64,000 nt of DNA from positions 1 through 64,000 of IMG/VR virus record IMGVR_UViG_3300036772_000557. The stretch is one strand, 5' to 3'. Under the pieces are notes generated by a model. That model was given only the letters and a program-made list of their open reading frames with translations. It made no database searches and was not told the origin of the DNA. This document shows positions 1 through 64,000 of the stretch, one piece after another; position 1 is the first letter of the stretch; each line of letters opens with the position of its first letter. Source of the stretch: a virus. The translations under genes and the position numbers were made by a program.

Positions 1-159
1 ATGGAAAAAAATTCGCGGCTTCGGAATGTTGTTATTGCGGTAAGGCTGACCGCGGCCGAGCACGCGGCCCTAAAATCCATGGCTGCTAAAGACAATCGCA
101 GCATCTCGGCGTCGGTTCGAATGCTTGTTATCGAGGCTCTAAAGCAGTCAAACGCCTAA
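1..159 (+). CDS. Small ribbon-helix-helix-like protein (52 aa)
   Basis: A 52-residue ORF starting with ATG at the first base, so an upstream start cannot be excluded. The N-terminal strand (VVIAVRLTAAEHAAL) followed by two short helices (MAAKDNRSISASVRMLV) fits the CopG/Arc-type ribbon-helix-helix fold, in which dimers bind DNA through the strand. It would be a small regulator. It converges on, and overlaps by 12 bases, the opposite-strand HTH gene at 148-411. Confidence 0.6.
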   Translation: MEKNSRLRNVVIAVRLTAAEHAALKSMAAKDNRSISASVRMLVIEALKQSNA

Positions 160-411
160 GAGATCCCGCCACCTAGAGAGCAGCGCTGGGTTGGGGATAT
201 GCTTTCCGGCCTCCCACATATTGAGAGCCGATTCGGACACGCCGATCTGAGCGGCAAGCACCCGGCAAGAAATGCGCAGCTTGTACCTCTCGCGCCTCAG
301 CGCCGGAAGCAGGGCAGTGACGAGGTGGATGTGCCGTTCCCGGATCGCCGCAACGGCATCAAGGTAAGATCCCAACCCGTCGGCACGACCGTCATACTGA
401 TGTAGGTCCAT
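148..411 (-). CDS. XRE-type helix-turn-helix protein (87 aa)
   Basis: The C-terminal half contains a Cro/CI-like HTH (CRVLAAQIGVSESALNMWE followed by GKHIPNP), typical of XRE regulators that bind operators as dimers. The ATG at 411 is chosen because GGAAGGGAAACCC stands directly in front of it, the same GAAACCC spacer used by several plus-strand genes at 3.5-5.9 kb. A longer reading from 483 would overlap the upstream zinc-finger gene. Last gene of the leftward early operon. Confidence 0.65.
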   Translation of the reverse strand: MDLHQYDGRADGLGSYLDAVAAIRERHIHLVTALLPALRRERYKLRISCRVLAAQIGVSESALNMWEAGKHIPNPALLSRWRDLLGV

Positions 412-427
412 GGGTTTCCCTTCCGAA

Positions 428-784
428 TCAGACGATCGACCGTAAGATAAAATCCCACTCCGGGCAGGCGTCTGGATAGACATTGTAGAATGATTGTCTC
501 AGCCTCTCCCGCCTCTTTTCACGGGCCCTTTCTTTAAGGATCTCGGGATCTGGTTTGAAGGTCACGCGCTGGCCATGGAAGAGCCTCATCCAATCTGCAG
601 CGTCACCGTCTGCGCCGCATCCATGACAATGGTAGCGTCCCTCTCCACGCCGACCACGCCAGATCTGGAACGAGGGTGTTTTCTCGGAGTGGAAGGGACA
701 GAGCCCGGACCATCTCTCCCGGCCGCTGCGCCCGAGCTTTACCGTCCTCGAAACGATCTGCGCCAGCTCCTCGACGGTCATCAT
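428..784 (-). CDS. Stand-alone CHC2 zinc-finger (primase N-terminal-like) protein
   Basis: 118 residues. C29-P-F-H32 and C53-x2-C56, with the KTPSFQ and YHCHGCG context, match the CHC2 zinc finger that recognises template in DnaG primases. No Toprim or polymerase domain follows, so this is the finger alone plus a basic C-terminal tail. It could be a remnant of a primase or a free DNA-binding adaptor. Its start overlaps the stop of the next gene upstream (ATGA), which indicates translational coupling. Confidence 0.8.
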   Translation of the reverse strand: MMTVEELAQIVSRTVKLGRSGRERWSGLCPFHSEKTPSFQIWRGRRGEGRYHCHGCGADGDAADWMRLFHGQRVTFKPDPEILKERAREKRRERLRQSFYNVYPDACPEWDFILRSIV

Positions 785-963
785 TGCGGCTCTCCCTTTT
801 GGGGCAGCGGCACTGGCATGTTCCGGATCTTATTACAGATCGCTGATGCTGTCGCCGCTGATGGCCCATTGGGCGCCCACCCAGACGAATACTCATCGAT
901 CATCGCGACGATACGCTTCGTGCAGGAATCCCACACCCACTGCCGGACTTCGTCCTCGCTCAT
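781..963 (-). CDS. Hypothetical protein (60 aa)
   Basis: A 60-residue acidic and tryptophan-containing protein (MSEDEVRQWVW) with no recognised domain. An AAGGA Shine-Dalgarno lies upstream and its stop overlaps the CHC2 gene start. It follows a roughly 220-base hairpin-rich stretch on the transcript. Function unknown. Confidence 0.55.
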   Translation of the reverse strand: MSEDEVRQWVWDSCTKRIVAMIDEYSSGWAPNGPSAATASAICNKIRNMPVPLPQKGEPQ

Positions 964-1085
964 CTTGCTTTCCTTCCTAGTTTAATCGGTTGCGCGCCGC
1001 AACCGAACTAGCCCCGCTGGCAATGAAGCGAGGGGAATGAGGGCAAGGGTTAGCGAAGTTCGAAGAACTTTTTTGGAGGTTGCCT

Positions 1086-1177
1086 GCACGCGTAAGCGTG
1101 CTAGGAGGAGCCAAAAGGGCGAAGCCCCGCGCCCTTGCGCTCATGGGACGGCACGTCCCTACGCCACGTCTGTGGCG
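1086..1177. ncRNA. Hairpin cluster in a 220-base gap (structured RNA candidate)
   Basis: The gap 964-1184 holds no convincing gene. It contains consecutive perfect short hairpins: GCACGC-GTAA-GCGTGC (1086-1101), AAGGGC (1115-1120) pairing with GCCCTT (1131-1136), GGGACG-GCA-CGTCCC (1145-1159) and CGCCAC-GTCT-GTGGCG (1162-1177). A short AAGTTC-GAA-GAACTT stem followed by T residues lies just before, near 1058-1076. The cluster sits inside the leftward transcript between two genes and could be a processing or regulatory element, or a small RNA. Confidence 0.4.
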
Positions 1178-1184
1178 GGGAAAC

Positions 1185-1406
1185 TCAAAGCAAGATTCCC
1201 TGGCGTGATGTTGGGCTGAAAGGCCAGCGGTGGCCGCATCTCCCGCATTCGTATCCAATGTGCGTGCGATCTGGTGCTGTAGCCCAAGGGTCTAGCGTAA
1301 TATCGTTTCCGCTGCGCCACACCGGATTGATTGGGTCTCCGTAGCACGTGCATGGTTTGTTATTCGGATCGATGATCGCGTCCACTCCCTTTTGGTTGGA
1401 AAGCAT
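1185..1406 (-). CDS. Small zinc-ribbon-like protein (73 aa)
   Basis: Two cysteine pairs (CTC near residue 20 and CGRC near residue 56, in YECGRCGHRW) suggest a small zinc ribbon. No enzyme domain is present. It lies between a 24-codon ORF and the hairpin cluster in the leftward early operon. Role unknown; small phage zinc ribbons often bind host proteins or nucleic acid (family knowledge, not shown here). Confidence 0.55.
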   Translation of the reverse strand: MLSNQKGVDAIIDPNNKPCTCYGDPINPVWRSGNDITLDPWATAPDRTHIGYECGRCGHRWPFSPTSRQGILL

Positions 1407-1413
1407 CCGTCGC

Positions 1414-1488
1414 TTACTGACCGTCGTCGATGTCGTCGGCCTCGACGCCTACAGTCAGATCGTCAACGAGTTTGCCATATCTTTTCAT
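1414..1488 (-). CDS. Possible 24-aa acidic peptide
   Basis: MKRYGKLVDDLTVGVEADDI followed by DDGQ. Its ATG overlaps the stop of the upstream membrane protein (ATGA) and its stop lies 8 bases before the next start, so it fits the tight operon spacing. At 24 residues it may only serve translational coupling. Confidence 0.4.
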   Translation of the reverse strand: MKRYGKLVDDLTVGVEADDIDDGQ

Positions 1489-1748
1489 CGTACACGTCCC
1501 CCACGTCGCACCCGTATGCCGAACAGCCAGGCTACGCGCAGGACCAAGAAGAGCAATAAACCGGGACCGATCACGAATACCGGGAAAGAAAGGAGTATTC
1601 CGGCGAAGGCAACAGAGTAAGCGATTATCGGAAACACTTGTGAGAAACCGGCCCCCACCGTCATAAGGACTGCGCTGGCGATCGCCGGGTATAAAAACGC
1701 CCATTTCATGAACCAGATAATGAAATCCTCGAGGCGCTCGTCGGTCAT
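1485..1748 (-). CDS. Two-helix membrane protein (87 aa)
   Basis: Two long hydrophobic stretches (about residues 12-40 and 42-73) separated by a tight turn, with a basic C-terminus (RVRRGGRVR), predict an inner-membrane hairpin. The ATG at 1748 has GGAG nine bases upstream and is preferred over 1763. Small early membrane proteins of phages often act in exclusion or membrane remodelling, but nothing here fixes the function. Confidence 0.55.
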   Translation of the reverse strand: MTDERLEDFIIWFMKWAFLYPAIASAVLMTVGAGFSQVFPIIAYSVAFAGILLSFPVFVIGPGLLLFLVLRVAWLFGIRVRRGGRVR

Positions 1749-1787
1749 GGTTATCGGCTCCATAATGCCGCGGATGCGGCGTGAGAC

Positions 1788-2021
1788 TCAGTCTTTGGAC
1801 GCGCGCCCTGGTGACAATGACTCGAGGAAGCAGCCGAGGTTGAGCAGGAGAACCCCTAGAATTATCAGTATGAGGGCGGCGTTTAGCACGAAGGAAGTTT
1901 TAGTGCTGTCGGAGGCGGCAAACCAAACAGTATAAAAGAAAAATACCACCACCCCGGCCCCCCACAGAGCGGTACCGCTCGCAACAAAGTTTATAGCTAG
2001 CCCTAGAAGCCATCGCCTCAT
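1788..2021 (-). CDS. Two-helix membrane protein (77 aa)
   Basis: Starts MRRWLLGLAINF and has two predicted transmembrane helices (about residues 8-34 and 45-66). The start at 2021 overlaps the stop of the 43-residue peptide upstream (ATGA). A longer ORF reading in this frame is rejected because that coupled start is available. Unknown function. Confidence 0.55.
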   Translation of the reverse strand: MRRWLLGLAINFVASGTALWGAGVVVFFFYTVWFAASDSTKTSFVLNAALILIILGVLLLNLGCFLESLSPGRASKD

Positions 2022-2149
2022 GATGTCACCAACCACACCACCACCCCGACCAAGGCGGATACAACAAGGGATCCAGTCAAAGCCGCCACGAAAAGTCCCG
2101 CCGGCCTGGCCGGTATCAACTCCCACACTCGCGAAGGCGCACCATTCAT
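2018..2149 (-). CDS. Single-span membrane peptide (43 aa)
   Basis: Begins MNGAPSRVWELIPARPAG and continues into a roughly 24-residue hydrophobic helix that ends VVVWLVTS. Both ends overlap neighbours by ATGA, which is strong evidence for expression despite the small size. It is the third consecutive small membrane protein in this operon. Confidence 0.55.
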   Translation of the reverse strand: MNGAPSRVWELIPARPAGLFVAALTGSLVVSALVGVVVWLVTS

Positions 2150-2394
2150 GGCGCGTCTGGCCCCGCGATGCCTCTAAACGAGACGTGCGCGCCTGCCTCG
2201 TATTGCGCGAGGAATACGATGCCGCGCCCTTCGAGGACATGCTGGATTGCCATGACATAGGCTGGCGTGCTTTCGCGGCGAGAGCCCTCGAAATCGATCA
2301 CGACGTTAGGGCTGCACCCGACCATCTTCGCGAGGTCGGCTTGCGTCAGGTCTAACCAAGCGCGAGCGGCTCTACACTGTGCTGGGGTTATCAT
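2146..2394 (-). CDS. XRE-type HTH regulator (82 aa)
   Basis: LTQADLAKMVGCSPNVVIDF is a clear XRE/Cro helix-turn-helix at the N-terminus, followed by a short beta-like tail (RGIVFLAQYE). The first 13 residues (MITPAQCRAARAW) are identical to those of the upstream gene at 2372-2563. It would act as a DNA-binding regulator. Confidence 0.75.
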   Translation of the reverse strand: MITPAQCRAARAWLDLTQADLAKMVGCSPNVVIDFEGSRRESTPAYVMAIQHVLEGRGIVFLAQYEAGAHVSFRGIAGPDAP

Positions 2395-2563
2395 CCGCTA
2401 ACCTGCATTCCAAAAGATCGTCAAGAGCCGCTTGCGTGGTTACGAGATCCGCGCCCCAGATGCTCGTAATCTCTGCGATGCAGCTACGAATAGCCGCTTG
2501 CCACACTTCCCGATCACGAGCGGACCAAGCGCGAGCGGCGCGGCATTGGGCGGGGGTGATCAT
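2372..2563 (-). CDS. Hypothetical protein sharing its N-terminus with the HTH gene (63 aa)
   Basis: Opens with MITPAQCRAARAW, identical to the neighbouring HTH protein, then diverges into an unrelated helical region (EVWQAAIRSCIAEITSIWGA) without the HTH. The 3' end overlaps the next start by 23 bases. The shared start suggests duplication of the translation-initiation region or a recombined copy of the HTH gene. Confidence 0.5.
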   Translation of the reverse strand: MITPAQCRAARAWSARDREVWQAAIRSCIAEITSIWGADLVTTQAALDDLLECRLADDNPSTV

Positions 2564-3012
2564 CGCGATTTCCCATCAACGAGACGAAGCGCTCGCTCTG
2601 CCATCTCAATTGTGTCACGCGATAGCAAATCCAGCGCTCGCCCCCGGCGACCGCCCTCCCCACATTCGATCAATAGCCGCCTAAGGGCGTGGTATAGAGC
2701 GGGGCCAGCCGACCGCTGAAGGCGCTCAGTCTCCTGCGGCGTAACTACGCGCGTTTGTGGGTTGCGCGCCTTTAACTCCGCGTAACTCATCAAGTCCCGA
2801 CCTTCCACGCGATCAGGCTGTGTCATCGCCGCCTTGGCGTCATCACAACATTCGATACAAATCCGAACATTACCAGGTCCAGCGACGGGGCGATGCTGAA
2901 GTTCCGCTTCAGATCGAGCACAAAACGAGCAATAGACAACAGGGGTGATCATCTCTGCAAGTTTCCATAGCTTGCCTGATCTGTCCATCTGATAACTCGC
3001 GATGCGTTTCAT
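2560..3012 (-). CDS. ClpX-type C4 zinc-finger protein (150 aa)
   Basis: C28-x2-C31 and C52-x2-C55 with the interval AGPGNVRICIECC match the zf-C4_ClpX domain, which in ClpX mediates dimerisation and binds adaptors and substrates. No AAA+ domain follows, so this is a detached finger plus a helical C-terminus. GGAGGG six bases upstream supports the start at 3012; an internal ATG at 2952 would again begin MITP. It could interfere with host ClpXP or act as an adaptor (inference). Confidence 0.75.
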   Translation of the reverse strand: MKRIASYQMDRSGKLWKLAEMITPVVYCSFCARSEAELQHRPVAGPGNVRICIECCDDAKAAMTQPDRVEGRDLMSYAELKARNPQTRVVTPQETERLQRSAGPALYHALRRLLIECGEGGRRGRALDLLSRDTIEMAERALRLVDGKSR

Positions 3013-3013
3013 A

Positions 3014-3052
3014 TCATTCCCTCCGTTCCATGGGGTTGGGTGGGGTGATCAT
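3014..3052 (-). CDS. 12-codon leader ORF (MITPPNPMERRE)
   Basis: A minute ORF whose ATG overlaps the stop of the upstream gene and whose stop ends one base before the ATG of the ClpX-finger gene. The GGAGGG Shine-Dalgarno of that gene lies within it. It starts ATGATCACCCC like the following ORF starts. Most likely a translational coupling device rather than a functional peptide. Confidence 0.35.
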   Translation of the reverse strand: MITPPNPMERRE

Positions 3053-3339
3053 GGCTGCAAAATTGCCGCTATTGCTGGCTCGACGAGGTCACGAAATGCT
3101 GACTCGTGATAGGATTTCGTGTCATAAATAACTTCGCCGCTAAAAAACTCGATATGGCCAAGACGCTGGACGTTTTTACTTATGTGACCATCGCTATCGA
3201 TAAAGCGCCCATCGAAATAAATGCGGCTCTTGCCGTTCTTCTCCCACACCTTGGCGCTCAGCAAATAGGTTCCGTAACCTGAAGTGACTAGGCGCTCACC
3301 GTTCAGCGCGGCAGATATTTTTTCGATTAGCTTAGGCAT
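3049..3339 (-). CDS. Hypothetical protein, first gene of leftward early operon (96 aa)
   Basis: No recognised family. Mixed alpha/beta composition with IYFDGRFIDSDGHISK in the middle. The start at 3339 (or 3342) is set by the promoter at 3364-3392, which lies inside the longer 121-codon reading, and by GGAG just upstream. Confidence 0.6.
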   Translation of the reverse strand: MPKLIEKISAALNGERLVTSGYGTYLLSAKVWEKNGKSRIYFDGRFIDSDGHISKNVQRLGHIEFFSGEVIYDTKSYHESAFRDLVEPAIAAILQP

Positions 3340-3363
3340 CATTCCCTCCGTTCCACCACCCTC

Positions 3364-3392
3364 AATATAGAATCTCCGGAACGCCACGTCAA
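3364..3392 (-). promoter_or_regulatory. Sigma70-type promoter, leftward
   Basis: On the minus strand TTGACG (3392-3387), a 17-base spacer, then TATATT (3369-3364). The predicted transcript begins about 20 bases before the first start codon. It drives the small-gene operon running to 148 and has the same hexamers and spacing as the rightward promoter 30 bases away. Confidence 0.75.
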
Positions 3393-3421
3393 GTTTTTTC
3401 TCATCCCGACGCATATTTTCA

Positions 3422-3450
3422 TTGACGACCTCACGAGGCCACCCTATATT
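3422..3450 (+). promoter_or_regulatory. Sigma70-type promoter, rightward
   Basis: TTGACG (3422-3427), 17 bases, TATATT (3445-3450). It leaves a leader of about 125 bases before the first rightward gene at 3584; no gene is convincing inside that leader. Mirror partner of the promoter at 3364-3392. Confidence 0.75.
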
Positions 3451-3583
3451 CCAATCATCAGAAACGAACCAACGCCATTCCCGTGAAAAAGGCCGGGGTC
3501 GCTACCTCCTCTAAGCCGGAGACGCGGGGATGGGTCGCGGTGATGAGACACCGCCTGATGAGAGCCAGCGAGGACGAAACCCA

Positions 3584-3883
3584 ATGCGCAACACGAATTA
3601 CTTCGGCCGGAAGATTGGCGCCGTTGTTACCGAGAAGCGCCGCGGCACGGTCTCTAGCGTGGTGGTCGGCGATGTTCGCCGCTTCACCGCCAACGAGCAG
3701 GAAATGGGGTCTGGCATCCTCAAGTTCATTCCTAAGATCGAATTGTCGGGCCCGGCTGCGAAGCGCATCGCTATAGGCCTCAGCGCTCTCAAAGCCGCGC
3801 AATGGAAACATGGTTGTGCCACTTGGGACTGCCTCGGCGATTACGACACCATGCTGTACTCGTATCGTGAGCGGGCGGCTTAG
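3584..3883 (+). CDS. Hypothetical protein, first gene of rightward array (99 aa)
   Basis: Starts MRNTNYFGRKIGAVVTEKRR. The ATG at 3584 is chosen for the leader AGGACGAAACCCA, closely matching the leaders at 3919, 4503 and 5871. Contains a C-terminal CATWDCLGDYDTML segment. No family recognised. A 149-codon reading on the opposite strand here is treated as a shadow. Confidence 0.55.
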   Translation: MRNTNYFGRKIGAVVTEKRRGTVSSVVVGDVRRFTANEQEMGSGILKFIPKIELSGPAAKRIAIGLSALKAAQWKHGCATWDCLGDYDTMLYSYRERAA

Positions 3884-3931
3884 GCCGCCTTCCGCTTTCC
3901 CCCTCAACCCGATGAGCAGGAGCGAAACCCA

Positions 3932-4468
3932 ATGAGCGAGACGGAGTTTCCCGCAGAGGTCGTCAAGGACGCCACCCTCCCTAACGCTTGGCGAGTCGAA
4001 AAGCTTGATAGCGATGGCGACGGTGGTGTCGATCTAGCGATCTTCGATGGCCCAAATGCAGAAGCGCGAGCGCGGGAATATGCAGCCTGGAAATATGGAT
4101 CAAACGGCAGCAAGATCATCGCCGGGCTGCAGGATGCGCTTGCGCATGTTCGCGGCGATGTGACGGCTGCGCGTGTGTCCACAGTCAGCGATCCAGAACG
4201 CGAGAAGATGACGAAGTCTCAAGTGTGCGCTGATCGACTCCTTGGTGCAGCCGGGTTTGGCCCAGACGTTTTCGATACCGAGGAAGGCCACTTTGCTGGC
4301 TATGATCCAATGCTCAGCGCTTTCCTGTATCGCAAGGGGAAGATGCACGTCGCTGTACGACCCGATGGTCGGTTTGAATGGCACACCGACAGCGGGCGGT
4401 TTGGCGGCGGCGGCAAAGCCACGCTTGACGACGAAAGCATCGAAAGTCTCGCCCGTGCTACAGAATAG
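3932..4468 (+). CDS. Hypothetical protein (178 aa)
   Basis: Acidic N-terminal half (KLDSDGDGGVDLAIFDGP), then a region of alternating strands (FLYRKGKMHVAVRPDGRFEW) and a glycine-rich stretch (GRFGGGG). The leader AGGAGCGAAACCCA precedes the ATG. Largest gene of the array; its stop lies in the first copy of the intergenic repeat. Function unknown. Confidence 0.6.
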   Translation: MSETEFPAEVVKDATLPNAWRVEKLDSDGDGGVDLAIFDGPNAEARAREYAAWKYGSNGSKIIAGLQDALAHVRGDVTAARVSTVSDPEREKMTKSQVCADRLLGAAGFGPDVFDTEEGHFAGYDPMLSAFLYRKGKMHVAVRPDGRFEWHTDSGRFGGGGKATLDDESIESLARATE

Positions 4469-4515
4469 GCAAGCCGCCCGAACACCGACGAAACTGAGGA
4501 TCAGGAGTGAAACCC

Positions 4516-4701
4516 ATGAATCTCACGGACAGGCTTTATCGCGCCCTCGCGGTCCTGGTAGCGCAACATGATCGGCCACACGGCTTTAGCGATGAGCATT
4601 GGTATCGCGAGGCGCTTGAAACGGCGCGCGCCGCTCTAGCAGACGCCTTCGTGGAAATGAACTCATCAGACAACGCCACAGACAGTGGATCGCCACAATA
4701 G
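4516..4701 (+). CDS. Hypothetical small protein (61 aa)
   Basis: MNLTDRLYRALAVLVAQHDR, largely helical, ending in GSPQ. The start at 4516 has AGGAG eight bases upstream (AGGAGTGAAACCC). The last codons and stop form the left arm and loop of the repeated hairpin described for this array. Confidence 0.55.
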   Translation: MNLTDRLYRALAVLVAQHDRPHGFSDEHWYREALETARAALADAFVEMNSSDNATDSGSPQ

Positions 4702-4763
4702 GCGAGCAGCCCCGAACACCGATGAAATCAACTACTTACACGTCTGTCGAACAGGAGGAACTG

Positions 4764-4985
4764 ATGCTCGGTACCAACAAACCAATTTGGTGGAGCCCAA
4801 CAATGCCGCACGACGAGGTCACGATTGACGAGCGCCTAAGAAACCTCGGTTATACGCACAGCAAGTCTCGACTCCTAGCTTATGCATCGACAGGAAAGCA
4901 CGAAATTCGCGATCCGCAGGGCAATGTGGTTGGACACTTCACTGCCAGCGAAGCGTGCGAGTTACTCGCTCGTCTCGGTGGGTAA
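4764..4985 (+). CDS. Hypothetical small protein (73 aa)
   Basis: Starts MLGTNKPIWWSP; the ATG at 4764 has AGGAGGA close upstream and is preferred to the ATG at 4722, which lies in the intergenic repeat. Contains DERLRNLGYTHSKSRLLAYA, then a small beta segment (HEIRDPQGNVVGHFTASE). No family recognised. Confidence 0.55.
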   Translation: MLGTNKPIWWSPTMPHDEVTIDERLRNLGYTHSKSRLLAYASTGKHEIRDPQGNVVGHFTASEACELLARLGG

Positions 4986-5015
4986 TAGGCGAGCAGCCCG
5001 AACACCGAGGAAATC

Positions 5016-5216
5016 ATGACCGTTAAAATAAATCCACAAAATCTCCCGCCAGACAAGGCGCGCCACACAATAACAATCGGACGTGGCGGCGGGCGAGCTC
5101 TCATCATCAACGGCAAGTTTTTCTTGCCAAAAAAGGGAACTGAAGACGAATGGATATCTGACGATGGATCAACGATCCAGGGAACAAAACATACAGACGG
5201 TTGCTCGCCACAATAG
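5016..5216 (+). CDS. Hypothetical small protein (66 aa)
   Basis: Beta-rich (ARHTITIGRGGGRALIING) and ending CSPQ. GAGG lies five bases upstream of the ATG, supplied by the intergenic repeat copy at 4984-5015. Its 3' end forms one arm of the next repeat copy. Unknown function. Confidence 0.55.
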   Translation: MTVKINPQNLPPDKARHTITIGRGGGRALIINGKFFLPKKGTEDEWISDDGSTIQGTKHTDGCSPQ

Positions 5217-5261
5217 GCGAGCAGCAGGAACACCGCCGAAATCCAATCATTGGAGGAGCAG

Positions 5262-5492
5262 ATGAACGATACCGCCTACGAGATCCGCAACTGCTACATT
5301 AGCAACGGCGAGGAAATCGTTGCGGAGCGTCTTTATGGCTATTTCGATTACACCGAGCTCGAAGAGTTTATTCAACGCTTTATTCGTAGCATTCTGGCTC
5401 CAGGCTGGAGGTCGTACCTGAGCATCGTGGATCACGACGGAAGAGAACGAAATTTCGTGAAATACGCCGCAGACGGCGGCTCGCCACAATAG
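5262..5492 (+). CDS. Hypothetical small protein (76 aa)
   Basis: MNDTAYEIRNCYISNGEEIV, mixed alpha/beta, ending GGSPQ. GGAGGAG three bases upstream fixes the start at 5262. Terminal codons again lie in the GCTCGCC-ACAATA-GGCGAGC hairpin. Confidence 0.55.
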   Translation: MNDTAYEIRNCYISNGEEIVAERLYGYFDYTELEEFIQRFIRSILAPGWRSYLSIVDHDGRERNFVKYAADGGSPQ

Positions 5493-5522
5493 GCGAGCAG
5501 CCCGAACACCGGAGAGCAAACG

Positions 5523-5753
5523 ATGTTTAAATTCGAGCCAGCGTTCGGCGAGTCAGATCGCCAGCATGAGGTAACCGACTGGAGCCAAGCAAAGGACCAA
5601 TTTTTGGAGCACCAAACTTACGAAGGCGCTGAACGCTATATCCTGACTACCCTATCGCTTCTCAAAGGGAACCTGATTGGTAACGACGAATATCGGACCA
5701 TGATCCGGCGCGTCGGGAAGTTCATTGACGCGTTCGGCGTCTACACACCTTAA
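5523..5753 (+). CDS. Hypothetical small protein (76 aa)
   Basis: Begins MFKFEPAFGESDRQHEV, mostly helical with a C-terminal RRVGKFIDAFG. GGAGAG seven bases upstream of the ATG. It ends YTP rather than SPQ, so the 3' arm of the hairpin is missing here, but the downstream part of the repeat is intact. Confidence 0.55.
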   Translation: MFKFEPAFGESDRQHEVTDWSQAKDQFLEHQTYEGAERYILTTLSLLKGNLIGNDEYRTMIRRVGKFIDAFGVYTP

Positions 5754-5786
5754 AATAGGCGAGCAGCCCGAACACCGATGAAATTA

Positions 5787-5859
5787 CCCCGTGCGAGTCG
5801 CAGAGCCCGGCCGAAGAGGTCGGGCCGAACAACGGGTGCAAATCCCGTGACGGGGGCCA
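5787..5859 (+). tRNA. tRNA-like element (T-arm, acceptor and CCA; degenerate D-arm)
   Basis: CCCCGTG (5787-5793) pairs with GACGGGG (5849-5855) except at the last position, followed by G and CCA (5857-5859). A perfect T-arm ACGGG-TGCAAAT-CCCGT spans 5832-5848. A stem-loop CCGGC-CGAAGAG-GTCGG (5807-5823) occupies the anticodon-arm position, but it lacks U33 and would read AAG. The D-arm region is too short (13 bases). It may be a decayed tRNA or a tRNA mimic and is probably not a working decoder. It lies in the non-coding end of the array, 5754-5884. Confidence 0.45.
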
Positions 5860-5884
5860 ACCAGATGAGCAGGAGCGAAACCCT

Positions 5885-5965
5885 ATGATTATCGCGATGA
5901 TATGCCTTAGTGCCCTAATCACGGCATGGATGGCTACTACCGATACCCCGAGCGCCGCTGCATAA
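5885..5965 (+). CDS. 26-aa single-span membrane peptide
   Basis: MIIAMICLSALITAWMATTD plus six residues. The start is preceded by AGGAGCGAAACCCT, the same leader used by other genes in this block, which argues for translation. The hydrophobic core suits one membrane helix. Confidence 0.5.
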   Translation: MIIAMICLSALITAWMATTDTPSAAA

Positions 5966-6019
5966 CCTTATTCAAAGAGGAGTAACCGATCGAGGAACCG
6001 ATCACCCCTGCTGACGGGG

Positions 6020-6047
6020 CCGCCCCTGAATATCGAGGCAGGGGCGG
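6020..6047. terminator. Bidirectional hairpin between convergent operons
   Basis: CCGCCCCTG (6020-6028) and CAGGGGCGG (6039-6047) form a perfect nine-base-pair stem with a ten-base loop, between the rightward array and the leftward operon ending at 6124. No strong U-tract follows on either strand, so termination may be partial. Nothing else is seen in 5966-6123. Confidence 0.5.
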
Positions 6048-6123
6048 TCGGCTAAAGCGCAGGCTCGGCCATCAAACTTCGAAACGCGCTCCCATACAGA
6101 TGAGCGGAACAAGTCTGGCGTGG

Positions 6124-7974
6124 TCATGCCAACCCATAAGCGATGACTCGGGCATCGTATGGCGTCAGATACAGGATGCCGTCTGCGACTACAGGACCGA
6201 GAAATTTATTGAAGTCGAACTCATGGTTCCATCGTTGGCTGTCCCAGATGAGCGGGATCACTGCCCCGTTCGGACCCTCCTTGAACTGCGTCAGGTCATA
6301 GCCGAGCAGCCGACCGCGCGTGACCTCGCGGTTGGCGTCGCCGTAAGGGATGGTGGCGAACAAGACTGGTGTCTCAGCGGGTCGCGCCTGATCGTAGCAC
6401 AGGGACATGAACCCGCCCGGCATCCCGCCGGGGGGGACCGCCGCCTCGGGGCTGGCGTATTCCTCGCCGGCCGCGAGATAGGTGATTTTCACGTGGGGGG
6501 AGAGGCCGTGGATCGGCTCGATGCTCCACATCCGCAGGGTACTGTTCTCGCCCCAGCAGAGAAGCCGCCACCCCTGCGGGCTTTTCCATACGATCGGTGA
6601 GCCGTGCTGATGGTGTGTCCGACTGTAAAAAAGCTTGTTGAGATCCCTGATGTCGCTGGGCATCGGGCTTGCATCGGACGTGTAAAAGGTGAACCATATC
6701 GGTAGGCACGCCAACGCCATGTAATTTTTTGCGATCCCCTGCGCGGTCGACAGCATTTCCGGCGTCGTGCCGCCCATCGCGTTCAGGCGGACCGCGTAGA
6801 GGATGCCGTCCTTCCCAGAGACGAGGCAGAGCTCGAGCTCCTCGATGACGACCGGACCGCCCGAACCGAGATCCATGTCGATCGCCTCGGCCGGATTAAG
6901 CGGGACGTTGCCCGTGGCGGCATCTATCCTCTCGGCCGGCACCATCGCATAGCGCCGTAGGTTAGTGGGCGGCCGTTCCCGACGCGTCTGCTGAGCGATC
7001 TGTGTTGCCGCGACAACCGTTTCCGGCACCGTAACGGAAACCGCTTTCGGGGCCGCTACGCGGGCGCTATCGAGGAAGGGGCTCCAATGGTCGACCACCT
7101 TCAGTTCGCCCATCAGGGCGGGCCCGGGCGGCGTGTAGCGCAGCTTGATGACGCACTCTCCCCACTCGGTCTTGCCATCGAAGGTGCCGTTGCCGGTTAC
7201 CAGGATGATGTCGCCCTTGCTGTCGGCCGCGAGCCCCGCACCGGCCTGCCAGATACCGCCTCCCGAACCGATGACCGCGGTGCACAATGTGGCGGTGACT
7301 CTCCACAGCCGGACGTCGACGGCGATCACCCAGCCGCGGTTCGATGCGTCAATCTCGTAGATCGAGCCGAACCCGATGAACACGGTTTGCCCGAGCATCA
7401 GCAACGATGCCCGTTGCTTGCGGGCCGCGCTCGCGAATTTCTGTGGCGGGATCCCGCCGGGATCGTAGACAGCGCCCTCGAGGTCGAGCGGCTGCTTCGC
7501 GCGCGCTCCCGAGACGAGCGAGACCGCCTCGAGGAAGTGCCGAGCTCGAGCCACCGACCCGTCAGGGCTCGCCCAGCTGCAGGCGTAGAGCGTCTGGGTC
7601 GCCGGGTCGATGACTGGGGTCGACAGAATTCCCCAGTGGTCGTTAACAGCCCATCCGTCTATCGATTTATTGCCGTCGATCGGCCGACCGAGTTCGCGCT
7701 TCCAAAGCTCCGCACCAGTCTTCGCATCCGCACAGACGATCTCGTTCGCCATGGTCGCTACGACGAGCAGGTCGTGCACCTGGCCGTTCGTGAGACGCAC
7801 GCCCGGCAGGGTCAGGGGCTGCGCCTCAGCGCCGCGCGCGTCTCCCGGGAGGGGAAGCTCGTAGAGTTTTTTGATCCCGCGCGTCGCGACCGCCTGGGCC
7901 GTCAGAACGGTTTCGTTGGGATTCACCCCGGCGTTATCGGTCGTGTAGGCGCGGCGCGTGACCGCGACTGCCAT
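6124..7974 (-). CDS. PQQ-like beta-propeller protein (616 aa)
   Basis: Repeated blades of the quinoprotein type are visible: DAKTGAELWKRELGRP, then DHWGILSTPVIDPATQTLYA, a third around GLAADSKGDIILVTGNGTFD, and later GPVVIEELELCLVSGKDGIL and VVADGILYLTPYDARVIAYG. No signal peptide is seen, unlike periplasmic quinoprotein dehydrogenases, so this may be a structural or binding propeller. The start at 7974 is chosen because GGAG lies seven bases upstream and TAATG couples it to the preceding stop. Last gene of the operon after the amylase-like gene; rare cargo for a phage. Confidence 0.75.
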   Translation of the reverse strand: MAVAVTRRAYTTDNAGVNPNETVLTAQAVATRGIKKLYELPLPGDARGAEAQPLTLPGVRLTNGQVHDLLVVATMANEIVCADAKTGAELWKRELGRPIDGNKSIDGWAVNDHWGILSTPVIDPATQTLYACSWASPDGSVARARHFLEAVSLVSGARAKQPLDLEGAVYDPGGIPPQKFASAARKQRASLLMLGQTVFIGFGSIYEIDASNRGWVIAVDVRLWRVTATLCTAVIGSGGGIWQAGAGLAADSKGDIILVTGNGTFDGKTEWGECVIKLRYTPPGPALMGELKVVDHWSPFLDSARVAAPKAVSVTVPETVVAATQIAQQTRRERPPTNLRRYAMVPAERIDAATGNVPLNPAEAIDMDLGSGGPVVIEELELCLVSGKDGILYAVRLNAMGGTTPEMLSTAQGIAKNYMALACLPIWFTFYTSDASPMPSDIRDLNKLFYSRTHHQHGSPIVWKSPQGWRLLCWGENSTLRMWSIEPIHGLSPHVKITYLAAGEEYASPEAAVPPGGMPGGFMSLCYDQARPAETPVLFATIPYGDANREVTRGRLLGYDLTQFKEGPNGAVIPLIWDSQRWNHEFDFNKFLGPVVADGILYLTPYDARVIAYGLA

Positions 7975-8132
7975 TACAGCACTCTCCACATCATCCACTG
8001 GAGGCGTGCCCATCGCCACTTCTCCCGCCATCGGAAATGGCTCGCGACCACCAATCCGAGAGCGGCGAACCCTGCGATGCCTCCAGCGAAGCCGAAGGCC
8101 GCGCCTATCGTCTGATACAGCTCCAGGGTCAT
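7974..8132 (-). CDS. Small membrane protein between amylase and propeller genes (52 aa)
   Basis: MTLELYQTIGAAFGFAGGIA begins an N-terminal transmembrane helix, followed by a tryptophan/arginine-rich tail (WREKWRWARLQWMMW). It overlaps both neighbours (ATGA upstream, TAATG downstream), so the three genes form one translationally coupled unit. It could anchor a partner at the membrane; function unknown. Confidence 0.6.
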   Translation of the reverse strand: MTLELYQTIGAAFGFAGGIAGFAALGLVVASHFRWREKWRWARLQWMMWRVL

Positions 8133-9943
8133 AAGGCGTACTCCTCTGTTCCGTGATATTCGGGCGTCAGCCATTCGCCGATCGGCCCGCCAAGACCAGC
8201 ACTCTCGGTCCCGAGGTTGACCCACCCGTCGCGCGGGACCTGCAGCAAGACCAGCGTGTTGGCGGCTGTCCCCGGCGCCATCTCCGCTGTAGCCACGACG
8301 CCGTCCGCGTCTGTAGACGCAAATAGCTGGACTGAGCTGCGGGGAGGAACTGGTTCCTTCAGCGCCAATTCGGCGGCGAGCCGCGTGCCCTTCTTCGCCC
8401 ACACCCGGGCCATGCGGATATTGCCGTTGTCGACCGGCGGTATATCGAGGCTGAGGTCGGCGGCACCCTCGAACACGTGCCTCGTCGAACGCGCCGGAGG
8501 CCTCGGCCCGTCTTCGACACCGGCCGGCCCGAGGCAGACATAAGAGTTGCCAGACCACCATCGATTATGCGGGATCGTGAACGTCACGACACCATTGCGA
8601 TCAGCCCAGACGTCGGGAATGTGCCCATTATAATCCTGAAGGTGGGCATAGGCGCCGAACGATGTTTGAACGCTGCGGGTCTGATCGTTCCACCCGTCCG
8701 TGCTGATCGCCGACAGGCAACCCGGTTTGTCCACCACGTGCCCCATCCGTTCTGTGATCAAGACGTTCTGATCAACCCACCGGTCAACCGCCGGACCCCC
8801 GACGAGGTTATTGTGGCACCAGATCATATTGTCGATTAGGGGGCCGAGTCCGTAGCACCCGGGATCACTCGAATAATCCTTATGATAAATCATCGGGTCG
8901 CCCAGCGAGTGCTGCAGAATGTACGCGTAGCCCAACAACTTGCTCGTCGCAATCTGCTGCCCCGGGCTAGCGTCGGTATCGGGCGTGTCGACAAACGGCA
9001 CCGACTGAAAGTTGTCCCACGCCGCCCAGGTTTGGTTTGTCCGCAACGCCCACATACCCTGCCCGTAATCGAGAACCGCCTTGAGCGCAAAATGGACGTT
9101 GAAGTCCAACAGGCTCATTCGGCCCCCCATCGCGGTCCAGGCGTACCAATGCAGCGTGTTAGGGTTGCCATCGAAATACTCTCCCACCGCACGCAGCGCG
9201 GCCATCTTGCCGCTGGCGAGGAGTTCTTTCACGAACGGAACCCATAGCCCCTTGCAATCGTCGATACGGACGCCGTCGAGATTGAGCCGCCCGATATACC
9301 AATCCGCCCATTCCAGCGCCCCGTCGATCATGTAGCGATACGGGTCGCTGTTCTGGTAGCAGCACTCGTCGCCAAACGGGAAATCGTTAAATCGGTCAGG
9401 CACGGCGTCTTCCTGCACGAAAGGCGGGATCGTCTTGCCGTCAACACCGCCGCGGAAGCACCCGGGTGTCTTCGGCCAACGGCCAGCGTTGGGCGCGCCA
9501 ACCGGATATTGCTTCGTCGCAGCGCCTTTGTAGCTGTAGAAGCCGGCGCGACCGCCGGCCATCTGGTGCAGCACCATATCCGCGTGGTTCCGCATCCCGT
9601 TCTGGCGAACGATCGCTATCGCGCGCTGCAGCTGCTCAGCCGTGCCGAACCGCGTCGGGATGGATCCCTGCTGCAGCTTGCTGCCGAGGTCGTAGTGATC
9701 GAATACGCCATAACCTGTGCCCGTCGGCAGGTCGCCTGATTGCGTCTTGCACAGCGGAGGCCACATGATGTCGGTAAACCCCACGCGTGCCAGATGTGAA
9801 GCCCGCGAGGCAATGCGATCCGCCCACCACGGCTCGTTGGGCGTAGCGGCATCCACCGGCGCGGGCACCGATATCCGGTGCCCCCGCGGATCATTGGGAA
9901 ACGCAGGATCCGGGAAAAACGCGTTCGCCAGATACCAGACCAT
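8129..9943 (-). CDS. GH13-family alpha-amylase-like protein (604 aa)
   Basis: TIM-barrel signatures of glycoside hydrolase family 13 occur in order: ADMVLHQ (121-127, region I), GVRIDDCK (224-231, region II; nucleophile D228), VGEYFDG (253-259, region III; acid/base E255) and FVDTPDT (317-323, region IV; D322). An upstream segment (GTGYGVFDHYDLG, then RFGTAEQLQRAI) is typical of bacterial alpha-amylases acting on starch or glycogen. All three catalytic acids are present, but the three conserved subsite -1 histidines are replaced (Q127, G232, P321), so activity or specificity may be altered. No signal peptide. The start at 9943 is coupled by TAATG to the DUF6197-like gene. Confidence 0.85.
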   Translation of the reverse strand: MVWYLANAFFPDPAFPNDPRGHRISVPAPVDAATPNEPWWADRIASRASHLARVGFTDIMWPPLCKTQSGDLPTGTGYGVFDHYDLGSKLQQGSIPTRFGTAEQLQRAIAIVRQNGMRNHADMVLHQMAGGRAGFYSYKGAATKQYPVGAPNAGRWPKTPGCFRGGVDGKTIPPFVQEDAVPDRFNDFPFGDECCYQNSDPYRYMIDGALEWADWYIGRLNLDGVRIDDCKGLWVPFVKELLASGKMAALRAVGEYFDGNPNTLHWYAWTAMGGRMSLLDFNVHFALKAVLDYGQGMWALRTNQTWAAWDNFQSVPFVDTPDTDASPGQQIATSKLLGYAYILQHSLGDPMIYHKDYSSDPGCYGLGPLIDNMIWCHNNLVGGPAVDRWVDQNVLITERMGHVVDKPGCLSAISTDGWNDQTRSVQTSFGAYAHLQDYNGHIPDVWADRNGVVTFTIPHNRWWSGNSYVCLGPAGVEDGPRPPARSTRHVFEGAADLSLDIPPVDNGNIRMARVWAKKGTRLAAELALKEPVPPRSSVQLFASTDADGVVATAEMAPGTAANTLVLLQVPRDGWVNLGTESAGLGGPIGEWLTPEYHGTEEYAL

Positions 9944-10278
9944 TAGCCGGCCATGCACAGATCGAGCGCCCGCGCCTTTGCCAGCGCGAAGCCGTCGAGA
10001 ACGTCAGCCGGCATGCGTTCAGGGCGGTCATTCCAGACTTCCACCTGGCTCACACCAATCGCCTCGCCATAACATTTGCAGGCGTCCCATCGCAGCCGAA
10101 AGCATTGCTCGAAGTTGAGCCCCATGTCGGCAACAGCCTGCTGGATCGCGCCAATGACGCAGCTTGGCCTGCCCCTTTCTCCGTACATGCTTTTGCGCCA
10201 GCCGTACCGCCGGATGTTTGCTTCCGCGCGGTTGAGCGCTTCGTAGACCGGGTCGAAGCCGGTTCCGTCTAGTGGCAT
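9943..10278 (-). CDS. DUF6197-like protein (111 aa)
   Basis: The pattern YGERGRPSCVIGAIQQAV in the N-terminal half and VEVWNDRPERMPADVLDGF at the C-terminus resembles the DUF6197 family, whose members carry a cysteine-glycine-alanine core and a C-terminal WND motif. The biochemical role is unknown. Translationally coupled to the amylase-like gene. Confidence 0.6.
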   Translation of the reverse strand: MPLDGTGFDPVYEALNRAEANIRRYGWRKSMYGERGRPSCVIGAIQQAVADMGLNFEQCFRLRWDACKCYGEAIGVSQVEVWNDRPERMPADVLDGFALAKARALDLCMAG

Positions 10279-10291
10279 GGTGTTCTCCTGG

Positions 10292-10627
10292 TTACGCCCG
10301 CTTGCGCTCGGCCGCCGGCGAATTGCGCTCTCCGCCGACCTTGCGCTTCGGGTTGAGCAGGTCGCGCAGCGCCGGCGCCACCCTCAGCGTCACGGTGCGG
10401 CCGGCGGGGATCTGCATCGCCTCGCCGGTGAACGGGTTGCGTCCGCTCTTTGGCGCGGTATTGCGCACGCGGAAGCTGCCGAAGCCCTGGATGGTGACGT
10501 TCTCGCCGCGGGTAGCGTGATTCGCCAGGGCGGCGAATACCGCGTTGACGACTACCCTCGCCACGGCTTGCGACAAGAGCTGAGTCTCCTCGGAGACTTG
10601 TTTGGCGATCGAAGTCTTTGTGATCAT
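10292..10627 (-). CDS. HU/IHF-family DNA-binding protein (111 aa)
   Basis: GFGSFRVRNTAPKSGRNPFT followed by GEAMQIPAGRTVTLRVAPAL is the HU/IHF beta-arm and dimer core. The protein bends and compacts DNA and could serve replication, recombination or repression. The C-terminal tail (AAERKRA) is basic. GGAG lies eight bases upstream of ATG. About 20 residues longer than typical HU because of that tail. Confidence 0.9.
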   Translation of the reverse strand: MITKTSIAKQVSEETQLLSQAVARVVVNAVFAALANHATRGENVTIQGFGSFRVRNTAPKSGRNPFTGEAMQIPAGRTVTLRVAPALRDLLNPKRKVGGERNSPAAERKRA

Positions 10628-10672
10628 GTGGTTTTCTCCTTCTCAATCAGCCGCGATCGCCTGGGGACACCG

Positions 10673-11266
10673 TCATTCGACAGTTGCCTCGCGCAGCTTT
10701 CGCTCGCGATCAAGCGCCGACACGGCAAATACCGCGTCTTCCTCGCCTACCTGCCACGCCGCGACCAGCGCCGTCGCTCTATGGTCCGGCAACCTCTGCC
10801 GAATGTACGGGACCATGGTCTGCCAAAACCAAATGCTCGGATCGGCATCTTCGACATCAGTTCCCTTGCACGGCTCATCTGACCACGCCCGCCGCGGGGC
10901 GTGGCGAAGAGCGTCCGCCAGTGCAAAACGCCGCTCGCACCGATCATCAAGCAGCGATTTCAATTCAGCCCACGCGGGCCACCATTTCTCCCGCGAGCCC
11001 CAATAGCGTAACGCATCGACGACAACATCTTCCGGATACCGAGCCAGCTCGTCGGCATAGACGGCGACCTGAAACACCAACTCGTCCTCACTCTGCGTTC
11101 TCGACTTCGTGGTCAATTTCAGCCGCAATAATTCCTTTTTCACTACTGCGTCGGGGCAAGGGCGCAGCGTCGCCTCGACGATGGCAATCGCCGTTGCGAG
11201 CTCGGTCGGATCGGCGCCTGAGCGTAGGCTATAGCCCACGAATTTGGTCTCGTAACCGTATTCCAT
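10673..11266 (-). CDS. Replication-associated protein, helicase-loader-like (197 aa)
   Basis: The central part (FQVAVYADELARYPEDVVVD followed by ALRYWGSREKWWPAWAELKS) has the pattern seen in phage proteins encoded beside replication initiators and thought to load or regulate DnaB-type helicases. The start at 11266 (MEYGYETKFVGYSL) is chosen over a 302-codon reading that would overlap the upstream gene. No ATPase motif is visible, so function rests on context. Confidence 0.5.
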   Translation of the reverse strand: MEYGYETKFVGYSLRSGADPTELATAIAIVEATLRPCPDAVVKKELLRLKLTTKSRTQSEDELVFQVAVYADELARYPEDVVVDALRYWGSREKWWPAWAELKSLLDDRCERRFALADALRHAPRRAWSDEPCKGTDVEDADPSIWFWQTMVPYIRQRLPDHRATALVAAWQVGEEDAVFAVSALDRERKLREATVE

Positions 11267-11276
11267 GGTCGAGCAG

Positions 11277-12167
11277 TCAGTTCGCCTCTCGGAAATCATC
11301 GATGCGACTGAAGGCGGCAAGGATGCTACTAGATTGCGTTCCACCAGCTGCGGGTCGTGAGCGGATATCGCGGCTGAAATCCGCGGCCCGCTGAACCCAG
11401 GTCCTCCAAGCCGCATTCCAGTCGGCGAAACGGGAGCCGTTTTTGAGATGATGGTCTCGGAACCGTTCGGCTTCCCAGGCGACCCAGCCGAGGTCATAAC
11501 CTTTGCCGATGGCATAGGCGTAATCCTGTTCATCAGGCTGCCAATCGGGCGAAATCCTGGACTTCCGTTCTCCGCTTCCACTTGCCCTTACCTTTCGATG
11601 ATCATCGATTTGAACAACCTCGGCCTTCGGCGGCTCTCTCTCAGAAGCGATAGCTTCTGAGATAACTGAATCTGTATCTGCGGCCGATGTAACGGTCGGA
11701 TGTAACGCTTCGAGCGGCGCCGTAACGGCGGGCTCGGCTGGTTTGATGGGCGTAGCTCGCGGTTCAAGTTTAAGTTCCTCCTGCGCCGCTCGCGCCGCCG
11801 CTGCAGCTCGACTCCGAGCCGTTCTTTCAGCTCCCGGTGATCTAGGCTTCGGCAGCTTCTCGTCCTGGCGCTTCTTCCAGGATGCGATCTGATCACCGAT
11901 CAGTATCCGCATGTCCCGGAAGGCCTGAATGACGCGTTGGATCTCGTCGACCGTCACTCGGCAAAACGCAGCGACTACTTGGAGATTGAACCCGGTAATT
12001 GAACCGCGCTGCTTCCCCCGAGACAGCTGCTCGTTTGAGAACGTCATGGCGCAGGAAAACGTGTGCCACGCGACAGAGGGCGAGGTTCCCGCCACCTCGG
12101 CGACCGCCAGCCATTTAGGGTCGGTCGGCGCCTCGTTCCAAAGCTTGAGCCAAGGGAATCCGCTCAT
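11277..12167 (-). CDS. Phage replication initiation-like protein (296 aa)
   Basis: The N-terminal segment WLKLWNEAPTDPKWLAVAEV leads into a winged-helix-like region. A charged linker rich in arginine and alanine (about residues 115-150) follows. The C-terminal DYAYAIGKGYDLGWVAWEAE, RFRDHHLKNGSRFADWNAAW and RTWVQRA form the DnaT/replisome-organiser type C-domain. GGAGGGG six bases upstream supports the start at 12167. Likely recruits host helicase to the phage origin together with the next gene. Confidence 0.65.
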   Translation of the reverse strand: MSGFPWLKLWNEAPTDPKWLAVAEVAGTSPSVAWHTFSCAMTFSNEQLSRGKQRGSITGFNLQVVAAFCRVTVDEIQRVIQAFRDMRILIGDQIASWKKRQDEKLPKPRSPGAERTARSRAAAAARAAQEELKLEPRATPIKPAEPAVTAPLEALHPTVTSAADTDSVISEAIASEREPPKAEVVQIDDHRKVRASGSGERKSRISPDWQPDEQDYAYAIGKGYDLGWVAWEAERFRDHHLKNGSRFADWNAAWRTWVQRAADFSRDIRSRPAAGGTQSSSILAAFSRIDDFREAN

Positions 12168-12253
12168 GGCCGGCCCCTCCCGGCGTGCATGTCTCGTAAA
12201 GTACACGAAAAGGTGCTATATTCGGTTGAGCGGGTCACCTCGTTTTCCCCCAT
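12164..12253 (-). CDS. Possible 29-aa leader peptide
   Basis: MGENEVTRSTEYSTFSCTLR plus nine residues. Its stop overlaps the start of the replication gene (ATGA), but it has no Shine-Dalgarno. It occupies the otherwise empty gap 12168-12266. Low confidence. Confidence 0.25.
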   Translation of the reverse strand: MGENEVTRSTEYSTFSCTLRDMHAGRGRP

Positions 12254-12266
12254 ATGAGTGGACTCG

Positions 12267-12605
12267 TTAGACTGCAGTCGGCGGCGCCGCTGTTTCTCCC
12301 CTGGACGGCGGTGCCGCCCCTTCCCCTATGCCCACCGGCGGTGCACGCTGGGCGGCCTCTTGTTCACACATCTTCTGCGACCAGAAGTCGGAGAGCGCCC
12401 ACAGGGCAGTCCACCAGGTTTCTCCTACCGGATTCGGGACGAAGCCGTTGATGATCAGGATCTTCCTCGGGGAAATCATCGGCGCAGCGGCCAGGCAGCG
12501 GCGCAAATACGCGATGGCGACATAGGGCCCATCGTCGACACGGCCGATCGCGAGCGCCTCGCTGATCGCCTCTTCGAGGAGACGCCGGTTGAGTTGCGGG
12601 GTCAT
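12267..12605 (-). CDS. Hypothetical protein (112 aa)
   Basis: Helical N-terminal half (MTPQLNRRLLEEAISEALAI), middle segment WWTALWALSDFWSQKM, and a low-complexity C-terminus. No family recognised. Member of the replication operon by position. Confidence 0.5.
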   Translation of the reverse strand: MTPQLNRRLLEEAISEALAIGRVDDGPYVAIAYLRRCLAAAPMISPRKILIINGFVPNPVGETWWTALWALSDFWSQKMCEQEAAQRAPPVGIGEGAAPPSRGETAAPPTAV

Positions 12606-12616
12606 CCAGGCGCCAC

Positions 12617-12901
12617 CTAAAGACCCGGCCGAGCCGGAGCTCGACCGGGCAAGTTTAGGGAGGACTGCCTCTTCTCAGAGGCCCCCGGCGGCGCGATGAA
12701 GGTCGCCGCCGAAGCTCGCTGTTGCTGAAGCTCGCGCCAAACGTCGGCGGCGTAATCCTCAGCGCATTGGTTCGAACAGAATTGAGCCGGCCAGGCGCGC
12801 CATTCCTGTTCGGTGAGAATGAAGCCCGGCGGGCTAATGGTTTCCCCGCACCAGTTGCACCAGCGATGCGAAAGCCGGTTATTCGCGGGGCGTCCGCTCA
12901 T
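12617..12901 (-). CDS. Zinc-finger protein (94 aa)
   Basis: CNWCGE (near residue 15) and FCSNQCAEDY (near residue 42) provide four cysteines for a treble-clef-like zinc site, as found in small phage-encoded nucleic-acid-binding proteins. The start overlaps the RuvC stop by ATGA. The C-terminal third is proline-rich and probably disordered. Confidence 0.6.
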   Translation of the reverse strand: MSGRPANNRLSHRWCNWCGETISPPGFILTEQEWRAWPAQFCSNQCAEDYAADVWRELQQQRASAATFIAPPGASEKRQSSLNLPGRAPARPGL

Positions 12902-13419
12902 GCGGCCCCCGCGAACATGTCCGCCGAGAGAGGTTTGCCGCCGCCGGCAATCGTCAATGCGCGCGTGCCATACAAAGCAATAAGGGCAGACTCGGCTCTG
13001 CCATCATGCTTCTTCAATGGCCACTGCGCGGAAGCTTGTGGCATCAACTGAGACGCCCTCGCGCGCGCGGCGTCTTTGGCGGCGGGCACGGCAAGCGCTT
13101 TCTTCCAAGTCCGTGGATGAACGATCGTAAATGGGATTCCGGTAGCGATCAGGATGCCTCTGACTTCGCCGTACACCTGGAAGAAGATTCCGGTAGCGTA
13201 GGCCGATTGTTTTGGCATCCCCTGCGCTTGCTCGACGAAAGCGTGATCAGGTTGCGCCGCGACAATAATCCGATGCAATGCGTGCCCGTCGAGGTCGCGC
13301 CGTTTGGTTTTCCCGCGACCAATCTCAAAGGTCGGCATATCATGGATGCTTGCGGTCGCTCCCGTGTCGAGAAACGTTAGCGCTCCCCCAAGACCGCAGT
13401 CGACACCGAGAATAATCAT
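12898..13419 (-). CDS. RuvC-like Holliday junction resolvase (173 aa)
   Basis: GVDCGLGGAL (D7), FVEQAQ (E63) and HDGRAESALIA (D139, E143) supply the four acidic metal ligands of the RuvC/RNase H fold. It would cleave branched DNA during replication or packaging. Length suits phage RuvC homologues. Its ATG at 13419 overlaps the stop of the HNH gene. A second, truncated RuvC-like start lies on the other side of that HNH gene. Confidence 0.85.
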   Translation of the reverse strand: MIILGVDCGLGGALTFLDTGATASIHDMPTFEIGRGKTKRRDLDGHALHRIIVAAQPDHAFVEQAQGMPKQSAYATGIFFQVYGEVRGILIATGIPFTIVHPRTWKKALAVPAAKDAARARASQLMPQASAQWPLKKHDGRAESALIALYGTRALTIAGGGKPLSADMFAGAA

Positions 13420-14006
13420 GTCGAGATCCGAGTTACGTAGTAACAAAGTTTATGCTTATCAAATGATAGAACGCCCATAGCCATTAACTCGGCAACGCAG
13501 TCGTTCAGGGTTGCGTGAACACGACGATGAGCCGCGTCGGTCTTGCACGTCACTAGGTTATCTGGTGTGTTGTTATCTCTTATCAGATCAATATGATGAA
13601 CGACTTCCTTTTCCAAAAGAATCCGCCCAATCTCCCGCTCAACTATTAACCTATGCTCTGGAACGAATCCTTTCCTAGCGAACGGATGATTTGGTGCTTG
13701 AATTAAAATGTGATTGCCACGCTTATCGTTACTACGATTTCCTTTTCTGCGTCTAATTGGGCGCGTCTCTGCTCTATGAAGCATCCCGCATCGCTTGGAG
13801 CAGAACGCCGCCGTACGAGTCCGCGACCTCTCAGCAAGATATGATACGCCGCACTGTTCACATTGGAGTCTAATCACATAGCGGTTCGTGTGGCGCCCGT
13901 TCCAAATGTATGGAATTCTCAACGAGCCATCTGGGCGCTCAATAGCCTGAGGGAAATCAATAGACCAGAGTTCCCCGGCCTTTAGACGGAGGCCATGCCC
14001 TGCCAT
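13416..14006 (-). CDS. HNH homing-type endonuclease inserted by the RuvC gene (196 aa)
   Basis: A four-cysteine zinc module (C49, C52, C69, C73) precedes an HNH core: EHRLIVE (H118), VVHHIDLIRDNNTPDNL (H137, H138, D140, N150) and AHRRVH (H160, H164). Free-standing HNH nucleases like this cut and spread by conversion. The local base use is more AT-rich than its neighbours, a sign of transfer. It stands exactly between a 31-codon RuvC-like fragment and the complete RuvC gene. Confidence 0.85.
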   Translation of the reverse strand: MAGHGLRLKAGELWSIDFPQAIERPDGSLRIPYIWNGRHTNRYVIRLQCEQCGVSYLAERSRTRTAAFCSKRCGMLHRAETRPIRRRKGNRSNDKRGNHILIQAPNHPFARKGFVPEHRLIVEREIGRILLEKEVVHHIDLIRDNNTPDNLVTCKTDAAHRRVHATLNDCVAELMAMGVLSFDKHKLCYYVTRIST

Positions 14007-14010
14007 TTCC

Positions 14011-14106
14011 TTAAAACTCTTCGACTCTATTGTTGCGGGTCATGGCAGGCTCGATAAAGGCCAATGCGCCGTCCAGGCCTGGGTCGACGCCACAAATCAG
14101 AGGCAT
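14011..14106 (-). pseudogene. Truncated RuvC-like N-terminus (31 codons)
   Basis: MPLICGVDPGLDGALAFIEP aligns with the start of the RuvC gene at 13419 (MIILGVDCGLGGALTFLD), including the first catalytic aspartate, and then runs into a stop just before the HNH gene. It is either the broken 5' end of the original resolvase or a partial duplication that came with the endonuclease. Confidence 0.7.
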
Positions 14107-14111
14107 ATCGG

Positions 14112-14432
14112 CTATTTCCTGCCCGCTGCCCAGTCGAAGAGATCAAATCCCACGACGCGACCGATACGCTGCAGTGCTTCGAGTTGATCGCGAGCATCAC
14201 TACCCTTGTCCTGTAGACGCAGTTTTGCGATCTTTTTCATAGCCACGATGTCGCGCTGGACGATTTCGCGCTCGACACACTCAGCAACTACCTCTTTGAG
14301 ATCGTCTGCCGCGACTTTTGCTTGGCGCATGCACTCTTCCATGCGCTGTACCATGCTTTTGATTAATGTCGATCGATCAAGATCAAAGATCTTTTCAAAG
14401 TCACGACCTGACCCCGGATCATCTTTCGGCAT
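14112..14432 (-). CDS. Helical protein of the replication operon (106 aa)
   Basis: Long amphipathic helices (KSMVQRMEECMRQAKVAADD followed by LKEVVAECVEREIVQRDIVA) and a C-terminal GRVVGFDLFDWA. The composition is reminiscent of the GapR/DUF2312 class of small helical DNA-binding proteins, but the match is weak. Likely coiled coil. Confidence 0.5.
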   Translation of the reverse strand: MPKDDPGSGRDFEKIFDLDRSTLIKSMVQRMEECMRQAKVAADDLKEVVAECVEREIVQRDIVAMKKIAKLRLQDKGSDARDQLEALQRIGRVVGFDLFDWAAGRK

Positions 14433-14476
14433 TTCCCCTCTAACTCCCCAGTTCGAATGCGTGTTGCTAACAATCC

Positions 14477-14824
14477 TTACTCAGCCGCTTCTTTCGCCAA
14501 TCGCCGCGCGACAGCACCCAAATCCTGATACGCATTGGAATGAGCAATCCGTTCCGCATTGCCATCAATAAGAAGGCGCCTGCCAGCTTCGTCCATTTCC
14601 CCATACAGGAGCGCTCTCAACCTCGACCGCAGTTCGTCCCTGCGGGCATCTTGTTTGTCCATCGCCATAAGCAGTGCGAGCGCTAATTGCTGGCGCCGGC
14701 GAACGGGGAATTTCTTGTAGAGATAATTTCGGGCGCTCTCGAGCGAGACATCCAGGATTTCGGCCAGCTGATACATCGCATCGCGCTTGAAAACCTCCTT
14801 TATGAGCCGAGATTCGACCGTCAT
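14477..14824 (-). CDS. HTH-containing hypothetical protein (115 aa)
   Basis: AMYQLAEILDVSLESARNYL looks like a helix-turn-helix near the N-terminus; the rest is helical and basic. The ATG at 14824 gives MTVESRLIKEVFKR; earlier starts are possible. First gene of the leftward replication operon, so it may regulate that operon. Confidence 0.5.
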   Translation of the reverse strand: MTVESRLIKEVFKRDAMYQLAEILDVSLESARNYLYKKFPVRRRQQLALALLMAMDKQDARRDELRSRLRALLYGEMDEAGRRLLIDGNAERIAHSNAYQDLGAVARRLAKEAAE

Positions 14825-15307
14825 GGTGTTACCCGTGACGGCCAACATTTTTGGCAAGACAGAATTTATTTTTCACGGCAGTTTGACGATAAGAGGCGGC
14901 TGGTGGAACGAAACACCATGAAACGCGTTGCAGACGCCGGGCCAGATCGACCGCACACCCCCCGTGCGATCGACCATGGTGCTTGGGCTCACGCCCGGCT
15001 CTGCTCCAGGCAGACCGGAACGTCTGCCATCCCCACCAATGTGCCCAAGTGGAGCTCGGAAGGCCGCTGGTTCCCCCATCAGGGCCTGATGAGAGGCGGA
15101 CCCGCCGGTCGCGACGGCGGGTCCGCGGCCTCGCCCAGCCGCGTGGAACATGCGGCCATGTTGGCGAGGTACACCCCGGATCGTTGCCGCGCCGGGGAAT
15201 CGGAAAAGAAATTCAGCGGAGCGCGCGGAAGTGTGGGATAGGTCACACTCGCGATCGCCGCGGATAGCTACGCTCCGGCTTGGTGAACAAACCGGGAGGA
15301 TGCGGCC
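14825..15307. other. Hairpin-rich non-coding stretch between divergent units
   Basis: No convincing gene. Hairpins: CGCAC/GTGCG (14952-14968), GGCAGAC-CGGAAC-GTCTGCC (15009-15028), an 11-base-pair perfect stem GCGGACCCGCC/GGCGGGTCCGC (15096-15126) whose loop is itself palindromic (GTCGCGAC), and GTGTG/CACAC near 15231-15248. A 107-codon ORF from 14920 has a tolerable leader but an arginine/proline-rich shadow-like product. Possible origin, termination zone or structured RNA. Confidence 0.45.
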
Positions 15308-15475
15308 ATGACCACGCTGGAAATCTTCGGCGCCGCGATAATCGCCGCTGCCTGCTTCTGTATCATGCTGGTGGTCGACCGGATCCGGTCGCGCCGCAAT
15401 GCCGCCGCCGCGACGAGGCGCGCGATGATTGCGAGCGTGGGCGCGGCGGGCCGCGGCCAGCCGCCGACTCTTTAG
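15308..15475 (+). CDS. Small membrane protein (55 aa)
   Basis: MTTLEIFGAAIIAAACFCIM begins an N-terminal transmembrane helix, then a basic tail (DRIRSRRNAAAATRRAM). GGGAGGATGCGGCC gives a strong Shine-Dalgarno. The gene stands alone on the plus strand between the non-coding hairpin region and the immunity genes. Unknown role. Confidence 0.55.
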   Translation: MTTLEIFGAAIIAAACFCIMLVVDRIRSRRNAAAATRRAMIASVGAAGRGQPPTL

Positions 15476-15495
15476 GCCGACGGACATTGCGGACA

Positions 15496-15723
15496 TCACG
15501 CGGCCTTCGCTCTCTCGGCGGCCATGTAGGCGCGGATCTTCTTTACCGTCCTCAGCGTGACGCCATAGACTCTGATCCGACCGACCACCTGACTGTCGTT
15601 CACGGCGAGACGTCCGAATGTCGTCTCGCTGATTCCAACCGCGTCGATGAACTGCGCGATCTCCTCCAAAACGTGGGAGGGGTCGTAGTCGAATCCGGTC
15701 GGGTCCGTGGGTTTTTGTTTCAT
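15496..15723 (-). CDS. Small HTH-like regulator opposite the CI-like repressor (75 aa)
   Basis: VGISETTFGRLAVNDSQVVG followed by RIRVYGVTLRTVKKIRAYMA resembles compact Cro-like or plasmid-type HTH regulators. The ATG at 15723 lies about nine bases after the predicted -10 box, so the transcript would be nearly leaderless. The operator at 15737-15756 lies in this promoter's spacer, so the divergent repressor very likely controls it. Confidence 0.6.
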   Translation of the reverse strand: MKQKPTDPTGFDYDPSHVLEEIAQFIDAVGISETTFGRLAVNDSQVVGRIRVYGVTLRTVKKIRAYMAAERAKAA

Positions 15724-15731
15724 GTCAACCC

Positions 15732-15761
15732 ACCATAAATGGGAGAAATCCCATTTGTCAA
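15732..15761 (-). promoter_or_regulatory. Promoter of the small leftward regulator
   Basis: Minus strand TTGACA (15761-15756), an 18-base spacer filled by operator 1, and TATGGT (15737-15732). The start codon is at 15723, giving almost no leader. Confidence 0.6.
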
Positions 15762-15812
15762 CGGGAAAAATCCCGCTCTCTGAAAAACCCAAAATGTGGG
15801 ATAAACCCCACA
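15737..15812. promoter_or_regulatory. Three operator palindromes in the immunity intergenic region
   Basis: O1 AAATGGGA-GAAA-TCCCATTT (15737-15756), O2 CGGGA-AAAA-TCCCG (15762-15775) and O3 TGTGGG-ATAAAC-CCCACA (15795-15812). All share GGGA-N4-(T/C)CCC. O1 sits in the leftward promoter; O3 runs into the ATG of the repressor gene, which suggests autoregulation. Two more copies lie at 16716-16764. Confidence 0.8.
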
Positions 15813-16252
15813 TGACTAAAGCTACCAACCACTTAGCTCGAGAGATCCGGGCCCGGCGCCAGGCAATCGGGCTTACGATGAAAAAATTATCCGAGCTGGC
15901 CGGTCTCGGGGAAAGCTATATCAGCGAGATCGAGAGAGGGCTGATCGAATACCCGCGCGTCTCGACGCTCCGCAGCGTAGCGCGGGCGCTTGGGTGCGGC
16001 ATTTCAGATCTAACTGGCGAACCCGAAACGCTAAGCGACGAGACCCTGGATTACCCCAAGCTGCAATTGGCCTTTGCCGTGGCGGCCAAGAAACTGCTGA
16101 ACCAAGAGCTTACGGAGCGCGATATAGCCCTGCTTGAAATGGGAGCCGACATTTACGACTGGCTTGCCCGCGAGGAGCGGCAGGGCCGTCCCCCGGAGGG
16201 TGTCGACGATATTCTCCGCAGAATCGTGCTAGTAAGAGGGGGCCGACGTTAA
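15812..16252 (+). CDS. CI-like XRE repressor (146 aa)
   Basis: AREIRARRQAIGLTMKKLSE followed by LAGLGESYISEIERGLIEYP is a textbook XRE helix-turn-helix, with a C-terminal helical region (EREERQGRPPEGVDDI-type composition) for dimerisation. No LexA/CI autoprotease serine-lysine domain is visible, so induction may be RecA-independent. It probably binds the five GGGA-N4-TCCC sites and keeps the rightward operon at 16804 silent in lysogeny. The start at 15812 is set by the operator region. Confidence 0.8.
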   Translation: MTKATNHLAREIRARRQAIGLTMKKLSELAGLGESYISEIERGLIEYPRVSTLRSVARALGCGISDLTGEPETLSDETLDYPKLQLAFAVAAKKLLNQELTERDIALLEMGADIYDWLAREERQGRPPEGVDDILRRIVLVRGGRR

Positions 16253-16617
16253 CAATTGTCGATCATGTTCCCGATCAAGGCGACAATATACGCCGACATC
16301 CAGACCATTGCTCCAGGATTTGCTAAATTGTGGAAAGACAAATAACCCGCAACACACACGGCCAATGACGACGCGACCCTAGCGGCATTTATACCGAATG
16401 CGATTCGGCTTAGTATCACGGCGGCGAGCATTGGGGCGACCGGCACTGATGGGGTGATCGCCTGAGCCGCCGGGGAGACACATGAAACTCCGAAGCCGAT
16501 CATAAAAAGTCCGAGCCCTCCACCGAAGGCCCAAACTTGGCGGCGTATCGGAGTTCGCCGAGCCTGCAATCTATCGAATGTTTCCTGGAGCCTAAGGTCC
16601 CGACTGGCCCAACTCAC
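16249..16617 (-). CDS. Multi-span membrane protein near the immunity region (122 aa)
   Basis: GTG start with AGGGAG six bases upstream. A basic N-terminus (RLQARRTPIRR) is followed by three or four hydrophobic segments. It converges on the repressor gene with a four-base stop overlap. Position next to the repressor is common for superinfection-exclusion proteins (context inference only). Confidence 0.5.
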   Translation of the reverse strand: MSWASRDLRLQETFDRLQARRTPIRRQVWAFGGGLGLFMIGFGVSCVSPAAQAITPSVPVAPMLAAVILSRIAFGINAARVASSLAVCVAGYLSFHNLANPGAMVWMSAYIVALIGNMIDNC

Positions 16618-16715
16618 ATGCCGCTCCCTAATAAAGGGTTAACCACTGATTGCCGCTGGTTCTTCTAAACCAACTCGCGGCGTTCGTAAAAGTGTCAAAA
16701 AAAATTTCGGTCGTT

Positions 16716-16767
16716 ATGGGAAAAATCCCACTTTCAGCTTGACGGTATGGGATTATCCCCATACACT
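16716..16767 (+). promoter_or_regulatory. Repressed rightward promoter with two operators
   Basis: TTGACG (16739-16744), a 17-base spacer, then TACACT (16762-16767). The operator GTATGGG-ATTATC-CCCATAC (16745-16764) fills the spacer, and a second copy, ATGGGAAAAATCCCAC, lies at 16716-16731. This is the expected PR-like switch for the rightward early operon starting at 16804. The rest of 16618-16803 shows no gene. Confidence 0.8.
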
Positions 16768-16803
16768 CCACCCGACGATCACACTGATCGGGGGAGTTTG
16801 CCG

Positions 16804-17103
16804 ATGAAAACCGCGATAGAACAGACTGAGGCGCTCCTCGGCGCCATGGCCGACGCCGGCCGCCGCGCCGACCAGGCGATGCGCGAGGGCCTCGTCCCCT
16901 ATGACCCCCGCGTCAGCTTCGCCCGGCGCAACCTGCTCGAATTGTGGTTCGTCTGGGCGTGGGCGACACGCGAGCAGAAGGATATGGCCCCCAGATTCCG
17001 TCGCCAGCTTCGGCGCGCCATTCTCACCTATCGGCAATTATCCGCCCCGCAACCGCCGGAGCGGTTTGCGGCCTTGATCCAAATGGAATTGGCCAATGGC
17101 TAA
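16804..17103 (+). CDS. First gene of rightward early operon, hypothetical (99 aa)
   Basis: Starts MKTAIEQTEALLGAMADAGR with GGGGGAG upstream. Mainly helical and arginine-rich (RFRRQLRRAILTYRQL). No family recognised. Directly downstream of the repressor-controlled promoter, so made first on induction; a regulator or antirepressor role is possible but not shown. Confidence 0.6.
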   Translation: MKTAIEQTEALLGAMADAGRRADQAMREGLVPYDPRVSFARRNLLELWFVWAWATREQKDMAPRFRRQLRRAILTYRQLSAPQPPERFAALIQMELANG

Positions 17104-17656
17104 GATCGCGCTGTCTTGCATCGCGTGCGGATCTACGTTTTTCCGCCCCCCAAGCAATGTGGCCGGCGCGAAATTCTGCTCCAGAAGCTGTTACGATAAG
17201 AATAGCCGGACCCCGGTTGCCCAGCGCTTTCTTCAGAAAGTCGTCATTCAAGACGGTTGCTGGGGATGGAATGGCAGCAAAAATTCCGGAGGATACGCCC
17301 AAATAAATATGGGGCCGCCCAAGAGCCGACCAACAGCCGCATCTCGCGTTTCCTGGGAACACTTCCGAGGCCCGATCCCTTCAGGTCTCCACGTTCTGCA
17401 TAAATGCGACAATCCCGAATGCGCGAACCCGGATCATCTGTTCTTGGGAACTCCGAAAGATAACGCTCGCGATGCTGTCGCAAAGGGGCGTTATGCCAAA
17501 GGCGAGAGGCATGGCATGGCCAAGCTGACTGCTGATGACGTTCGCGCGATCCGCGCAGACAGCCGGCCAGCGCTAGAAATAGCCGCTCAGTACGGCCTCC
17601 ACTACGAGACAGTTAATTCACTACGTCGTGGAATTAATTGGGAGTGGCTTCAATGA
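17096..17656 (+). CDS. HNH endonuclease with zinc module and HTH (186 aa)
   Basis: Zinc cysteines C8, C11, C28 and C32; an HNH core of the HNH_3 type (CWGW at 55-58, LHKCDNPECANPDHL at 101-115 with H102, N111 and H114); and a C-terminal HTH (LTADDVRAIRADSRPALEIA and on) like those of phage homing nucleases. It overlaps the preceding stop by eight bases. Shares the zinc-plus-HNH plan with the gene at 13416-14006. Confidence 0.85.
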   Translation: MAKIALSCIACGSTFFRPPSNVAGAKFCSRSCYDKNSRTPVAQRFLQKVVIQDGCWGWNGSKNSGGYAQINMGPPKSRPTAASRVSWEHFRGPIPSGLHVLHKCDNPECANPDHLFLGTPKDNARDAVAKGRYAKGERHGMAKLTADDVRAIRADSRPALEIAAQYGLHYETVNSLRRGINWEWLQ

Positions 17657-17931
17657 ACGAGCACTTCGGCGATCGCCCGCAATACCCGCCGTGGCCGGGC
17701 AAATACATACCATCGCACCAAAGCCAACAGAGAGATGCAATGAAGCCGAGCACCGCCGCTGATTGCCTCGCACACATTCGGGGGCAAATCACGCCGACGC
17801 AATACGACGAGGCGCTTGCCCGCATCGAGCAGCTGGTCGCGGCGCAGCGGGCGATCGCTGCGCAGGAAATGTACGAGGCTCACTTCGCCGCCTTCCCGCC
17901 GGTGCCGCCAGGAAAGGACAACGGCCAATGA
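17653..17931 (+). CDS. Hypothetical protein (92 aa)
   Basis: MNEHFGDRPQYPPWPGKYIP, then a helical region (ALARIEQLVAAQRAIAAQEM). ATGA overlaps at both ends show tight coupling. No known domain. Confidence 0.55.
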   Translation: MNEHFGDRPQYPPWPGKYIPSHQSQQRDAMKPSTAADCLAHIRGQITPTQYDEALARIEQLVAAQRAIAAQEMYEAHFAAFPPVPPGKDNGQ

Positions 17932-18215
17932 CCACGTTAACCCGGATCCTCGACAGCCTACAAGGCGTTGCGGAGATAGATGCCGCGATAGGCGCATCGA
18001 AAGATCCCAGCGAGATAGCCAGGCAGATAGCTCTTGCTGAGGCACACATCGGCAACGCACGGGAGGCTATTAGCGACGCACGCAAACTCATCGGCGGCAC
18101 AGCCGGGAGCGTGCGAGTGGACGTGACCTGGGCCGAGATCGACCTTAATCACGCACAGCGCGCGCTCGGCAGGGCAAAGGCTGCGATCGCCGCGCCGCAG
18201 GAGACGCGGGAATGA
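17928..18215 (+). CDS. Hypothetical helical protein (95 aa)
   Basis: MTTLTRILDSLQGVAEIDAA; almost entirely helical, with heptad-like spacing from residue 40 on (AREAISDARKLIGG), so probably a coiled coil. Coupled by ATGA overlaps to both neighbours. Confidence 0.55.
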   Translation: MTTLTRILDSLQGVAEIDAAIGASKDPSEIARQIALAEAHIGNAREAISDARKLIGGTAGSVRVDVTWAEIDLNHAQRALGRAKAAIAAPQETRE

Positions 18216-18424
18216 CCGCGTCGCCAGTCCCCCGGGATCTATTGGAAATAGCCTCGGACATAGGGCTCGCGGAGGTCCTGTCTGGCAGCGTCTTTCGCGT
18301 CCTTGGCAACGCGCACGAGGACGAGCGGCACCGGGCGCAAGCCGCAGCCGACGTGCTACCGGATCTGCGGCGTGCATTCGTGAAACTAGGGTACGCGATA
18401 ATCGAACTGGAGGGATGCCAATGA
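18212..18424 (+). CDS. Hypothetical protein (70 aa)
   Basis: Helical, acidic small protein (DLLEIASDIGLAEVLSGSVF). Overlaps neighbours by ATGA. No family recognised. Confidence 0.55.
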   Translation: MTASPVPRDLLEIASDIGLAEVLSGSVFRVLGNAHEDERHRAQAAADVLPDLRRAFVKLGYAIIELEGCQ

Positions 18425-18654
18425 CCATCGAATTCCTTGTCCTAAAGCCGCCGCGCAGAGCACGCGCGCCCAAAGAAGAGACTGCTGAGATGTTGGCGCT
18501 GCGCCAAGCGGGCTGGACGTACAAGCAAATCGCCGACAGGTACGGTTTGTCCAGCGGCAGCAAGATCGAGAACCGGCTCGGGCTCAAGCCAACGCGTCGC
18601 GCCCGCAACATCTATCCGCGGCCCGGCGAGCCGGGATATCGCAACTTTCCATGA
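18421..18654 (+). CDS. HTH-domain protein (77 aa)
   Basis: AEMLALRQAGWTYKQIADRY followed by GLSSGSKIENRL is a helix-turn-helix of the homeodomain-like resolvase or sigma-4 kind, with basic tails at both ends. It probably binds DNA. Starts by ATGA overlap at 18421. Confidence 0.6.
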   Translation: MTIEFLVLKPPRRARAPKEETAEMLALRQAGWTYKQIADRYGLSSGSKIENRLGLKPTRRARNIYPRPGEPGYRNFP

Positions 18655-18944
18655 TCGGCGGCTCGCAAATGAAGAGCGCCTGCAAAAAGCCTCGGCCTCT
18701 CTCCGATAGACATTGGCAGGCGCTAAAATTCCTCGTCCTGAAATTAAGGGCCAGCGCATGGGAGATCGGCGCGTCGTGTGATCCAGGCTCTGACCCCGAT
18801 TCCAGGGCGACGGTCTGGTCGGGCGTAATGTCGCGGCTGGTGAACCGCGGCTTCGTAGAAAGACAGTTTGATCCGGCCCTTAACTATAATTTCTACACGA
18901 TTAGTGCTGCTGGCCGTAGCGCGCTGCGCGGCGATCCCCAATGA
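18651..18944 (+). CDS. Winged-helix-like protein (97 aa)
   Basis: LSDRHWQALKFLVLKL, then a turn with DSRATVWSGVMSRLVNRGFV and a beta-wing (YNFYTISAAGRSAL), matches the pattern of small winged-helix proteins. Probably DNA-binding. Coupled on both sides. Confidence 0.55.
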   Translation: MIGGSQMKSACKKPRPLSDRHWQALKFLVLKLRASAWEIGASCDPGSDPDSRATVWSGVMSRLVNRGFVERQFDPALNYNFYTISAAGRSALRGDPQ

Positions 18945-19426
18945 GCGCAGCCGAAATTTTCGCCGGCGTTGTCGGCGTAGGCGCGGTCGCGGCGATAGCG
19001 TTTGCCGCATCGCCCGATCCAATGGTGCCGATCAATGAACTCACGCCCGGTGTTGTGGCGTCCGTCGATAAGGCCGAGGTCTGCGGACTGGTTGACAAAC
19101 GTTCCTATAGTCGACGGCATCGCTCCGAGAGACACGACAAGTACCGATTCTTGCTCGCCTATGGATACGATGTTCGCCAGAGCGCCAGATTTCAGCTGGA
19201 CCACAGGGTGCCCCTGGAGCTTGGAGGTGCCGATGTCGCCGCAAATCTGTGGCCGGAACCGTGGACTGGCCAGATGAACGCGCATGATAAGGACCGGCTC
19301 GAGGATTGGGCTCACGACGCCGTCTGCTTCGAAGGCTCTCTGCCATTGCGCAACGCGCAGGCGATGTTCCTAGGAGACTGGCGGGAGGCGTTCGACCGGA
19401 TATTTCAAAGGGGCGAGGCGGAATGA
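18941..19426 (+). CDS. HNH-signature nuclease-like protein with N-terminal hydrophobic segment (161 aa)
   Basis: FQLDHRVPLELGGADVAANL followed by WPEPWTGQMNAHDKDRLEDW is the DH-x2-PL-x-LGG HNH signature with the downstream LWPEP and KDRLE motifs of this family. The first 24 residues are hydrophobic and could be a signal or membrane anchor, pointing to an envelope location. It differs from the two homing-type HNH proteins in this window. Confidence 0.75.
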   Translation: MSAAEIFAGVVGVGAVAAIAFAASPDPMVPINELTPGVVASVDKAEVCGLVDKRSYSRRHRSERHDKYRFLLAYGYDVRQSARFQLDHRVPLELGGADVAANLWPEPWTGQMNAHDKDRLEDWAHDAVCFEGSLPLRNAQAMFLGDWREAFDRIFQRGEAE

Positions 19427-19668
19427 ACGAATACAGCGTCTGTCAATTCTTCTCCGACGAGACTTACGAATATGTCAGGCGGTATGTCTCGGCAGAAGAG
19501 GCAATGCGCGCGGCCCTGCACTATACTCAGAGCGTTGGTGCGCAGTTTGGCTCTACTCGACGCGTCATTATCACCGATGGCGGCGATTGCTGCTGCTTCG
19601 AGTGGAAATTCGGTGAGGGAGTGACTTTTCCGCGGCGCGGCCCAGACGGCCGCTTCGTCGCTGATTAG
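19423..19668 (+). CDS. Hypothetical protein (81 aa)
   Basis: MNEYSVCQFFSDETYEYVRR, mixed alpha/beta, with a cysteine cluster (DCCCFEW). Starts by ATGA overlap. No known family. Confidence 0.5.
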   Translation: MNEYSVCQFFSDETYEYVRRYVSAEEAMRAALHYTQSVGAQFGSTRRVIITDGGDCCCFEWKFGEGVTFPRRGPDGRFVAD

Positions 19669-19694
19669 AGGCTTCTTCAAAGGGGGATAGGGAA

Positions 19695-20018
19695 ATGAGA
19701 CTGATCACAATGACCGCGATCGCCGCAGTGCTCGCCGGATCGACGGCCTGCTCAGTGATGCAGCAGCCTGCCGATCCAGCAGTTGTTAAGCGTATTGTGG
19801 CTATCTGCACCACTAGTGGGTTTTTCAAGGTCGTCAATGGGACAATTGCGCTGGCCTATCCGCCCGCGCAGATACCGGCGCAGATATTGGATTATGGTAT
19901 TGATCAGGTATGTACGAATCCCGAGCGGTTCGCTAGCGACATCTCAACAGTTGAGTGGTTGCTAAAGAACATTCCTAAGCGATCGCGAGGCTTTGGAGGG
20001 CTTGTAAATGGCAGCTGA
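19695..20018 (+). CDS. Small lipoprotein (107 aa)
   Basis: Signal MRLITMTAIAAVLAGSTAC with lipobox LAGSTAC: cleavage and lipidation before C19 are expected, placing it in the inner or outer membrane. The mature part is mixed and short. Outer-membrane spanins are often small lipoproteins, but there is no proline-rich region, so spanin is only one option. RBS AAGGGGGATAGGGAA. Confidence 0.6.
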   Translation: MRLITMTAIAAVLAGSTACSVMQQPADPAVVKRIVAICTTSGFFKVVNGTIALAYPPAQIPAQILDYGIDQVCTNPERFASDISTVEWLLKNIPKRSRGFGGLVNGS

Positions 20019-20205
20019 AAACGACCCGACCGGCTGGCCGTGGGTCATTGGGCCAGCGCAGCGCGAGCGGCCGCTCATCCCCGTCGTGTCGGAGGCTCAT
20101 GCGCCACCACGCTTGCTCACGCCCGGCGGCGCGCTGCTTTTGTGTCTGCTCATAAGCCTTGGGTTGTGGGGCGTCGTCTGGTTCATTGTGGAGGCGCTAC
20201 TGTGA
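20008..20205 (+). CDS. C-terminally anchored membrane protein (65 aa)
   Basis: Polar, proline-containing N-terminus, then one transmembrane helix at the end (GALLLCLLISLGLWGVVWFI). Overlaps the lipoprotein gene by 11 bases. Unknown role; a lipoprotein and membrane-protein pair would suit an envelope function. Confidence 0.5.
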   Translation: MAAENDPTGWPWVIGPAQRERPLIPVVSEAHAPPRLLTPGGALLLCLLISLGLWGVVWFIVEALL

Positions 20206-20516
20206 GCGAATCTCGTCCACGCGGCTCTAACGCCGACGAGTGGCATCTGTTTCTCTGCCAATATCTCGACAACAGAGCCACGAGCCCGAACGGGCTGACG
20301 TTCATGGCTGTTCAAATCGCTGAGGCTATCGAGGAGGGGCGGCGGGATGGCTTAGAACACGCGGCGCAAGAATGCGAGCGACATGGCAAATTTTGCAAGG
20401 ACGAAGCCCACAAAGCCGGCGATTTCCATCATCTCATTACGCGCCATGACGAAGCCGTTTACAACGCGAAGTGTATTCGCGGCATCGCCAATGCGATCGA
20501 GCGCGGTGGACCATGA
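20202..20516 (+). CDS. Hypothetical protein (104 aa)
   Basis: GTG start overlapping the previous stop (GTGA). Contains AVQIAEAIEEGRRDGLEHAA and two cysteines with histidines (CERHGKFC) that might bind metal. No family recognised. Confidence 0.55.
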   Translation: MSESRPRGSNADEWHLFLCQYLDNRATSPNGLTFMAVQIAEAIEEGRRDGLEHAAQECERHGKFCKDEAHKAGDFHHLITRHDEAVYNAKCIRGIANAIERGGP

Positions 20517-21409
20517 ACGGGATCATGACGGCCAATATTGTCCGTGAACTGCCGATGGATGATTACCATGCAGTGCGGGCGCTGTCAGCCAGTGGGGCCT
20601 GGACACTCATCCAGGAATGCCCGGCACAATATTGGTTCGAGTCGCCATGGAACCCCGATTTCGCGCCCAAGAACAGTCTCGTATTCGACATCGGCACCGC
20701 CACTCACCTTGCCGTTTTGGAACCAGATCAACTCGGTCGCCGAGTCGCGTGCATCGACGCAAAAGATTATAAAACCCGGCTCGCACAGGAAGCGCGCGAT
20801 TGGGCCTACGCGTCCGGTCTTGTTCCTCTCCTTCCGCAGCACGTCGACTTGGTTCGTCACCTCTCTGCTGCCTTGCGAGCGGATCCTTGGGCCGCCGACT
20901 TGTTGGAAGGCTGCGAACCAGAGCTATCCGTGTTCTGGAACGCAGACATCGGAGTGCCCTGCAAGGCACGGCCGGACTTCGTTACGCGTGACCGTGCCGT
21001 CCTCGGCGATATCAAAACATGCCCTACCGCTAATCCCCGCGCATTTCAGCGGACCGCCTTCAATAGCGGCTATTTTTTGCGAGCGGCGTGGTACATCGAC
21101 GGATACGAACAGGCCACCGGCTCGACTGTCCATGACTATTGGTTCGTAATCGTCGGAAAAGAGCCGCCTTATCTCGTCAGTACGCTCCGACTTGGCCCAC
21201 GCGCTATCGAATGGGGTCGAATGACCGTGCGTCGGGCCCTCGCCATCTTCCGTAAGTGCAGCCAAACGGGACACTGGCCGACTTACTGTTTAGAGCCTAG
21301 CACGCTGGAGTTGCCTACCTGGGCCGAATATCAGCTGCAGGAGCGCAATGAGGCTGGCGAATTCACGGCCGATGATGCCCGCTTGTCAATGGAGTTTTTA
21401 CGCCCATGA
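20513..21409 (+). CDS. RecE-like PD-(D/E)XK exonuclease (298 aa)
   Basis: GTATHLAVLE (H65), CKARPDFV (D155) and VLGDIKTCPTANPRAFQR (D166, K168) make the PD-D-x-K active site of the exonuclease VIII/YqaJ-like family, followed by the conserved YFLRAAWYIDGY helix. It would resect 5' ends of double-stranded DNA to load the recombinase encoded next. Starts by ATGA overlap at 20513. Confidence 0.85.
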   Translation: MNGIMTANIVRELPMDDYHAVRALSASGAWTLIQECPAQYWFESPWNPDFAPKNSLVFDIGTATHLAVLEPDQLGRRVACIDAKDYKTRLAQEARDWAYASGLVPLLPQHVDLVRHLSAALRADPWAADLLEGCEPELSVFWNADIGVPCKARPDFVTRDRAVLGDIKTCPTANPRAFQRTAFNSGYFLRAAWYIDGYEQATGSTVHDYWFVIVGKEPPYLVSTLRLGPRAIEWGRMTVRRALAIFRKCSQTGHWPTYCLEPSTLELPTWAEYQLQERNEAGEFTADDARLSMEFLRP

Positions 21410-22815
21410 ATGCTTTCGCCTTTGCCCCTGCCACAAGGCGCAACACACACGTCCTCATTGCTCTCGCTGGCGCGTCAGGCAGCGGAAAGACTTATTCAGG
21501 CCTCGAGTTGGCAACCGGGTTGGCCGGCGATCGCGGCAGAATAGCTGTGATCGATACAGAAGCCGGCCGCGCGCTGCATTATGCCGACCGATTCAAATTC
21601 GATCATTGCGAGTTGACCCCGCCGTTCACGCCGGATCGCTACCGCGAAGCCATTGCTGCTGCGGAGCATGCCGGTTACGCCGTCATCGTAATCGACTCCA
21701 TGTCGCATGAACACGACGGCGAAGGCGGCTTGATTGAGATGGCCGAGCAAGAAGCTCAGACGCGGAGAGACGACAACAAAGCCGCCGCGTGGGCCATGCC
21801 GAAGGCAAAACATAAGCGCATGATGAACCGCTTATTACAGTTGCGCGCTCACTTGATTTTTTGCCTTCGCGCCGAGGACAAAATCAAAATGGTGAAGGTC
21901 TTCGATGAGCGCAAAGGGCGCGAGGTCATAACGATCGAACCGGCCGGGTGGCAACCGATCTGCGAAAAGCGGTTCATGTTTGAGATGACGGCCAGCTTTG
22001 TGCTGACGCCGGAAAACCCCGGCGTTCCGGGCGTGCTCCTCAAGCTCCAAGAGCAGCACCGACCGGCTTTTCCAAAAGGGCAACCCATCGGCCGAGAGAG
22101 CGGGCGCGTTATCGCTGAATGGGCAGCCGGGGGCGCTGCTCCCGAACGCCGCGAAGCTGACGAATTCGCAACCCTGAATAGGCGAGCCATCGCCGCGGCC
22201 CGGAGCGGCAAGGCAACGTTTCGGGGATTTTGGCAAGAACTCGATGCGGATGAGCGGAGTCACCTCCGGCCGATGCTAAGGGAGTTCGAGGCGATGGCCC
22301 TCCAGGCTGAAGCAGATGAAGACCCGTTCGCTCGCCACCAACCGGATTACGAACAAGATCCAGGCGATAGGCGCCAGGATCGCCCCGCGGCCGGAGCGCA
22401 GCTATCCGACCCGCCGCGGGGCGCAACCGTTTCGGCCGAAACCGGCCGCACCGAACATCCCGGAGAGCAGGATCAATCATCAACCCCAACAGAAAGGAGT
22501 AGCCCTCCTCCAGTTTCCCAAACTGAGACTATCGAACCAGCTCTCCGGGATGAACCCAAATCGCTCGCCGTAAATCTGATCGAGCCCGCCGGCAAGCCGG
22601 TCGATTATGTAGCCACCAAGGACGCGATGCTGGCGGTGATCGCCACGAAGGTCAAAACCATTGCTGATGTCGCGCGGTTCAGGATCGAAAACCGCAGCAC
22701 CTTCAACAATTGGATCGAGGCGGGGAAAGCCAATCGGGAAATCGGCGATCTGTGGCGAGATGTGCAATATCATCTCGCCAATCGCGAACGCGTGCTGCGG
22801 AGCGGCGAGCCATGA
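21406..22815 (+). CDS. Sak4-like RecA-fold ATPase (469 aa)
   Basis: Walker A GASGSGKT (22-29) and Walker B VIVID (93-97) followed by SMSHEHDGEGG are typical of Sak4/phage AAA single-strand annealing partners. The RecA-like core ends near residue 235; the remaining half is a long polar, proline- and arginine-containing linker and a C-terminal helical domain (YVATKDAMLAVIATKVKTIA). The gene partners the RecE-like nuclease by ATGA overlap. About twice the length of the bare family core. Confidence 0.8.
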   Translation: MNAFAFAPATRRNTHVLIALAGASGSGKTYSGLELATGLAGDRGRIAVIDTEAGRALHYADRFKFDHCELTPPFTPDRYREAIAAAEHAGYAVIVIDSMSHEHDGEGGLIEMAEQEAQTRRDDNKAAAWAMPKAKHKRMMNRLLQLRAHLIFCLRAEDKIKMVKVFDERKGREVITIEPAGWQPICEKRFMFEMTASFVLTPENPGVPGVLLKLQEQHRPAFPKGQPIGRESGRVIAEWAAGGAAPERREADEFATLNRRAIAAARSGKATFRGFWQELDADERSHLRPMLREFEAMALQAEADEDPFARHQPDYEQDPGDRRQDRPAAGAQLSDPPRGATVSAETGRTEHPGEQDQSSTPTERSSPPPVSQTETIEPALRDEPKSLAVNLIEPAGKPVDYVATKDAMLAVIATKVKTIADVARFRIENRSTFNNWIEAGKANREIGDLWRDVQYHLANRERVLRSGEP

Positions 22816-22955
22816 TCCCGCAGCGAACCTGGGTCGCGCTGGCCGTCTCGGGGTGGATACTGGCCCTAATCTTCGCCGCCGCCGCCCTCGGGCTATTCGC
22901 GGCGGCGGTCCTCAACGTGTCGAGGTGTTCCGTCCTGGCGCGGGGGTTGCTGTGA
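22812..22955 (+). CDS. Small membrane protein (47 aa)
   Basis: MIPQRTWVALAVSGWILALI and on: one long hydrophobic helix of some 30 residues. ATGA overlap upstream, GTGA overlap downstream. Unknown role. Confidence 0.5.
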   Translation: MIPQRTWVALAVSGWILALIFAAAALGLFAAAVLNVSRCSVLARGLL

Positions 22956-23347
22956 GCGGGGAAAGCGACCTTGTGGGCGCGGATCAACTGCCCGAGGGCG
23001 AATACGCGATCGTGGAGTGTTTCGGACATACCACGCTGGTCGGCCGCATCTCGGAGGTCGAGCGCTTTGGCGCGAAGATGCTGGCGCTGGAACCACTGTT
23101 TAACGGCCACTTGCTACCGGTGCTGTTCCAGGGCGGCGCGTCGATCTACCGGTTGACGCCGTGCACGCCCGCCGTCGCCTGGGCGCGCCAGCCGAAACGG
23201 GTCTACCTGCTGCCTCCGAACCTCGCGGCTACGCTGCCGCCCACGGCATTGCCGTCGGGGCAGTTGCCGCTTGATATCGAGGCGGTCGAGATCGGCGGGG
23301 AGGACCGCGATGGCGACAGCGACTGGAACGACCGCGATGAATATTGA
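22952..23347 (+). CDS. Hypothetical protein (131 aa)
   Basis: GTG start. Beta-rich core (GEYAIVECFGHTTLVGRISE followed by VERFGAKMLALEPLFNGHLL) with a very acidic tail (GGEDRDGDSDWNDRDEY). Similar small beta proteins with acidic tails occur in alphaproteobacterial phages; function unknown. Confidence 0.55.
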   Translation: MSGESDLVGADQLPEGEYAIVECFGHTTLVGRISEVERFGAKMLALEPLFNGHLLPVLFQGGASIYRLTPCTPAVAWARQPKRVYLLPPNLAATLPPTALPSGQLPLDIEAVEIGGEDRDGDSDWNDRDEY

Positions 23348-23359
23348 TGGGCAGAGGCG

Positions 23360-23539
23360 ATGATGGGAACAGAGGAAGGTGAAGTGACCCCGGTACGAGA
23401 CGAGATCCAGGATCTCTATTTCTGGCTGGGCGAGGAAGCTGAGCGAGTGGGCTTCACGCCGTGGGTTACTGGATGGCTCGGATATTCCGATGACAATGGT
23501 AGGAGCGACCGAGACCTAGCCCGGGGCTGTCGGCCGTAA
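23360..23539 (+). CDS. Hypothetical protein (59 aa)
   Basis: MMGTEEGEVTPVRDEIQDLY, then FWLGEEAERVGFTPWVTGW. GAGG upstream; ATG at 23360 or 23363. Small acidic protein with no recognised family. Confidence 0.45.
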   Translation: MMGTEEGEVTPVRDEIQDLYFWLGEEAERVGFTPWVTGWLGYSDDNGRSDRDLARGCRP

Positions 23540-23565
23540 GGGAATATCCAGGAAATGGACAACTG

Positions 23566-23826
23566 ATGGCATACCCCGTAGCGCCGATGAGCGCGGGCGC
23601 CCGATATGGCCGACTGGTTCTGACCGGCGCCAGATCGCTCCATCGTCACCCGTCGGGCAGGTGCCGCGCGTCGTGGGAGTGCATCTGCGATTGCGGCGTG
23701 GTCGTCTTTATCGCCGGGCAAAGCCTCCGGGAGGGCCGTACTCGATCCTGCGGTTGCATCCGCCGAGAGCGCTTGGCTCGGTTACGTGCGATGCAGGCGA
23801 AACCGGAAGGGAAGGCCGATGCCTGA
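23566..23826 (+). CDS. Zinc-binding protein of the CxC...SCGC type (86 aa)
   Basis: CICDCGVVVFIAGQSLREGR followed by TRSCGC is the cysteine motif found in many small phage proteins, often fused to AP2 or HNH domains in other phages. Here it stands alone, with an N-terminal beta segment (GARYGRLVLTG). Likely nucleic-acid-binding. Confidence 0.65.
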   Translation: MAYPVAPMSAGARYGRLVLTGARSLHRHPSGRCRASWECICDCGVVVFIAGQSLREGRTRSCGCIRRERLARLRAMQAKPEGKADA

Positions 23827-24172
23827 ACCGATTCTCACGCTTGCAGACATAGCAAAACGCATGCGCGTGTCGGTTCGGACCGTGCAGCGGCGCATCACAG
23901 AGTCGGGCCTTGAGTTCGCTCGGCCCGGGCGGTCCTATGTTTTCACCGAAGCAGACTACGCGCTGCTTTTTGAGGCTACCCGATGCCGTTCAAACTCATC
24001 CCGCCAGGGACCAGAAAAAACAACCCCTTCTACCTCGTCCGCGGCACGGTCGACGGGCGAGACATTGAGGTCTCTGCGAAAACGAGAGACAAAGCGGCTG
24101 CTAAAAGGTTTGCGGCAGAACTCGAGCGGGAGCTCCTCGCGCGTCGTATCCCTCGACCTGGAGAAGCGATAA
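23819..24172 (+). CDS. Excisionase-like MerR/HTH protein (117 aa)
   Basis: ILTLADIAKRMRVSVRTVQR followed by RITESGLEFARPGRSYVFTE is an excisionase/MerR-type winged HTH. Its 3' part overlaps the integrase gene by 190 bases in another frame, and the C-terminal 60 residues are low-complexity. It probably controls the direction of integrase action. Confidence 0.7.
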   Translation: MPEPILTLADIAKRMRVSVRTVQRRITESGLEFARPGRSYVFTEADYALLFEATRCRSNSSRQGPEKTTPSTSSAARSTGETLRSLRKRETKRLLKGLRQNSSGSSSRVVSLDLEKR

Positions 24173-24966
24173 CATTCGCCGCGGCAGCTGATCTGTATAT
24201 CTCCTACCGGGATCCCATTAAGGCCGATGTCGGCCGCATCGATCGGCTCAAACGCGTGATCGGCAAAAAGGTAGTCGCCGACATCCGCCAAGCCGACCTT
24301 GTCGCCGCCGCCGATCTCCTGCAGCCCAACAAGGCGCCGGCGACGCGCAACCGCGAGGTCATTCGAATGGCCGCATCGATCCTGCACTACGCCCACGAAA
24401 ACGGCTATTGCGATTGGCTTCGGGTGAAGCTGTTCAAAGAACCGGCGCCGCGGACGCGCGCCGTCACGATGGATGTGGCCGCGGAGCTAATCGAGGCCGC
24501 TCCCGCCGGGCCGCACCAGCTGTTGCTGTTGTGGCTGTTCCGGCACGGCACGCGGATTAGCCAGACGCTCAGTGTGACGTGGGACGATATCGACCTGCCG
24601 CAGCAGTCGTTCCGGCTGTACGACAAGAAGGGAGGATGCTGGCGGGTCTTCCCGTTGCATCCGGAAGTGTTCGAGCAGCTCGCCGCGATGCCGGCGCGCA
24701 GCGGCCGGCTGTGGCCATGGGAGACGAAATCAGGCGTCTACAAGTGGCTTCGCCCGTTGACGCGGAAGCTGGGGATCGCGTTCACCCCCCATGTCGGAAG
24801 GCATTCACTCGGGACGTGGCTGAATGAGAGCGGCGCCGGGCTGCGGACGATCATGGCTACACTTGGCCACCAGGACGCCAAGAGCTCGATCCGGTATCAG
24901 GCCGCCGACATTGAAATCGTGCGAGCAGCAGCGGTGAAAATTGGCCCGATTGGGAGAAAAATATGA
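23983..24966 (+). CDS. int: Tyrosine integrase (327 aa)
   Basis: Catalytic set: R191 (HGTRISQTL), K215/K216 in the beta-turn, H270-x2-R273 (PHVGRHSLGTWL), H296 (LGHQDAKSSIRYQ) and nucleophile Y305. The N-terminal 60 residues form the arm-binding part and 60-160 the core-binding helices. It catalyses attP x attB recombination; an attP candidate in a tRNA-Thr 3' half lies 285 bases downstream. Confidence 0.9.
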   Translation: MPFKLIPPGTRKNNPFYLVRGTVDGRDIEVSAKTRDKAAAKRFAAELERELLARRIPRPGEAITFAAAADLYISYRDPIKADVGRIDRLKRVIGKKVVADIRQADLVAAADLLQPNKAPATRNREVIRMAASILHYAHENGYCDWLRVKLFKEPAPRTRAVTMDVAAELIEAAPAGPHQLLLLWLFRHGTRISQTLSVTWDDIDLPQQSFRLYDKKGGCWRVFPLHPEVFEQLAAMPARSGRLWPWETKSGVYKWLRPLTRKLGIAFTPHVGRHSLGTWLNESGAGLRTIMATLGHQDAKSSIRYQAADIEIVRAAAVKIGPIGRKI

Positions 24967-24979
24967 GTTGGTCACGGTG

Positions 24980-25195
24980 ATGACGCGACGACTCCCAGAT
25001 GGCGCCGTCTCGCGCGCCGAATTGGAAAGGCTCGCGGATATGATTGAGCGTCGCTGGCCCGACCCGCAAGCTTATCTACCAACTGGACCGACAATCAATC
25101 GAGCGTTCCGATGTGGCAACGCTAGAGCACAAATCGCGCGATGTATCGTCAACGGTCGACGCGCCGCAAAACGCCGCATTCCCGGGCTCATATGA
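24980..25195 (+). CDS. Possible small protein after integrase (71 aa)
   Basis: MTRRLPDGAVSRAELERLAD followed by a basic C-terminus. Plausible composition, but no clear Shine-Dalgarno, and its end runs into the 28-base palindrome. Low confidence. Confidence 0.35.
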   Translation: MTRRLPDGAVSRAELERLADMIERRWPDPQAYLPTGPTINRAFRCGNARAQIARCIVNGRRAAKRRIPGLI

Positions 25196-25205
25196 GCCGG
25201 GGAAT
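25178..25205. terminator. 28-base palindrome after integrase
   Basis: ATTCCCGGGCTCAT and ATGAGCCGGGGAAT form a palindrome with one mismatch. It lies between integrase and the attP candidate. No U-tract follows, so it may be a terminator of the integrase message or a recombination-protein binding site. Confidence 0.4.
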
Positions 25206-25250
25206 TTACGGGAAATATGCTGGAGATCCGCAGGAACTCTATGGTGCGCA

Positions 25251-25300
25251 CTCCCTTGGTAAGGGAGCGGCCGTCTGTTCGATCCAGACCGGCAGCACCA
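25251..25300 (+). other. attP: attP candidate: 3' half of a tRNA-Thr(GGT)
   Basis: Anticodon arm CTCCC-TTGGTAA-GGGAG (anticodon GGT, U33 and A37 present), variable loop CGGCC, perfect T-arm GTCTG-TTCGATC-CAGAC, acceptor 3' strand CGGCAGC, then A and CCA (25298-25300). The sequence upstream (25220-25250) does not complete a proper acceptor or D-arm, so only the 3' half is carried, as expected when a phage integrates into a host tRNA gene and restores its end. Repeats of GCGACAGA at 25318-25346 could be arm sites. The flanks 25206-25412 hold no confident gene. Confidence 0.75.
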
Positions 25301-25412
25301 ATTTCCCTAAGCTTTACGCGACAGAGGGCGCCACAGCGCGACAGAACACACCGGCAACCGCCGGGGAATCGTCGGGGAAAATCCCCAAGCGAGAGGAAAG
25401 GAAGGTGGTCGC

Positions 25413-25604
25413 GTGAGCACCCAACACTGGGCCGTCACCGTCGAGCGGAACGGCGAGAACGTCGTGACAATCGAGTCGAATTGTCTTTCTGGTCGCGAGA
25501 TCAGCGAAGAGGATGAAGAGGTGATCCGAAATTGTGCTTACCATCTCCTGTCATTCATCGGAGATGGGATTCCCGTGAGTGAGGAAAGGAAGGTGGTCGC
25601 GTGA
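25413..25604 (+). CDS. Hypothetical cassette protein (63 aa)
   Basis: GTG start inside repeat block A. STQHWAVTVERNGENVVTIE has a beta pattern; the last residues (VSEERKVVA) are encoded by the next copy of block A. Unknown function. Confidence 0.55.
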   Translation: MSTQHWAVTVERNGENVVTIESNCLSGREISEEDEEVIRNCAYHLLSFIGDGIPVSEERKVVA

Positions 25605-25882
25605 GCCAGCCGCCAGCCATAATACGCGAGCTATTCGCGCTCCTACCGCCGCCCGGCTCGTCGTTCCCGATCGAGCGGCAGGCGTCGTGGTTCCGGTGCT
25701 TCATTGAGGCGGCGAATTTGGTTTACGGCTATGTCGGCGACTTCGAGGTCACCATTGAAGGGCTGAGACAATTCAAGCCATCATCGTACTACGGCGATGC
25801 CTGTGTCGGATGTCCTGGCCGATACCCAGTTCCAGCGCTGTACCAACCACAACCAGAGCAGCGGAAGGAGAGCGCGGCATGA
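25601..25882 (+). CDS. Hypothetical cassette protein (93 aa)
   Basis: GTG start overlapping the previous stop. Body includes RELFALLPPPGSSFPIERQA, then FEVTIEGLRQFK; the tail EQRKESAA is encoded by repeat block B. No known family. Confidence 0.55.
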   Translation: MSQPPAIIRELFALLPPPGSSFPIERQASWFRCFIEAANLVYGYVGDFEVTIEGLRQFKPSSYYGDACVGCPGRYPVPALYQPQPEQRKESAA

Positions 25883-26046
25883 TCGCTCGCGTGAGTGAAC
25901 ATAGCGAAGTCACAAAAGACCGTCTGGAACCTGGGGTTGACAAGCTCGGCGTACCTTTCTGGTCGTGCCCAGGATGCGGTAAACAATGGATCAAGACGCA
26001 AAGAAATTACTGTCCTAAGTGCCGCTTCGGCATGGTCGCTGAGTGA
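25879..26046 (+). CDS. Zinc-ribbon cassette protein (55 aa)
   Basis: CPGCGKQW and YCPKCRFG give two CxxC knuckles of a zinc ribbon in the C-terminal half. The start is an ATGA overlap provided by block B and the end lies near block A. Probably nucleic-acid- or protein-binding. Confidence 0.6.
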   Translation: MIARVSEHSEVTKDRLEPGVDKLGVPFWSCPGCGKQWIKTQRNYCPKCRFGMVAE

Positions 26047-26064
26047 GGAAAGGAAGGTGGTCGG

Positions 26065-26223
26065 GTGAGTGAGGAAACGGAGCGGCTGAGAGCCGCCCTC
26101 AAGCAGCTTTTGGCCGAGGTAATTGCCGCCGGCTTCGAGTCGGCCACTGACTACAACTGGCCCAAGGCCATCAAGGATGCGAGGGCCGCCCTGGGGGAGC
26201 AGCGGAAGGAGAGCGCGGCATGA
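26065..26223 (+). CDS. Helical cassette protein (52 aa)
   Basis: GTG start in block A; SEETERLRAALKQLLAEVIA then AIKDARAALGEQRKESAA, the last eight residues coming from block B. Predicted helical. Unknown function. Confidence 0.5.
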   Translation: MSEETERLRAALKQLLAEVIAAGFESATDYNWPKAIKDARAALGEQRKESAA

Positions 26224-26465
26224 CCGATAAAATGGACCATCGGCGACCTTCGTTGCGAGCCCTGGTAAAGCAGCAAGAAAGATTCGGTCGATCAGTTCGG
26301 AATATGCGGATTCACGCGCAACATGCGCGCGAACACGTGCTGCGCGGGTTACGAGAACCCGAGGATATGCGTGTCGCCTTGCTGGACGCCTTCAGTAGCC
26401 TCAGGGCCGTTGAGAGAGCATGGCAAAACGGAATCCGTCGCACTGAGATCGAGAGCGCGGAATGA
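26220..26465 (+). CDS. Helical cassette protein (81 aa)
   Basis: MTDKMDHRRPSLRALVKQQE, basic and helical, ending IESAE from a short copy of block B. Start by ATGA overlap with GGAAGGAG upstream. Confidence 0.55.
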   Translation: MTDKMDHRRPSLRALVKQQERFGRSVRNMRIHAQHAREHVLRGLREPEDMRVALLDAFSSLRAVERAWQNGIRRTEIESAE

Positions 26466-26695
26466 CCGATAGAGAAGACCGCCTAGAAGAGGCGCTTCAC
26501 CGCATTATCGCTTGGGCAGAGGCGTACCCCTTGGACGCATTCCCGGAGCCGACCAAGGAATATTATAAGAAGGCGCACGAAGTGCTGACTGCGAACGGGA
26601 TGACGTTAGATCGCTTATCTGCCGCCGCCATGCGGCATGTTATAAGGGGAGTCGGAAAGATCGCGCGTGACGCATTGACGGAGAGCGCGGAATGA
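26462..26695 (+). CDS. Helical cassette protein (77 aa)
   Basis: MTDREDRLEEALHRIIAWAE and on, ending TESAE. Begins like its upstream and downstream neighbours (MTDK, MTDR, MTER), suggesting that the repeated block covers both the end of one gene and the start of the next. Confidence 0.55.
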   Translation: MTDREDRLEEALHRIIAWAEAYPLDAFPEPTKEYYKKAHEVLTANGMTLDRLSAAAMRHVIRGVGKIARDALTESAE

Positions 26696-26991
26696 CCGAG
26701 AGGAGCGAGCTTGTGGAACGATATCTCGGCATATTCCTTAGACATATGGAGCAATCCGCCCCGAACAGCGCGACAGCCGACAATGCGAGTCGGGCCGCAG
26801 AATCACTGGTCGACGCGGTCCGCGAGGAGGGGCGGCGAGGGGCCGTGGAGGATCTGGCCGAACTCCAAATGTATCGAGAAGCCGCCGTATATGACGCTTG
26901 CATGGGCGGGGCCACATTCAGAACCTGGAATAGATCGGCGCTTGACCGCGCTCGCAAAGTGACAGAGCAGCGGAAGGAGAGCGCGGCCTGA
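26692..26991 (+). CDS. Helical cassette protein (99 aa)
   Basis: MTERSELVERYLGIFLRHME, helical with a central RAAESLVDAVREEGRRGAVE, ending EQRKESAA from block B. Last gene of this cassette row; a 116-base gap follows with no clear gene (26992-27107). Confidence 0.55.
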   Translation: MTERSELVERYLGIFLRHMEQSAPNSATADNASRAAESLVDAVREEGRRGAVEDLAELQMYREAAVYDACMGGATFRTWNRSALDRARKVTEQRKESAA

Positions 26992-27131
26992 CAGAGCCTC
27001 CGCGTTTCTTGGCGAAGTTGCGTCTGTGTCCGGCGCCCCGTTAATCCCGAGTATTTTACTGTTGCAATTCCCGCATTGCAGTGATAAGCGCCACAGAGTG
27101 ATCAACCATGATCAAGGTTTGCGAGGCAGAC

Positions 27132-27659
27132 ATGACTATGACACCAGCGATGCTGGTAGCAGAGAAGACCCGGCTCACGGAGCGCATCGCCAAAATCGAC
27201 ATCGACCGCACCAGGTTGGCGACTGAACTGTACGACATCGAAGCCGCCGAGCGGGCGATGGCGAAATTCGGGACGCCGGGCGCCGCAGCGCAGCGCGCAA
27301 GGGGACGACCGAGGAAGGAGGGTATTCAGCCGGCGGCGACGGAAACGGTGCATGAGGCGACCAAGCCGACCAAGCCGACCAAGCCGACCACCAATAAGAT
27401 CGCTCGCCCGCGGGCCGGAGGGGCAAAGGCCGCCACCGGTAACATGTCCCTGTCCGATGCAGTGCTGGCGGCCTGCGCCTCGTTCTCCGGCGGCGCGGAG
27501 CCGTCGAAAATTCTGACCGTTGTGGAGCGGCAACGCGGTATCACCGTGCGTCCGAACCACGTTGGGGCCGCGCTGGCGCGCCACGAGCGTGCCGGCCGCC
27601 TGAACAAGCACGACGGGCTCTGGTTCGTGCCAGAGGCCGCCAAGGCTATCGCCGCCTGA
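27132..27659 (+). CDS. AT-hook and winged-helix-like DNA-binding protein (175 aa)
   Basis: N-terminal coiled coil (EKTRLTERIAKIDIDRTRLA), an AT-hook-like RARGRPRK, a linker with TKP repeats, and a C-terminal helix-turn-helix or winged domain (PSKILTVVERQRGITVRPNH). It would bind AT-rich DNA, perhaps as a silencer or nucleoid-type protein. The ATG at 27132 has GAGG five bases upstream and is preferred to 27108. Confidence 0.65.
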   Translation: MTMTPAMLVAEKTRLTERIAKIDIDRTRLATELYDIEAAERAMAKFGTPGAAAQRARGRPRKEGIQPAATETVHEATKPTKPTKPTTNKIARPRAGGAKAATGNMSLSDAVLAACASFSGGAEPSKILTVVERQRGITVRPNHVGAALARHERAGRLNKHDGLWFVPEAAKAIAA

Positions 27660-27685
27660 GCAAAGTACGACCTGCAGGAATCAAA

Positions 27686-27724
27686 AAAGCCTGTCAGCCC
27701 CCCGCAAGGGGACTGACAGGCTTT
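27686..27724. terminator. Strong bidirectional terminator
   Basis: AAAGCCTGTCAG (27686-27697) pairs with CTGACAGGCTTT (27713-27724), extended by an inner CCC/GGG stem; A and T runs flank it on both sides (AAAAAA before, TTTCCGTTCTTT after). It ends the rightward AT-hook gene and the leftward late operon. Confidence 0.85.
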
Positions 27725-27755
27725 CCGTTCTTTGATGCGGTGTCGTCTTAGAGGG

Positions 27756-28040
27756 TTACGGCTTCTCCCCTCTGGCGATAGCGATCGCCTTCGCTAATGC
27801 CCTGTCAGCTGCGGCCGTCGCGGGCAGCAGGCCGGTCTGCTTAGCGTGACCGAACAGCAACGCCGCTAGCTCGAGATAGCGATAAATGCGGGCGAGCCTG
27901 GTCCCGGCGGCCGGCGTCGGCGTTATCGACGTGATGACCGAGGCCGCGATGACGATCGAGCCCACAACCGAGAGCGCCGTCTTGACCTGCTCCGCGGTCG
28001 GGATGAGCTGGCTCAGCGTCGAGAGAGAGCAACCGTCCAT
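27756..28040 (-). CDS. Putative holin-like membrane protein (94 aa)
   Basis: One hydrophobic helix (TALSVVGSIVIAASVITSIT), then PTPAAGTRLARIYRYLELAA and LLFGHAK; this order is common in small alphaproteobacterial phage proteins next to endolysins. The ATG follows the stop of the lysozyme-like gene by one base. Holin assignment is by pattern and position. Confidence 0.5.
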   Translation of the reverse strand: MDGCSLSTLSQLIPTAEQVKTALSVVGSIVIAASVITSITPTPAAGTRLARIYRYLELAALLFGHAKQTGLLPATAAADRALAKAIAIARGEKP

Positions 28041-28041
28041 T

Positions 28042-29139
28042 TCAGCGGCCGCAGGGGGAATTGAGCAGCAACCGGCGAAGGTCGCCGGGCGGGCAGACCG
28101 CTAGCGGCTCCTTGTCCCATTTTGCGCTCTCATTTGAGGGCATTGAAATCGCATGCAAATCCGCCTCCTGCGCGGGCGGGAAAATAAACATGGCCTTGGG
28201 TGCCGGGCCGTCCGCCCGCTGCATTCCGAGCAGCAGCATCGCAGCTGCGGCGGCTATCATCGGCACCCGCGCGATCATCGCCCGGGCCGCGGCCGCGATC
28301 GGCGCGAACACCGGGTGCGCCAGATCAAGGACGAGATGTGCCACGGCCGGCGGCGCCGCCGGCTTAACCACCGATATTGTGATCACCTGATCGGCTCCCC
28401 TCAGCGTCGTCGGGCCGAGCGCGAGAGGCGTGATTGCGAGTTCCATGCCCGCGATGCTCGCGGAGCAGACCGACGGGTCGTCGGGCGCGATCAGATCGGC
28501 GGGAATATCCGTCACTGCCGCGCCCGAGGCGTCTGTCGCGGAGAGGATCGCGATCGTGCATTGCTGGTCGAGCGGGATCTCGAGGAGCGAGGGGGGCGGT
28601 GTGTCGATCGGGAACATGGCCAAGCTCTGAGCGTAGCGGGCCGGGAAATTTGCATCCGCTCCAGCTGGCCAAGTCGCAATCAGCGCCGGGCTTACCGTAT
28701 CAAGCTGCCCGGCCTGGAGCGCCGCGAGCAGATCGCCGCCGGCACGGACTTTGAAATCGCGAACCGCGAGGACCCAGTTATTCGTGATCTGGCTCTGCGG
28801 CTCGACCTTGGAGTCGCCGGTCAGCGCGGCGATCTCGCCATAAGTCTGCGGCTCGTCCTGCCATACCCCGAAAGCGTGCGTGTTGTGCGCGGCATTGCCG
28901 CCCCAAGCGGGAAAGACGTCGAGCGCGTCGGTCCATTGGTGAAACCCGAATTCGCACCGGAACGGCGACCAGCTGTAGGGCCAGGCGAGCGGATCGCCGA
29001 CCAGCGACTCGATCGATAGTGCGAGCATGGCCGCCTTGGCCTCTCGCGGGAGCGGCGATTTCGCGAGCTCGGCGATGACCTCACGCGCCGGGATGAAACT
29101 GATAGTCGCGGGGAGCCCCTCGACGGCAAGATCCGACAT
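28042..29139 (-). CDS. Putative peptidoglycan hydrolase with Ig-like region (365 aa)
   Basis: The N-terminal half (ALSIESLVGDPLAWPYSWSP, then NAAHNTHAFGVWQDEPQTYG) has the look of a lysozyme-like glycan hydrolase, with E49 a candidate catalytic acid. The middle (ISFIPAR to ITPLALGPTTL type strands) is Ig-like, and a C-terminal hydrophobic helix lies near residues 285-305. Neighbouring membrane genes support a lysis role. The enzyme class is not certain. Confidence 0.5.
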   Translation of the reverse strand: MSDLAVEGLPATISFIPAREVIAELAKSPLPREAKAAMLALSIESLVGDPLAWPYSWSPFRCEFGFHQWTDALDVFPAWGGNAAHNTHAFGVWQDEPQTYGEIAALTGDSKVEPQSQITNNWVLAVRDFKVRAGGDLLAALQAGQLDTVSPALIATWPAGADANFPARYAQSLAMFPIDTPPPSLLEIPLDQQCTIAILSATDASGAAVTDIPADLIAPDDPSVCSASIAGMELAITPLALGPTTLRGADQVITISVVKPAAPPAVAHLVLDLAHPVFAPIAAAARAMIARVPMIAAAAAMLLLGMQRADGPAPKAMFIFPPAQEADLHAISMPSNESAKWDKEPLAVCPPGDLRRLLLNSPCGR

Positions 29140-29178
29140 TGCGTCTCTACCTTTGGGAAAGCGCCGTGGCGCTAATTG

Positions 29179-29631
29179 TCAGGAGCGAGGCTCTCTCGAC
29201 TGAGCCTGCAAATAGCACCAGAGCAGCGCTCCAACATGGAACGCGGCGGCCAGCATCGCGGGCGACTGATCGGCGATCAGAAAGGAATGATGGCGAGGCA
29301 CGCCATCGGCGAACGTTGCGAGCCGCATCGCTTGCCACGCACTCAAGGCGGCCACCAACAGAACAATCTGCTGAGGCAGCATGCACGCCACCGTGCTAAG
29401 CCCGCGCATCTGCCGGAGGAGCGGCACCAGGGCAAGGCCAGCAACGAACACGAGCAGCCACGGAAGTGTTGGGCCGATCTCGGCCAATTGGGATACGGCC
29501 GTGACGGATCTCGGCCCGTCCGGAGTCGGATCAATCCACAGGGTCAGCGCCCACACGAGATGCAATGACGAGCAATACCCAACGATCAAATGACCGCGAA
29601 AACGCATCAGGCTGCGGTGCAATTCACTCAT
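29179..29631 (-). CDS. Multi-span membrane protein (150 aa)
   Basis: MSELHRSLMRFRGHLIVGYC, with about four hydrophobic segments. Start at 29631 by ATGA overlap with the upstream gene. Could be part of the lysis set or an envelope-modifying protein; no family recognised. Confidence 0.5.
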   Translation of the reverse strand: MSELHRSLMRFRGHLIVGYCSSLHLVWALTLWIDPTPDGPRSVTAVSQLAEIGPTLPWLLVFVAGLALVPLLRQMRGLSTVACMLPQQIVLLVAALSAWQAMRLATFADGVPRHHSFLIADQSPAMLAAAFHVGALLWCYLQAQSREPRS

Positions 29632-30020
29632 GAACCCAGCAGCCCATACGCCAGGAGATATGCGGCGATTAGGGAAGCGATCAGGCCGCGGACAATTATT
29701 TCTACGGCAATCCGCTGGTCTGAGAATGAATGAGAGATCCGCCAGCACGGTACTAGGTGGACGATTGTCCCTGCCAGAATCATCGCGTCTGGAAGGATCA
29801 CCAAATCGACAACCGGCAGGTTCTCAATGTTGTTATGGAAGAAATTGAAATGTCGTAAAAAGGTCCCAGCCTGCACCAGGGCGATCCCTAGCATCAGGAC
29901 CGGCAACAGGCCCGCCGCCGCATCGGTTCGCACCTTGCGCCACCACAGGGCGTAGCGGATGCTGGTCTCGCAGCAGACGCCGATCAGCAGGAGGCGCAGG
30001 ACCAGAACCAGGATGTTCAT
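29628..30020 (-). CDS. Multi-span membrane protein (130 aa)
   Basis: MNILVLVLRLLLIGVCCETS and three further hydrophobic segments, with a soluble loop near FNFFHNNIENLP. Adjacent to and coupled with the other four-helix protein, so the two may work together. Function unknown. Confidence 0.5.
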   Translation of the reverse strand: MNILVLVLRLLLIGVCCETSIRYALWWRKVRTDAAAGLLPVLMLGIALVQAGTFLRHFNFFHNNIENLPVVDLVILPDAMILAGTIVHLVPCWRISHSFSDQRIAVEIIVRGLIASLIAAYLLAYGLLGS

Positions 30021-30205
30021 TGCCGGAGGGCCCGCTCCAACCTCCGGAGCTCCTCCCGCAACTTCAGCGCTTCCGTATGCATGTGTTCGGCCGCGCGAGT
30101 CATCGCGCGCCGCTCTGGCTCATCGCGCAATGGCGCGATCGGGAACAATTTTAGGCACTCCACAATTACTGTCATCATGCGCCTCAAGCGGTTCATCGTC
30201 GCCAC
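30017..30205 (-). CDS. Small helical protein (62 aa)
   Basis: MATMNRLRRMMTVIVECLKL, then a charged coiled coil (RAAEHMHTEALKLREELRRL). Overlaps the upstream gene by 13 bases. An Rz-like helper is possible, but the N-terminal hydrophobic part is short. Confidence 0.45.
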   Translation of the reverse strand: MATMNRLRRMMTVIVECLKLFPIAPLRDEPERRAMTRAAEHMHTEALKLREELRRLERALRQ

Positions 30206-30456
30206 GACCCGGGAAAGATTTGCCCGCGAAGCTCGGCTATTTGAATTGTCAGGGTCGCTAGGGAATCCGCTATCGCCTCGAAGGCTTTGGCGCGGACCGC
30301 GGCTTCTTCTTTGGCGGTCAGCCTGTCGCGTTCTCGGTCGATCCTGGACTGGTTGAACAGCCAGGCTTGATAGATATTGCCGAGCAGCAAAGTCAGAGCG
30401 ACGGTGCCGATCGCGCTCTGTAACGCCTCGATCAGGCCGTTATAGAGCGCGCCCAT
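30193..30456 (-). CDS. Membrane-anchored coiled-coil protein (87 aa)
   Basis: N-terminal helix (LIEALQSAIGTVALTLLLGN) followed by a charged coiled coil (NQSRIDRERDRLTAKEEAAV). This layout suits an inner-membrane spanin or holin-associated protein. Start at 30456, six bases after the upstream stop. Confidence 0.5.
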   Translation of the reverse strand: MGALYNGLIEALQSAIGTVALTLLLGNIYQAWLFNQSRIDRERDRLTAKEEAAVRAKAFEAIADSLATLTIQIAELRGQIFPGSWRR

Positions 30457-30461
30457 CGCCT

Positions 30462-30671
30462 TTAGCGCCGGCGCCCGACGATGCGGATCCCGCGCGGCCC
30501 GAAGCTCAGCGTTTTGGTTTCGGTGGTCCCGTATGCGGTGACCTGCAGGCAGCACTCCCCGGTAGTCTCGTCGGCGGCAACGATTTCGCCCGGCACATCG
30601 GTGTAGTTGTCGGTACGGACGATCCTGTAACGCCGCTTGACGGCGTCGGTTTGCCAGCCTTCGAGTTTCAT
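30462..30671 (-). CDS. Hypothetical beta-rich protein (69 aa)
   Basis: MKLEGWQTDAVKRRYRIVRT, then alternating strands to GPRGIRIVGRRR. Small beta-barrel-like composition. No family recognised. Confidence 0.5.
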   Translation of the reverse strand: MKLEGWQTDAVKRRYRIVRTDNYTDVPGEIVAADETTGECCLQVTAYGTTETKTLSFGPRGIRIVGRRR

Positions 30672-30685
30672 TTGGTAGCCTCCAT

Positions 30686-31147
30686 TTAAAATAGCCGCAT
30701 CTTGACGGCTGCGCCTGCAGCATCCGCGGCGGTGATTGACAACTGTTTGGTCCCGTCGTCCCCGACGGTGAGCGAGCGCGCCAGCACCAGCTGCATCCCC
30801 CGAACGGCAATAAAGCTGGGATCGCTAGAAGTCAGCGTAATTGCGCCGACGGCCGGAACCGTTCCGTCCGAATATTGCACGGTGGCGGTGGCAACTACGG
30901 TGCCGGCTGGAGAATTATCCGGGATGCTCGGAGCCGGCGGCGCGACCGACATCACCAGCGTGCGCGCGGGTGGCGGCGGTGGGTTTTTAATGGTGACCAG
31001 CGAGCGCGAGTTCGTGTCTGTATTAACGAGCAGGTTTAACAGCAGGGTTTTCTTCGCGTCATAGATGCGGATCGCCACCTGTTTTGACGGCAGCTTGGCC
31101 TCGTCGATAACGATGCTGTGCGCATTCGCGAGTGTTTGGGCGGCCAT
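30686..31147 (-). CDS. Virion-type protein with Ig-like module (153 aa)
   Basis: A short N-terminal beta part, a proline linker (NPPPPPART), then an Ig-like module starting PPAPSIPDNSPAGTVVATAT and VQYSDGT. The same module occurs in at least four other proteins of the window. Probably a decoration or fibre-associated protein. Confidence 0.55.
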   Translation of the reverse strand: MAAQTLANAHSIVIDEAKLPSKQVAIRIYDAKKTLLLNLLVNTDTNSRSLVTIKNPPPPPARTLVMSVAPPAPSIPDNSPAGTVVATATVQYSDGTVPAVGAITLTSSDPSFIAVRGMQLVLARSLTVGDDGTKQLSITAADAAGAAVKMRLF

Positions 31148-32250
31148 CAGGACAAGTCCTCTTCGGCACAGATCTCAAAGTCAAGAATCGCGCCGCTCGG
31201 CAACGTATCGCCGTTGCAATTGATGCAGATGAAATCATTGAGCCCGCGTAGCTCGATAGCCTTAACCGTGTCGCCGAAGGTCCAGATCGCGTCCGTACTC
31301 GGTCCGGTCGCCGCGACGTTCAGATACATGCGCTTGACGCCGGCATGGCCGCCTGCCGCAGTGCCGAGCGACCCGTAATTCGCGGTCTGGACATAGGAGA
31401 CCGTGAGCGTCGCCGCCGCATCGTTGATGTCGTGCTGGAAAGCCGTGATTGCGGTAAGCGTCGCCGATCCGAGTGTCCCGGCCGTCGAGCGCCGGATTAT
31501 CTGGGCTGTAAGCTGGCCGGCTGTCGTCGCTTTGCCGCCGACCTTGATGTATTTGATGCGGCCGGTCTTCGAAGCCGAGCCCTGGATCACGAGCACGTCG
31601 GTTGGCGTCGCTACCGGCGTGATGCCGGTCACCGAATAGCGATAGGTCGCCTTGGTCCCGTCTTGTGAGACAAGCGTAACCCCGGGACCGCCCGGCGCCT
31701 GCCGCGCTTGGTTGAACTTAAAAGCCGACGCGGTGTACGACGCGGTGTGCGTGAACAACGCGCCGCCGGCAGGGAACTGCACAGAGATGCTGGTGTTGGC
31801 GACGACCGCGGTGATCAGCGCCGATTCGTAGCTCGCCGTTCCGGGCTCGAAATTGGCCGTCCCGCCGACCACAAATCCGGTCGTGTTGGCGGTATTGAGT
31901 GTCGCCGTAACCGTTGCGGCAGCGCACGACGAGGTCATGGTCGTGAGAAATTCCTGTGCGAGGCTCGGCGCCGACGCGGGCACACCCCTCGCGGAAATCA
32001 GGTCGGAGCCGGCGTTGCGGAGCACGTCGAAATAGAGGCCCGCAGCGTTGCGCACCTTGACGACCGCGCCGACCAGCATGCTGTAGACGCCGCTGCCCAG
32101 GTTCTGGTTCTCGGCCGTATGGTTATCCACCACCGCCTGAACGCCGGTGACCGGGTCGGTGACGGAGGAGGAACTGACGTGCTGGCCGCTGACGACCTGA
32201 GTTTTCAGCGTCTGCGTGGTGCCGGAGGCGTCGGTAATATTAAGAGCCAA
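31147..32250 (-). CDS. Putative tail decoration/fibre protein (367 aa)
   Basis: Low-charge, Ser/Thr/Ala-rich beta protein with the style of phage tail fibres (TAGQLTAQIIRRSTAGTLGS). Starts with TTG, with GGAG nine bases upstream, and abuts the next gene. No enzymatic motif. Confidence 0.55.
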   Translation of the reverse strand: MALNITDASGTTQTLKTQVVSGQHVSSSSVTDPVTGVQAVVDNHTAENQNLGSGVYSMLVGAVVKVRNAAGLYFDVLRNAGSDLISARGVPASAPSLAQEFLTTMTSSCAAATVTATLNTANTTGFVVGGTANFEPGTASYESALITAVVANTSISVQFPAGGALFTHTASYTASAFKFNQARQAPGGPGVTLVSQDGTKATYRYSVTGITPVATPTDVLVIQGSASKTGRIKYIKVGGKATTAGQLTAQIIRRSTAGTLGSATLTAITAFQHDINDAAATLTVSYVQTANYGSLGTAAGGHAGVKRMYLNVAATGPSTDAIWTFGDTVKAIELRGLNDFICINCNGDTLPSGAILDFEICAEEDLS

Positions 32251-32360
32251 TGCAAATGCTCCGCGAGAAATAAAAGATCAAGACCAAAGGAACCACCAAT
32301 AACGGCGTGCACTATGCCGCCCAGCGGTAAGCGTCGCCAACAAACAGAGATCCATTTGAT

Positions 32361-33311
32361 TCACACGAGTTGGTCGACCTGGAACGTACCCTTCCAAGTC
32401 GCGAATTGATCATTCGCGAATTGCTGATCGGTCGAGGCATATCCTGCGACGCTGGTGCGTTCCAGGTTGTAGGTATCATCGGGGAACGGCACTACCGCGA
32501 TCGGCGATGACTTGCCGTTGATTACTGCGAGGGCGAGCGGCCGCGAAAAAACCTGATCGCCGCGACCGACATAGATCCCATCCTGCAGCAGGAAATCGAC
32601 GCCGAGGCTGAGTCGCCGGCTGATCGGGCGTTTGACGACATAGGTCGAGCCGAAGGTGACCCGGGTCACGTCGGAAAGATCGATGGTCGAGATCGACCAG
32701 CCGTAGGACATATTGACCGGCGCTTGCCAGATCTCGCAGGCGCCGAGGAACCCGATCTGAACCGGGATGATGCTGCCGCTGACCGAGACGTTTATCGAGT
32801 TGGCGCTTACTGGAACCGGCGGTACAAAAAATCGCGGCCGACCGAGCGCATACCATTCGACGGCCGGATAGACGCCGTTTCCGTCGTTCGCCCAGGCCGG
32901 CACATTCCCGCTCGTGTAAGTCCCCGCGGTGACCGAGATCGTGGCGCTGACGTCGGCGATAAGATTCTGAATGTGGATGAGGCCGATCGTGCGCGTTGCG
33001 CCGAGATTGAGCGTGAAGCTGACACTGCCGCCACTCGCGATCGCGGTCAGCTGAGGTCGCGGGATAAGCATGTTGCTCGCTGGCGCGTTCGCCTGAAATC
33101 CACCTCCGGTGATGCTGGCTCCCGGTGCCTGGCCCCAATCGTAGTAGGACACGATGAGGTAGCGGTTCCCGCTGCCAAAGCTGGGGCCTGGCCCCGGCAG
33201 GGGGGGTGGCCCACCTGGCGGAGGTGGCGGCGGCGGCGGCGCCGATATGGTCGGTGGGGTGCCTGGCGGTGCTGGTGGCTGGCCTGGGGGGGTTGGCGGA
33301 CCAATCGGCAT
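32361..33311 (-). CDS. Putative tail protein with proline-rich N-terminus (316 aa)
   Basis: The first 45 residues are mostly proline and glycine and begin MPIGPPTPPGQPPAPPGTPP, nearly the same as the hub-like protein at 34945-37665. The rest is beta-rich (IGLIHIQNLIADVSATISVT) with an YVVKRPISRRLSLGVDFLLQ segment. Likely a distal tail component. A gap of 110 bases (32251-32360) follows with nothing visible. Confidence 0.55.
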   Translation of the reverse strand: MPIGPPTPPGQPPAPPGTPPTISAPPPPPPPPGGPPPLPGPGPSFGSGNRYLIVSYYDWGQAPGASITGGGFQANAPASNMLIPRPQLTAIASGGSVSFTLNLGATRTIGLIHIQNLIADVSATISVTAGTYTSGNVPAWANDGNGVYPAVEWYALGRPRFFVPPVPVSANSINVSVSGSIIPVQIGFLGACEIWQAPVNMSYGWSISTIDLSDVTRVTFGSTYVVKRPISRRLSLGVDFLLQDGIYVGRGDQVFSRPLALAVINGKSSPIAVVPFPDDTYNLERTSVAGYASTDQQFANDQFATWKGTFQVDQLV

Positions 33312-33376
33312 TGCGTCGCACTGCCTCCGCCGCTAATGATGTGAGACCAGCCCATGCTGGGGGTAGGATCGCACCA

Positions 33377-33400
33377 GGGGAGAGGCTACGGCCTTTCCCC
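33377..33400. other. Intergenic hairpin with UACG loop
   Basis: GGGGAGAGGC-TACG-GCCTTTCCCC, ten pairs including one wobble, in the gap 33312-33427. A T-rich stretch follows on the plus strand only, so it does not look like a terminator for the leftward genes; it could protect or process their message. Confidence 0.45.
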
Positions 33401-33427
33401 CCTTTTGCGGGGCTCAGAGCGCGTGTT

Positions 33428-34186
33428 TTACTGCGTCGCCTGGATCGTCACGTTTTCGATGGTGCCAGCCGCCGCGCCGACGCCCGGGCCCGACGGGTTG
33501 ATGATAAGGTTCGAGCCGCTGATCGCGTAGACCCCGCCGCCGTCGTTGTATGGCGCGGCAAACCCGAGCGTGCCGGTAAAGGTCGATCCGTCGCTCCAGG
33601 AAGCGGTGATCGTGCCGACCGTCGACCCGAGGGCCGCATTATCGACAATCGCAGGAGAAACGGGTGAGACCGAAACGCTGAGCGTGATGTCGCGCGTGAT
33701 CGCCTGCAGGCTCCAAAATGTCGCGGCGCACTGCGTGTCGGCGCATCCCATGAGCCATCTTGAGCCGTTCCATTTGGCGACTACAAAGGCGAGGTAAACC
33801 CAGGATCCGGAGAGATCTCCCGAAGACAGGCTGAGATCCGCAGTTGCCAAACCCGGATAAAAACTGCCGAAAAGCGCCTGAGAGGATGTGAGCGCGACTT
33901 GCGTCCAACTCGCTCCGTCGGTGCTGTAATAAGCAAATTTGTAGACGTATTCGGTGGTGTCGGTGGCTGAGCCTACCGTGAGGGTGGTAGCGGCCGTCGT
34001 GCAATCGACGCTGCCGAGCAGCGAGTTCGGCGGATTGAACAGGTCGTAAGCACCTGCCCAGCCCGCAGGGACGGGAAGGGACTTGGAATAATATTCGGTG
34101 CAGCTGCCGAGCGCATGAGCCGGTCCGGCGCCGAGGCTGATCGCTGCGATTAAAGCGGCGATGGCGGTGAGCGTCCGGAAACTCAT
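33428..34186 (-). CDS. Secreted-type protein with Ig-like module (252 aa)
   Basis: Sec signal peptide MSFRTLTAIAALIAAISLGA ending AHA; several cysteines in the mature part. The C-terminal 75 residues are the shared Ig-like module (IVDNAALGSTVGTITASWSD, FTGTLGF, IINPSGPGVG). A signal peptide is unexpected in a tail-region protein. Start at 34186 by ATGA overlap. Confidence 0.6.
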   Translation of the reverse strand: MSFRTLTAIAALIAAISLGAGPAHALGSCTEYYSKSLPVPAGWAGAYDLFNPPNSLLGSVDCTTAATTLTVGSATDTTEYVYKFAYYSTDGASWTQVALTSSQALFGSFYPGLATADLSLSSGDLSGSWVYLAFVVAKWNGSRWLMGCADTQCAATFWSLQAITRDITLSVSVSPVSPAIVDNAALGSTVGTITASWSDGSTFTGTLGFAAPYNDGGGVYAISGSNLIINPSGPGVGAAAGTIENVTIQATQ

Positions 34187-34878
34187 GGGGCACCAATCGT
34201 CGTGACTTGCGCGGTGCCGTCGAGGCTCGGCGAGAGCGGCGCCGCGAGGACGACGTTGAAGCCGTCGATCCCGAATAATGGATTGCTCGAGGTTAATGTC
34301 CCCCCGTATGTAGATCCATCCGACATGTTCACCGTAGCGGTCGAAAGCACCGTCCCCGTTGGCGTGTTGTCGGGAACCGTCACGCCTGACGGGTTCAACG
34401 TTATTGATGTGGGAGTCGACGTGGTTCCCTGGCCGCCGACGGCAGCATAATAGGTATTGCCGCCCGCCACACTTACCGCGAGTGAGACCGATTGCGCAGC
34501 GGTACTGCTCGGAGTGAACGTCACGGTGACTCGGCATGTGGCCGCAGGAGGCGGGGGCGGGGGCGACGGCGGTGGCGTAACAGGGGCTCCCGGAGCGAGC
34601 GAGCCGGCGCAGTCGTTCGTCTGGGAAAAATCAGCCGTGTTGCCGCCGGTGAATGCGATTCCGAAAGAGATCGTCGATGTTCCGTCATTGGTCACATTGA
34701 TGGTTTGGGAACTCGCGGTGCCGACGCCTATCGTAGGAAAGGTCAGAAACGCTGGGCTGAAGGTGACCGTGTTTCCGATCGAGACCGCGACGTTCACCGT
34801 GGCTGTCGTCGCGGCAAGGAGCGTGCTGCTCGCCAGCAAGGCGCCCATCAAGAACGGCAGAAGGAATCTCTTGTGCAT
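34183..34878 (-). CDS. Secreted choice-of-anchor D-like protein with Ig-like module (231 aa)
   Basis: Signal peptide MHKRFLLPFLMGALLASSTL, then an ASPM-SPD-2-Hydin/choice-of-anchor D type domain (LTFPTIGVGTASSQTINVTN, TADFSQTNDCAGSLAPGAPV, CRVTVTFTPS), a proline hinge and the shared module (VPDNTPTGTVLSTATVNMSD). Coupled to the preceding secreted-type gene. Probably extracytoplasmic; purpose unknown. Confidence 0.6.
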   Translation of the reverse strand: MHKRFLLPFLMGALLASSTLLAATTATVNVAVSIGNTVTFSPAFLTFPTIGVGTASSQTINVTNDGTSTISFGIAFTGGNTADFSQTNDCAGSLAPGAPVTPPPSPPPPPPAATCRVTVTFTPSSTAAQSVSLAVSVAGGNTYYAAVGGQGTTSTPTSITLNPSGVTVPDNTPTGTVLSTATVNMSDGSTYGGTLTSSNPLFGIDGFNVVLAAPLSPSLDGTAQVTTIGAP

Positions 34879-34944
34879 AAAAGAGGCTCCTTCCCAAAGG
34901 CCCAACACGAACGAAAGAAACGAATTAAACGAATAAAGCCCTCA

Positions 34945-37665
34945 TCAAGCCGACGGCGGCGCCAAAGCGCTGGTCGGGTTGTATGGTGTGACTGTCGATC
35001 CGGTGCTCTGCCAGTAGGCGACGTCAGCCGCGGTGAGATCGCCGACATAGCCGGGCACGTTCGGATCGATCGCGGCGGTTGGCTGAATGATTTGATAAAG
35101 GCTGGCCCCGGGCCTCGGCGTCGGCAGGGTGCCTGCATATGGGGTCACGGTGACCCCCGTGAGGCCTTGCCAATAGGCAAGATTGGCCGGCGTAAGATCC
35201 CCGACATAGGTTGGCCCGGTCGGCTGAGTGATGAAATACAGCGCCGTCGCTGGGCTTATCGTGATCGTTTCGGTGGCCGAGCCGGTTTGCCCGGCCTCCG
35301 TCGCGGCGACGGAGAAGGCGGCCCCGGGGTCGACCGTAGCCAGGTTGCGGCTGAGCACGAGATAGGTGGTGACCCCGAGGGGCAGGCCGGTCGGAGCCGT
35401 GTACGGGACGATGTTTGAACCGGTGCCCTGCCACCAGGCGACATCTGCCGCTGTCAAATCGCCGATATAGGCTGGCGCGCCGGGCTGGGGCTGGGTGATC
35501 TTATAGAGCGCCGCCCCCGGCCGCGGCGTCGGCAGGGTGCCGTTAAAAGGGGTGACCGTCGCGCTGGTGAGCTGCCACCATAGCAGGTTGCGCGGGGACA
35601 GCGCGCTAACGTAGGCCGGGCCGATTGGCTGGGTGATGCTGTAGAGGGCGGTGCCAGGCGGTGTGGTCAGGACCGGGACGGCGCTGCTGGCAGTCAGGTA
35701 ATTGGTTGACCCGGCGAAAGATACCGACAGCGTCCCGGTAAATGCTGACCCGTCGCTCATGCGGACCGAGACCGACGCGATGACTGTCCCGGCCGTCGAA
35801 TTGGCCGCAATAGACACAGTCGCGGGCGTGAGGAGCACGCTCGGCACCGGAAGCCTCGCGGGGGGTGGCGGCGTCGTACCACCGCCGCCGGCGCCGGGAC
35901 CACCGCCGCCGGTAGGCGGAGGCGGCGGCGTCATATAAGGCGGTGGCAAGGGCAGCGGGGTAGGCGCTGCGGGCACTGTGCCGAGGACCCCCCATAACTG
36001 CAATGTGGCCGGACCGCCACCGATGGCGCGAATCGCCGAGACGATGCGGAACGTCCCGGTGACCATCATGTAATCGAGCTCGACCGTGTCGTAGAGGATG
36101 ATGTCTTCGGGGCGCATCCACGCGGTCACATCAAACACGGTGCGGTTGCCGCCCCATGCCGCGATCAGCCGCGTCTGCTCGTTGGCGGCATCGGTCGGCA
36201 AGGGGCTGGTGCCAGCGAGGAGCGGGACATCCACCGCCCGGGGCTCGAGGGCGAGCGCGTTGGGGTTCTCGTAGTGCGGCTCGTAGACCAGGCCCGGCGC
36301 CGACCATTTTGCAATGTCGGTTTGCAGCACAGCGTCGTCGAAGGAGCTCTCGGGTTGCCAGTTGCGCTGCGAGCCCACGCGGAGCCGCCACGCGAGGGGC
36401 TGGATCGTATTGAGCGCGATGCTGGCGATCTCGACTTCGGTCAGCTTGTAGCTAGCCGTGACGGCCGGCGCCGCAATCGCCGCTCCCGTCGCCCGGCCGA
36501 GCGGGTTGAACCCCCACCAACACCCGGCCGCGTTCACAAAATCATCGATTGCGGCGAGGCGATTGACCGGTGTCGTAGTCGTGACGAGGCTGGCCAGTTG
36601 GTTTGCGGTCGCAAGATCGAGCGCGGCCAGAGCCGTCGCGTCGACCAGGCCGCCCGCGAACTGGACGACCGCCGTGATCAATTGGCCGACCGTGTAGGAC
36701 GCGGCCACCCCGTCCGCCCGAACATCCTGCCCTTGTGGCGGCGAGCCGAGCTGGATGCGCTGCGGGACGCCCGCGATCGAGATTGGCGACCATTGCCCAG
36801 GCTGGGGCGGCGCGATCACCTCCGTCCACGGCACGCCGCCGACCCTGACCTCATTGATCGTGGTGAGACCTTGCGGCAGCGATTGCAGTTCGTAGAGTTG
36901 CTGTGTCTCATCGACAATGACTGGCTGCGCCGAAAAGAACGCGCCCCGCGCCGTCGGCTTGGGCTTGCCTTGCAGCGCGACCGGAAACGTCACATCGTAA
37001 AAATTGGTGACCAGCGGGTTGTCGATGTCGAGGCTGGCGTCGGTCGTCTGGACCGTCGCGACGAGCGTGTCGTGGGTCAGCCCGAGGATGCGTCCGACAT
37101 AGACCGGGACCATGTCGGCGTCGACATCAGCGACGGGGACCAAAGGGTTCGGCGGGGTGCCCTCGTAGACCCGGAAGGTTCGACCGATCCAATGGTAGGC
37201 CGTCCATATCCAGATCGACTCGTCGATGTGGAACTGGATCGCGCCGCGGTTCGGCTGCGTGCGGACTGGCTGGCCGTAATCAGTGACGGTGATCGCGGCG
37301 CCGAGTTGGATCGGTAATCCGGTGAGGCGCGGGGAATATTCAAAGAGCGCGCCGCCGAGCGTGCGAGTGACGGTGCCGCGGTTGCAGAGCATAAGGGTGA
37401 CCAGCGTGCCGCTATCGTCGAGAACATCGAATTCAACCGCGACATATGGACTGACGCGCGGTGGCGGTGGCGGCGATCGCGGCGCCGCTGGCGGGGGTGC
37501 TGGCAGCGACGGTGGGGGCGCCGGCAGCGGAGGCGGTGGCGCCGGCACGGGTGGCGGCGCGGTCGGTGGCGCTGGCGTAGGCGCTGGCGTCGGCGTCGAC
37601 TCGGGTGGTGGTGCGCCCGGCAGTGCTGGCGGCTGGGATGGTGGGGTTGGTGGGCCAATCGGCAT
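34945..37665 (-). CDS. Large tail hub/tip-like protein with C-terminal repeats (906 aa)
   Basis: Proline-rich leader (about residues 1-75), a long beta-rich core resembling tail tip or baseplate hub proteins of alphaproteobacterial siphophages (VNRLAAIDDFVNAAGCWWGF and DIILYDTVELDYMMVTGTFR), a glycine/proline linker, an Ig-like module (VSIAANSTAGTVIASVSVRM) and four copies of a repeat of the form LY-x-ITQP...YVGDLTPANLAYWQ...TVTPY (residues about 660-906). The tape measure carries two copies of that repeat. Confidence 0.6.
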   Translation of the reverse strand: MPIGPPTPPSQPPALPGAPPPESTPTPAPTPAPPTAPPPVPAPPPPLPAPPPSLPAPPPAAPRSPPPPPRVSPYVAVEFDVLDDSGTLVTLMLCNRGTVTRTLGGALFEYSPRLTGLPIQLGAAITVTDYGQPVRTQPNRGAIQFHIDESIWIWTAYHWIGRTFRVYEGTPPNPLVPVADVDADMVPVYVGRILGLTHDTLVATVQTTDASLDIDNPLVTNFYDVTFPVALQGKPKPTARGAFFSAQPVIVDETQQLYELQSLPQGLTTINEVRVGGVPWTEVIAPPQPGQWSPISIAGVPQRIQLGSPPQGQDVRADGVAASYTVGQLITAVVQFAGGLVDATALAALDLATANQLASLVTTTTPVNRLAAIDDFVNAAGCWWGFNPLGRATGAAIAAPAVTASYKLTEVEIASIALNTIQPLAWRLRVGSQRNWQPESSFDDAVLQTDIAKWSAPGLVYEPHYENPNALALEPRAVDVPLLAGTSPLPTDAANEQTRLIAAWGGNRTVFDVTAWMRPEDIILYDTVELDYMMVTGTFRIVSAIRAIGGGPATLQLWGVLGTVPAAPTPLPLPPPYMTPPPPPTGGGGPGAGGGGTTPPPPARLPVPSVLLTPATVSIAANSTAGTVIASVSVRMSDGSAFTGTLSVSFAGSTNYLTASSAVPVLTTPPGTALYSITQPIGPAYVSALSPRNLLWWQLTSATVTPFNGTLPTPRPGAALYKITQPQPGAPAYIGDLTAADVAWWQGTGSNIVPYTAPTGLPLGVTTYLVLSRNLATVDPGAAFSVAATEAGQTGSATETITISPATALYFITQPTGPTYVGDLTPANLAYWQGLTGVTVTPYAGTLPTPRPGASLYQIIQPTAAIDPNVPGYVGDLTAADVAYWQSTGSTVTPYNPTSALAPPSA

Positions 37666-37735
37666 AGATCGGCCTCCGCCACAGCCGTCGCCTTGCCGGG
37701 ATTTGCTAAATTGCGCAAAAAGCGCAAACTGAAAG

Positions 37736-37808
37736 AGCGTCGAATTCGACGCTGTTTGGGGTGGTACCCCGCGCGGGGTTTAAATACGTTTAAATACGTT
37801 TAAATACG
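37736..37808. repeat. Palindromes and three 10-base tandem repeats
   Basis: Perfect palindrome AGCGTCGAATTCGACGCT (37736-37753), palindrome ACCCCGCGCGGGGT (37766-37779), then TTTAAATACG three times in tandem (37779-37808), the last copy including the stop codon of the gene at 37800. A GCGCAAAAAGCGC inverted repeat lies at 37713-37725. The gap 37666-37799 has no gene. Confidence 0.8.
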
Positions 37809-39347
37809 GTCGATCGCGTCAATCACTACAAGCAAATCGGTACCGCCTCCGCTATCGCCGACGAACCCGGTGTAAGGGTTGGAATAAACCCAAACCGCGG
37901 TGCCATCCATGGTGGTGGCGCCTATGCCAGACGTGTTCCAGGCCGGCTCTGTCAGGCCTGTCACCCCAGTGGTGAAAAGGCCGAACACAGATGAGCGCGC
38001 GCTGTCTGTTATCACCGTCCCCCGGTTGACGAAGTGGCTTCCCCCAATCGTAGGCTCGGTCCAGCTCGGCGGTCTGGTATAAAACGGCGCGACATAAAAG
38101 CTCGTGCCGACATATTCCCAGGTAACTGTATGATCGACGGTCGATGCGCCGACTGCGCTCGTGTCCCAGATGGGTTCCACGGAGCCCGTATTACCTGTCT
38201 TGGTACAAGCAAAGATATGTAAGCGGCTGGCGTCGGTGACAAAGATGGACGTGCTCAAGATTCCTTGCCCCCCGCCGTAGACCCGCCAGAGCGGCGGATT
38301 GTTCGAGGGAAAATCTAGCGGCGGCCCGGTGTTCCCAGCTGCCGCAATGTCGCCGGCCGAATTGAGGTCGATCGTGAAGATCATGTATTGATTGAGATTG
38401 AAGAAGAGACCTCCCAGCGCAGGGAATAACCCTGAAAATACGGGGTTAGGATAGAGTTGCACGGCATCGGCGCCGAGCGGCTTATAGGCGCGATCGGGTG
38501 TCACATAACAAATGAATACGGTGCTTTGGTCGCCCTGCGTGGCCACAGGAAAGGATGGAAGCGAGCTGCCGGCAGTAGATATTTGAGATGCCGGCAGCCC
38601 TGGATCGGCGTCAAAGTCACCGGCGTTTTGCAGCGACCATACGGTGACGTGCGGGACGAATGCGGAGCTGCTGAATACGGCGGTGACCTGCAGCGTCGTG
38701 CCGGCGGCGAGGCCGCTGCAATCGGCCCACCAAGTCTCGAAATTAATTCCCTGATTGCCGCCGAGATCAGTCGAAAACAGTGACGCGGTGTAGGCGCTGC
38801 GCTGGTGCCACGTCAGCCCTTGCGTGTCCGACACACCTGTCACTGTCGGTGCCGTGGATCCAGCGGGAGGCAAGCCTTCGGTGTAGATAAAACACAGGAG
38901 CCGGGTAGGAGTTTTGAAATTGCCGATCCCGAAATCCACTGTATTTAGGCGGATGGTCAAGGTCGCCGTGGTCAGCGATGATGCGATCGGGCCAGGTGGA
39001 GGATCCGTCGATGCGTCCTGACCTGCATCAACCCTGTCCCACCATTTGATCCGGTAGGATTTTTGGAGCGGATTGGTGCACAGGCACACGACCACCCAAT
39101 CGTTATTAGCCCCATCGGCTAATAGGTGAGCGCTCCCACCGGAGTCCCGCATGCCAAGGCTGGGTAGGCCACCGATGGTTCCGCTATTGGGAAAGATGGT
39201 ATGGAAGTCGCCGTTGTTCTCTGTGGTCTTGACGACGAGTTCGTAGCCATTGCACGTATTCGCCGCTGGTATAACGGTTGTTTTACGCCCTAAATCGGTC
39301 GACCGCCACACTACCGCTGTTTCGGGCTTGGTGAGCCTTACTGTCAT
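37800..39347 (-). CDS. Putative fibre protein (515 aa)
   Basis: N-terminus MTVRLTKPETAVVWRSTDLG is paralogous to the whole 96-residue protein encoded upstream (39344-39634). The remainder is a series of beta domains with aromatic, low-charge composition (WHQRSAYTASLFSTDLGGNQ). Ends with two copies of a W-N-T-S-G-I/V-G-A-T/S-T motif, as in distal fibre or receptor-binding proteins. Confidence 0.55.
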   Translation of the reverse strand: MTVRLTKPETAVVWRSTDLGRKTTVIPAANTCNGYELVVKTTENNGDFHTIFPNSGTIGGLPSLGMRDSGGSAHLLADGANNDWVVVCLCTNPLQKSYRIKWWDRVDAGQDASTDPPPGPIASSLTTATLTIRLNTVDFGIGNFKTPTRLLCFIYTEGLPPAGSTAPTVTGVSDTQGLTWHQRSAYTASLFSTDLGGNQGINFETWWADCSGLAAGTTLQVTAVFSSSAFVPHVTVWSLQNAGDFDADPGLPASQISTAGSSLPSFPVATQGDQSTVFICYVTPDRAYKPLGADAVQLYPNPVFSGLFPALGGLFFNLNQYMIFTIDLNSAGDIAAAGNTGPPLDFPSNNPPLWRVYGGGQGILSTSIFVTDASRLHIFACTKTGNTGSVEPIWDTSAVGASTVDHTVTWEYVGTSFYVAPFYTRPPSWTEPTIGGSHFVNRGTVITDSARSSVFGLFTTGVTGLTEPAWNTSGIGATTMDGTAVWVYSNPYTGFVGDSGGGTDLLVVIDAIDRI

Positions 39348-39634
39348 ACCCTGGTGTTTCCGCAGAGACAGACCACGATCCAGTCGGTGTGCGCGGCGTC
39401 GCTTAACAGGCTGAGGCTACCGCCTCGGTCGATAAAGCTGTAGGACGAGACACCTTCGATCGTCCCAGACGTCGGGGTCACCGTGTGTGTGTCTCCGTTA
39501 TTTCGCGGGGTGATGACGTCGAGGGCGTAGCCTTTGTTAGCCGAGGAGGAACCGGGGATCGACGTGCTTTTGGCGCCGGCGGCGGCCGACCTCCAGACCA
39601 CGGCGGTTTTTACCTTCGATAGAGCTACCGTCAT
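39344..39634 (-). CDS. Paralogue of the fibre N-terminal domain (96 aa)
   Basis: MTVALSKVKTAVVWRSAAAG through DWIVVCLCGN matches the first 100 residues of the 515-residue protein (including DWVVVCLC). It could be a free adaptor copy or a remnant of a fibre gene. Coupled by four-base overlaps on both sides. Confidence 0.55.
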   Translation of the reverse strand: MTVALSKVKTAVVWRSAAAGAKSTSIPGSSSANKGYALDVITPRNNGDTHTVTPTSGTIEGVSSYSFIDRGGSLSLLSDAAHTDWIVVCLCGNTRV

Positions 39635-40164
39635 ACGGATGTGCCGGAATTGACGTCCTGCATATCCCAGGTGTCGTCATCAGTGCCGCTGCCGCTGCCC
39701 GAGGTGATTGTCGCTGGGCACCATTCGCCGGTCGCCGCGTCGTAAGCCAGGACCTGCCCGTTGGTCGGCGCCGTATTACACAGCGCCAGCCCCTGTACGA
39801 GGGCATGCACGAGAACGCGAGTGCGGCCGCTCCAGTTGATCGGGTTGTTGCCGTTGCTGGATCCGAGAATGATCATCCGGCTGAGAGTGCCGGCGGCAGC
39901 ATTGAAGGAGCCGATGACGTATTCGGTATTAGAGCTGTGGTCAGATGCCCGATAGACTACGGTCGCGCCGTCGCCATAAGAAGCGCTGAACGTCTTCCAG
40001 CTGCCAACCGCGCCCGCCAGCATGTAAGGCCCGGTCCCTGTGGAGTAGCTGTATTCGTAGACGACAGCGGAGTCGGCGAGCGGCGGGATCTTGGCGCCCG
40101 GAACCGGCGTGGTCGCCGCCGGCGCAATCGCAGCACTGCCGACGGGAGGATCGAGAACAGCCAT
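39631..40164 (-). CDS. Tail fibre-associated protein (177 aa)
   Basis: The segment YSTGTGPYMLAGAVGSWKTF through NNPINWSGRTRVLVHAL is paralogous to the N-terminal domain of the gene at 42616-43548, a module often found at the N-terminus of phage tail fibres. The C-terminus is short and polar. Confidence 0.55.
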   Translation of the reverse strand: MAVLDPPVGSAAIAPAATTPVPGAKIPPLADSAVVYEYSYSTGTGPYMLAGAVGSWKTFSASYGDGATVVYRASDHSSNTEYVIGSFNAAAGTLSRMIILGSSNGNNPINWSGRTRVLVHALVQGLALCNTAPTNGQVLAYDAATGEWCPATITSGSGSGTDDDTWDMQDVNSGTSV

Positions 40165-40166
40165 GG

Positions 40167-40640
40167 TTACTGACTGACGTCCAGAAGCATCAGGGAACCC
40201 GGGACGCCGCCAGCGCCCGCGACGCCATCGATCACTGCATACGAATTGAGCTTGGAAGCAAACTCGCCTTGCGATAGCACGGCATAGCCGTTCAGTTTTG
40301 ATGCTTTCTCGTCACCACCCAGCACGGCATAACTATTGATCTTAGAAGCATTTTCGGCTCCGATAGGCTGCATCACGGCATATCCGTTTAGCTTGGAAAG
40401 GTACTCTCCCTGCCCCAGCACAGCGTAGCCATTAATCTTCGAGGCACGCTCATCAATCGCGTTCAGAACGGCGGACCCCATGATCTTCGACGCGCGCTCA
40501 TCAATCGGCTGCAGGACCGCATAGCTAGTGATCTTCGATGCGCACTCTGCTGCGCTACAGACGGCTTCTGCCGGATTGCTGTGTATGATGGCGGCGAGCA
40601 AGGGCCCGGCCAGCAGTGCGCGACGCAGCCACACTGACAT
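40167..40640 (-). CDS. Secreted repeat protein, seven ASKINGYAV repeats (157 aa)
   Basis: Signal peptide MSVWLRRALLAGPLLAAIIH ending AEA, followed by seven repeats of (A/L)SK(I/L)(N/T/M)(G/S)(Y/S)AV(L/M/I) with spacers that mostly end in E, at about 15-18-residue intervals (for example ASKINGYAVL, SKLNGYAVM, ASKLNSYAV). No cysteines in the repeats. A short regular beta repeat or a repeated substrate peptide is likely. Not recognised as any known family. Confidence 0.6.
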   Translation of the reverse strand: MSVWLRRALLAGPLLAAIIHSNPAEAVCSAAECASKITSYAVLQPIDERASKIMGSAVLNAIDERASKINGYAVLGQGEYLSKLNGYAVMQPIGAENASKINSYAVLGGDEKASKLNGYAVLSQGEFASKLNSYAVIDGVAGAGGVPGSLMLLDVSQ

Positions 40641-40655
40641 ATCTTGTGCTCGTGG

Positions 40656-41762
40656 TTACGGCGTGCTCTCGATGCCGAGATTAAAGCCGCTCGCGACATC
40701 CGTGATCGCCCACGCAGCCGAGGTGTGCGGGTTTGTCGCCCAGATCTGATTAGAGAAATTGGCGAAGGCTCCGACCGTCGGCGTGACCGTACCGGTCACA
40801 TGATCGGATCCATCCTTGGTTCTTACCAGCCATTCGAAGGTTTGCGGCCCGGTCGTGCTCGTCTCGACCCGGGCCTCCTGTACGATCGCCAGCAAATTCC
40901 ATGTTCCGGTCGGCGTGCTTGTGGGCGTCGTCCATTCGCTTAGCTGGCTCGACGAGGTGCTGCTGACGAAATTCGAATCAGTGATCGCCGTCGGATTGAC
41001 GTTGCCGACGGTGTTCGGGGTCCAAGATTGTGTGTTCCCCGCTGCCTGCGGTGACAGGGTCCACAGCGCCATGCCGCGCGTATCGCTGTCGGCGACGATG
41101 ACCTCTGACCATTGTGTGGCTGTCACCGTGCTGCCTTGGTTATTAAGGCTAGCTAACTCGACTTGATTGAGTTGGGTCGCCGCATCGGTACAGATGCTAG
41201 CGCCAGTGAAGGTTATGACCTGCGTGCCCGCGAGATACAGGTTCACCTGATCGCCGGCCGTGCACCCGTACACGATCTGCAGATCGATCGATGTGGTTGC
41301 CGTCGTAAGGTTGCCCGACGCGGTCGCCAGATCGGTGATGGTCCCGGCGGCGTTCCTCTTCGATACCTTCAGCTGTCCATTCGTACCCGTCTGCCGAACA
41401 ACGATACGAGAAACCCCATCCGGGCTCCGGAAAAGGATGCCCTGCTCGTTGGCCGTCGTGGTGATACCGCCGTTGTTTTCGTTCACCTCTGCGTGAAACC
41501 ACAGCGACGAGTTCGAAGTGAATGTCGGGGCCTGCATCCGGTTCGCCGGCGGGTCGGCGACCGTGGTGCTATTCTGTGTGGCGATGGAAGCCCTGGCGTA
41601 CGAGCTCCGAAACTCGGAGGAAGTCCGCACGCCAATGGCCGCACCTACGGCAGTAAAGCTGGTGTCCTCTCCTCCCGCGAAATATACGGTGACCGCGTTT
41701 GCGGCCGCTATCGGCAGCGTAAGAGCAGCTACTAGAATAAGGGCCTTCAACCCGCGCAGCAT
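40656..41762 (-). CDS. Secreted-type beta protein (368 aa)
   Basis: Signal peptide MLRGLKALILVAALTLPIAA ending ANA; AGGAG eight bases upstream of the ATG at 41762. The body is a jelly-roll-like, lectin/laminin-G-like composition (SSLWFHAEVNENNGGITTTA, VYGCTAGDQVNLYLAGTQVI). Could bind glycans. The gene sits among fibre genes although it carries an export signal. Confidence 0.5.
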   Translation of the reverse strand: MLRGLKALILVAALTLPIAAANAVTVYFAGGEDTSFTAVGAAIGVRTSSEFRSSYARASIATQNSTTVADPPANRMQAPTFTSNSSLWFHAEVNENNGGITTTANEQGILFRSPDGVSRIVVRQTGTNGQLKVSKRNAAGTITDLATASGNLTTATTSIDLQIVYGCTAGDQVNLYLAGTQVITFTGASICTDAATQLNQVELASLNNQGSTVTATQWSEVIVADSDTRGMALWTLSPQAAGNTQSWTPNTVGNVNPTAITDSNFVSSTSSSQLSEWTTPTSTPTGTWNLLAIVQEARVETSTTGPQTFEWLVRTKDGSDHVTGTVTPTVGAFANFSNQIWATNPHTSAAWAITDVASGFNLGIESTP

Positions 41763-41773
41763 TAGCAAGGCTC

Positions 41774-42616
41774 CTAATATTGATCGTAGAAAACGCCGAA
41801 ATCCAGCGGGCCGGTCGAACTCGTATTCACGCAAAGCTGGTTGCTCGCGCCGGTGTTGAGGCCGCGGTAGAAGGCATTCGAGGCCTTGGCGGTCATGTTT
41901 GCCGTGGCTTGATGGAGGATGCCGATCTGCGTCAGCCCTCCGCACGTTCCCGACGTGCCTTTCTCAAGGAAGAAGTTTACGGCCCCGCCCGCCGAGAACT
42001 CGAAATCGCAGACGAAAATATTCGTCGATCCAGATGCGGCCAGCACTTGGGTGTCCGTCGCGCTGGTGATATGCACGAATTTGTAAGACCCGCACACATG
42101 AGCCTGTGCGTCGGCGTTGCCCGTGCTGAAATAAGAACGAGTGTTGAGCTTCGAACTCGACACAGCTCCTGCGAGAATATCGCCGCCTACGGTATAGGCG
42201 ATGGTCGATCCGGAACCGGCCTCGCCGTGAACAGTCAGGGTGCCGGCGCTATAGGCGGTCAGGTTGAGCCGCACCTTTTGCAGGCCGCCGGCGGCGATGA
42301 GCCATTGGCCGGCGGTCGCGCTCAAGGTGCTGTTGACAAAGGCGAGTGGCGGGGTCGCCGTGGGATCCGCGTATGAAACGGTGAACCAATGCGTCCCGTC
42401 AGAGGTGCCCTGAAAATTATAGGTGAGCCCGCTCGCGCCGCTGCTCGACAGGTTGAAGCTGACCGTGCCGGCCCCATTCGTCAGAAGGGCGCATGTGCCG
42501 GTGCCGGTCAGGGTGCAGTCTACCGTCGCATCGTTGTTTAACGTCGGGAGATTGGTCGCGAGCGCCGCTGACGCGCTCAGTAGAAGCATCAGCGCGCCGA
42601 AGATCAGATTGCGCAT
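41774..42616 (-). CDS. Secreted-type beta protein (280 aa)
   Basis: Signal peptide MRNLIFGALMLLLSASAALA, then a low-charge beta protein with paired cysteines (CTLTGTGTCALL, VCDFEFSAGG, GTCGGL). Start overlaps the upstream stop by one base. Third signal-peptide protein in a row; function unknown. Confidence 0.5.
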   Translation of the reverse strand: MRNLIFGALMLLLSASAALATNLPTLNNDATVDCTLTGTGTCALLTNGAGTVSFNLSSSGASGLTYNFQGTSDGTHWFTVSYADPTATPPLAFVNSTLSATAGQWLIAAGGLQKVRLNLTAYSAGTLTVHGEAGSGSTIAYTVGGDILAGAVSSSKLNTRSYFSTGNADAQAHVCGSYKFVHITSATDTQVLAASGSTNIFVCDFEFSAGGAVNFFLEKGTSGTCGGLTQIGILHQATANMTAKASNAFYRGLNTGASNQLCVNTSSTGPLDFGVFYDQY

Positions 42617-43548
42617 CAACGGACTATCCACGTGTTGAGCGCGGCAATCGCGCGCAATGACAAATTGCCGTAGGGCGAAGCGAGCCCTATTGTGGCCTGG
42701 GAGCCAAGGCCGGCGGCAGTGATCGTCCCGGTGCCGCCTGGCGTAATCGTTATCGGGTGAGCGCCTGAGTCGCCGAAATAGTCAAAAATGTCGAGATCAT
42801 AGCCGTCATAGGCGGTCGGGTCGGGAATGCCCTGGCTCTTAGCGGCGCCCGAGCTGCTCTCCCAGGTGATCTGGGTGCGAGGCGCCGACAGGGCCGAGAG
42901 AGTGTCGCTCGATCCGCTGCTCACGCGGTGGATGGTTATTCCTGCGTTGACATCAATGCGATCAATCTGCCGCCATACCGAAAGGTCCGACGCGTAGGTC
43001 GCGGAAGACCCTGGACTGTGCGAATATGCCGTCGAGACGCCGAAGTTCTCGATCTGATCGCCGGTGTGGGGCGTAGCGTTGCACGCCGCCGTCCCGGAAT
43101 TCTTCAGCTTAACACAATAGCCTTGCGGCACGGTCGATAGCGCGGGCAGCGTAAAGGTGCCGGTCGAGGCGCCAGTGAAGACGAACGATGTACCCCAATC
43201 CTGCAGCAGGACGGATTTTGAGCCGGTGAACGTCGCGACATAGGCGCTGCCCGAAATATCCCAAGCAAAAATTTGCTTGGTCATGCCGGTCCAGTTGACG
43301 GCGCTGTTGGCGTTCGAGCTCAACAGAATGGTCGCCCGCGCGATCGTGTTGGGCGTGCCGAGGGTCAGCGTGCCTACACCGATCTCGAAGCCGAATTGAT
43401 TGTCGGTGGCGCAATAGGGGACGACCGCTCCATTGCCGTAGACCGCATTAAAGGCGCGGAATGGCCCGGTCGGCGCGTCGAGCGTATAGGCCCCCGTCCC
43501 AACCGTCGTCGTCGTCTGGAGGACGCGGTCGGGGACGAGTATGCTCAA
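42616..43548 (-). CDS. Tail fibre protein (310 aa)
   Basis: N-terminal module (VGTGAYTLDAPTGPFRAFNA, then NTIARATILLSSNANSAVNW) like that of 39631-40164, followed by a carbohydrate-binding-like beta region. TTG start just after the tape measure stop, with AGGG upstream. Likely attached to the tail tip. Confidence 0.6.
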   Translation of the reverse strand: MSILVPDRVLQTTTTVGTGAYTLDAPTGPFRAFNAVYGNGAVVPYCATDNQFGFEIGVGTLTLGTPNTIARATILLSSNANSAVNWTGMTKQIFAWDISGSAYVATFTGSKSVLLQDWGTSFVFTGASTGTFTLPALSTVPQGYCVKLKNSGTAACNATPHTGDQIENFGVSTAYSHSPGSSATYASDLSVWRQIDRIDVNAGITIHRVSSGSSDTLSALSAPRTQITWESSSGAAKSQGIPDPTAYDGYDLDIFDYFGDSGAHPITITPGGTGTITAAGLGSQATIGLASPYGNLSLRAIAALNTWIVR

Positions 43549-43552
43549 TTGC

Positions 43553-46500
43553 TTACCCTACGGCGCGGCGCGGAACCGGCGCGGCGATGGTTGTCCCGAC
43601 GGTGCGGCGGATCTCAGCAAGGTGCGTATTGCCGGCGCGCGCGTCCTGCGCGGCCTGGACCTGACCGCCTTGGAGTTGCTTCCGGCCAGCCTGCAGCTCG
43701 GTGATGATCGCGGTCAGCTTCGCGATCGTCTCGGCCGAGGTCGCATCGGGTGCTCCGCCGCCCGCTTGACCGCCGGCCCACGAATAGGTCGGCGACCGCC
43801 AATCTGTGGTGCCGAGGGCGAAGGCCCGCCCCTCGGGCGGGGTGAGCGGGAACGGGATTATCGTTGCGCCGCCCGGCTGGTCGAGGATCTGCGGCCCGTG
43901 GACCCCGACCTGCGACCAGGAATTATCGTTCGCGGCGCGGTACCATTCCGGGCCCTGCTCGCCGACGAGGATCGCGCCAGGTGGCGTGCTCCCTGTGCCT
44001 TCGGCAAAGGCCGGCAGCCCTTTTATGAGCGTGTTGTAGGCAGTCTGGTTGTTGGGTATTTGGCTGAGCGAGGTGGCCTGCGCGTTGGCGATGGCACGGG
44101 CTCGCTGGATGATCGTGGCGTATTGCGGCTCAGAGGTCGGGTTCAAGAGGCCGGAGTTGATCGCCTGGTTGATGAGCGCCCACTCCTGGAGCGTCGGCGT
44201 GCCGTTGAGCGCATCTGAGAGGGCCTGGGAGAGCAGCTGGCTCGGGTTCGCCGCCCGCCCCGCTGCCCACTGCTGGGCCTGCTCGATGACGAGCGCATAG
44301 CCCGGCTGCGAGGTCGGCGAGAGGATGCCGGCCTGCACGGCTTGGTTGATGACGGTCCAGTCCGCATCGCTCGCGGCGCCGGCGACGGCGTCGGCCAGCG
44401 CGCTGCTGAGCGTCGAGGCGCTCGGGTAGAGCGGGAAATTGGGCTGGACTGCGGTGATGCCGGACCCGGTGAAACTCTGACCGGTGACCGGGTTTGTCGT
44501 CAGGCTGCTCGACGAAGACGCTCCCGATGTCGCCGTTGTCGCCAATGTCGCCGACGACGCGGCGGCCGCGGGCGCTGTATAGGGCGTGACCGTGGCTCCG
44601 GCGTTCTGCCACCAAGCCACATCGGCGGGGGTGAGATCGCCGACGTAATCGGGCGCGGTCGGGTTGCTCGCCGAGCTCTGGGTGATGCTGTAGAGCGCGG
44701 CGCCCGCGCGCGGCGTCGGGAGCGCTCCCGTGGAGGGCGTCACCGTGGCGCCAGCGTTCTGCCACCAGGCGAGGTTTTGCGGTGTCAGGTCACCGACGTA
44801 GGACGGGCCGGAAGGTTGTGAGATCGAATAGAGCTGGGTCCCGGCCGGGGTCGCCAGCCCGGTGCCGTTGGATGTTGTGGCCGAGCCGGTCCCGGCAGTC
44901 GCGGCTGGGGCAGCGGCCGCGCCGACGGTACCGGTGCCTCCAGTCGTCCCGCCAGCTGACCCCGCGGCCGCGCCGGTAAGCGCGCTCGTCAGGTTTTGCA
45001 GCGCGGAAGTGTTCGCCCGAAGATCGCTCGTGGTGCCCGTCGCGGTCGCGCTCGCAGCGGTTCCGTTGGCGAGCGCGCTCGCTTGGCCCGTCGGATAGCC
45101 GCTCGCGGATACCAGGAACGGTGAGATCGAGGCGAGCACCTGCTCGCGCACCGAGGCGGTTTGCGGGCCGTTGCCATAAGCCTGCTGGGAGGCTTGCACG
45201 GCCGCCTGGCCGGCCGATGAGAGTTCGTTGATGAAGCTCGTGTTGCCGCCCTGGACGAGCGCGAGCACCGTGTTGAACTGCTCGAGCGCGGCGGTCACCT
45301 GATTGGCCGCGGTCAGACCGGACAGCGAACCGCCGGTGATCTCGTTCTTCAGGCTGGTGAGCTGCTGCGTCGCCTGGTACCAGATTTGCGCGATAGCGTC
45401 GGCATTCTCCTGTTGGACGCGCACGAGATTGGCGCCCGTCGCCTCGGCTATCTGCACACGCTGAATGCCGGCGGCCTGCTCCTTTTGGATGGCGAGCTGC
45501 AGCGGGGCGGTGACCGCTTCCTCGAGCTGGCCGACCCAATCCGGCAGCGGGCCGAGCGGAATCTGAGTGCCGGTCGCTTGCGCTGTCGCTTGCGCCACCT
45601 CGGCCGCGCCGAGCTGCTGGGCCTCGGCGACATTTTGGCCAGCGGCAGGCGCGGCTTGGATCTGTTCAAAGGCGAGCGCCTGGGCCTTCTGCACGGCGAG
45701 CACGCCCGCCTCGGTGATGGCCTCGGTCGCCTGCGAGAGGGCATCGGGAAGGGCGTTGCCGCTCGAGATGAGCGCGTTGATCATGGTCGTAAGCTCGGGG
45801 GCGACCGTGCCGAGCGCGGCGAGGAGTGCCTGCAGCTGGTCGGTACCGAGTCCGGCGATCGCCGGACCGGCTTGCAGCGCGGCGATCCCTTCCGGGCTGC
45901 CGTGCGCGACAAGCGCCTGCAGCGCCGCGGGATTGCTGATTTGCTGCACGATGGCTTGCACGATCGAGGCCGTGTTGAGCGCGGCGACAGCGCTCGCGTT
46001 CTGCCCGGTGGCCCGTTGCACCTCGTTGCGACCCTGAGCTTGCGCGGCCTGCTGTTGGATCGCGAGGGCGATCGGGTTGACGATCCCCTCGAGCGCCTGG
46101 GTGATGGTGTCAGGCAGTTCGGTGCCTGTGATGATGAATTGCTGCGCGAGCGCGGCCAGGTCGGGCGCAACGTTGGCCGAGGCACCGATGAGCGCGGTCA
46201 GTTGCTGCCCGCTGAGGCCCGCCAGGGTTGGCGCGGCCTGCAGCGTCTCCTGTGCCTTCAGGTTGTTCGGGTAGACGAGCGCGTTGAGCGCGGTCGGATT
46301 GCTGAGGTTGCTCAGCACCGCCTGGATCATGTTTGCGGAGTTGAGTTCCTCGACCTTGACGAGGTCCTGGCCGGTCTGCTGCGCGACCGCGATCCTCTCC
46401 TGCCCCGCCGCCTTTTCCTTCTCGATGGCCAGCTGGAGCGGGTCGGTCAGAGCCTGAATGGCTTGCGTCAGGATATCCGGCAGGGCGTTGCCGCTGTCGA

Positions 46501-49500
46501 TCAGGGCTTGCGCTTGCGCGGCGATTTCCGGCGCGACCTGGCCGAGATCCTTAATGACCATCGTCAGCTGATCGACGCCGAGAGTCGCGAGCGTCGTTCC
46601 CGCCTGAAGCGCGGCGATGCCTTTGATCTGTTGGTTCGTCTGATCCGACACGCCGAGCGCTGCGGCGTCCGAGGTGTTTTGGAGAAAGGCCTGGTGCACC
46701 TTGACCAGCGCGGCGACGAAATCGTTGCCGCCGCTTATCGCGGTTTGGAACGCCTCATCGAGAGAGGTCGTGAAATCGGTATTGAGGGTCTTGATGACCG
46801 CCTTCAAGCCGTTCGCGATCGGCGCGGTATCCACGCCGAATTGCGCCGCCTGAGAGGTCAGCTGGCTGAAGGTCGCGTTGATCTGAGTAAGGGCTTGGGC
46901 AAACGGCCCGACGGCATTCACGTTGCCGTTGAGGCTCGCCGTCAGTTGCGCCTCGGTGACGTTCAGCTTGTCGTAGACATCGGCGAACTGGACCGCCGCC
47001 TGAAGCTGCGACGGATCGTTGATGTTTTTGAGGACCTGCCCCAGCGTCCCGCTGACATTCGTCAGGCTTTGGATGATCTGAAGCTCGGTTTGCTGCACCG
47101 CACCAGCGGCGTTCTGATCGTATCGGCCGCCCGCGATGCCTGACCCGGTGACCCTGATTCCGGTCCTGTTGTCGGAGCTGACGACGGCAGTCGAAAGATT
47201 TGTGCCAATCGGCTGACCTTGCGCGTTGGTCAGCTGGCTCAGGGCGCGCACGAAGCTACCGATCTGGTCGGCTACCTGCTGAGATTGCTGAATGTTGGCC
47301 GCGCTGCCGCCCACCGTGTTCGTTTGGACTTGCCCGGTCGGGCCGATAACTGCACCTGCGGATTGGCCAGGGGGGCCGCCGCCAAAAAGGCCGCCTACGC
47401 CGCCACCAAAAAGACCGCCTAAAAGGCCGCCTATCAGCGTCCCCACGCCCGGCACGATCGAGCCGATAAGGGCACCGGCCGCGCCGCCGCCGGCGCTCCC
47501 TATATTCCCACCTACGGCGTTCCCGCCGAGCAGCGAATTGAGGAGCGATCCGGCCCCAAAGCCGGCGCCCGCGCCGGCCAGGACCGATCCGAGCGTGGCG
47601 CTGGTCGATAGGCCGAAGAGGCTGCCCTGCGAGACCGCATTCGCGCTCCCGCCCAATTCGAAGGGAACGGACGGGCCCGCAACACTGGCCGAGAACGGTG
47701 CTCCCGATATTCCTCCGATCGGTCCGGCCGCCGAAGCAAACCCGAGGTTGGGGCCGAGGTTCGAAAAGAAGCTGCCGACGTTGCCGAACAGGCCGCCTCC
47801 TCCTCCACTTCCGCCGCTCAAGAAATCTGGCAGGAAGCCAGGAAGGTTGCTGTTCAGCTTTTCGATCAGCCCGGCCAACGAGCCGATGTTCTGAAGACTG
47901 CCGAGACCGGATGTGGCCGCGGCTGGTGTGGCTGTCGCCGCGGTCGGCGCGGGCTGACCGGCCTGTGCCGCGCCGGCCGCAGAGGGAGCGGCTTGCGGCG
48001 CGATGCTGGCTGCACTCGCGATCGGCGTCTCGGTGCCCGGGATCAGGAACACGGTCGGGCCGGCCGCGCCCGCCTCGGCCGTTGCCGCTGCCGCTGTGGG
48101 TTGCGCCTCGCCGCTCGCTGCCGCGGCCAACGCGGGGACGCTCGCCGAGATCGATGCGGCCGGTTGCTGTGCCCCGGTTGGCACAATGGCGGCGCTAAGC
48201 AGCGCCTGGAACTGTTGATCGGAAAGCCCGGCGGGGCTGGGTGCCGGGGCGGTTCCTCCGCTAGAGGCGGCCGGGGCGGTGGCTCCCTGAAGATTGAGGT
48301 TGTTGCCGCTGCCGCTCTGAAAGACGTAGCCGCCTTGCGTCGCGTTGAAGATGCCAGAGCCGCTCGAAAGGCCGCTGGCGGTGACGGTGATCTGTGAGCC
48401 CGAGATCCCTCCTGCCGACGCAGCCCCCGGATTGAGGCCGCCAAAGGTCCCGATTTGTTGTGCGGCCTGCCCAAAACCGAGGGCGCCCGCGAGCGTGCCG
48501 GTTACGGGCTTGATGAACGCCAGCTGCGCGATTTGCGAGGCAATATCGCCGAGCGTTGCCTTGAGGCCAGCCCTGAACTCGTCCCAATAATGCTTGATGT
48601 GCTCGCCCGCTTCAACCGGCGTGCGGATCAGCGCGTTGCGGATCGAGTTCGCGAGCTCGCCGTCGACAACCCCGGCGACCGAGCGGAACGCCTCGTTGAG
48701 CCTGGCGGTAGCTTCCTGGGCCTGGGTTAGCGCGGCGTTCTGCTGGATGACGGCAGCCGTACTCGCGTAGATCGCGTCGCGCTGGCCTTGCGTCAGTTCC
48801 GTATAGCGCTGCTCGATTTCCTGCCGGGCGCGAAGTAGCTCGACCTGCGTACGGATCGCGTCGCTGCTCTGGCCTTGGATCGACAATTCGAGGGCGAGAA
48901 CCTGAGACTGATCCCGGTTGCCCTGGAGTTGGTGGCCGGCTTCGATCGTCTGCTCTGCCGCGGCGCGGCGCCGTTCTTGCGCTTGCGCCGCCGCGTCGAT
49001 GTCCCGCGCTACCGCTATGTAGGACAGCTTCGTCGACGCCACCGCCCGGTTTAACGCATCTTGGGTTTGAGCGGCGGCGGCGGCCTCGATTCGCGCCTTT
49101 TCCTCGGCGTCTCGGCTCTGTAATGCCGCGGCCGCGAGGCGTTCCTGCGCGGCGATCGCCGGTTCGGATAAAGCAATCCGCTCACGGCCGGTTTCTGTCG
49201 CAGCGACCGCTTGCCGGCTGAGGATATCTTGTTGCGCAGTCGGGATCTCGGCCGGCGATCCGCCCTTGGCGGCAATCTGCCGGCGGGCTTCGATCAGCGC
49301 TTGGTAGCGGTAACCTTCCGCGATGCTCGTCTGGAATGATGCGCCGATCTTGATGTTGTCGGCGACTTCCTGTTCGTTCAGCCGGTGCTGCGTCTCTTGC
49401 GCGGTAGCCAGTTTTTGCCAGAAGCCGAGCATCCCCTCTTGCACGAATCTGTTTTGATCGCCGAGCGGCAATTCCTTCGCTGCCACATCTTGCAGGCGTT

Positions 49501-52201
49501 GCCGCTCCTGCGCCGCCTCGCGCTCGACTCCTGGAAGCTGAGAGAGGATGGCTATCTGGTCTTTGAGTTTCTGGTTCTGTGTCTCAATTGCGGAGTTTTG
49601 CGTCTCGGTCGGCCGGAACGGCGTCGTCGAGGTGCCCAATGCCTGCTCGGCGAAGGCAAGCCGCTGCGGCACTTCCTTCTCGTAATTGCCGGCGCCCTCG
49701 AATTTTTTTGTTAAAATCGAGTTCTGCTCTCCAAGCGTAGAGGCCGAGAAGAACTCTGGCGCCTTGGTTTGGATCTCCTTTTTTGCGAACTGCAGCTGGG
49801 TCCGATAATCCATCGGGTCGAGGCCGTTGAGTTGTGCCCAGGCCTGCATCTGGCCCCATCGCTCGCTGTCCCACTGGAACAGGCCTTGGTGGGGGGTCCC
49901 CAATCCGGCGCCGGTATTGAACCCAGATTCCTGACGGGCTTGTCCAGCGAGCGCCGCCGCCTGGCTGGGAGTAAACCCGAGGGAGCCAGTCGCGTAATTG
50001 AGGAAGTCAGCCTGTTTGACCTCAGCGCCGCCGGTTAGCGGCCGCGGAGGTAGTGTGGCGGCCGCGCCCGGCTCTGGGTTCCCAGAGCCCGGACCATATT
50101 CAGGAAATAACTCTGCGCGCGCGCCAGCCGCGGAATGCGAGAACGGCGCCGAGAGTTTCCCTATTGAATCGGCAAGCCCTTGAATCGATGTGATGAATTC
50201 CTTCACATCGCCAAGCATGAGTTTTATTTGGGAGCTTATGACTCCCGGAACGTCACTGTGCGACAGGTCTAGAATAAAATCTTTCCAAGCGTTCTTAACT
50301 TCTAGGAGCGCCGCGCCGAGCGGGCTTAAATCTTCTGTGAATGCCGGGATAGTTGCCCGCAGCGCGGCATACACCTGGCGGAGGGCTTCTGCCGATTGCG
50401 CATGCTGATCGAGATAATGAATGTTGGCGATCTGAGAGGCGCTGAGGGCGTGCAGCGATTCTGCGAATTTGACAGCTTCGTCGACGCCGCCACCGAAGGC
50501 TTTTATCAGGTTCTCGGCAGCAACTGGCGTGCCCGCCGCGCCTTCGCCGTTATACTCTGCAATATCCCTGGCGAGTCCCGCGAAATCTCCCGTGGATTGA
50601 CCGGGCCGGACGAAGCCGGAGCGAGAAATCTCCGTTATGGTCTTCTTTGCGTCCTCGCCTGAGACGCCGGTGTGCTCTAGCTGCTCGGTGAATTTTTCCA
50701 GCTCGGCCGCACTGGTCAGGCTGCCGTCGCCCATCACCTTGACAGTCGCGCCGAATGATCGAAGATTCGCCTCGACCTGAGTCGCTTTATAAGCGGCGTC
50801 TGCCAGCACGCCGATCACTGCGGCTACGCCCAGCACGGCCGGATTTAAGAGAAGTCCCAGTGCGCCGAAGCGTTGTATTTCAATGGTCGCCGAGCCGATC
50901 AATCGGGTGAGATCGCCCCGAAAAAGCTCGCGAATTATCACGAACCCTTCGCGCACCCGGCCGCCGGCTCCAGCGGCATGTTCGCCAGCACTAGCCAATT
51001 CCTCGGTAGCCGCCGCGCCGGCATGTAAATCGCCAGCGCCACCTCGAATGCCGGTGAACAGGTTCTTCAAGCTAGTCCAATAGGAGTCGGCTCCTTGCCG
51101 GGCTTTGTTCCACGCCTCGACGTCGACTTGGTTGATCGGATTGGTGAGTTCTAGCGGCGCGCGCGCCGCGTTAAAGGCGCCGACATTGATACCCGTCGGG
51201 CCTCTCGCGTGTTGTGCCGCCGCATCTTCGATGGACTGAAGGCTTGCGCGCTGCCCGGCCATCGCCGCGTCATGCGCGGCGGAAGCGACCGCAATAGTCC
51301 CGATGCTCTCGGCGCGCGCCTCGGCCCCGGCTATCGTGCCGAGGCTTTGCCGCTCCTCGTCCGTGACAGCACGGCGCGGCGGAGGAGGGGGTCCCGCTGG
51401 AGGGGAAACCGCCGCGGCGACCTGGGGACCCGCCGTTGCGGCTTGCGCGACAGCATTTCGGGCTTGAGTTGCAGACGCTTCCGTCGCCGCTGCGGCCCGG
51501 CTGTTTGCCGCCGCCAACCCTGCGATCTCGGTCGCCAAAAGCTGTTCCGGGGCTGGCGATGCCGCCGCGATACTCCCCGCCGCTTGCGCTGCCGAAGGTG
51601 TGGCCGCGGCCGCGACCGACTCCGAGGCGTGGAGCTTTGCGATATCGGCGCCGGCCGTCGAATCTGCAGTCTGCGCTTGCCGTACGAACCGGGTGGCCTG
51701 TGTTAGCGGACCGCCGGGGTGGATGCTGCTCAGCGCCGCATCGGTTAGGGGCGCGAGGGCCGCTGCTGTTACCGCGGTGGGCGCGAGCGACCGCTCGAAC
51801 GGCATAGCGGAGATTCCGCCAGGCTCCGGGACTCTCCCAGCCTGGATATTCTGGCGAATCTGAGTAAGCGATCCCAGCGCCGCCTGCGCGTCGAACACGT
51901 TGAACGCGCCCTGTTGCATCCGGCGGATGGTCTGCTCGTGCGCGTCCGCGAGTTCTTTAAGCGCCGCTTGGTATTTGCCGACACCGGCGATTTGCTGATC
52001 GAGAGCCGTGGCGCCTGTCGTCTGGCCGGCCCGGGCCATACGAGCACCAGTTTGGTCGACTGCCTGGCCGAGCCTATCAACAGCCGCGGTGGCCTGCTCT
52101 GATGAGCGCTGAACCCGGCCCGTCGCTGTCTCGAACTCTTGCGCACCACGAACAGCCGGGGCTGCATCCAGAATCAGCTCGACGATCATCTGATCGGCCA
52201 T
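43553..52201 (-). CDS. Tail tape measure protein with lysozyme domain (2882 aa)
   Basis: Longest gene of the window, in the canonical place downstream of tail assembly chaperones. Coiled-coil N-terminus (AAVDRLGQAVDQTGARMARA), hydrophobic segments, a phage tail lysozyme domain around residues 730-860 (TPSQAAALAGQARQESGFNT, HQGLFQWDSERW), a glycine-rich hydrophobic region around 1460-1610, three to four repeats of about 115 residues between about 1850 and 2270 (core LQAGPAIAGLGTDQLQALLA), and two YVGDLTP repeats near 2460-2540. It sets tail length and ejects into the envelope. GGAG upstream of the ATG. Confidence 0.9.
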   Translation of the reverse strand: MADQMIVELILDAAPAVRGAQEFETATGRVQRSSEQATAAVDRLGQAVDQTGARMARAGQTTGATALDQQIAGVGKYQAALKELADAHEQTIRRMQQGAFNVFDAQAALGSLTQIRQNIQAGRVPEPGGISAMPFERSLAPTAVTAAALAPLTDAALSSIHPGGPLTQATRFVRQAQTADSTAGADIAKLHASESVAAAATPSAAQAAGSIAAASPAPEQLLATEIAGLAAANSRAAAATEASATQARNAVAQAATAGPQVAAAVSPPAGPPPPPRRAVTDEERQSLGTIAGAEARAESIGTIAVASAAHDAAMAGQRASLQSIEDAAAQHARGPTGINVGAFNAARAPLELTNPINQVDVEAWNKARQGADSYWTSLKNLFTGIRGGAGDLHAGAAATEELASAGEHAAGAGGRVREGFVIIRELFRGDLTRLIGSATIEIQRFGALGLLLNPAVLGVAAVIGVLADAAYKATQVEANLRSFGATVKVMGDGSLTSAAELEKFTEQLEHTGVSGEDAKKTITEISRSGFVRPGQSTGDFAGLARDIAEYNGEGAAGTPVAAENLIKAFGGGVDEAVKFAESLHALSASQIANIHYLDQHAQSAEALRQVYAALRATIPAFTEDLSPLGAALLEVKNAWKDFILDLSHSDVPGVISSQIKLMLGDVKEFITSIQGLADSIGKLSAPFSHSAAGARAELFPEYGPGSGNPEPGAAATLPPRPLTGGAEVKQADFLNYATGSLGFTPSQAAALAGQARQESGFNTGAGLGTPHQGLFQWDSERWGQMQAWAQLNGLDPMDYRTQLQFAKKEIQTKAPEFFSASTLGEQNSILTKKFEGAGNYEKEVPQRLAFAEQALGTSTTPFRPTETQNSAIETQNQKLKDQIAILSQLPGVEREAAQERQRLQDVAAKELPLGDQNRFVQEGMLGFWQKLATAQETQHRLNEQEVADNIKIGASFQTSIAEGYRYQALIEARRQIAAKGGSPAEIPTAQQDILSRQAVAATETGRERIALSEPAIAAQERLAAAALQSRDAEEKARIEAAAAAQTQDALNRAVASTKLSYIAVARDIDAAAQAQERRRAAAEQTIEAGHQLQGNRDQSQVLALELSIQGQSSDAIRTQVELLRARQEIEQRYTELTQGQRDAIYASTAAVIQQNAALTQAQEATARLNEAFRSVAGVVDGELANSIRNALIRTPVEAGEHIKHYWDEFRAGLKATLGDIASQIAQLAFIKPVTGTLAGALGFGQAAQQIGTFGGLNPGAASAGGISGSQITVTASGLSSGSGIFNATQGGYVFQSGSGNNLNLQGATAPAASSGGTAPAPSPAGLSDQQFQALLSAAIVPTGAQQPAASISASVPALAAAASGEAQPTAAAATAEAGAAGPTVFLIPGTETPIASAASIAPQAAPSAAGAAQAGQPAPTAATATPAAATSGLGSLQNIGSLAGLIEKLNSNLPGFLPDFLSGGSGGGGGLFGNVGSFFSNLGPNLGFASAAGPIGGISGAPFSASVAGPSVPFELGGSANAVSQGSLFGLSTSATLGSVLAGAGAGFGAGSLLNSLLGGNAVGGNIGSAGGGAAGALIGSIVPGVGTLIGGLLGGLFGGGVGGLFGGGPPGQSAGAVIGPTGQVQTNTVGGSAANIQQSQQVADQIGSFVRALSQLTNAQGQPIGTNLSTAVVSSDNRTGIRVTGSGIAGGRYDQNAAGAVQQTELQIIQSLTNVSGTLGQVLKNINDPSQLQAAVQFADVYDKLNVTEAQLTASLNGNVNAVGPFAQALTQINATFSQLTSQAAQFGVDTAPIANGLKAVIKTLNTDFTTSLDEAFQTAISGGNDFVAALVKVHQAFLQNTSDAAALGVSDQTNQQIKGIAALQAGTTLATLGVDQLTMVIKDLGQVAPEIAAQAQALIDSGNALPDILTQAIQALTDPLQLAIEKEKAAGQERIAVAQQTGQDLVKVEELNSANMIQAVLSNLSNPTALNALVYPNNLKAQETLQAAPTLAGLSGQQLTALIGASANVAPDLAALAQQFIITGTELPDTITQALEGIVNPIALAIQQQAAQAQGRNEVQRATGQNASAVAALNTASIVQAIVQQISNPAALQALVAHGSPEGIAALQAGPAIAGLGTDQLQALLAALGTVAPELTTMINALISSGNALPDALSQATEAITEAGVLAVQKAQALAFEQIQAAPAAGQNVAEAQQLGAAEVAQATAQATGTQIPLGPLPDWVGQLEEAVTAPLQLAIQKEQAAGIQRVQIAEATGANLVRVQQENADAIAQIWYQATQQLTSLKNEITGGSLSGLTAANQVTAALEQFNTVLALVQGGNTSFINELSSAGQAAVQASQQAYGNGPQTASVREQVLASISPFLVSASGYPTGQASALANGTAASATATGTTSDLRANTSALQNLTSALTGAAAGSAGGTTGGTGTVGAAAAPAATAGTGSATTSNGTGLATPAGTQLYSISQPSGPSYVGDLTPQNLAWWQNAGATVTPSTGALPTPRAGAALYSITQSSASNPTAPDYVGDLTPADVAWWQNAGATVTPYTAPAAAASSATLATTATSGASSSSSLTTNPVTGQSFTGSGITAVQPNFPLYPSASTLSSALADAVAGAASDADWTVINQAVQAGILSPTSQPGYALVIEQAQQWAAGRAANPSQLLSQALSDALNGTPTLQEWALINQAINSGLLNPTSEPQYATIIQRARAIANAQATSLSQIPNNQTAYNTLIKGLPAFAEGTGSTPPGAILVGEQGPEWYRAANDNSWSQVGVHGPQILDQPGGATIIPFPLTPPEGRAFALGTTDWRSPTYSWAGGQAGGGAPDATSAETIAKLTAIITELQAGRKQLQGGQVQAAQDARAGNTHLAEIRRTVGTTIAAPVPRRAVG

Positions 52202-52225
52202 GCTGATCTCCGGCGACTGCGGGGT

Positions 52226-52582
52226 TTATCGGTTTGGCGTTTGGGATTTCGGGTCCGGTTTGTGCAATTCCGAATAGATCGCCAGCCATTCGCCGTCGAG
52301 CGCCCGGATAACGCCGAATTCCCATGGTGTGAGCCGGTGCCCCGCCAATCCAGCCCAGGCTGCTATTTCGGTCGCGGTCAGGCAGTTCGGGCCCCAGCCG
52401 TTGGAGCCGCGCCCGGCCGATGCCTCGGAAAACCACCGGTATAGATATTCGCTGCCTTCGGGGAACGCGGGCCCATCTAGATCCGTCCGCATCTTCGCAT
52501 AATCGGCCTCATCGTTGGGCCGGGTCAGCCGAGGATCGTCCAGTCGCCTTTCCAGGCGCTCCAGCTCCTTTTCCATTGACAC
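52226..52582 (-). CDS. Tail assembly chaperone, second ORF (118 aa; frameshift product)
   Basis: Contains EIAAWAGLAGHRLTPWEFGV, the usual motif of the downstream chaperone ORF. Its frame is open upstream across the end of the first chaperone gene in the -1 register (from near 52672), and no Shine-Dalgarno precedes the GTG at 52582. The protein is therefore probably made as a -1 frameshift fusion with the 52645-53109 gene, like G/GT of lambda. Confidence 0.65.
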   Translation of the reverse strand: MSMEKELERLERRLDDPRLTRPNDEADYAKMRTDLDGPAFPEGSEYLYRWFSEASAGRGSNGWGPNCLTATEIAAWAGLAGHRLTPWEFGVIRALDGEWLAIYSELHKPDPKSQTPNR

Positions 52583-52644
52583 GCGCAGCGCGAGACCGCG
52601 CTTATCCGGGATATTGAGCTCGAACTGATGCGAGGCAGCTTTGA

Positions 52645-53109
52645 TCAGTTCTCTTTGGAGCTGTGGATAAACCCCACGTCAGCCGCTAGGAATTGTGCGA
52701 CTTGGCGGTATAGCCAAAAATAACTCGGCGAGGCGAGCAGCTTTATGGCGGCCGTGTGCGCGAATTCGAGCGGCGGCTCGTCCTTGACCAGCCGCACCGC
52801 CGGTTCCCAGCCGAGCATACGCTTGGCATAGAACTTGGCATTCTCTTCGCGGTTCTGCTCGGGCGTCTCGTCTTCGGGCTTCCACTTGCGGCCATTGACC
52901 TGGGCCGCCTCCTTCGCCTTTCGGTCCCGGATCGCGCGACGAGCGATCTCGTCGCCGAGCTCGACGCTGATCGGGTGGCCCGGCCCGGCGAAGGTGATTT
53001 TCCAGCCCGTCGGCTCGCCGGTGACCGGATGCTCGACCTCCATCACTGCAGTATCGGCATAGGCCAGCGAGGAAAGATCGAACGCCGCGCCAGCATTAGT
53101 CTCGGACAT
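52645..53109 (-). CDS. Tail assembly chaperone, first ORF (154 aa)
   Basis: MSETNAGAAFDLSSLAYADT, acidic and basic alternating, ending HSSKEN. Position directly before the tape measure and the overlapping second ORF identify it as the G-like chaperone that coats the tape measure during tail assembly. Start at 53109. Confidence 0.65.
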   Translation of the reverse strand: MSETNAGAAFDLSSLAYADTAVMEVEHPVTGEPTGWKITFAGPGHPISVELGDEIARRAIRDRKAKEAAQVNGRKWKPEDETPEQNREENAKFYAKRMLGWEPAVRLVKDEPPLEFAHTAAIKLLASPSYFWLYRQVAQFLAADVGFIHSSKEN

Positions 53110-53158
53110 GGAACCTCGTTTTGTGGTAGACATGCAGAACCTTTGGTAGGAGGCGGCA

Positions 53159-53635
53159 ATGGCTGATCGGGAGTCTGGAGCCTATTGGATAAGGGACACA
53201 GGCGGCGACTGGGTCGTCGCTTATTGGGAAGGTGACCCCAGAGTTGCCGAGTGGTACGGCTTCGGCGACGATCGGCCGATCGACCCTAAATGGATCGCCG
53301 AGATCGGCGATCGTGTCGTTCGCCGCTCAGTAACCGCTGAGGCGACGCTAGCCGGCCGTCTCGTCGATTACGACCTCACGGCACCGACCAAATATCTGCG
53401 CTTCCCAGGCTTCGAGGAATGGCCCGAGCCGCAGCCGATCACCGAGGCGCAGAAGACCGGCGAGCGGTTCCTGGTGTGGAACGATAGCGAGTACCCTGAT
53501 ACTCGCGGTTGGTTCACTGCATTTTACGACGGCAAAATCGATGGTTGGCTTACGGGTGCCTTGGGTGGCTATACAGAATTAGATAGAGTTGCTGCCGTTT
53601 ACCTGCCGCAGCCGACGCCGTACGTGAAACCGTGA
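53159..53635 (+). CDS. Plus-strand hypothetical protein in the tail operon (158 aa)
   Basis: Starts with GGAGG seven bases upstream. Aromatic-rich (WVVAYWEGDPRVAEWYGFGD, FLVWNDSEYPDTRGWFTAF). Opposite strand to all surrounding late genes, as expected for an accessory (moron) gene with its own promoter. No family recognised. Confidence 0.6.
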   Translation: MADRESGAYWIRDTGGDWVVAYWEGDPRVAEWYGFGDDRPIDPKWIAEIGDRVVRRSVTAEATLAGRLVDYDLTAPTKYLRFPGFEEWPEPQPITEAQKTGERFLVWNDSEYPDTRGWFTAFYDGKIDGWLTGALGGYTELDRVAAVYLPQPTPYVKP

Positions 53636-53650
53636 GGGCGGCCGGAGTAA

Positions 53651-54334
53651 TTACTTCAGACGCCCAATCATCCGATGGCTGTGCCGCGCGCGCCGGCTCA
53701 TGAGGCCATTTTCCTCGCGCTTGACGATCTGGGTCCATTGTCCGTCCGGCAGCTGGATCCCGAGATAGCCGCCGTGCAGCAATGTCGGGACATGGCCGGG
53801 CAGCTTACCCATGAAATCGAAGGTCGGGCCGCCCTTGCCGGTGAAATAGCCCGGCAGCACAAAGTCCGTTACCTTGACGCCCATCTTTTCGTAGGCGTAT
53901 TGGTCGGACTCGACGGCATCGCAGACTTCCTGGAGGCAATGCAGCGGCGTGTATGGGATCGGGAAGATGGCATTGACCTGGGGGTCGCCGAGCATTTCGA
54001 GCAGTTCGTGCGTTGCATCGACGGTCCACGCCTCACCGCGCTCGATCGCGTCAGCGGCAAAGACCTTGCCTTGCACGAGGCTGCCGTCATCATCATGATA
54101 TCCACCGGCATCGGGAATGTCGGTATGGTCTAGGATGAACAGCGGCCACATGCCCATTGGAATTGAGGCATCTTTCCCGGCGAACTGCAGCGTTGTACCA
54201 CGGCCCGGCCAATGCGGCAGCCAGTCCTCGGTCACTTGCGCCTGGAATGCGGGGATCACCGACTCGATTTCGTGATCCTGCAGAACAGTGCTACGGTTGA
54301 CGAGCACAATGTCAGCAATATGAATCATGGACAA
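53651..54334 (-). CDS. Zincin-like protein (about 225 aa)
   Basis: DATHELLEMLGDPQVN carries an HExxE motif, followed by QEVCDAVESDQYAYEKMGVK and DFVLPGYFTGKGGPTFDFMG, a pattern shared by a widespread set of zincin-like proteins of phages and bacteria. Whether it cleaves peptide bonds is unknown. Start may be two residues later (MIHIADIVLVNR). Flanked by plus-strand morons. Confidence 0.6.
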   Translation of the reverse strand: MSMIHIADIVLVNRSTVLQDHEIESVIPAFQAQVTEDWLPHWPGRGTTLQFAGKDASIPMGMWPLFILDHTDIPDAGGYHDDDGSLVQGKVFAADAIERGEAWTVDATHELLEMLGDPQVNAIFPIPYTPLHCLQEVCDAVESDQYAYEKMGVKVTDFVLPGYFTGKGGPTFDFMGKLPGHVPTLLHGGYLGIQLPDGQWTQIVKREENGLMSRRARHSHRMIGRLK

Positions 54335-54363
54335 TGCTTTCCTGCAATGAGGAGATACCTGAA

Positions 54364-54552
54364 ATGACCGACTGGCATCCGATTGAGTTGGCGACCGGAG
54401 AGGTAAGGAAAAGCATTGATCGTGCCCAACCCCCGGTCGTAGGGACTCATATCGGGCGATGCTGTACGCTTCCAGATGGGAGATGGTTGATTATTAAGTT
54501 CAACAACCCGAGCGGCGAGCCCGAGGCCTACTTCATTTTACCGCCACCGTGA
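54364..54552 (+). CDS. Plus-strand small protein (62 aa)
   Basis: MTDWHPIELATGEVRKSIDR; GAGGAG nine bases upstream. Beta pattern (GRWLIIKFNNPSGEPEAYFI). Similar short proteins starting MTDWQPI are common in phages; role unknown. Its stop abuts the end of the glycosyltransferase gene. Confidence 0.55.
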   Translation: MTDWHPIELATGEVRKSIDRAQPPVVGTHIGRCCTLPDGRWLIIKFNNPSGEPEAYFILPPP

Positions 54553-56037
54553 TCAACCGGTCATATGCTGCTGCAATAACTCGCCGAGCGTGCCGCTGTA
54601 ATCGGTCTCGCCGATGTGGCTCAGCGTTATCGACGGGTCGATCCACACTCTGCCGCCGAGATCATTCCAGCGCTCGCAGAACGCGAAGTCCTCGCCGCCA
54701 TCGTTCAGATCATCAGGGTCATTCAGAAACAACTTGTAATAATATTTTGTGATCTCGGGGTCGATCGAGGCCGGCAGTGGGCGCTTCCATTCCGGGTGCG
54801 CGCCGATCATCTTCTCGATTACATGACGCTGGATGACCATAAAGGCTGCGCCGGCTTTGGTGCCTTCGGTCGTGAAGTTCCCCAAGGCATCCCATTCCAT
54901 CACCGCGTTGCGCGGCGCAAAAAAGCACCAGACGCCGGCATCGCTATTCGGCCGCGCATCTTTCTTTCGCCCGACAGCGGCAATGACATCGTGCTGAGCC
55001 ATAATGAGACGCAGCGCCGATTGCGGAGCCCACCCCATATCGTCGTCGATCAGCAGCGCATGGGTGAACTGGCCACCATCGGAGGTCTTGGCGGCCATGA
55101 ACTGTGCTATCAGGAAGTTCCTCGCCTTCGGAATATTTGACATGCCGATGACGCGGCGCCGATCCCACTCGACGCCGAGGCGCTCGAAGTCGCGTATCGT
55201 CGCGCCGTAGGAGTCGGCGTATTGCCAGACCGGCCGCCCGCCGTGCGGCGTCAGGATCATAGCCTTGCAGGTCTTGAGGTATTCGATCCTCGCGAGCTCT
55301 ACGGAGTGATCGGGCGAGCCCCCGATCGCTGGAGCGGCTGGCGTCGCCTGGCGCAGCTTCCGAGCGGCCGCGACGGCGACGTGGCGTTCGTCTTCGAGCC
55401 ATTCCCTGAAGACGCCCGCATCCGACGCCCACAGCCCGCCAGCGGGCTGGGTGGGGTAATTGACGCCGTACACCTTCTCGTGCGTCTCGTCGGCTGGCGC
55501 ATCGCCCTTGAGCACGTGGCGGTGCCGGACCATGACGCCCATGTCCATCGTCGAGCACTCGGCCTCGCGGCCGATGGTCTCCCATACGTCGTCGACGTAG
55601 AGGTGATGCAGCCCAGGCGGAAAGATGTAGCCGATCGCGCGCACAAGCGGGCCCGAGATGACCCAGCAATTCCCGATGCGATTCGGCGCCTGCCAGCCGT
55701 CGTTGCAAGCGACGAAGTTGGACCCGTCGAGCTGGGCGACCAGCCGCCTGTCCCAGGCCGGGGTCTCGGGAACGCAGTCGTCGCCGATCAGCCCGAGCCA
55801 GGCGCAGTCTACGACCTGCTCCCAGACCATGGTGATCTTTTCACCCTGGGTCTCGCCGTGCGTGTAATGGACGAACCAGCCGAGTGGCAGTTCGAGCGCG
55901 TCGTAGGCGGCGCAATTGTCGGCGTAATCCGCGACGTCGACTAGGAGCATACCGGGCGTCGAGCCGCCTGTCGCGTTGTAGGTGGCGAAGAAACGCTGTA
56001 GGTTGGCGACGCGCCTACGTGAAGGCAGGAGCCACAT
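54553..56037 (-). CDS. Two-domain GT-A glycosyltransferase (494 aa)
   Basis: N-terminal domain begins MWLLPSRRRVANLQRFFATY and has the metal-binding GDDCVPE. A second GT-A-like domain follows (ATIRDFERLGVEWDRRRVIG, LLIDDDMGW with a DxD). It would transfer sugars to protein, DNA or surface glycan from nucleotide sugars. Tandem GT-A domains are unusual in a tail operon. Start at 56037 chosen because the conserved strand follows at once. Confidence 0.75.
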   Translation of the reverse strand: MWLLPSRRRVANLQRFFATYNATGGSTPGMLLVDVADYADNCAAYDALELPLGWFVHYTHGETQGEKITMVWEQVVDCAWLGLIGDDCVPETPAWDRRLVAQLDGSNFVACNDGWQAPNRIGNCWVISGPLVRAIGYIFPPGLHHLYVDDVWETIGREAECSTMDMGVMVRHRHVLKGDAPADETHEKVYGVNYPTQPAGGLWASDAGVFREWLEDERHVAVAAARKLRQATPAAPAIGGSPDHSVELARIEYLKTCKAMILTPHGGRPVWQYADSYGATIRDFERLGVEWDRRRVIGMSNIPKARNFLIAQFMAAKTSDGGQFTHALLIDDDMGWAPQSALRLIMAQHDVIAAVGRKKDARPNSDAGVWCFFAPRNAVMEWDALGNFTTEGTKAGAAFMVIQRHVIEKMIGAHPEWKRPLPASIDPEITKYYYKLFLNDPDDLNDGGEDFAFCERWNDLGGRVWIDPSITLSHIGETDYSGTLGELLQQHMTG

Positions 56038-56040
56038 TTT

Positions 56041-56229
56041 TTGCAAACCACCGAATTTGTTTTGCGGGGCGGCAAGTCTATTCGATACGTCGCCGAGGCG
56101 ATCAGGCATGAAATCGAGCGCCTTATGTCCATCGCGGACAATCCGGCCGATCAGAATGCTCAGGCGGACGCGCTAAACGACATTGGCCTCTACGAAGCCA
56201 TTCTTGCCGAGATCGTTAAGGCCGGATGA
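56041..56229 (+). CDS. Plus-strand small helical protein (62 aa)
   Basis: TTG start with AGGAG nine bases upstream, divergent from the glycosyltransferase start four bases away. RGGKSIRYVAEAIRHEIERL, helical and charged. Its end overlaps the convergent membrane gene by 14 bases. Confidence 0.45.
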   Translation: MQTTEFVLRGGKSIRYVAEAIRHEIERLMSIADNPADQNAQADALNDIGLYEAILAEIVKAG

Positions 56230-56497
56230 TCGCCTCATATTCGTTGAGCGCGTCGGCTACGGACGGGCAATACCGCGGCTTCGGGACGAAGACCTTCTTT
56301 ACGATTGTCGGACCGGGAACAGGAACCTCCATCGGAACGTCGACATACTCGATCCTGGCGTGATCAAAGCCGCGCTCAAACCCGGCCTTATAGCCGCCGA
56401 TGGCAAATCCGATGGCCAGTACCATTGCAATCGCCGCCGTTATCATCGGATGCCATAGCTTTTGGGACTTATCTGTATCATAACCGGCCATGATCAT
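56216..56497 (-). CDS. Membrane-anchored small protein (93 aa)
   Basis: MIMAGYDTDKSQKLWHPMIT followed by one transmembrane helix (AAIAMVLAIGFAIGGYKAGF) and a proline/valine-rich periplasmic tail (VDVPMEVPVPGPTIVKKVFV). This layout resembles small inner-membrane spanin-like proteins. Start at 56497 or 56491. Confidence 0.5.
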   Translation of the reverse strand: MIMAGYDTDKSQKLWHPMITAAIAMVLAIGFAIGGYKAGFERGFDHARIEYVDVPMEVPVPGPTIVKKVFVPKPRYCPSVADALNEYEAIIRP

Positions 56498-56756
56498 CTT
56501 TCCCGCTGATACAGCCAGATTAATAAGCCAATCAGAAATCGATAGGTTGCAAGCCGCGCTGCGCCGTCTTGAGCGATCGGTCAGCACACCGGCGTCTACG
56601 CCTGAGCTGCCTCAGCGCGTCATCCGACGTGCGATCGGCGGGATTTATCCTTATCGCAAGCCCGACAGCGGTGTTGGAAAATGGTGGCGGCGGCGATGGT
56701 TACGGAAGGATCCCGCAAATTCAGGATGGCTCGCCAAAGAGAAGGAGTTGATCTGA
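56490..56756 (+). CDS. Plus-strand hypothetical protein (88 aa)
   Basis: MIIFPADTARLISQSEIDRL, then a basic, tryptophan-rich C-terminus (GKWWRRRWLRKDPANSGW). Overlaps the divergent membrane gene start by eight bases. Unknown role. Confidence 0.4.
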   Translation: MIIFPADTARLISQSEIDRLQAALRRLERSVSTPASTPELPQRVIRRAIGGIYPYRKPDSGVGKWWRRRWLRKDPANSGWLAKEKELI

Positions 56757-56760
56757 CGAG

Positions 56761-57021
56761 ATGACCTGCGAAACGATCCGGCTGACCGGCGGCGGTAGCA
56801 CGGAACTGGCTGATTCTGTTCCGAGCAAACGCGCCCTCGCAGCCGCAGAGGCCGTCCTGCAACACCGCCGCATCTGGCACGCCTTCCTTGGGGGCCTCGG
56901 GCTGCGCGATGCGGTCGCGATGTTGATCGACACAGAGCGCGAGTGCTGCGCGATCATCGCCGAACATTACCCCGAGGCTGGCGGCGCCGAAATCGCCGCG
57001 CGCATCAGGGCGATGCGATGA
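56761..57021 (+). CDS. Plus-strand hypothetical helical protein (86 aa)
   Basis: MTCETIRLTGGGSTELADSV, then helices with DTERECCAIIAEHYPEAGGA. GGAG about 12 bases upstream. Only five bases from the preceding plus-strand gene. Confidence 0.5.
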   Translation: MTCETIRLTGGGSTELADSVPSKRALAAAEAVLQHRRIWHAFLGGLGLRDAVAMLIDTERECCAIIAEHYPEAGGAEIAARIRAMR

Positions 57022-57048
57022 CAGACGATAGACCGCATCGCAAACGGT

Positions 57049-57237
57049 TTACAGCTGTTTGGGCCAGCAATCGAACACGACATTGCTGTCGGGCCACCGC
57101 CGAAAGATTGGATACCAGGACTTCAGATCAGCCCTGCACAGCGCCGCGGTTGGATATGCGTTTCCAATCTCCTGGACGGTGCCTTGGGAGAAGGCAACTA
57201 TTGTCCAGAATAGGATTCCAGATGCCATGAGGCTCAT
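57049..57237 (-). CDS. Small protein with N-terminal hydrophobic segment (62 aa)
   Basis: MSLMASGILFWTIVAFSQGT, then two cysteines (LCRADLKSW, FDCWPKQL) that could form a disulfide if exported. ATGA overlap with the radical SAM stop suggests coupling to that enzyme; it could be its partner or substrate (speculative). Confidence 0.5.
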   Translation of the reverse strand: MSLMASGILFWTIVAFSQGTVQEIGNAYPTAALCRADLKSWYPIFRRWPDSNVVFDCWPKQL

Positions 57238-58466
57238 GGCAAAAGTTCCCGCACCACTGTCCGAGCGTCCGCGAACGGCTCCACCTTGACGACGTGCGCC
57301 GCGCGGTACCGTAGTCGCTCGCGGTCGATCAGATCGCCCCGGAATGTGTCGTATGGCTCCAGCTCGCCGTCGCCGCGCCGTGAGAGGTAATTGCCGTCGA
57401 CCCCATCGCAGACTGGCATCGCGCGGCAAGAGCCGCATTTCTTCGCCGTGAAGACCTTGCCGGCGCCGCGGGCCGCGATAATGTCCGGCCGTTTATCGGT
57501 TGGGTCGGGCATCGTCATGTTCACTTTGAGTGGATAATGCGTCTCGTGATCCCGCAGCGGCAGCCGCCGGCCCATCACCTCGGGATCGGCCGCACCGGGC
57601 TTCGCCATGTGGTCGATCGCGTTCATCCACTCGTGCGGGTCGTGGCGCACGCCGACGACGCCCACGAGGTTTCGCTCGAGCCCCCGCATCGTGCACAGCG
57701 GCGCGTAGCGGACGTTGACGGCGATGCCGGCGGCCTCGAGGATGTCGCGGGCTTCAATCAGATAGGGTCGCACCTCGCTGTAATGCGCTTGCACCTCTGT
57801 CGCCTTGCCGCCAGGTCGCGACCAGGCGTGGTAGGCGTTCATTATGATAAAATTCGCGATGTAGACGCGGTGCGCGGCGATCTCGCGCGCGATCTGCGGC
57901 AGCAATCGAAAGTTCTCTTCGCACACCGTCGTGTTGGTGCCGTAGTCGAACCCGGCGTCGAGATCGGCCATCGCCGCCAGCAATTGCCGCCAAGAGCCGC
58001 CGGTGATCGATGAGAATCGCTCCTCGTCGACGGCATGAATCGACAGCAGGAAATCGGCCACGCCGGCGTCAAGTAGGCCAGCGAGCAGCGTCGGATACCC
58101 CGCCGCTGATTTCATCTTTCGCTTCAGGTATTGCCCGAGCGTGATGATGCGCGGCGCGAGGCCGACCTTGCGGGCGTGCACGACGAGCTCAACGATCCCC
58201 GGGTGGAGACACGGCTCGCCGCCGGTGACGTCGAAGCCGAGGAAGCCGTTGGCGTTGAGGGACGAAGCGAGCCGCTTGATATGGTCGGTCGAGTGGAACT
58301 CGGCCGTGCGCATCCCGGCGAACTGATCAGCCTCATCATTCAACCAGGAGTAGTAGCACCACTGACAGCTATGGACGCACTTCAGGCCGACATCCACGAC
58401 GCCCCACCGCGACAGGCGGCCGGGTTCGTGGAGATGGACTCCAACGAGAGCCTCTTTGGAATCCAT
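57234..58466 (-). CDS. Radical SAM enzyme (410 aa)
   Basis: C30-x3-C34-x2-C37 (CVHSCQWCYY) binds the radical SAM [4Fe-4S] cluster; TGGEPC at 81-86 is the GGE S-adenosylmethionine motif. A C-terminal group C344-x2-C347-x5-C353 (CGSCRAMPVC), with C258, could hold an auxiliary cluster of SPASM/twitch type. Such enzymes modify peptides, proteins or small molecules. GGGAG upstream of the ATG. It lies between the tail tube gene and the glycosyltransferase. Confidence 0.85.
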   Translation of the reverse strand: MDSKEALVGVHLHEPGRLSRWGVVDVGLKCVHSCQWCYYSWLNDEADQFAGMRTAEFHSTDHIKRLASSLNANGFLGFDVTGGEPCLHPGIVELVVHARKVGLAPRIITLGQYLKRKMKSAAGYPTLLAGLLDAGVADFLLSIHAVDEERFSSITGGSWRQLLAAMADLDAGFDYGTNTTVCEENFRLLPQIAREIAAHRVYIANFIIMNAYHAWSRPGGKATEVQAHYSEVRPYLIEARDILEAAGIAVNVRYAPLCTMRGLERNLVGVVGVRHDPHEWMNAIDHMAKPGAADPEVMGRRLPLRDHETHYPLKVNMTMPDPTDKRPDIIAARGAGKVFTAKKCGSCRAMPVCDGVDGNYLSRRGDGELEPYDTFRGDLIDRERLRYRAAHVVKVEPFADARTVVRELLP

Positions 58467-58535
58467 TCGATCTCCCTTGGCAAGGAAAAGCCGGCGGAGC
58501 GATAGCCCCGCCGTAGTCGGCTGCTTGAATATACC

Positions 58536-58928
58536 TTACGGCAGAGTCAGAACTGCAAATTGGACGTTGGTCGAGGTCGGGTTCAAGTAGAGCCCAGCCG
58601 GGGAAGTGTTGTTCCAGCCGGCTGGCGTCGTCTGAAATGGCCCAAAGCAGGAAGTCTTCTGCGCAAGGATCGCATAGTTCGTGATGTCGCCGGTGCGGCC
58701 CTGAGCGTCCGCCACCGAGATGATCGACAAGGTGAAGGTAGTGGTGGCGTGCGCATTAAACGCGAGCACCACGGTCTTGCCGCTGACGATCGGGACAACG
58801 TTCTCGTTGCCGCTGTCGCCAGCGGTGAAAACGAGGTCAGCCGAAGTCGCAGTAATCGGCAGGGCCGGGAAATAGGAAGCGCCACTGGCGAGCGGCAGGA
58901 CTTGGGGGGTCAAAGCAGTGCGAGCCAT
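58536..58928 (-). CDS. Small structural protein after major tail protein (130 aa)
   Basis: Low-charge beta protein (KTVVLAFNAHATTTFTLSII), GAGGAGG seven bases upstream. Similar in style to head decoration or tail tube-associated proteins. Immediately downstream of the tail tube gene, so likely a virion part. Confidence 0.6.
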   Translation of the reverse strand: MARTALTPQVLPLASGASYFPALPITATSADLVFTAGDSGNENVVPIVSGKTVVLAFNAHATTTFTLSIISVADAQGRTGDITNYAILAQKTSCFGPFQTTPAGWNNTSPAGLYLNPTSTNVQFAVLTLP

Positions 58929-58982
58929 GAAATAGCCTCCTCAGAAAATAACGACAGTTGGAAATGGGCAGGTTGGTAGGGT

Positions 58983-59993
58983 TTAGGTGCTGCGCTCGAT
59001 GATCACCATCGTTGCGGCATTCGGCCCGCCCGAGAGGTCGATACCGACGCGGGCATCCGGAACCTGAACGTTCCTGGTCAAAGGGCCGCCATCACGCTTC
59101 ATCTCGGATTTGGTCGCTTGGCCCAAGGTCAGGTTGGGGATCGTGAACTTGAGGACTCCGGTTCCGGGCGACGGCTCCGTAACGGTGCAGCTCAGGGCCA
59201 GCGGCGTTTCGTTGATGAAATCGTTGAAGGCCACTAGGCTCGATTCCATGATCGTGAAGCCCGGAACCGAGACCTTCATCACGCCGTCGAATACGTCCGG
59301 CGAGACCTTGGATCCAGCCACCGCAGGCGCTACAGCGCCGAGATCGACGGTCATCTGGAAAGAGGTAATGTCGGCCTGCAAGACTGGCGTCCCGGGCAAG
59401 GGCCCGTTACCTAGGCTTATCGACATATCGATCGCCGCCAGCGGCGTGAAGCTGTTATTGGCATAGCTCGGGCTGCTGAAATTGAACGCCGCCCCGGTCG
59501 TGCTCGTCGCTACGCCGGTCCCCATCCACGACGGTGTCGTGATAAACATGCCGTTCGGTTGGGCGTTAAACTCGAATTTCGTCCAGACGCAATCCTGGTA
59601 GACCTGGGAAATGCCGAGATCGAGCTCGACCTCTTCGATCGTGAAGTACCGGCGCACCAGCGCGCCGGCTGGCGGGTTGGTCAGAATATGACCGCCCAGC
59701 GAGCCGCCGCCCGTCCAGGTGCCGCGCATGACCGCCTCGAATATGGAGTCGTAATTCCCCATATTCAGCTCACCTGGGTACTGGCCCGCAGTGGCGAATG
59801 TGCCGCCCCGACCGCGCAGCGACATGCCGTCCTGACGGACCAGGATCGAGTTGATAGGCGTCTGCGTGACGTTGCCCGTCCCGCCGGATAAAGTGATGAA
59901 ATTCGCGCCGGCGCCGGTGGCAAGTGTCCCTAAGCCGGATTGGGCTTTGAAGGCTGCATAGGCGTTCCATTGCCGCTGAAGTGAAAGAGCCAT
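58983..59993 (-). CDS. Major tail (tube) protein (336 aa)
   Basis: MALSLQRQWNAYAAFKAQSG, with beta-sandwich content and FTIEEVELDLGISQVYQDCV and FEFNAQPNGMFITTPSW motifs typical of siphovirus tail tube proteins of the 'tail tube, proteobacterial' kind. Located right after the tail terminator, as expected. GGAG upstream. Confidence 0.7.
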   Translation of the reverse strand: MALSLQRQWNAYAAFKAQSGLGTLATGAGANFITLSGGTGNVTQTPINSILVRQDGMSLRGRGGTFATAGQYPGELNMGNYDSIFEAVMRGTWTGGGSLGGHILTNPPAGALVRRYFTIEEVELDLGISQVYQDCVWTKFEFNAQPNGMFITTPSWMGTGVATSTTGAAFNFSSPSYANNSFTPLAAIDMSISLGNGPLPGTPVLQADITSFQMTVDLGAVAPAVAGSKVSPDVFDGVMKVSVPGFTIMESSLVAFNDFINETPLALSCTVTEPSPGTGVLKFTIPNLTLGQATKSEMKRDGGPLTRNVQVPDARVGIDLSGGPNAATMVIIERST

Positions 59994-60050
59994 AAGTATT
60001 CTCCGCCGTGATTATTCGTGTCGGTCAATAAAAAAGGCCCGCACAGGCCC

Positions 60051-60524
60051 TTAACTGCGATAAAAGAATTCATAGGGTACAGTGACGGTGCGGACGAAGC
60101 GGTTCGCCGCCTCGACTGCGGCGACATTGTCGTCGGTGCGTGCAGGATACGTCGTGAGCCGCTCCCACAAGCTCGTGTCGAGCATGATGGTCTTCTGGTT
60201 CAGCCCGGCCTCGATCGCGTCTACGTGCGCGTCCAGATCCACGGTGCCGATGCCTTGCGGGTAGATGCAGTGGATTTGGAGCAGTCCGTTGCGGCGCGCC
60301 TGGCGGTTGCCTTCGCCGCCGATCGCGGTGAGCGGGGTGCCGTGGATCACCCTCGCGTAGATGCACGGCAGCGGCGATCCGTCAGGGTTTACGGGCAGGT
60401 TGCCGTTGGAGAAATCAAGGTTCAGACCGGGCGGCCACGGCTCGTTGGGCCAGCGGATCGGCCAGTCGGTGACGATGCCTTCGAGCGCGCTGCGCAGCTC
60501 CGACTCGATAATCGTGACGGTCAC
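60051..60524 (-). CDS. Tail terminator protein (157 aa)
   Basis: GTG start with GGAG seven bases upstream. WPIRWPNEPWPPG, ARVIHGTPLTAIGGEGNRQA and GLLQIHCIYPQGIGTVDLDA follow the DUF4128/lambda gpU-like terminator pattern that caps the tail and joins it to the head. Gene order supports it. Confidence 0.7.
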   Translation of the reverse strand: MTVTIIESELRSALEGIVTDWPIRWPNEPWPPGLNLDFSNGNLPVNPDGSPLPCIYARVIHGTPLTAIGGEGNRQARRNGLLQIHCIYPQGIGTVDLDAHVDAIEAGLNQKTIMLDTSLWERLTTYPARTDDNVAAVEAANRFVRTVTVPYEFFYRS

Positions 60525-60539
60525 TGCGATGCTCCATAA

Positions 60540-60809
60540 TCAGCGCCGGGTGCGCATCTCCGCGGCGATAGCTTCGAGTTTCGCGTTGGTTGTCGCCGCG
60601 GTACGATTGATCGCGCCGAGTGCGCCGGCCGTCGCGATGCGGGTCGTTTGAATCTCGTCGGCGATATTGCGCAGATGGCTCAGCTGTCGAGCGGCAGAGA
60701 TCTCTTCGTGCATTTCTTCGAGGTGAGAGTTCAGAACGTAGATCAGGCCGGCAAAGCCGAAGCTGACGACAATCAACAATGCCACGTCCAGTGCAGCCGC
60801 TAGCGTCAT
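60540..60809 (-). CDS. Membrane-anchored coiled-coil protein (89 aa)
   Basis: MTLAAALDVALLIVVSFGFA is a transmembrane helix, then a coiled coil (SHLEEMHEEISAARQLSHLR). ATGA overlap with the neck gene. Odd among neck and tail genes, where membrane proteins are not usual. Confidence 0.5.
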   Translation of the reverse strand: MTLAAALDVALLIVVSFGFAGLIYVLNSHLEEMHEEISAARQLSHLRNIADEIQTTRIATAGALGAINRTAATTNAKLEAIAAEMRTRR

Positions 60810-61423
60810 CTCGATGCCCTCACTGAAATGCTCGGGAACGCATAGGTGGCTTTGACCGGCCACGGGATCGGCACGGGCACCTCCCCCTCACTGACATAGG
60901 AGAACGTGATCGCCGCGTCGGGGAAGCGCTCGCGCGCGGCCATGGCCGTCAATTCGTAGACGCCGTCTGGCGCCTGGACCGAAAGGCCATGCTCGATCTT
61001 GCGCGCATAGGGTCTGGCGTTGACGAAGACGCATTCCGCATTCGCGCGGATTTGCATCGCCTCGGCGGCTTCAGGCACGTCGACCCAAACGCCGTCGACG
61101 ATCAGCCAGTGAACCTGGAAATAGTGAGGCTGACCGCGCTCGGGGCCGATCGGCGAGTGCGTGACGAGCTCGTGCCAGATCCAATCGAGGATCGGGCCGA
61201 GGTCGAGAAAGATAAAGCGAATGTTGCCGAACGGCCGGACGCTATCGAGCGGCGCTCCAGGGCGCCCGTCGACCAGCGTTCTCGACGGCGGACCTTGCTT
61301 GGCCTGCAGCGCGGCGAGTTGTTGCCGCGCCAGGTTCGCTGTGAGGCGCGGGACGTCCTGCTCGCGCAGGCGTGTGACGAGCGCGGTGGCCTGCGCGGTG
61401 GTGATCGGGCGGCTTGCTCGCAT
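60806..61423 (-). CDS. Neck/tail completion protein (205 aa)
   Basis: ARPYARKIEHGLSVQAPDGV followed by YELTAMAARERFPDAAITFS matches the HK97 gp10-like neck family common in alphaproteobacterial phages. The N-terminal third is helical. Start at ATG 61423 with GGGCGGG upstream. Confidence 0.6.
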   Translation of the reverse strand: MRASRPITTAQATALVTRLREQDVPRLTANLARQQLAALQAKQGPPSRTLVDGRPGAPLDSVRPFGNIRFIFLDLGPILDWIWHELVTHSPIGPERGQPHYFQVHWLIVDGVWVDVPEAAEAMQIRANAECVFVNARPYARKIEHGLSVQAPDGVYELTAMAARERFPDAAITFSYVSEGEVPVPIPWPVKATYAFPSISVRASR

Positions 61424-61469
61424 CTGCAAACCCGCCCGGAATTATGCAAAGTCTATGCGCGATGGGGGG

Positions 61470-61499
61470 TAGGCCCGGTTAGGCCCGGTTAGGCCCGGT
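61470..61499. repeat. Three tandem TAGGCCCGGT repeats
   Basis: Three perfect 10-base copies directly upstream of the neck gene (on its strand ACCGGGCCTA). Same unit length and copy number as the TTTAAATACG triplet at 37779-37808. Confidence 0.8.
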
Positions 61500-61511
61500 A
61501 AGTGCCGACGC

Positions 61512-61703
61512 TCACGATTTCGGCCCCGTGACAATCACCCCGCCGCTAACGCGAGGATCAGGATAAGCAACCTCAAGAGCTTCGATCAGCCCATAGGCCG
61601 TGGCACAGCACGGACACCCTGGCGCGTTATTGTGGCCCCAGGCCTTCATTTTGTCCCGGATTAACTTTATAACACGGGCCTTATCCATCGGTTCGGTCGG
61701 CAT
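61512..61703 (-). CDS. Hypothetical protein (63 aa)
   Basis: MPTEPMDKARVIKLIRDKMK, with a CPCC motif (APGCPCCATAYGLIEALEVA) that could bind metal. No known family. Sits between neck genes. Confidence 0.45.
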   Translation of the reverse strand: MPTEPMDKARVIKLIRDKMKAWGHNNAPGCPCCATAYGLIEALEVAYPDPRVSGGVIVTGPKS

Positions 61704-61722
61704 TATCTGTCGCGCCCCTCTC

Positions 61723-62097
61723 TTAGCCTCTGACCAAAAGATTGATCCTCACGACTTGCTCGCTGATTTTCAGCACATCCACGCCCTGCACATTCCGCTG
61801 AAACCCGGCGTAGCTGACCTTGTCGGTTGCGCGCGGTGCCGTGCCGAGGCGCTGTGCGAGAGAAGGGATCGAGTCGCCCTCGATGGCGATATTTGAATCG
61901 CCTTGCATAAGACTGCCGCCCGGGATGATTTCCTGTGGTCGGTAATTGCGCACGAAGCCGGGGCATGAAGCCGAGACGGTGGTCGGCGGCGTCGTCCTGA
62001 CGTCGATGATCCGCGTAAAGGTGATTGTGGTTCCGTTGCCGCCGAGCCCGGGATCGATAAAGGCATTCGTGAGCTCGATCGCGTCGCTCGGATCCAT
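61723..62097 (-). CDS. Putative head-tail joining protein (124 aa)
   Basis: Beta-rich, with TTITFTRIIDVRTTPPTTVS and GFQRNVQGVDVLKISEQVVR. Position and size suit a head closure or stopper protein between the connector and the neck protein. No specific motif. Confidence 0.45.
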   Translation of the reverse strand: MDPSDAIELTNAFIDPGLGGNGTTITFTRIIDVRTTPPTTVSASCPGFVRNYRPQEIIPGGSLMQGDSNIAIEGDSIPSLAQRLGTAPRATDKVSYAGFQRNVQGVDVLKISEQVVRINLLVRG

Positions 62098-62113
62098 GAG
62101 GCGCTACCTACGA

Positions 62114-62467
62114 TTATTGGGTCGCGACGATGCTAACCATTTGTGTAGTGTCGCCATCGGCTCCGAGACCCGGCCCATCCGGATTGACGATCACATTATT
62201 TCCGGAGAGCGCAAACGTCGAGGAATCGTCAGAAAATGGTGTCGTGAAGGCAATCGTTCCCGTGAACGGTGCCCCGTTCGACCAAGTCACATTGACTGCG
62301 CTGACCACCGTGCTTCCAGACGCATCAGACGAGAGCGACGGCGTCGGTGGATCGAAGGTTATGACCAGCTGGGGCACGTGATGCAGGATTACGTTCCCCA
62401 TGACATTTATGGCCAGCATCATCGCCGTCGAAATGGCGAATAGGAACCAAAACAGCCGCTGATTCAC
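62114..62467 (-). CDS. Membrane-anchored protein with Ig-like module (117 aa)
   Basis: GTG start overlapping the previous stop. One N-terminal membrane helix (FWFLFAISTAMMLAINVMGN), then the shared module (SSDASGSTVVSAVNVTWSNG, PFTGTIAF, VIVNPDGPGLGADGDTT), nearly identical in plan to the C-terminus of 33428-34186. An anchored form of the module. Confidence 0.6.
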   Translation of the reverse strand: MNQRLFWFLFAISTAMMLAINVMGNVILHHVPQLVITFDPPTPSLSSDASGSTVVSAVNVTWSNGAPFTGTIAFTTPFSDDSSTFALSGNNVIVNPDGPGLGADGDTTQMVSIVATQ

Positions 62468-63453
62468 TGCACGAACACGGTAAGGACACCGACAGCGCTC
62501 CCGGCGGCCCAATTGCCCCCGGTCGAGATAAGGCCCAGCCGATCCCCGGCCGCGAGCGATGTAGTCGTGACCGTTAACAGCTGTTCCGTCGCCGCGGTGC
62601 CGTTTGCGTCGAACGAGCCGGAATGAAGGACGGTGCCAGAACTGAGAGCCGTTCCGCTCGCGGCCTTGACGATAGAAATGGTGCCAGCGGCCCCTATGGG
62701 GACCTCGACAGTCCCGCGAATTGCCACGATCGTCATCGCCTGTCGTATATCCGCGAATGGCGTATTGCCTGGATCTAGCCCCGCCTGATAACTGATTGAT
62801 AGGGGGATCGTTTGCTCAACCAAAGAGGGGCCGCCGATGGGCGTTCCGCCGAGGAGAATTCCGGAGATCGGCGCGACCCGGCGCCGTAGGTCGAGATCGC
62901 GTTGCGTTTCGGGCAGCAACATGGCCACAGAATACGTGCGCGACCCTATGCCCGCAGCGCTCTCGCTCGACACGCCGATGCGCGTGCGCTGCCGATATTT
63001 CTGCGCGACCAACTCGATGCAGGCCTGCTCGATGTCGGCCGGGGCCGTGGTATAGCCAGCAGTGTACGAGAACGAGACGCAGAGCGGGAGGAGCGGGACG
63101 GAAACGCCGTAAAACACCAGCTTGTCGGCGAGCGCCGCATAGCCGACTGAAAACGCCGCGGTCATCGGCAAGGTGAGCGGTGGAATCGCCTGGCCCGCGA
63201 CGCTGACCGCACTCACCGCAGAGACCGGCCGCGCCGCGAACACGTAGGTCGGGTTGCGGATGTAGAGCCCGACCCCATCGCGATATTCGGTGTAATTGGC
63301 GGCCAGGAAATTATCGCTGCAGTAATTGATTATCCACTGCGTCGCGCCGGTGATGAGCTTGTCGATCTCGGCAACGTCGAAGCTGTTGGCGTTCGCGCTC
63401 GTCTGCAGGTAGGCGATGACTGCGTCGGACGTCGTGAAGTCGCCAGCCGCCAT
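62464..63453 (-). CDS. Head-tail connector (gp6-like) with C-terminal extension (329 aa)
   Basis: N-terminal 200 residues: TTSDAVIAYLQTSANANSFD, VSFSYTAGYTTAPADIEQAC and VAQKYRQRTRIGVSSES, the HK97 gp6-like connector pattern. The C-terminal 110 residues are an extra beta domain (GDRLGLISTGGNWAAGSAVG) of the type found in fibre proteins, not usual on a connector. Confidence 0.65.
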   Translation of the reverse strand: MAAGDFTTSDAVIAYLQTSANANSFDVAEIDKLITGATQWIINYCSDNFLAANYTEYRDGVGLYIRNPTYVFAARPVSAVSAVSVAGQAIPPLTLPMTAAFSVGYAALADKLVFYGVSVPLLPLCVSFSYTAGYTTAPADIEQACIELVAQKYRQRTRIGVSSESAAGIGSRTYSVAMLLPETQRDLDLRRRVAPISGILLGGTPIGGPSLVEQTIPLSISYQAGLDPGNTPFADIRQAMTIVAIRGTVEVPIGAAGTISIVKAASGTALSSGTVLHSGSFDANGTAATEQLLTVTTTSLAAGDRLGLISTGGNWAAGSAVGVLTVFVQ

Positions 63454-63465
63454 GATCGCCTCTTA

Positions 63466-63509
63466 AAAATAACCGCCCCCTAGCTCTCCGCGTTGAGCTG
63501 GGGGCGGTT
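63466..63509 (-). terminator. Rho-independent terminator on the leftward strand
   Basis: On the minus strand AACCGCCCCCAGCTC pairs with GAGCTAGGGGGCGGTT (one bulge), followed by ATTTTT. It lies between the partial gene at 63542 and the connector gene and would end or attenuate the head transcript before the tail genes. Confidence 0.8.
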
Positions 63510-63541
63510 CTCGCCAGGTTATTCGCGGCCCGGCGAAACCT

Positions 63542-64000
63542 CTATTCGTCCCCGCTCTCGCGCTTGGTGCGCCGGCTCTTCGAGCCAGAGGACGCATTGT
63601 CCTCGAGGACCGGCGCCGGCGGCTCGCTCGGATCAGGTGGCGGTGCCGGAGGCGGCATGAAGTCCGCCATGGACAGAACCGACACGCCTTGATGCACGCC
63701 GACGACGTCCGCCACGCCTTCGGACGGGAACGCCATGACGTGCTGCAGTTCCCCGTTGGGCATCGTCGTCTCTTCGGAATGATATTCGACACCATCGAAC
63801 GATAGCGAGAACGGGCCGTCTGTGTGCACCAGCGGCATCGTTTGGCCGGATAGTTCACGGCGTTTGACGAATCCTGGCAAGGCAAAGCCTCCTTTGTGCA
63901 AAAACTCGGCGGCTGCGGCCGGCGTCACGTTGACTAGCCAGCGGTCGCCCGGGGCGGCGCGGTAAGGCTCGAAGCTGCGGTCGTGCGAACAAATCGGGAA
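63542..64000 (-). CDS. Head-region protein, 5' end outside the window (at least 152 residues)
   Basis: The frame is open to the right edge; the visible part starts FPICSHDRSFEPYRAAPGDR and contains GPFSLSFDGVEYHSEETTMP, with a proline-rich acidic C-terminus (DFMPPPAPPPDPSEPPAP). Likely a head or decoration protein by position. Function not recognised. Confidence 0.5.
   Translation of the reverse strand, partial: FPICSHDRSFEPYRAAPGDRWLVNVTPAAAAEFLHKGGFALPGFVKRRELSGQTMPLVHTDGPFSLSFDGVEYHSEETTMPNGELQHVMAFPSEGVADVVGVHQGVSVLSMADFMPPPAPPPDPSEPPAPVLEDNASSGSKSRRTKRESGDE

Follow-up and report, generated by a model that had tools for sequence, protein, structure and literature searches.

A ribozyme-led array of small orphan genes with repeats at the gene junctions in a soil phage genome

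Small genes and junction repeats

We analyzed a window of 64,000 nucleotides (positions 1 to 64,000) within the 90,448-bp record of a soil phage, IMGVR_UViG_3300036772_000557. The capsid protein of this phage is 71–76% identical to the capsids of the best 80 of 123 IMG/VR contigs and 73–74% identical to capsids on contigs in three alphaproteobacterial MAGs. The locus comprises eight small rightward genes, A to H, together with a promoter, a ribozyme and two families of repeats (Table 1). No array gene belongs to a Pfam or PHROG family, the four that were compared with 50,697 phage records have no relative there, and the 178-aa product of gene B, used as bait, recovered none. The products are also unrelated to one another, no protein pair scoring above shuffled sequences at p < 0.03 once the SPQ tails described below were trimmed. 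Elsewhere in the window, positions 57234–58466 (minus strand) encode a 410-aa protein that has a CxxxCxxC-like motif near its start and looks radical-SAM-like by eye; one IMG/VR relative was found (L009, 62% identical).

Table 1 Features of the small-gene operon in window coordinates
Feature	Position	Strand	Remarks
Sigma-70-like promoter of the rightward operon	3422..3450	+	TTGACG-17-TATATT; 10/12 consensus matches
Type III hammerhead ribozyme, gene A 5' UTR	3532..3583	+	cleavage predicted after 3536
Gene A	3584..3883	+	99 aa, orphan
Gene B start leader	3905..3931	+	R1 match 3869-3934, 10.6 bits
Gene B	3932..4468	+	178 aa, orphan
Junction repeat copy 1	4464..4495	+	2 mismatches in core
Gene C start leader, more decayed	4494..4515	+	R1 match 4494-4519, 5.7 bits, not significant alone
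Gene C	4516..4701	+	61 aa, SPQ end
Junction repeat copy 2	4697..4729	+	one inserted C
Gene D	4764..4985	+	73 aa, Shine-Dalgarno sequence AGGAGG
Junction repeat copy 3	4984..5015	+	supplies Shine-Dalgarno sequence of gene E
Gene E	5016..5216	+	66 aa, SPQ end
Junction repeat copy 4	5212..5243	+	10-bp hairpin with gene E end
Gene F	5262..5492	+	76 aa, SPQ end
Junction repeat copy 5	5488..5511	+	7-bp hairpin with gene F end; supplies Shine-Dalgarno sequence of gene G
Gene G	5523..5753	+	76 aa
Junction repeat copy 6	5754..5785	+	
Gene H start leader	5858..5884	+	R1 match 5813-5887, 14 bits
Gene H	5885..5965	+	26 aa, small hydrophobic peptide

The junction repeat consists of a core, AATAGGCGAGCAGCCCGAACACCG, and a tail, GAACACCGNNGAAAYC. 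The core occurs with 0–2 mismatches in five copies (1 and 3 to 6) on one strand within 1.3 kb, compared with a chance expectation of zero in 100 shuffles, and copy 2 adds a sixth with its single inserted base. All six are on the plus strand and sit where a small open reading frame ends, which bears out the original prediction of six copies between unrelated small genes. In three copies, the 24-nt core is identical. The prediction that unrelated genes end in the same SPQ peptide also holds, for genes C, E and F, with the correction that the shared element is a 40-nt repeat, 78–90% identical, which reaches into the coding ends; genes whose bodies have no similarity thus have about 24 coding nucleotides at their 3' ends in common. 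These three ends are most simply explained if a duplication or exchange had its endpoints within the coding sequence.

The small genes might instead be old tandem duplicates that diverged past recognition, with the junctions as the leftover of the duplicated unit. Similar gene sizes, the shared SPQ coding ends and the restriction of the array to one locus are all compatible with such a history, but the gene bodies retain no residual similarity; because the junctions are nearly identical while the bodies are unrelated, the junctions would need to have escaped divergence. In addition, a fragment of a sister phage (L240, see below) has leader elements in common with the window beside other genes. 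We therefore consider tandem duplication distinctly unlikely.

The core appears to be peculiar to this genome. The whole 90,448-bp record holds no further copy outside the array, and a search allowing up to three core mismatches did not find the full core in 49 related phage records, 3 MAGs or 385 alphaproteobacterial genomes, where isolated matches stayed near the control level. The sole exact core match in IMG/VR (L006) lies in surroundings that by eye are high-GC and coding, without an array, and was taken as chance. Relatives retrieved through the capsid and terminase yielded mostly structural regions and not the array, and a BLAST search of the array and two ribozyme 5' UTRs against the phage database returned nothing significant.

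These searches bear on the idea that a regulator encoded by the phage or its host, either a protein or a small RNA, binds the core and controls every gene of the array, the gene ends being where such sites fit. An identical stretch of 24 nt is longer than a stop codon or a Shine-Dalgarno (SD) sequence needs, and start-associated sequences of mycobacteriophages have likewise been left open as binding sites (PMC3203893). Against this, a regulator site would have to be confined to the array within the record, no candidate regulator was found, and the alphaproteobacterial genomes lack the core, so that we regard this explanation as unlikely.

Stop codons and Shine-Dalgarno sequences at the junctions

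The original prediction placed the stop codon in the loop of a hairpin formed by the last codons of a gene and the repeat core. This arrangement is strong at two copies, with stems of 10 bp at 5216 (fold z = -3.8) and 7 bp at 5492 (z = -4.7), and weaker at a third (5 bp, at 4701), but the remaining three copies form only 2–4 bp. The TAG spans the hairpin loop and the 3' arm. Across the genome, 8.7% of all stop triplets can occupy the loop of a hairpin whose stem has 6 bp or more; in the operon, three of the eight genes (A, E and F) have such a stop hairpin, which is only weakly unusual, and two of them are duplicates of one end. Given this background and the duplicated origin of the strong cases, the hairpin argues only weakly for a signal. 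On the best reading, it is part of the duplicated SPQ ends rather than a conserved site of processing.

Processing at these hairpins, by a host RNase or a ribozyme that cuts at the stop codon and releases single-gene mRNAs, as has been thought for intergenic phage hammerheads, would fit the strong folding at two gene ends and the strict conservation, in three copies, of the core beyond the hairpin arm; related operons do carry intergenic hammerheads (PMC3088659). The hairpin is, however, missing or reduced in four of the six copies. No T tract accompanies the repeat hairpins and the junctions contain no terminator-like match; no plus-strand promoter match lies inside them. Neither an Rfam search of the whole region nor a high-sensitivity search over 5180–5560 matched an RNA family at the repeats. 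Between 4464 and 5785, the junction repeats have no recognizable hammerhead core and stems, and scores of our hammerhead model R1 (see below) are at background, near zero. The predicted RNA processing at gene ends is thus not supported, and we judge this explanation improbable.

The repeat was also predicted to supply SD sequences downstream. It does so in copy 3 (GAGGAAATC-ATG) and copy 5 (GGAGAGCAAACG-ATG), but not in the other four of the six copies. A role in coupling neighboring genes, likewise part of the prediction, stands only insofar as the repeats carry stops and, in those two copies, an SD sequence.

Two structured stretches follow the last repeat. Positions 5786–5858 (plus strand) fold into a cloverleaf-like shape whose stems resemble a T arm and an acceptor (fold z -2.8); a tRNA was rejected here, with ARAGORN negative and a weak match to the Tymo tRNA-like family (E 0.16). 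At 6020–6047, a perfect 9-bp inverted repeat (CCGCCCCTG/CAGGGGCGG) separates the end of the operon from the convergent leftward gene at 6124; it lacks a T tract but could be a terminator.

A hammerhead ribozyme at the operon front and its putative relics

The original prediction had not included the promoter and hammerhead at the operon front or the second leader family ahead of starts 3932, 4516 and 5885. The element in the 5' UTR of gene A reads GGGTC, GCGGTG-ATGAGA-CACCGC, CTGATGA, GAGCCAGCGAGGAC, GAAACCC and A-ATG over 3532–3586. Its catalytic core is complete (CUGANGA, GAAA, the A15.1-U16.1 pair and H17 at the cleavage site), and it has three helices, with stem III open and covariation in support, although stem II in the window is weak.

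To assemble related elements, IMG/VR was searched with a degenerate pattern that prescribed stem III and the core letters and left stem I and the interior of stem II unconstrained. This yielded 56 stretches; counting the window, stem I has at least 4 bp in 54 of 57 matches. The alignment comprises 38 distinct sequences, with the three matches lacking stem I omitted, which slightly favors this stem. Stem I is paired in 97.8% of its cells, and each of its six pairs includes changes of both partners; it has a covariation score of 0.553, whereas shuffled alignments give 0.113 and slid ones at most 0.098. Stem III was largely prescribed by the search pattern, and it covaries in second copies on other contigs (GCGT/ACGC in L192; CCGT/ACGG in L202).

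Rfam Hammerhead_3 matches the window element with E 1.7e-4 in a short-stretch search, at 27.9 bits compared with a gathering cut-off of 48.5. None of nine other ribozyme loci of the set was recovered at gathering either, which places the cause of the miss in the cut-off rather than in the structure; curated RNA searches at default cut-offs evidently pass over the ribozymes in these nine scanned loci. Our own model, R1, built from the 38 phage hammerheads, gives the window ribozyme 50.5 bits, a score that is not independent because the window is among its training sequences. Sequence and covariation together show that 3532–3583 is a member of the type III hammerhead family. The element is predicted to self-cleave, and this upstream ribozyme, rather than the gene-end hairpins, is the likely processing element of the operon. 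One further R1 match, in a MAG (G052), lacks stem III, lies in a coding-like stretch and was taken as chance.

In L149/L235, the same promoter spacing and TATATT box precede the ribozyme. Positions 3364–3450 of the window hold two divergent promoters, one per strand, with identical hexamers and spacing (TTGACG-17-TATATT), and the leftward small genes have a start leader of their own, TGGAACGGAGGGAATGAT, exact at 3013–3030 and 3338–3355 (minus strand). A conserved 5' UTR stretch with ACCTCCT (about 3497–3530 in the window and 832–800 on the minus strand of L240) was seen in these two phages only; ACCTCCT resembles an anti-Shine-Dalgarno sequence and could be a partner of the SD sequence before cleavage.

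The second repeat family, TGATGAGCAGGAGCGAAACCCAATG and its variants, stands ahead of starts 3584, 3932, 4516 and 5885. An exact 24-mer of this leader precedes a different small gene in L149, and L174 has another instance; read with their preceding bases, the instances at 3584, in L149 and in L174 are type III hammerheads. In an exhaustive R1 scan of 3400–6000, the next three matches after the ribozyme were the other three start leaders. In these, stem I and a usable cleavage site are missing and the AGGAG-bearing part of stem II is retained, and we read the leaders at 3905, 4494 and 5858 as probable decayed 3' halves of the hammerhead.

The SD sequence of gene A (GAGGA) lies within stem II of the ribozyme, and its ATG follows stem III directly. 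The same layout, with the SD sequence in stem II and the start codon 0–1 nt from the end of GAAACCC, occurs in L149, L174, L187/L240 and L190, whereas for almost every other ribozyme of the set whose start was recognized, this start lies 17–32 nt further on. Cleavage as a translational switch that exposes the SD sequence or the AUG was rejected on folding: such a switch is not demonstrated, since folds before and after cleavage show no consistent change in the accessibility of either. Tentatively, and with less confidence than we place in the operon model below, we propose that this phage subgroup possesses a natural self-cleaving ribosome-binding site, with the SD sequence in stem-loop II and the start codon abutting stem III. 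Cleavage and initiation of the first gene may then compete or be coupled, and pieces of the ribozyme copied as leaders, along with the junction repeats, may form a plug-in system for small genes. The role of hammerheads in phages has been described as an open question (PMC6155905); the present arrangement, a hammerhead fused to a ribosome-binding site with apparent decayed halves as leaders of unrelated genes, offers a concrete and testable way to connect self-cleavage and translation starts with the acquisition of small orphan genes by phages.

Related phages, the proposed operon and known systems

The sister phage fragment L240 (5,291 bp) has a 5' UTR 85% identical to that of the window over 95 nt, and its ribozyme has a different but intact stem I (GCCCGG/CCGGGC). 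It shares the left-gene leader TGGAACGGAGGGAATGAT and the relic leader CCGATGAGCAGGAGCG, and it matches the array tail exactly over 14 nt (CGAACACCGACGAA), a score that was reached in 1 of 500 shuffles. The tail is present there in a single copy and the full core is absent; tblastx found no proteins shared with the array. The left-gene leader occurs three times in L240, twice exactly and once with 2 mismatches. A search for sister phages by the conserved 5' UTR returned only this contig (L240/L187). In the more distant phages L149 and L174, this ribozyme leader stands ahead of other genes. The comparison of related phages called for by the original prediction thus comes out in part: L240 has the same signals with other genes, and L149 and L174 the same ribozyme leader, which supports exchange at repeated signals but does not demonstrate it for the core itself, because the full core was found in this genome only.

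Four other phages (L243, L236, L237 and L229) have two or three hammerheads between successive small genes. Together with published prophages (PMC3088659), they make hammerhead processing of small-gene transcripts a known theme, from which the window differs in having one intact front ribozyme and non-ribozyme junctions behind it. The hammerheads lie at 2103–2162, 2469–2529 and 2906–2967 (plus strand) in L243 and at about 2571, 4110 and 5160 (minus strand) in L229, separated by one or two small genes. Promoter-like sequences for individual genes were seen in the hammerhead phages L236, L237, L239 and L242, and inverted repeats of the type TTTAGACGT/ACGTCTAAA, resembling the PeSL elements discussed below, between small genes of L237, L239 and L242.

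With moderate confidence, we interpret the array as the body of a modular small-gene operon, in which a ribozyme leads a series of orphan genes started by leaders, and the junction repeats act as stop-to-start linkers and as homology patches for exchange, their hairpin not being a conserved processing site. In the mechanism that we infer from sequence comparison, the operon would be transcribed from the promoter at 3422–3450, and the transcript would begin with the hammerhead at 3532–3583, which probably cleaves itself and whose stem II would double as the ribosome-binding site of gene A. The orphan genes would follow, each given its start by a leader, three of these being presumed hammerhead 3' halves that keep mainly the SD part. 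At each of the six junctions, the repeat would hold or closely follow the stop of one gene, continue through the fixed core and lead by its tail into the SD sequence of the next gene, or form it, as in two copies. The copies would have arisen by duplication, three of them sharing about 24 nt of coding 3' end, and could serve as short homology patches at which unrelated genes are inserted, lost or exchanged while stop and start are kept, a possibility suggested mainly by L240. Any effect on translation would likewise be a prediction of this mechanism. We thus consider it most likely that the junction repeats are products of duplication that serve as translation linkers and are able to act as exchange patches.

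Several known systems resemble parts of this arrangement. By eye, the array has no obvious GTTRRRY partner of an integron-type attC site. In lambdoid phages, boundary sequences form conserved stop-to-start junctions between exchangeable small genes; by description, they are set apart from the present junctions in being shared between phages, whereas those here are repeated within one genome.

The T4-type PeSL elements, as presented in PMC4503421 after Arbiol 2010 and Comeau 2014, are repeated intergenic regulatory elements proposed to shuffle small orphan genes. By that account a PeSL is a promoter plus a stem-loop, and the present junctions contain neither a promoter match nor a terminator-like stem-loop.

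The SAS and ESAS of cluster K mycobacteriophages are short repeats containing AGGAG directly ahead of the start codons of small genes with non-structural products, which frequently represent different families; in some cases the upstream stop codon falls within the repeat, and ESAS also has inverted repeats (PMC3203893). The leaders before 3932, 4516 and 5885 are likewise SD-containing repeats a few nucleotides before the starts of unrelated genes. They work like SAS, with no sequence homology claimed, and the present system differs in that one leader family is, on our reading, ribozyme-derived and the anchor point of the junction repeat is the stop, not the start.

Closest to the front element are the phage and prophage hammerheads of Perreault et al. 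2011, which include stems II of just two base pairs, clusters flanking genes and some hammerheads placed shortly ahead of a start codon, by 13 nt in haloviruses HF1/HF2 (PMC3088659). They have the same core and stems, in phage transcripts and near small genes of changing identity. Here, in contrast, one intact ribozyme heads the operon with the SD sequence inside stem II, a sequence that the text of PMC3088659 does not mention, and the start abutting stem III, while its 3' half apparently recurs as decayed leaders and the junctions behind are non-ribozyme. The array thus touches prophage hammerheads, SAS/ESAS and PeSL, and we regard it as a new variant of these known kinds.

Follow-up and report, generated by a model that had tools for sequence, protein, structure and literature searches.

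The locus examined here raises the question of why a phage should carry, in one operon, a gene for a GH13 amylase-like protein and a gene for a PQQ-like beta-propeller, and whether the first of these can still be an enzyme when its active site is so altered. The window, that is the whole stretch of DNA analysed, comprises the first 64,000 nucleotides of the virus record IMGVR_UViG_3300036772_000557. The full record (90,448 bases) contains integrase, exonuclease VIII, portal, terminase and tail genes, and the source virus is therefore likely to be a temperate tailed phage; prophage calls, like the signal-peptide calls below, were made by eye. The features of the locus are presented in Table 1. 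The translational coupling of the three genes, described previously from the sequence, was confirmed on the DNA by overlapping stop/start junctions (TAATG at 9943, ATGA at 8132 and TAATG at 7974), and AGAGGAG and GGAGAG precede the second and third starts, those of the 52-aa ORF and the propeller gene. Upstream in-frame ATG codons at 8013 and 8031 were rejected as propeller starts in favour of the one at 7974, which has the TAATG junction and GGAGAG ahead of it. Genes for an HU-like protein, a replication initiator and a RuvC-like resolvase were found upstream of the operon, and this agrees with the replication-side context previously assigned to it.

Table 1. Position and strand of the genes of the operon and of the active-site codons of the GH13-like gene.
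Feature	Position	Strand	Description
GH13-like gene	8129..9943	-	604 aa; (beta/alpha)8 barrel and C-terminal beta domains; no visible signal peptide
52-aa ORF	7974..8132	-	Single TM helix predicted by eye; basic tail rich in Trp and Arg; coupled on either side (ATGA, TAATG)
PQQ-like/BamB-like beta-propeller gene	6124..7974	-	616 aa; no visible signal peptide in this copy
DUF6197-like gene	9943..10278	-	Directly upstream; its stop overlaps the GH13 start (TAATG); operon context
Q127 codon	9563..9565	-	Region I, canonical His position; H126 directly before it; all 24 relatives have HQ
D228 codon	9260..9262	-	Nucleophile position
E255 codon	9179..9181	-	Acid/base position
D322 codon	8978..8980	-	Transition-state-stabiliser position

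The closest PDB sequence relatives of the GH13-like protein were liquefying-type alpha-amylases, with 6gxv at an E value of 2e-30. The Pfam Alpha-amylase match was sub-threshold, and residues 30-130 gave weak sequence matches to dextransucrases. The score against NCBIfam alpha-amylase NF006970 was 214 bits, below the 516-bit cut-off, so that the PRK09441 alpha-amylase equivalog cut-off was not reached. An AlphaFold2 model (pLDDT 71, pTM 0.71) contained the (beta/alpha)8 barrel of GH13 and matched PDB amylases at E values of about 1e-27 (best TM-score by target length, 0.74). In domain B (127-194) the model was of low confidence and is unreliable. The C-terminal beta domain had weak structural matches to tail-fibre-type viral proteins; no viral amylase barrel was found in the viral structure library, where the only matches were of this weak, tail-type beta-domain kind. 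The protein resembles GH13 subfamily 5-type alpha-amylases (6gxv, B. licheniformis-type; the NCBIfam PRK09441 group) in its barrel, its D/R/D/E/D motif residues and a GYGxxDxYDLG segment, at about 23-28% identity. It differs from them in having HQ instead of NH in region I, a much shorter domain B, an extra C-terminal beta domain and a coupled propeller gene, and its relatives mostly have another residue in place of the region IV His.

The histidines of regions I and IV are both normally important in GH13. The preliminary description reported that the catalytic acids D228, E255 and D322 are kept while all three subsite -1 histidines are replaced (Q127, G232 and P321), and all six residues were verified letter by letter. 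The active site was then compared across 24 HQ-type sequences with a median pairwise identity of 38%, among which 26 of the 358 catalytic-region columns (7%) were invariant. Y78, D122, H126, Q127, R226, D228, K231, E255 and D322 were identical in all 24, and these include the Asp/Glu/Asp triad and region II Arg by which GH13 is recognised. Region I was His-Gln in every member; thus the alignment placed no other histidine in the vacated position, although an invariant His stands one residue before it. At position 232, Gly was found in 18 sequences, Asp in 5 and Ser in 1, and two canonical acidobacterial amylases aligned here also carry KG in region II, so that G232 is not peculiar to this protein. 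Region IV was variable, position 321 being occupied by Pro (13), His (5), Leu (3), or Met, Arg or Ala (1 each). Judged from this alignment, the change in region I is a signature of the group, that in region IV is not fixed, and there is nothing unusual about the Gly of region II. A linked GH13 in G372, which was canonical-like in keeping the His of both regions, I and IV, was rejected as a member of the HQ group and left out of the count; identification of the HQ-type linked GH13s as canonical amylases was likewise rejected.

Histidine loss had been taken as a possible mark of inactivity. According to a review (PMC4919382), Gln stands where the region I His would be in the active GH70 glucansucrases and in the active GTFB-type or 4,6-alpha-glucanotransferases, and the BmaN1 group of GH13, in which the catalytic acids are changed, has been reported to be active (PMC5347038). 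Given these precedents, together with the ordinary region II Gly and the variable region IV, the missing histidines are no argument for a dead enzyme. The likeness to GH70 has limits, as the GH13-like protein is much smaller and is not circularly permuted (region I precedes regions II-IV), and GH70 keeps the region IV His (six of seven conserved residues kept; PMC4919382) that most HQ members have lost. BmaN1 and the HQ group both have altered catalytic-site residues, but in the former the acids are changed and in the latter the histidines, with the acids intact. The conserved acids argue for a live enzyme, and the GH13-like protein is expected on this basis to act on alpha-glucan. The Gln at region I, as in the transglycosylating GH70 enzymes, is by analogy a hint of transfer, not evidence for it.

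The propeller fell just under the cut-off for Pfam PQQ_2/BamB (E 2e-5). It shared 32% identity with a protein of Acidisarcina annotated as a PQQ-like propeller and was 27-32% identical to plasmid-encoded proteins annotated as PQQ-binding-like propellers. Its model (pLDDT 78, pTM 0.82) matched PQQ alcohol dehydrogenases and BamB, and the E values for 8gy2 (3e-12) and 1yiq (8e-11) place it in the PQQ-ADH-related propeller fold; the resemblance to BamB is one of fold only. Like BamB, the PQQ alcohol dehydrogenases and the PQQ-binding-like propellers of Acidobacteriota and Burkholderiales, it has the propeller fold and signature repeats; unlike them, it has motifs of its own (RKQR, DxDLGS, GKDG, HHQH and GEN). 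A vicinal Cys-Cys pair over the PQQ is a criterion for PQQ-dependent alcohol dehydrogenases, and this pair is absent from the propeller sequence. Apparent Tat/Sec signals were seen by eye at the N-termini of the propellers of viral contigs G001, G004, G005, G006 and G007 and of most bacterial copies, and none was seen in those of the window, G003, G008 and b012. A small membrane-protein-like ORF lay in or beside the operon in three of these four signal-less cases, few as they are (52 aa in the window, 135 aa in b012 and 114 aa in G003). Pfam searches with the neighbouring proteins (493 aa in G003, 1324 aa in G238 and the small membrane proteins) returned nothing. No export signal was visible by eye in any GH13 examined, which favours a cytosolic substrate for this protein and is awkward for a step shared with the propellers, most of which have a signal. 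Host glycogen and a surface glycan were the possible targets put forward in the preliminary description.

Relatives of the pair required alignment-based scans, as viral and genome contigs yielded no match to single-sequence patterns; tblastn against INPHARED phages gave no match to either protein. Alignment-based scanning of IMG/VR, first with A1 and afterwards with A3, recovered further viral contigs encoding proteins 33-39% identical to the GH13-like protein. Profile searches with propeller and GH13 found the propeller in all eight other viral contigs having this GH13 type, a set that is not fully independent because the GH13s of G001 and G002 hardly differ. The two genes were neighbours or no more than about 2 kb apart in seven contigs (G001, G002, G004, G005, G006, G007 and G008), and about 12 kb apart in G003; the GH13 of G006 was split across two reading frames. 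The view that a carbohydrate-enzyme-like protein and a propeller form a real phage gene pair was thus upheld, and the possibility raised beforehand that the pair is absent from all relatives was refuted.

The pair was also present in bacteria. Its best bacterial relative was an Acidobacteriaceae MAG contig with adjacent genes (41% and 45% identity). The propeller (>400 bits) was found in 6 of 396 Acidobacteriota genomes, all with a GH13 relative, adjacent in four; all six recur within a sample of 398 genomes of the Acidobacteriota family of G012. This family sample yielded 34 genomes with the propeller and 13 with an HQ-type GH13 above 300 bits. All 13 fell among the 34 (hypergeometric P about 1e-15, ignoring genome relatedness), and the pair was adjacent in 12; the number of genomes with an adjacent pair rose to 18 once lower-scoring GH13s were counted. 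ATGA-type junctions between the two genes recurred among the relatives. A control set of 148 Bacteroidota genomes contained one with weak propeller matches of about 120 bits and none above about 121. Propeller matches above 400 bits were confined to the sample of one family, with the proviso that the genome search scored a few best candidates per genome, so that absences are uncertain.

The HQ GH13 sequences formed one clade (99/97) to which the canonical amylases did not belong, and within it the bacterial rows lay dispersed among those of phages. The propeller tree was only partly congruent: G007 grouped with b116 there and with G005 in the GH13 tree, which suggests exchange of partners. The place of the pair in the phage genome also varied, being the end of the replication operon in the window, the portal-head region in G001, G004 and G006, the tail region in G008 and the recombination region in G005 and G007. 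Bacterial settings, as judged by eye, varied too, apart from four members (G238, G326, G608 and G663), and no single pathway gene was common to the linked MAG contexts. One bacterial GH13 (G524) was fused to a galactose-oxidase-like domain, and this links the group to sugar oxidation. As to the host, the best bacterial relative came from the Acidobacteriaceae, and the portal of the window phage had 38-44% matches in genomes of the family of the Acidobacteriaceae MAG. Cellular kinship, a location outside fixed phage modules and a variable position are features of a moron or auxiliary gene, and all were found here.

The mixing of phage and bacterial GH13s in one clade and the varying place in phage genomes point to a mobile carbohydrate module that belongs to Acidobacteriota, is borne by phages as a moron and consists of two genes, those of a working HQ-group GH13 and of its coupled propeller; this is favoured, at somewhat better than even chances. 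The pair itself, its linkage, its spread and mobility, the conserved active-site residues and the predicted folds were directly observed. The GH13-like protein, with its Asp/Glu/Asp machinery kept, its -1 subsite remodelled and its domain B shortened, would act in the cytosol, where it may cleave or transfer an alpha-glucan or alpha-glucoside as a hydrolase or transglycosylase. The 8-bladed-type PQQ-ADH/BamB-like propeller, exported in most relatives, would probably handle, bind or oxidise the sugar product or partner at the envelope. The 52-aa membrane protein may position the unexported propeller of the window at the membrane. By means of the module, an infected cell or a lysogen might gain access to an alpha-glucan pool or have it remodelled. 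Observations that speak against this reading are the lack of a His in region I and, for most members, in region IV too, the low confidence of domain B and the propeller's want of a Cys-Cys pair. A bolder reading, offered tentatively and rather doubtful, is that of a new GH13-type group with invariant region I His-Gln whose members are obligately paired with an exported propeller (PQQ-like, or galactose-oxidase-like in one fusion), forming a two-protein sugar-modifying pathway exchanged among Acidobacteriota, the phages that infect them and, in a single lineage, loci of contractile injection systems.

Both proteins might instead be virion or contractile-tail accessories (receptor-binding proteins, a depolymerase or loaded cargo), with the GH13 barrel binding or trimming a surface glycan and the propeller acting as scaffold or binder. 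The C-terminal beta domain, with its weak tail-fibre-type matches, is in keeping with this, as is the pair of L016, which has a tail-tube gene on one side and a baseplate-hub-like gene on the other; moreover, the pairs of the four members set apart above adjoin contractile-injection-system operons (sheath, gp19 tube, AAA ATPase). These last, however, are confined to one divergent sublineage, and at least eight bacterial pairs stood in chromosomal settings without tail genes recognisable nearby by eye. Export signals on most propellers would be unexpected in virion proteins, and the genes of the window, G005 and G007 lie in early or replication regions; a virion role is considered unlikely. It is also considered unlikely that the pair is a catalytically dead glycan-binding one, the GH13 fold being kept as a lectin and the propeller serving as a second binding module. 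The lost histidines and a propeller fold often used for binding would suit it, but strict retention of the three acids with R226, K231 and Y78 across 24 divergent sequences would not be expected of a lectin, and catalysis in GH70 tolerates a Gln at region I. The earlier suggestion that the two are binding proteins only is disfavoured by the same conservation of the acids, and an active enzyme is expected rather than a lectin.

The moron-like positions, the exported propeller with its BamB-like fold and the small membrane protein of the window could also be read as a host-takeover, superinfection-exclusion or defence cassette, in which the exported propeller acts on the host envelope and the GH13 is its cytosolic partner. 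PADLOC, however, gave nothing beyond a weak generic GlgB match, and no defence islands were recognisable in bacterial chromosomes that carry the pair, so that such a cassette appears very improbable. Chance acquisition of an ordinary amylase from bacteria, together with a propeller unrelated to it, would be in accord with a likely bacterial origin and with the frequency of both GH13 and PQQ-like proteins in Acidobacteriota. This is scarcely credible, being refuted by the co-occurrence: the genes are adjacent in at least 18 bacterial genomes and in most of nine viral contigs, the GH13s stand apart from canonical amylases, and strong propeller matches came from one family's sample, with none in the Bacteroidota control.

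Virus-encoded GH13 proteins have been proposed as auxiliary carbohydrate genes before, among the alpha-amylases (GH13/GH57) of mangrove-soil viruses (PMC6460857). In the accessible text of that study these are known from annotation only, have predicted hosts in other phyla, and appear with neither a propeller pair nor an HQ motif. A literature search, in which subscription papers and CAZy were not covered, found no description of a GH13/propeller pair. Acidobacteriota are abundant in soil and their phages are little known (PMC11924767); neither an amylase nor a propeller is mentioned in that paper on Tunturi phages. As the pair was found in this soil phage, in phages unrelated to it and in chromosomes of Acidobacteria, sequence comparison indicates that it is probably a gene module travelling between hosts and phages, whose active site is unusual but probably a working one, and not a chance passenger. 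It raises the questions of how GH13 chemistry copes without the region I and region IV histidines and of what role the coupled propeller plays. A conserved two-gene module moving between Acidobacteriota and unrelated phages would constitute a concrete, testable auxiliary gene set.

The late region of the window was dominated by a single large tail protein, and the tail gene block held a radical SAM protein gene and the gene of a 518-aa protein.

The GH13 and propeller genes of the phage in viral record G004 are separated by a gene that Pfam assigns (E 4e-44) to orotidine-5'-phosphate decarboxylase, and in viral record G006 a split phage GH13 is shared by two reading frames, reflecting either a frameshift or an assembly error. 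Outside the main Acidobacteriota family, the HQ-type GH13 (invariant His-Gln in region I) was observed in a Bryobacterales MAG as broken remnants, with no adjoining propeller.

Coordinates of features in the window, viral records and bacterial genomes
Feature	Location	Remark
2882-aa tail protein	window 43553-52201	tape-measure-like by position; PHROG tail match weak, no other
518-aa protein	window 54553-56109	PHROG glycosyltransferase (moron) similarity
Radical SAM protein gene	window 57234-58466	
Decarboxylase gene	L116:14570-15283	G004
Split GH13	L121:5710-7574	G006
GH13 remnants	L066:5100-6251	Bryobacterales MAG
GH13 fusion	L169:4369-8256	G524
Injection-system-linked pairs	L129, L130, L139, L140, L165, L167	G238, G326, G663, G608

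In bacterial genome G524, an HQ-type GH13 continues at its C-terminus into a domain resembling galactose oxidase (Pfam GO-like_E_set, E 1.9e-28), and a separate PQQ-like propeller gene adjoins the fusion gene. A divergent sublineage of the GH13-propeller pair was adjoined, in four bacterial genomes, by contractile-injection-system operons, whose genes beside the pairs included tail sheath, gp19-type tube, AAA ATPase and baseplate-like genes.
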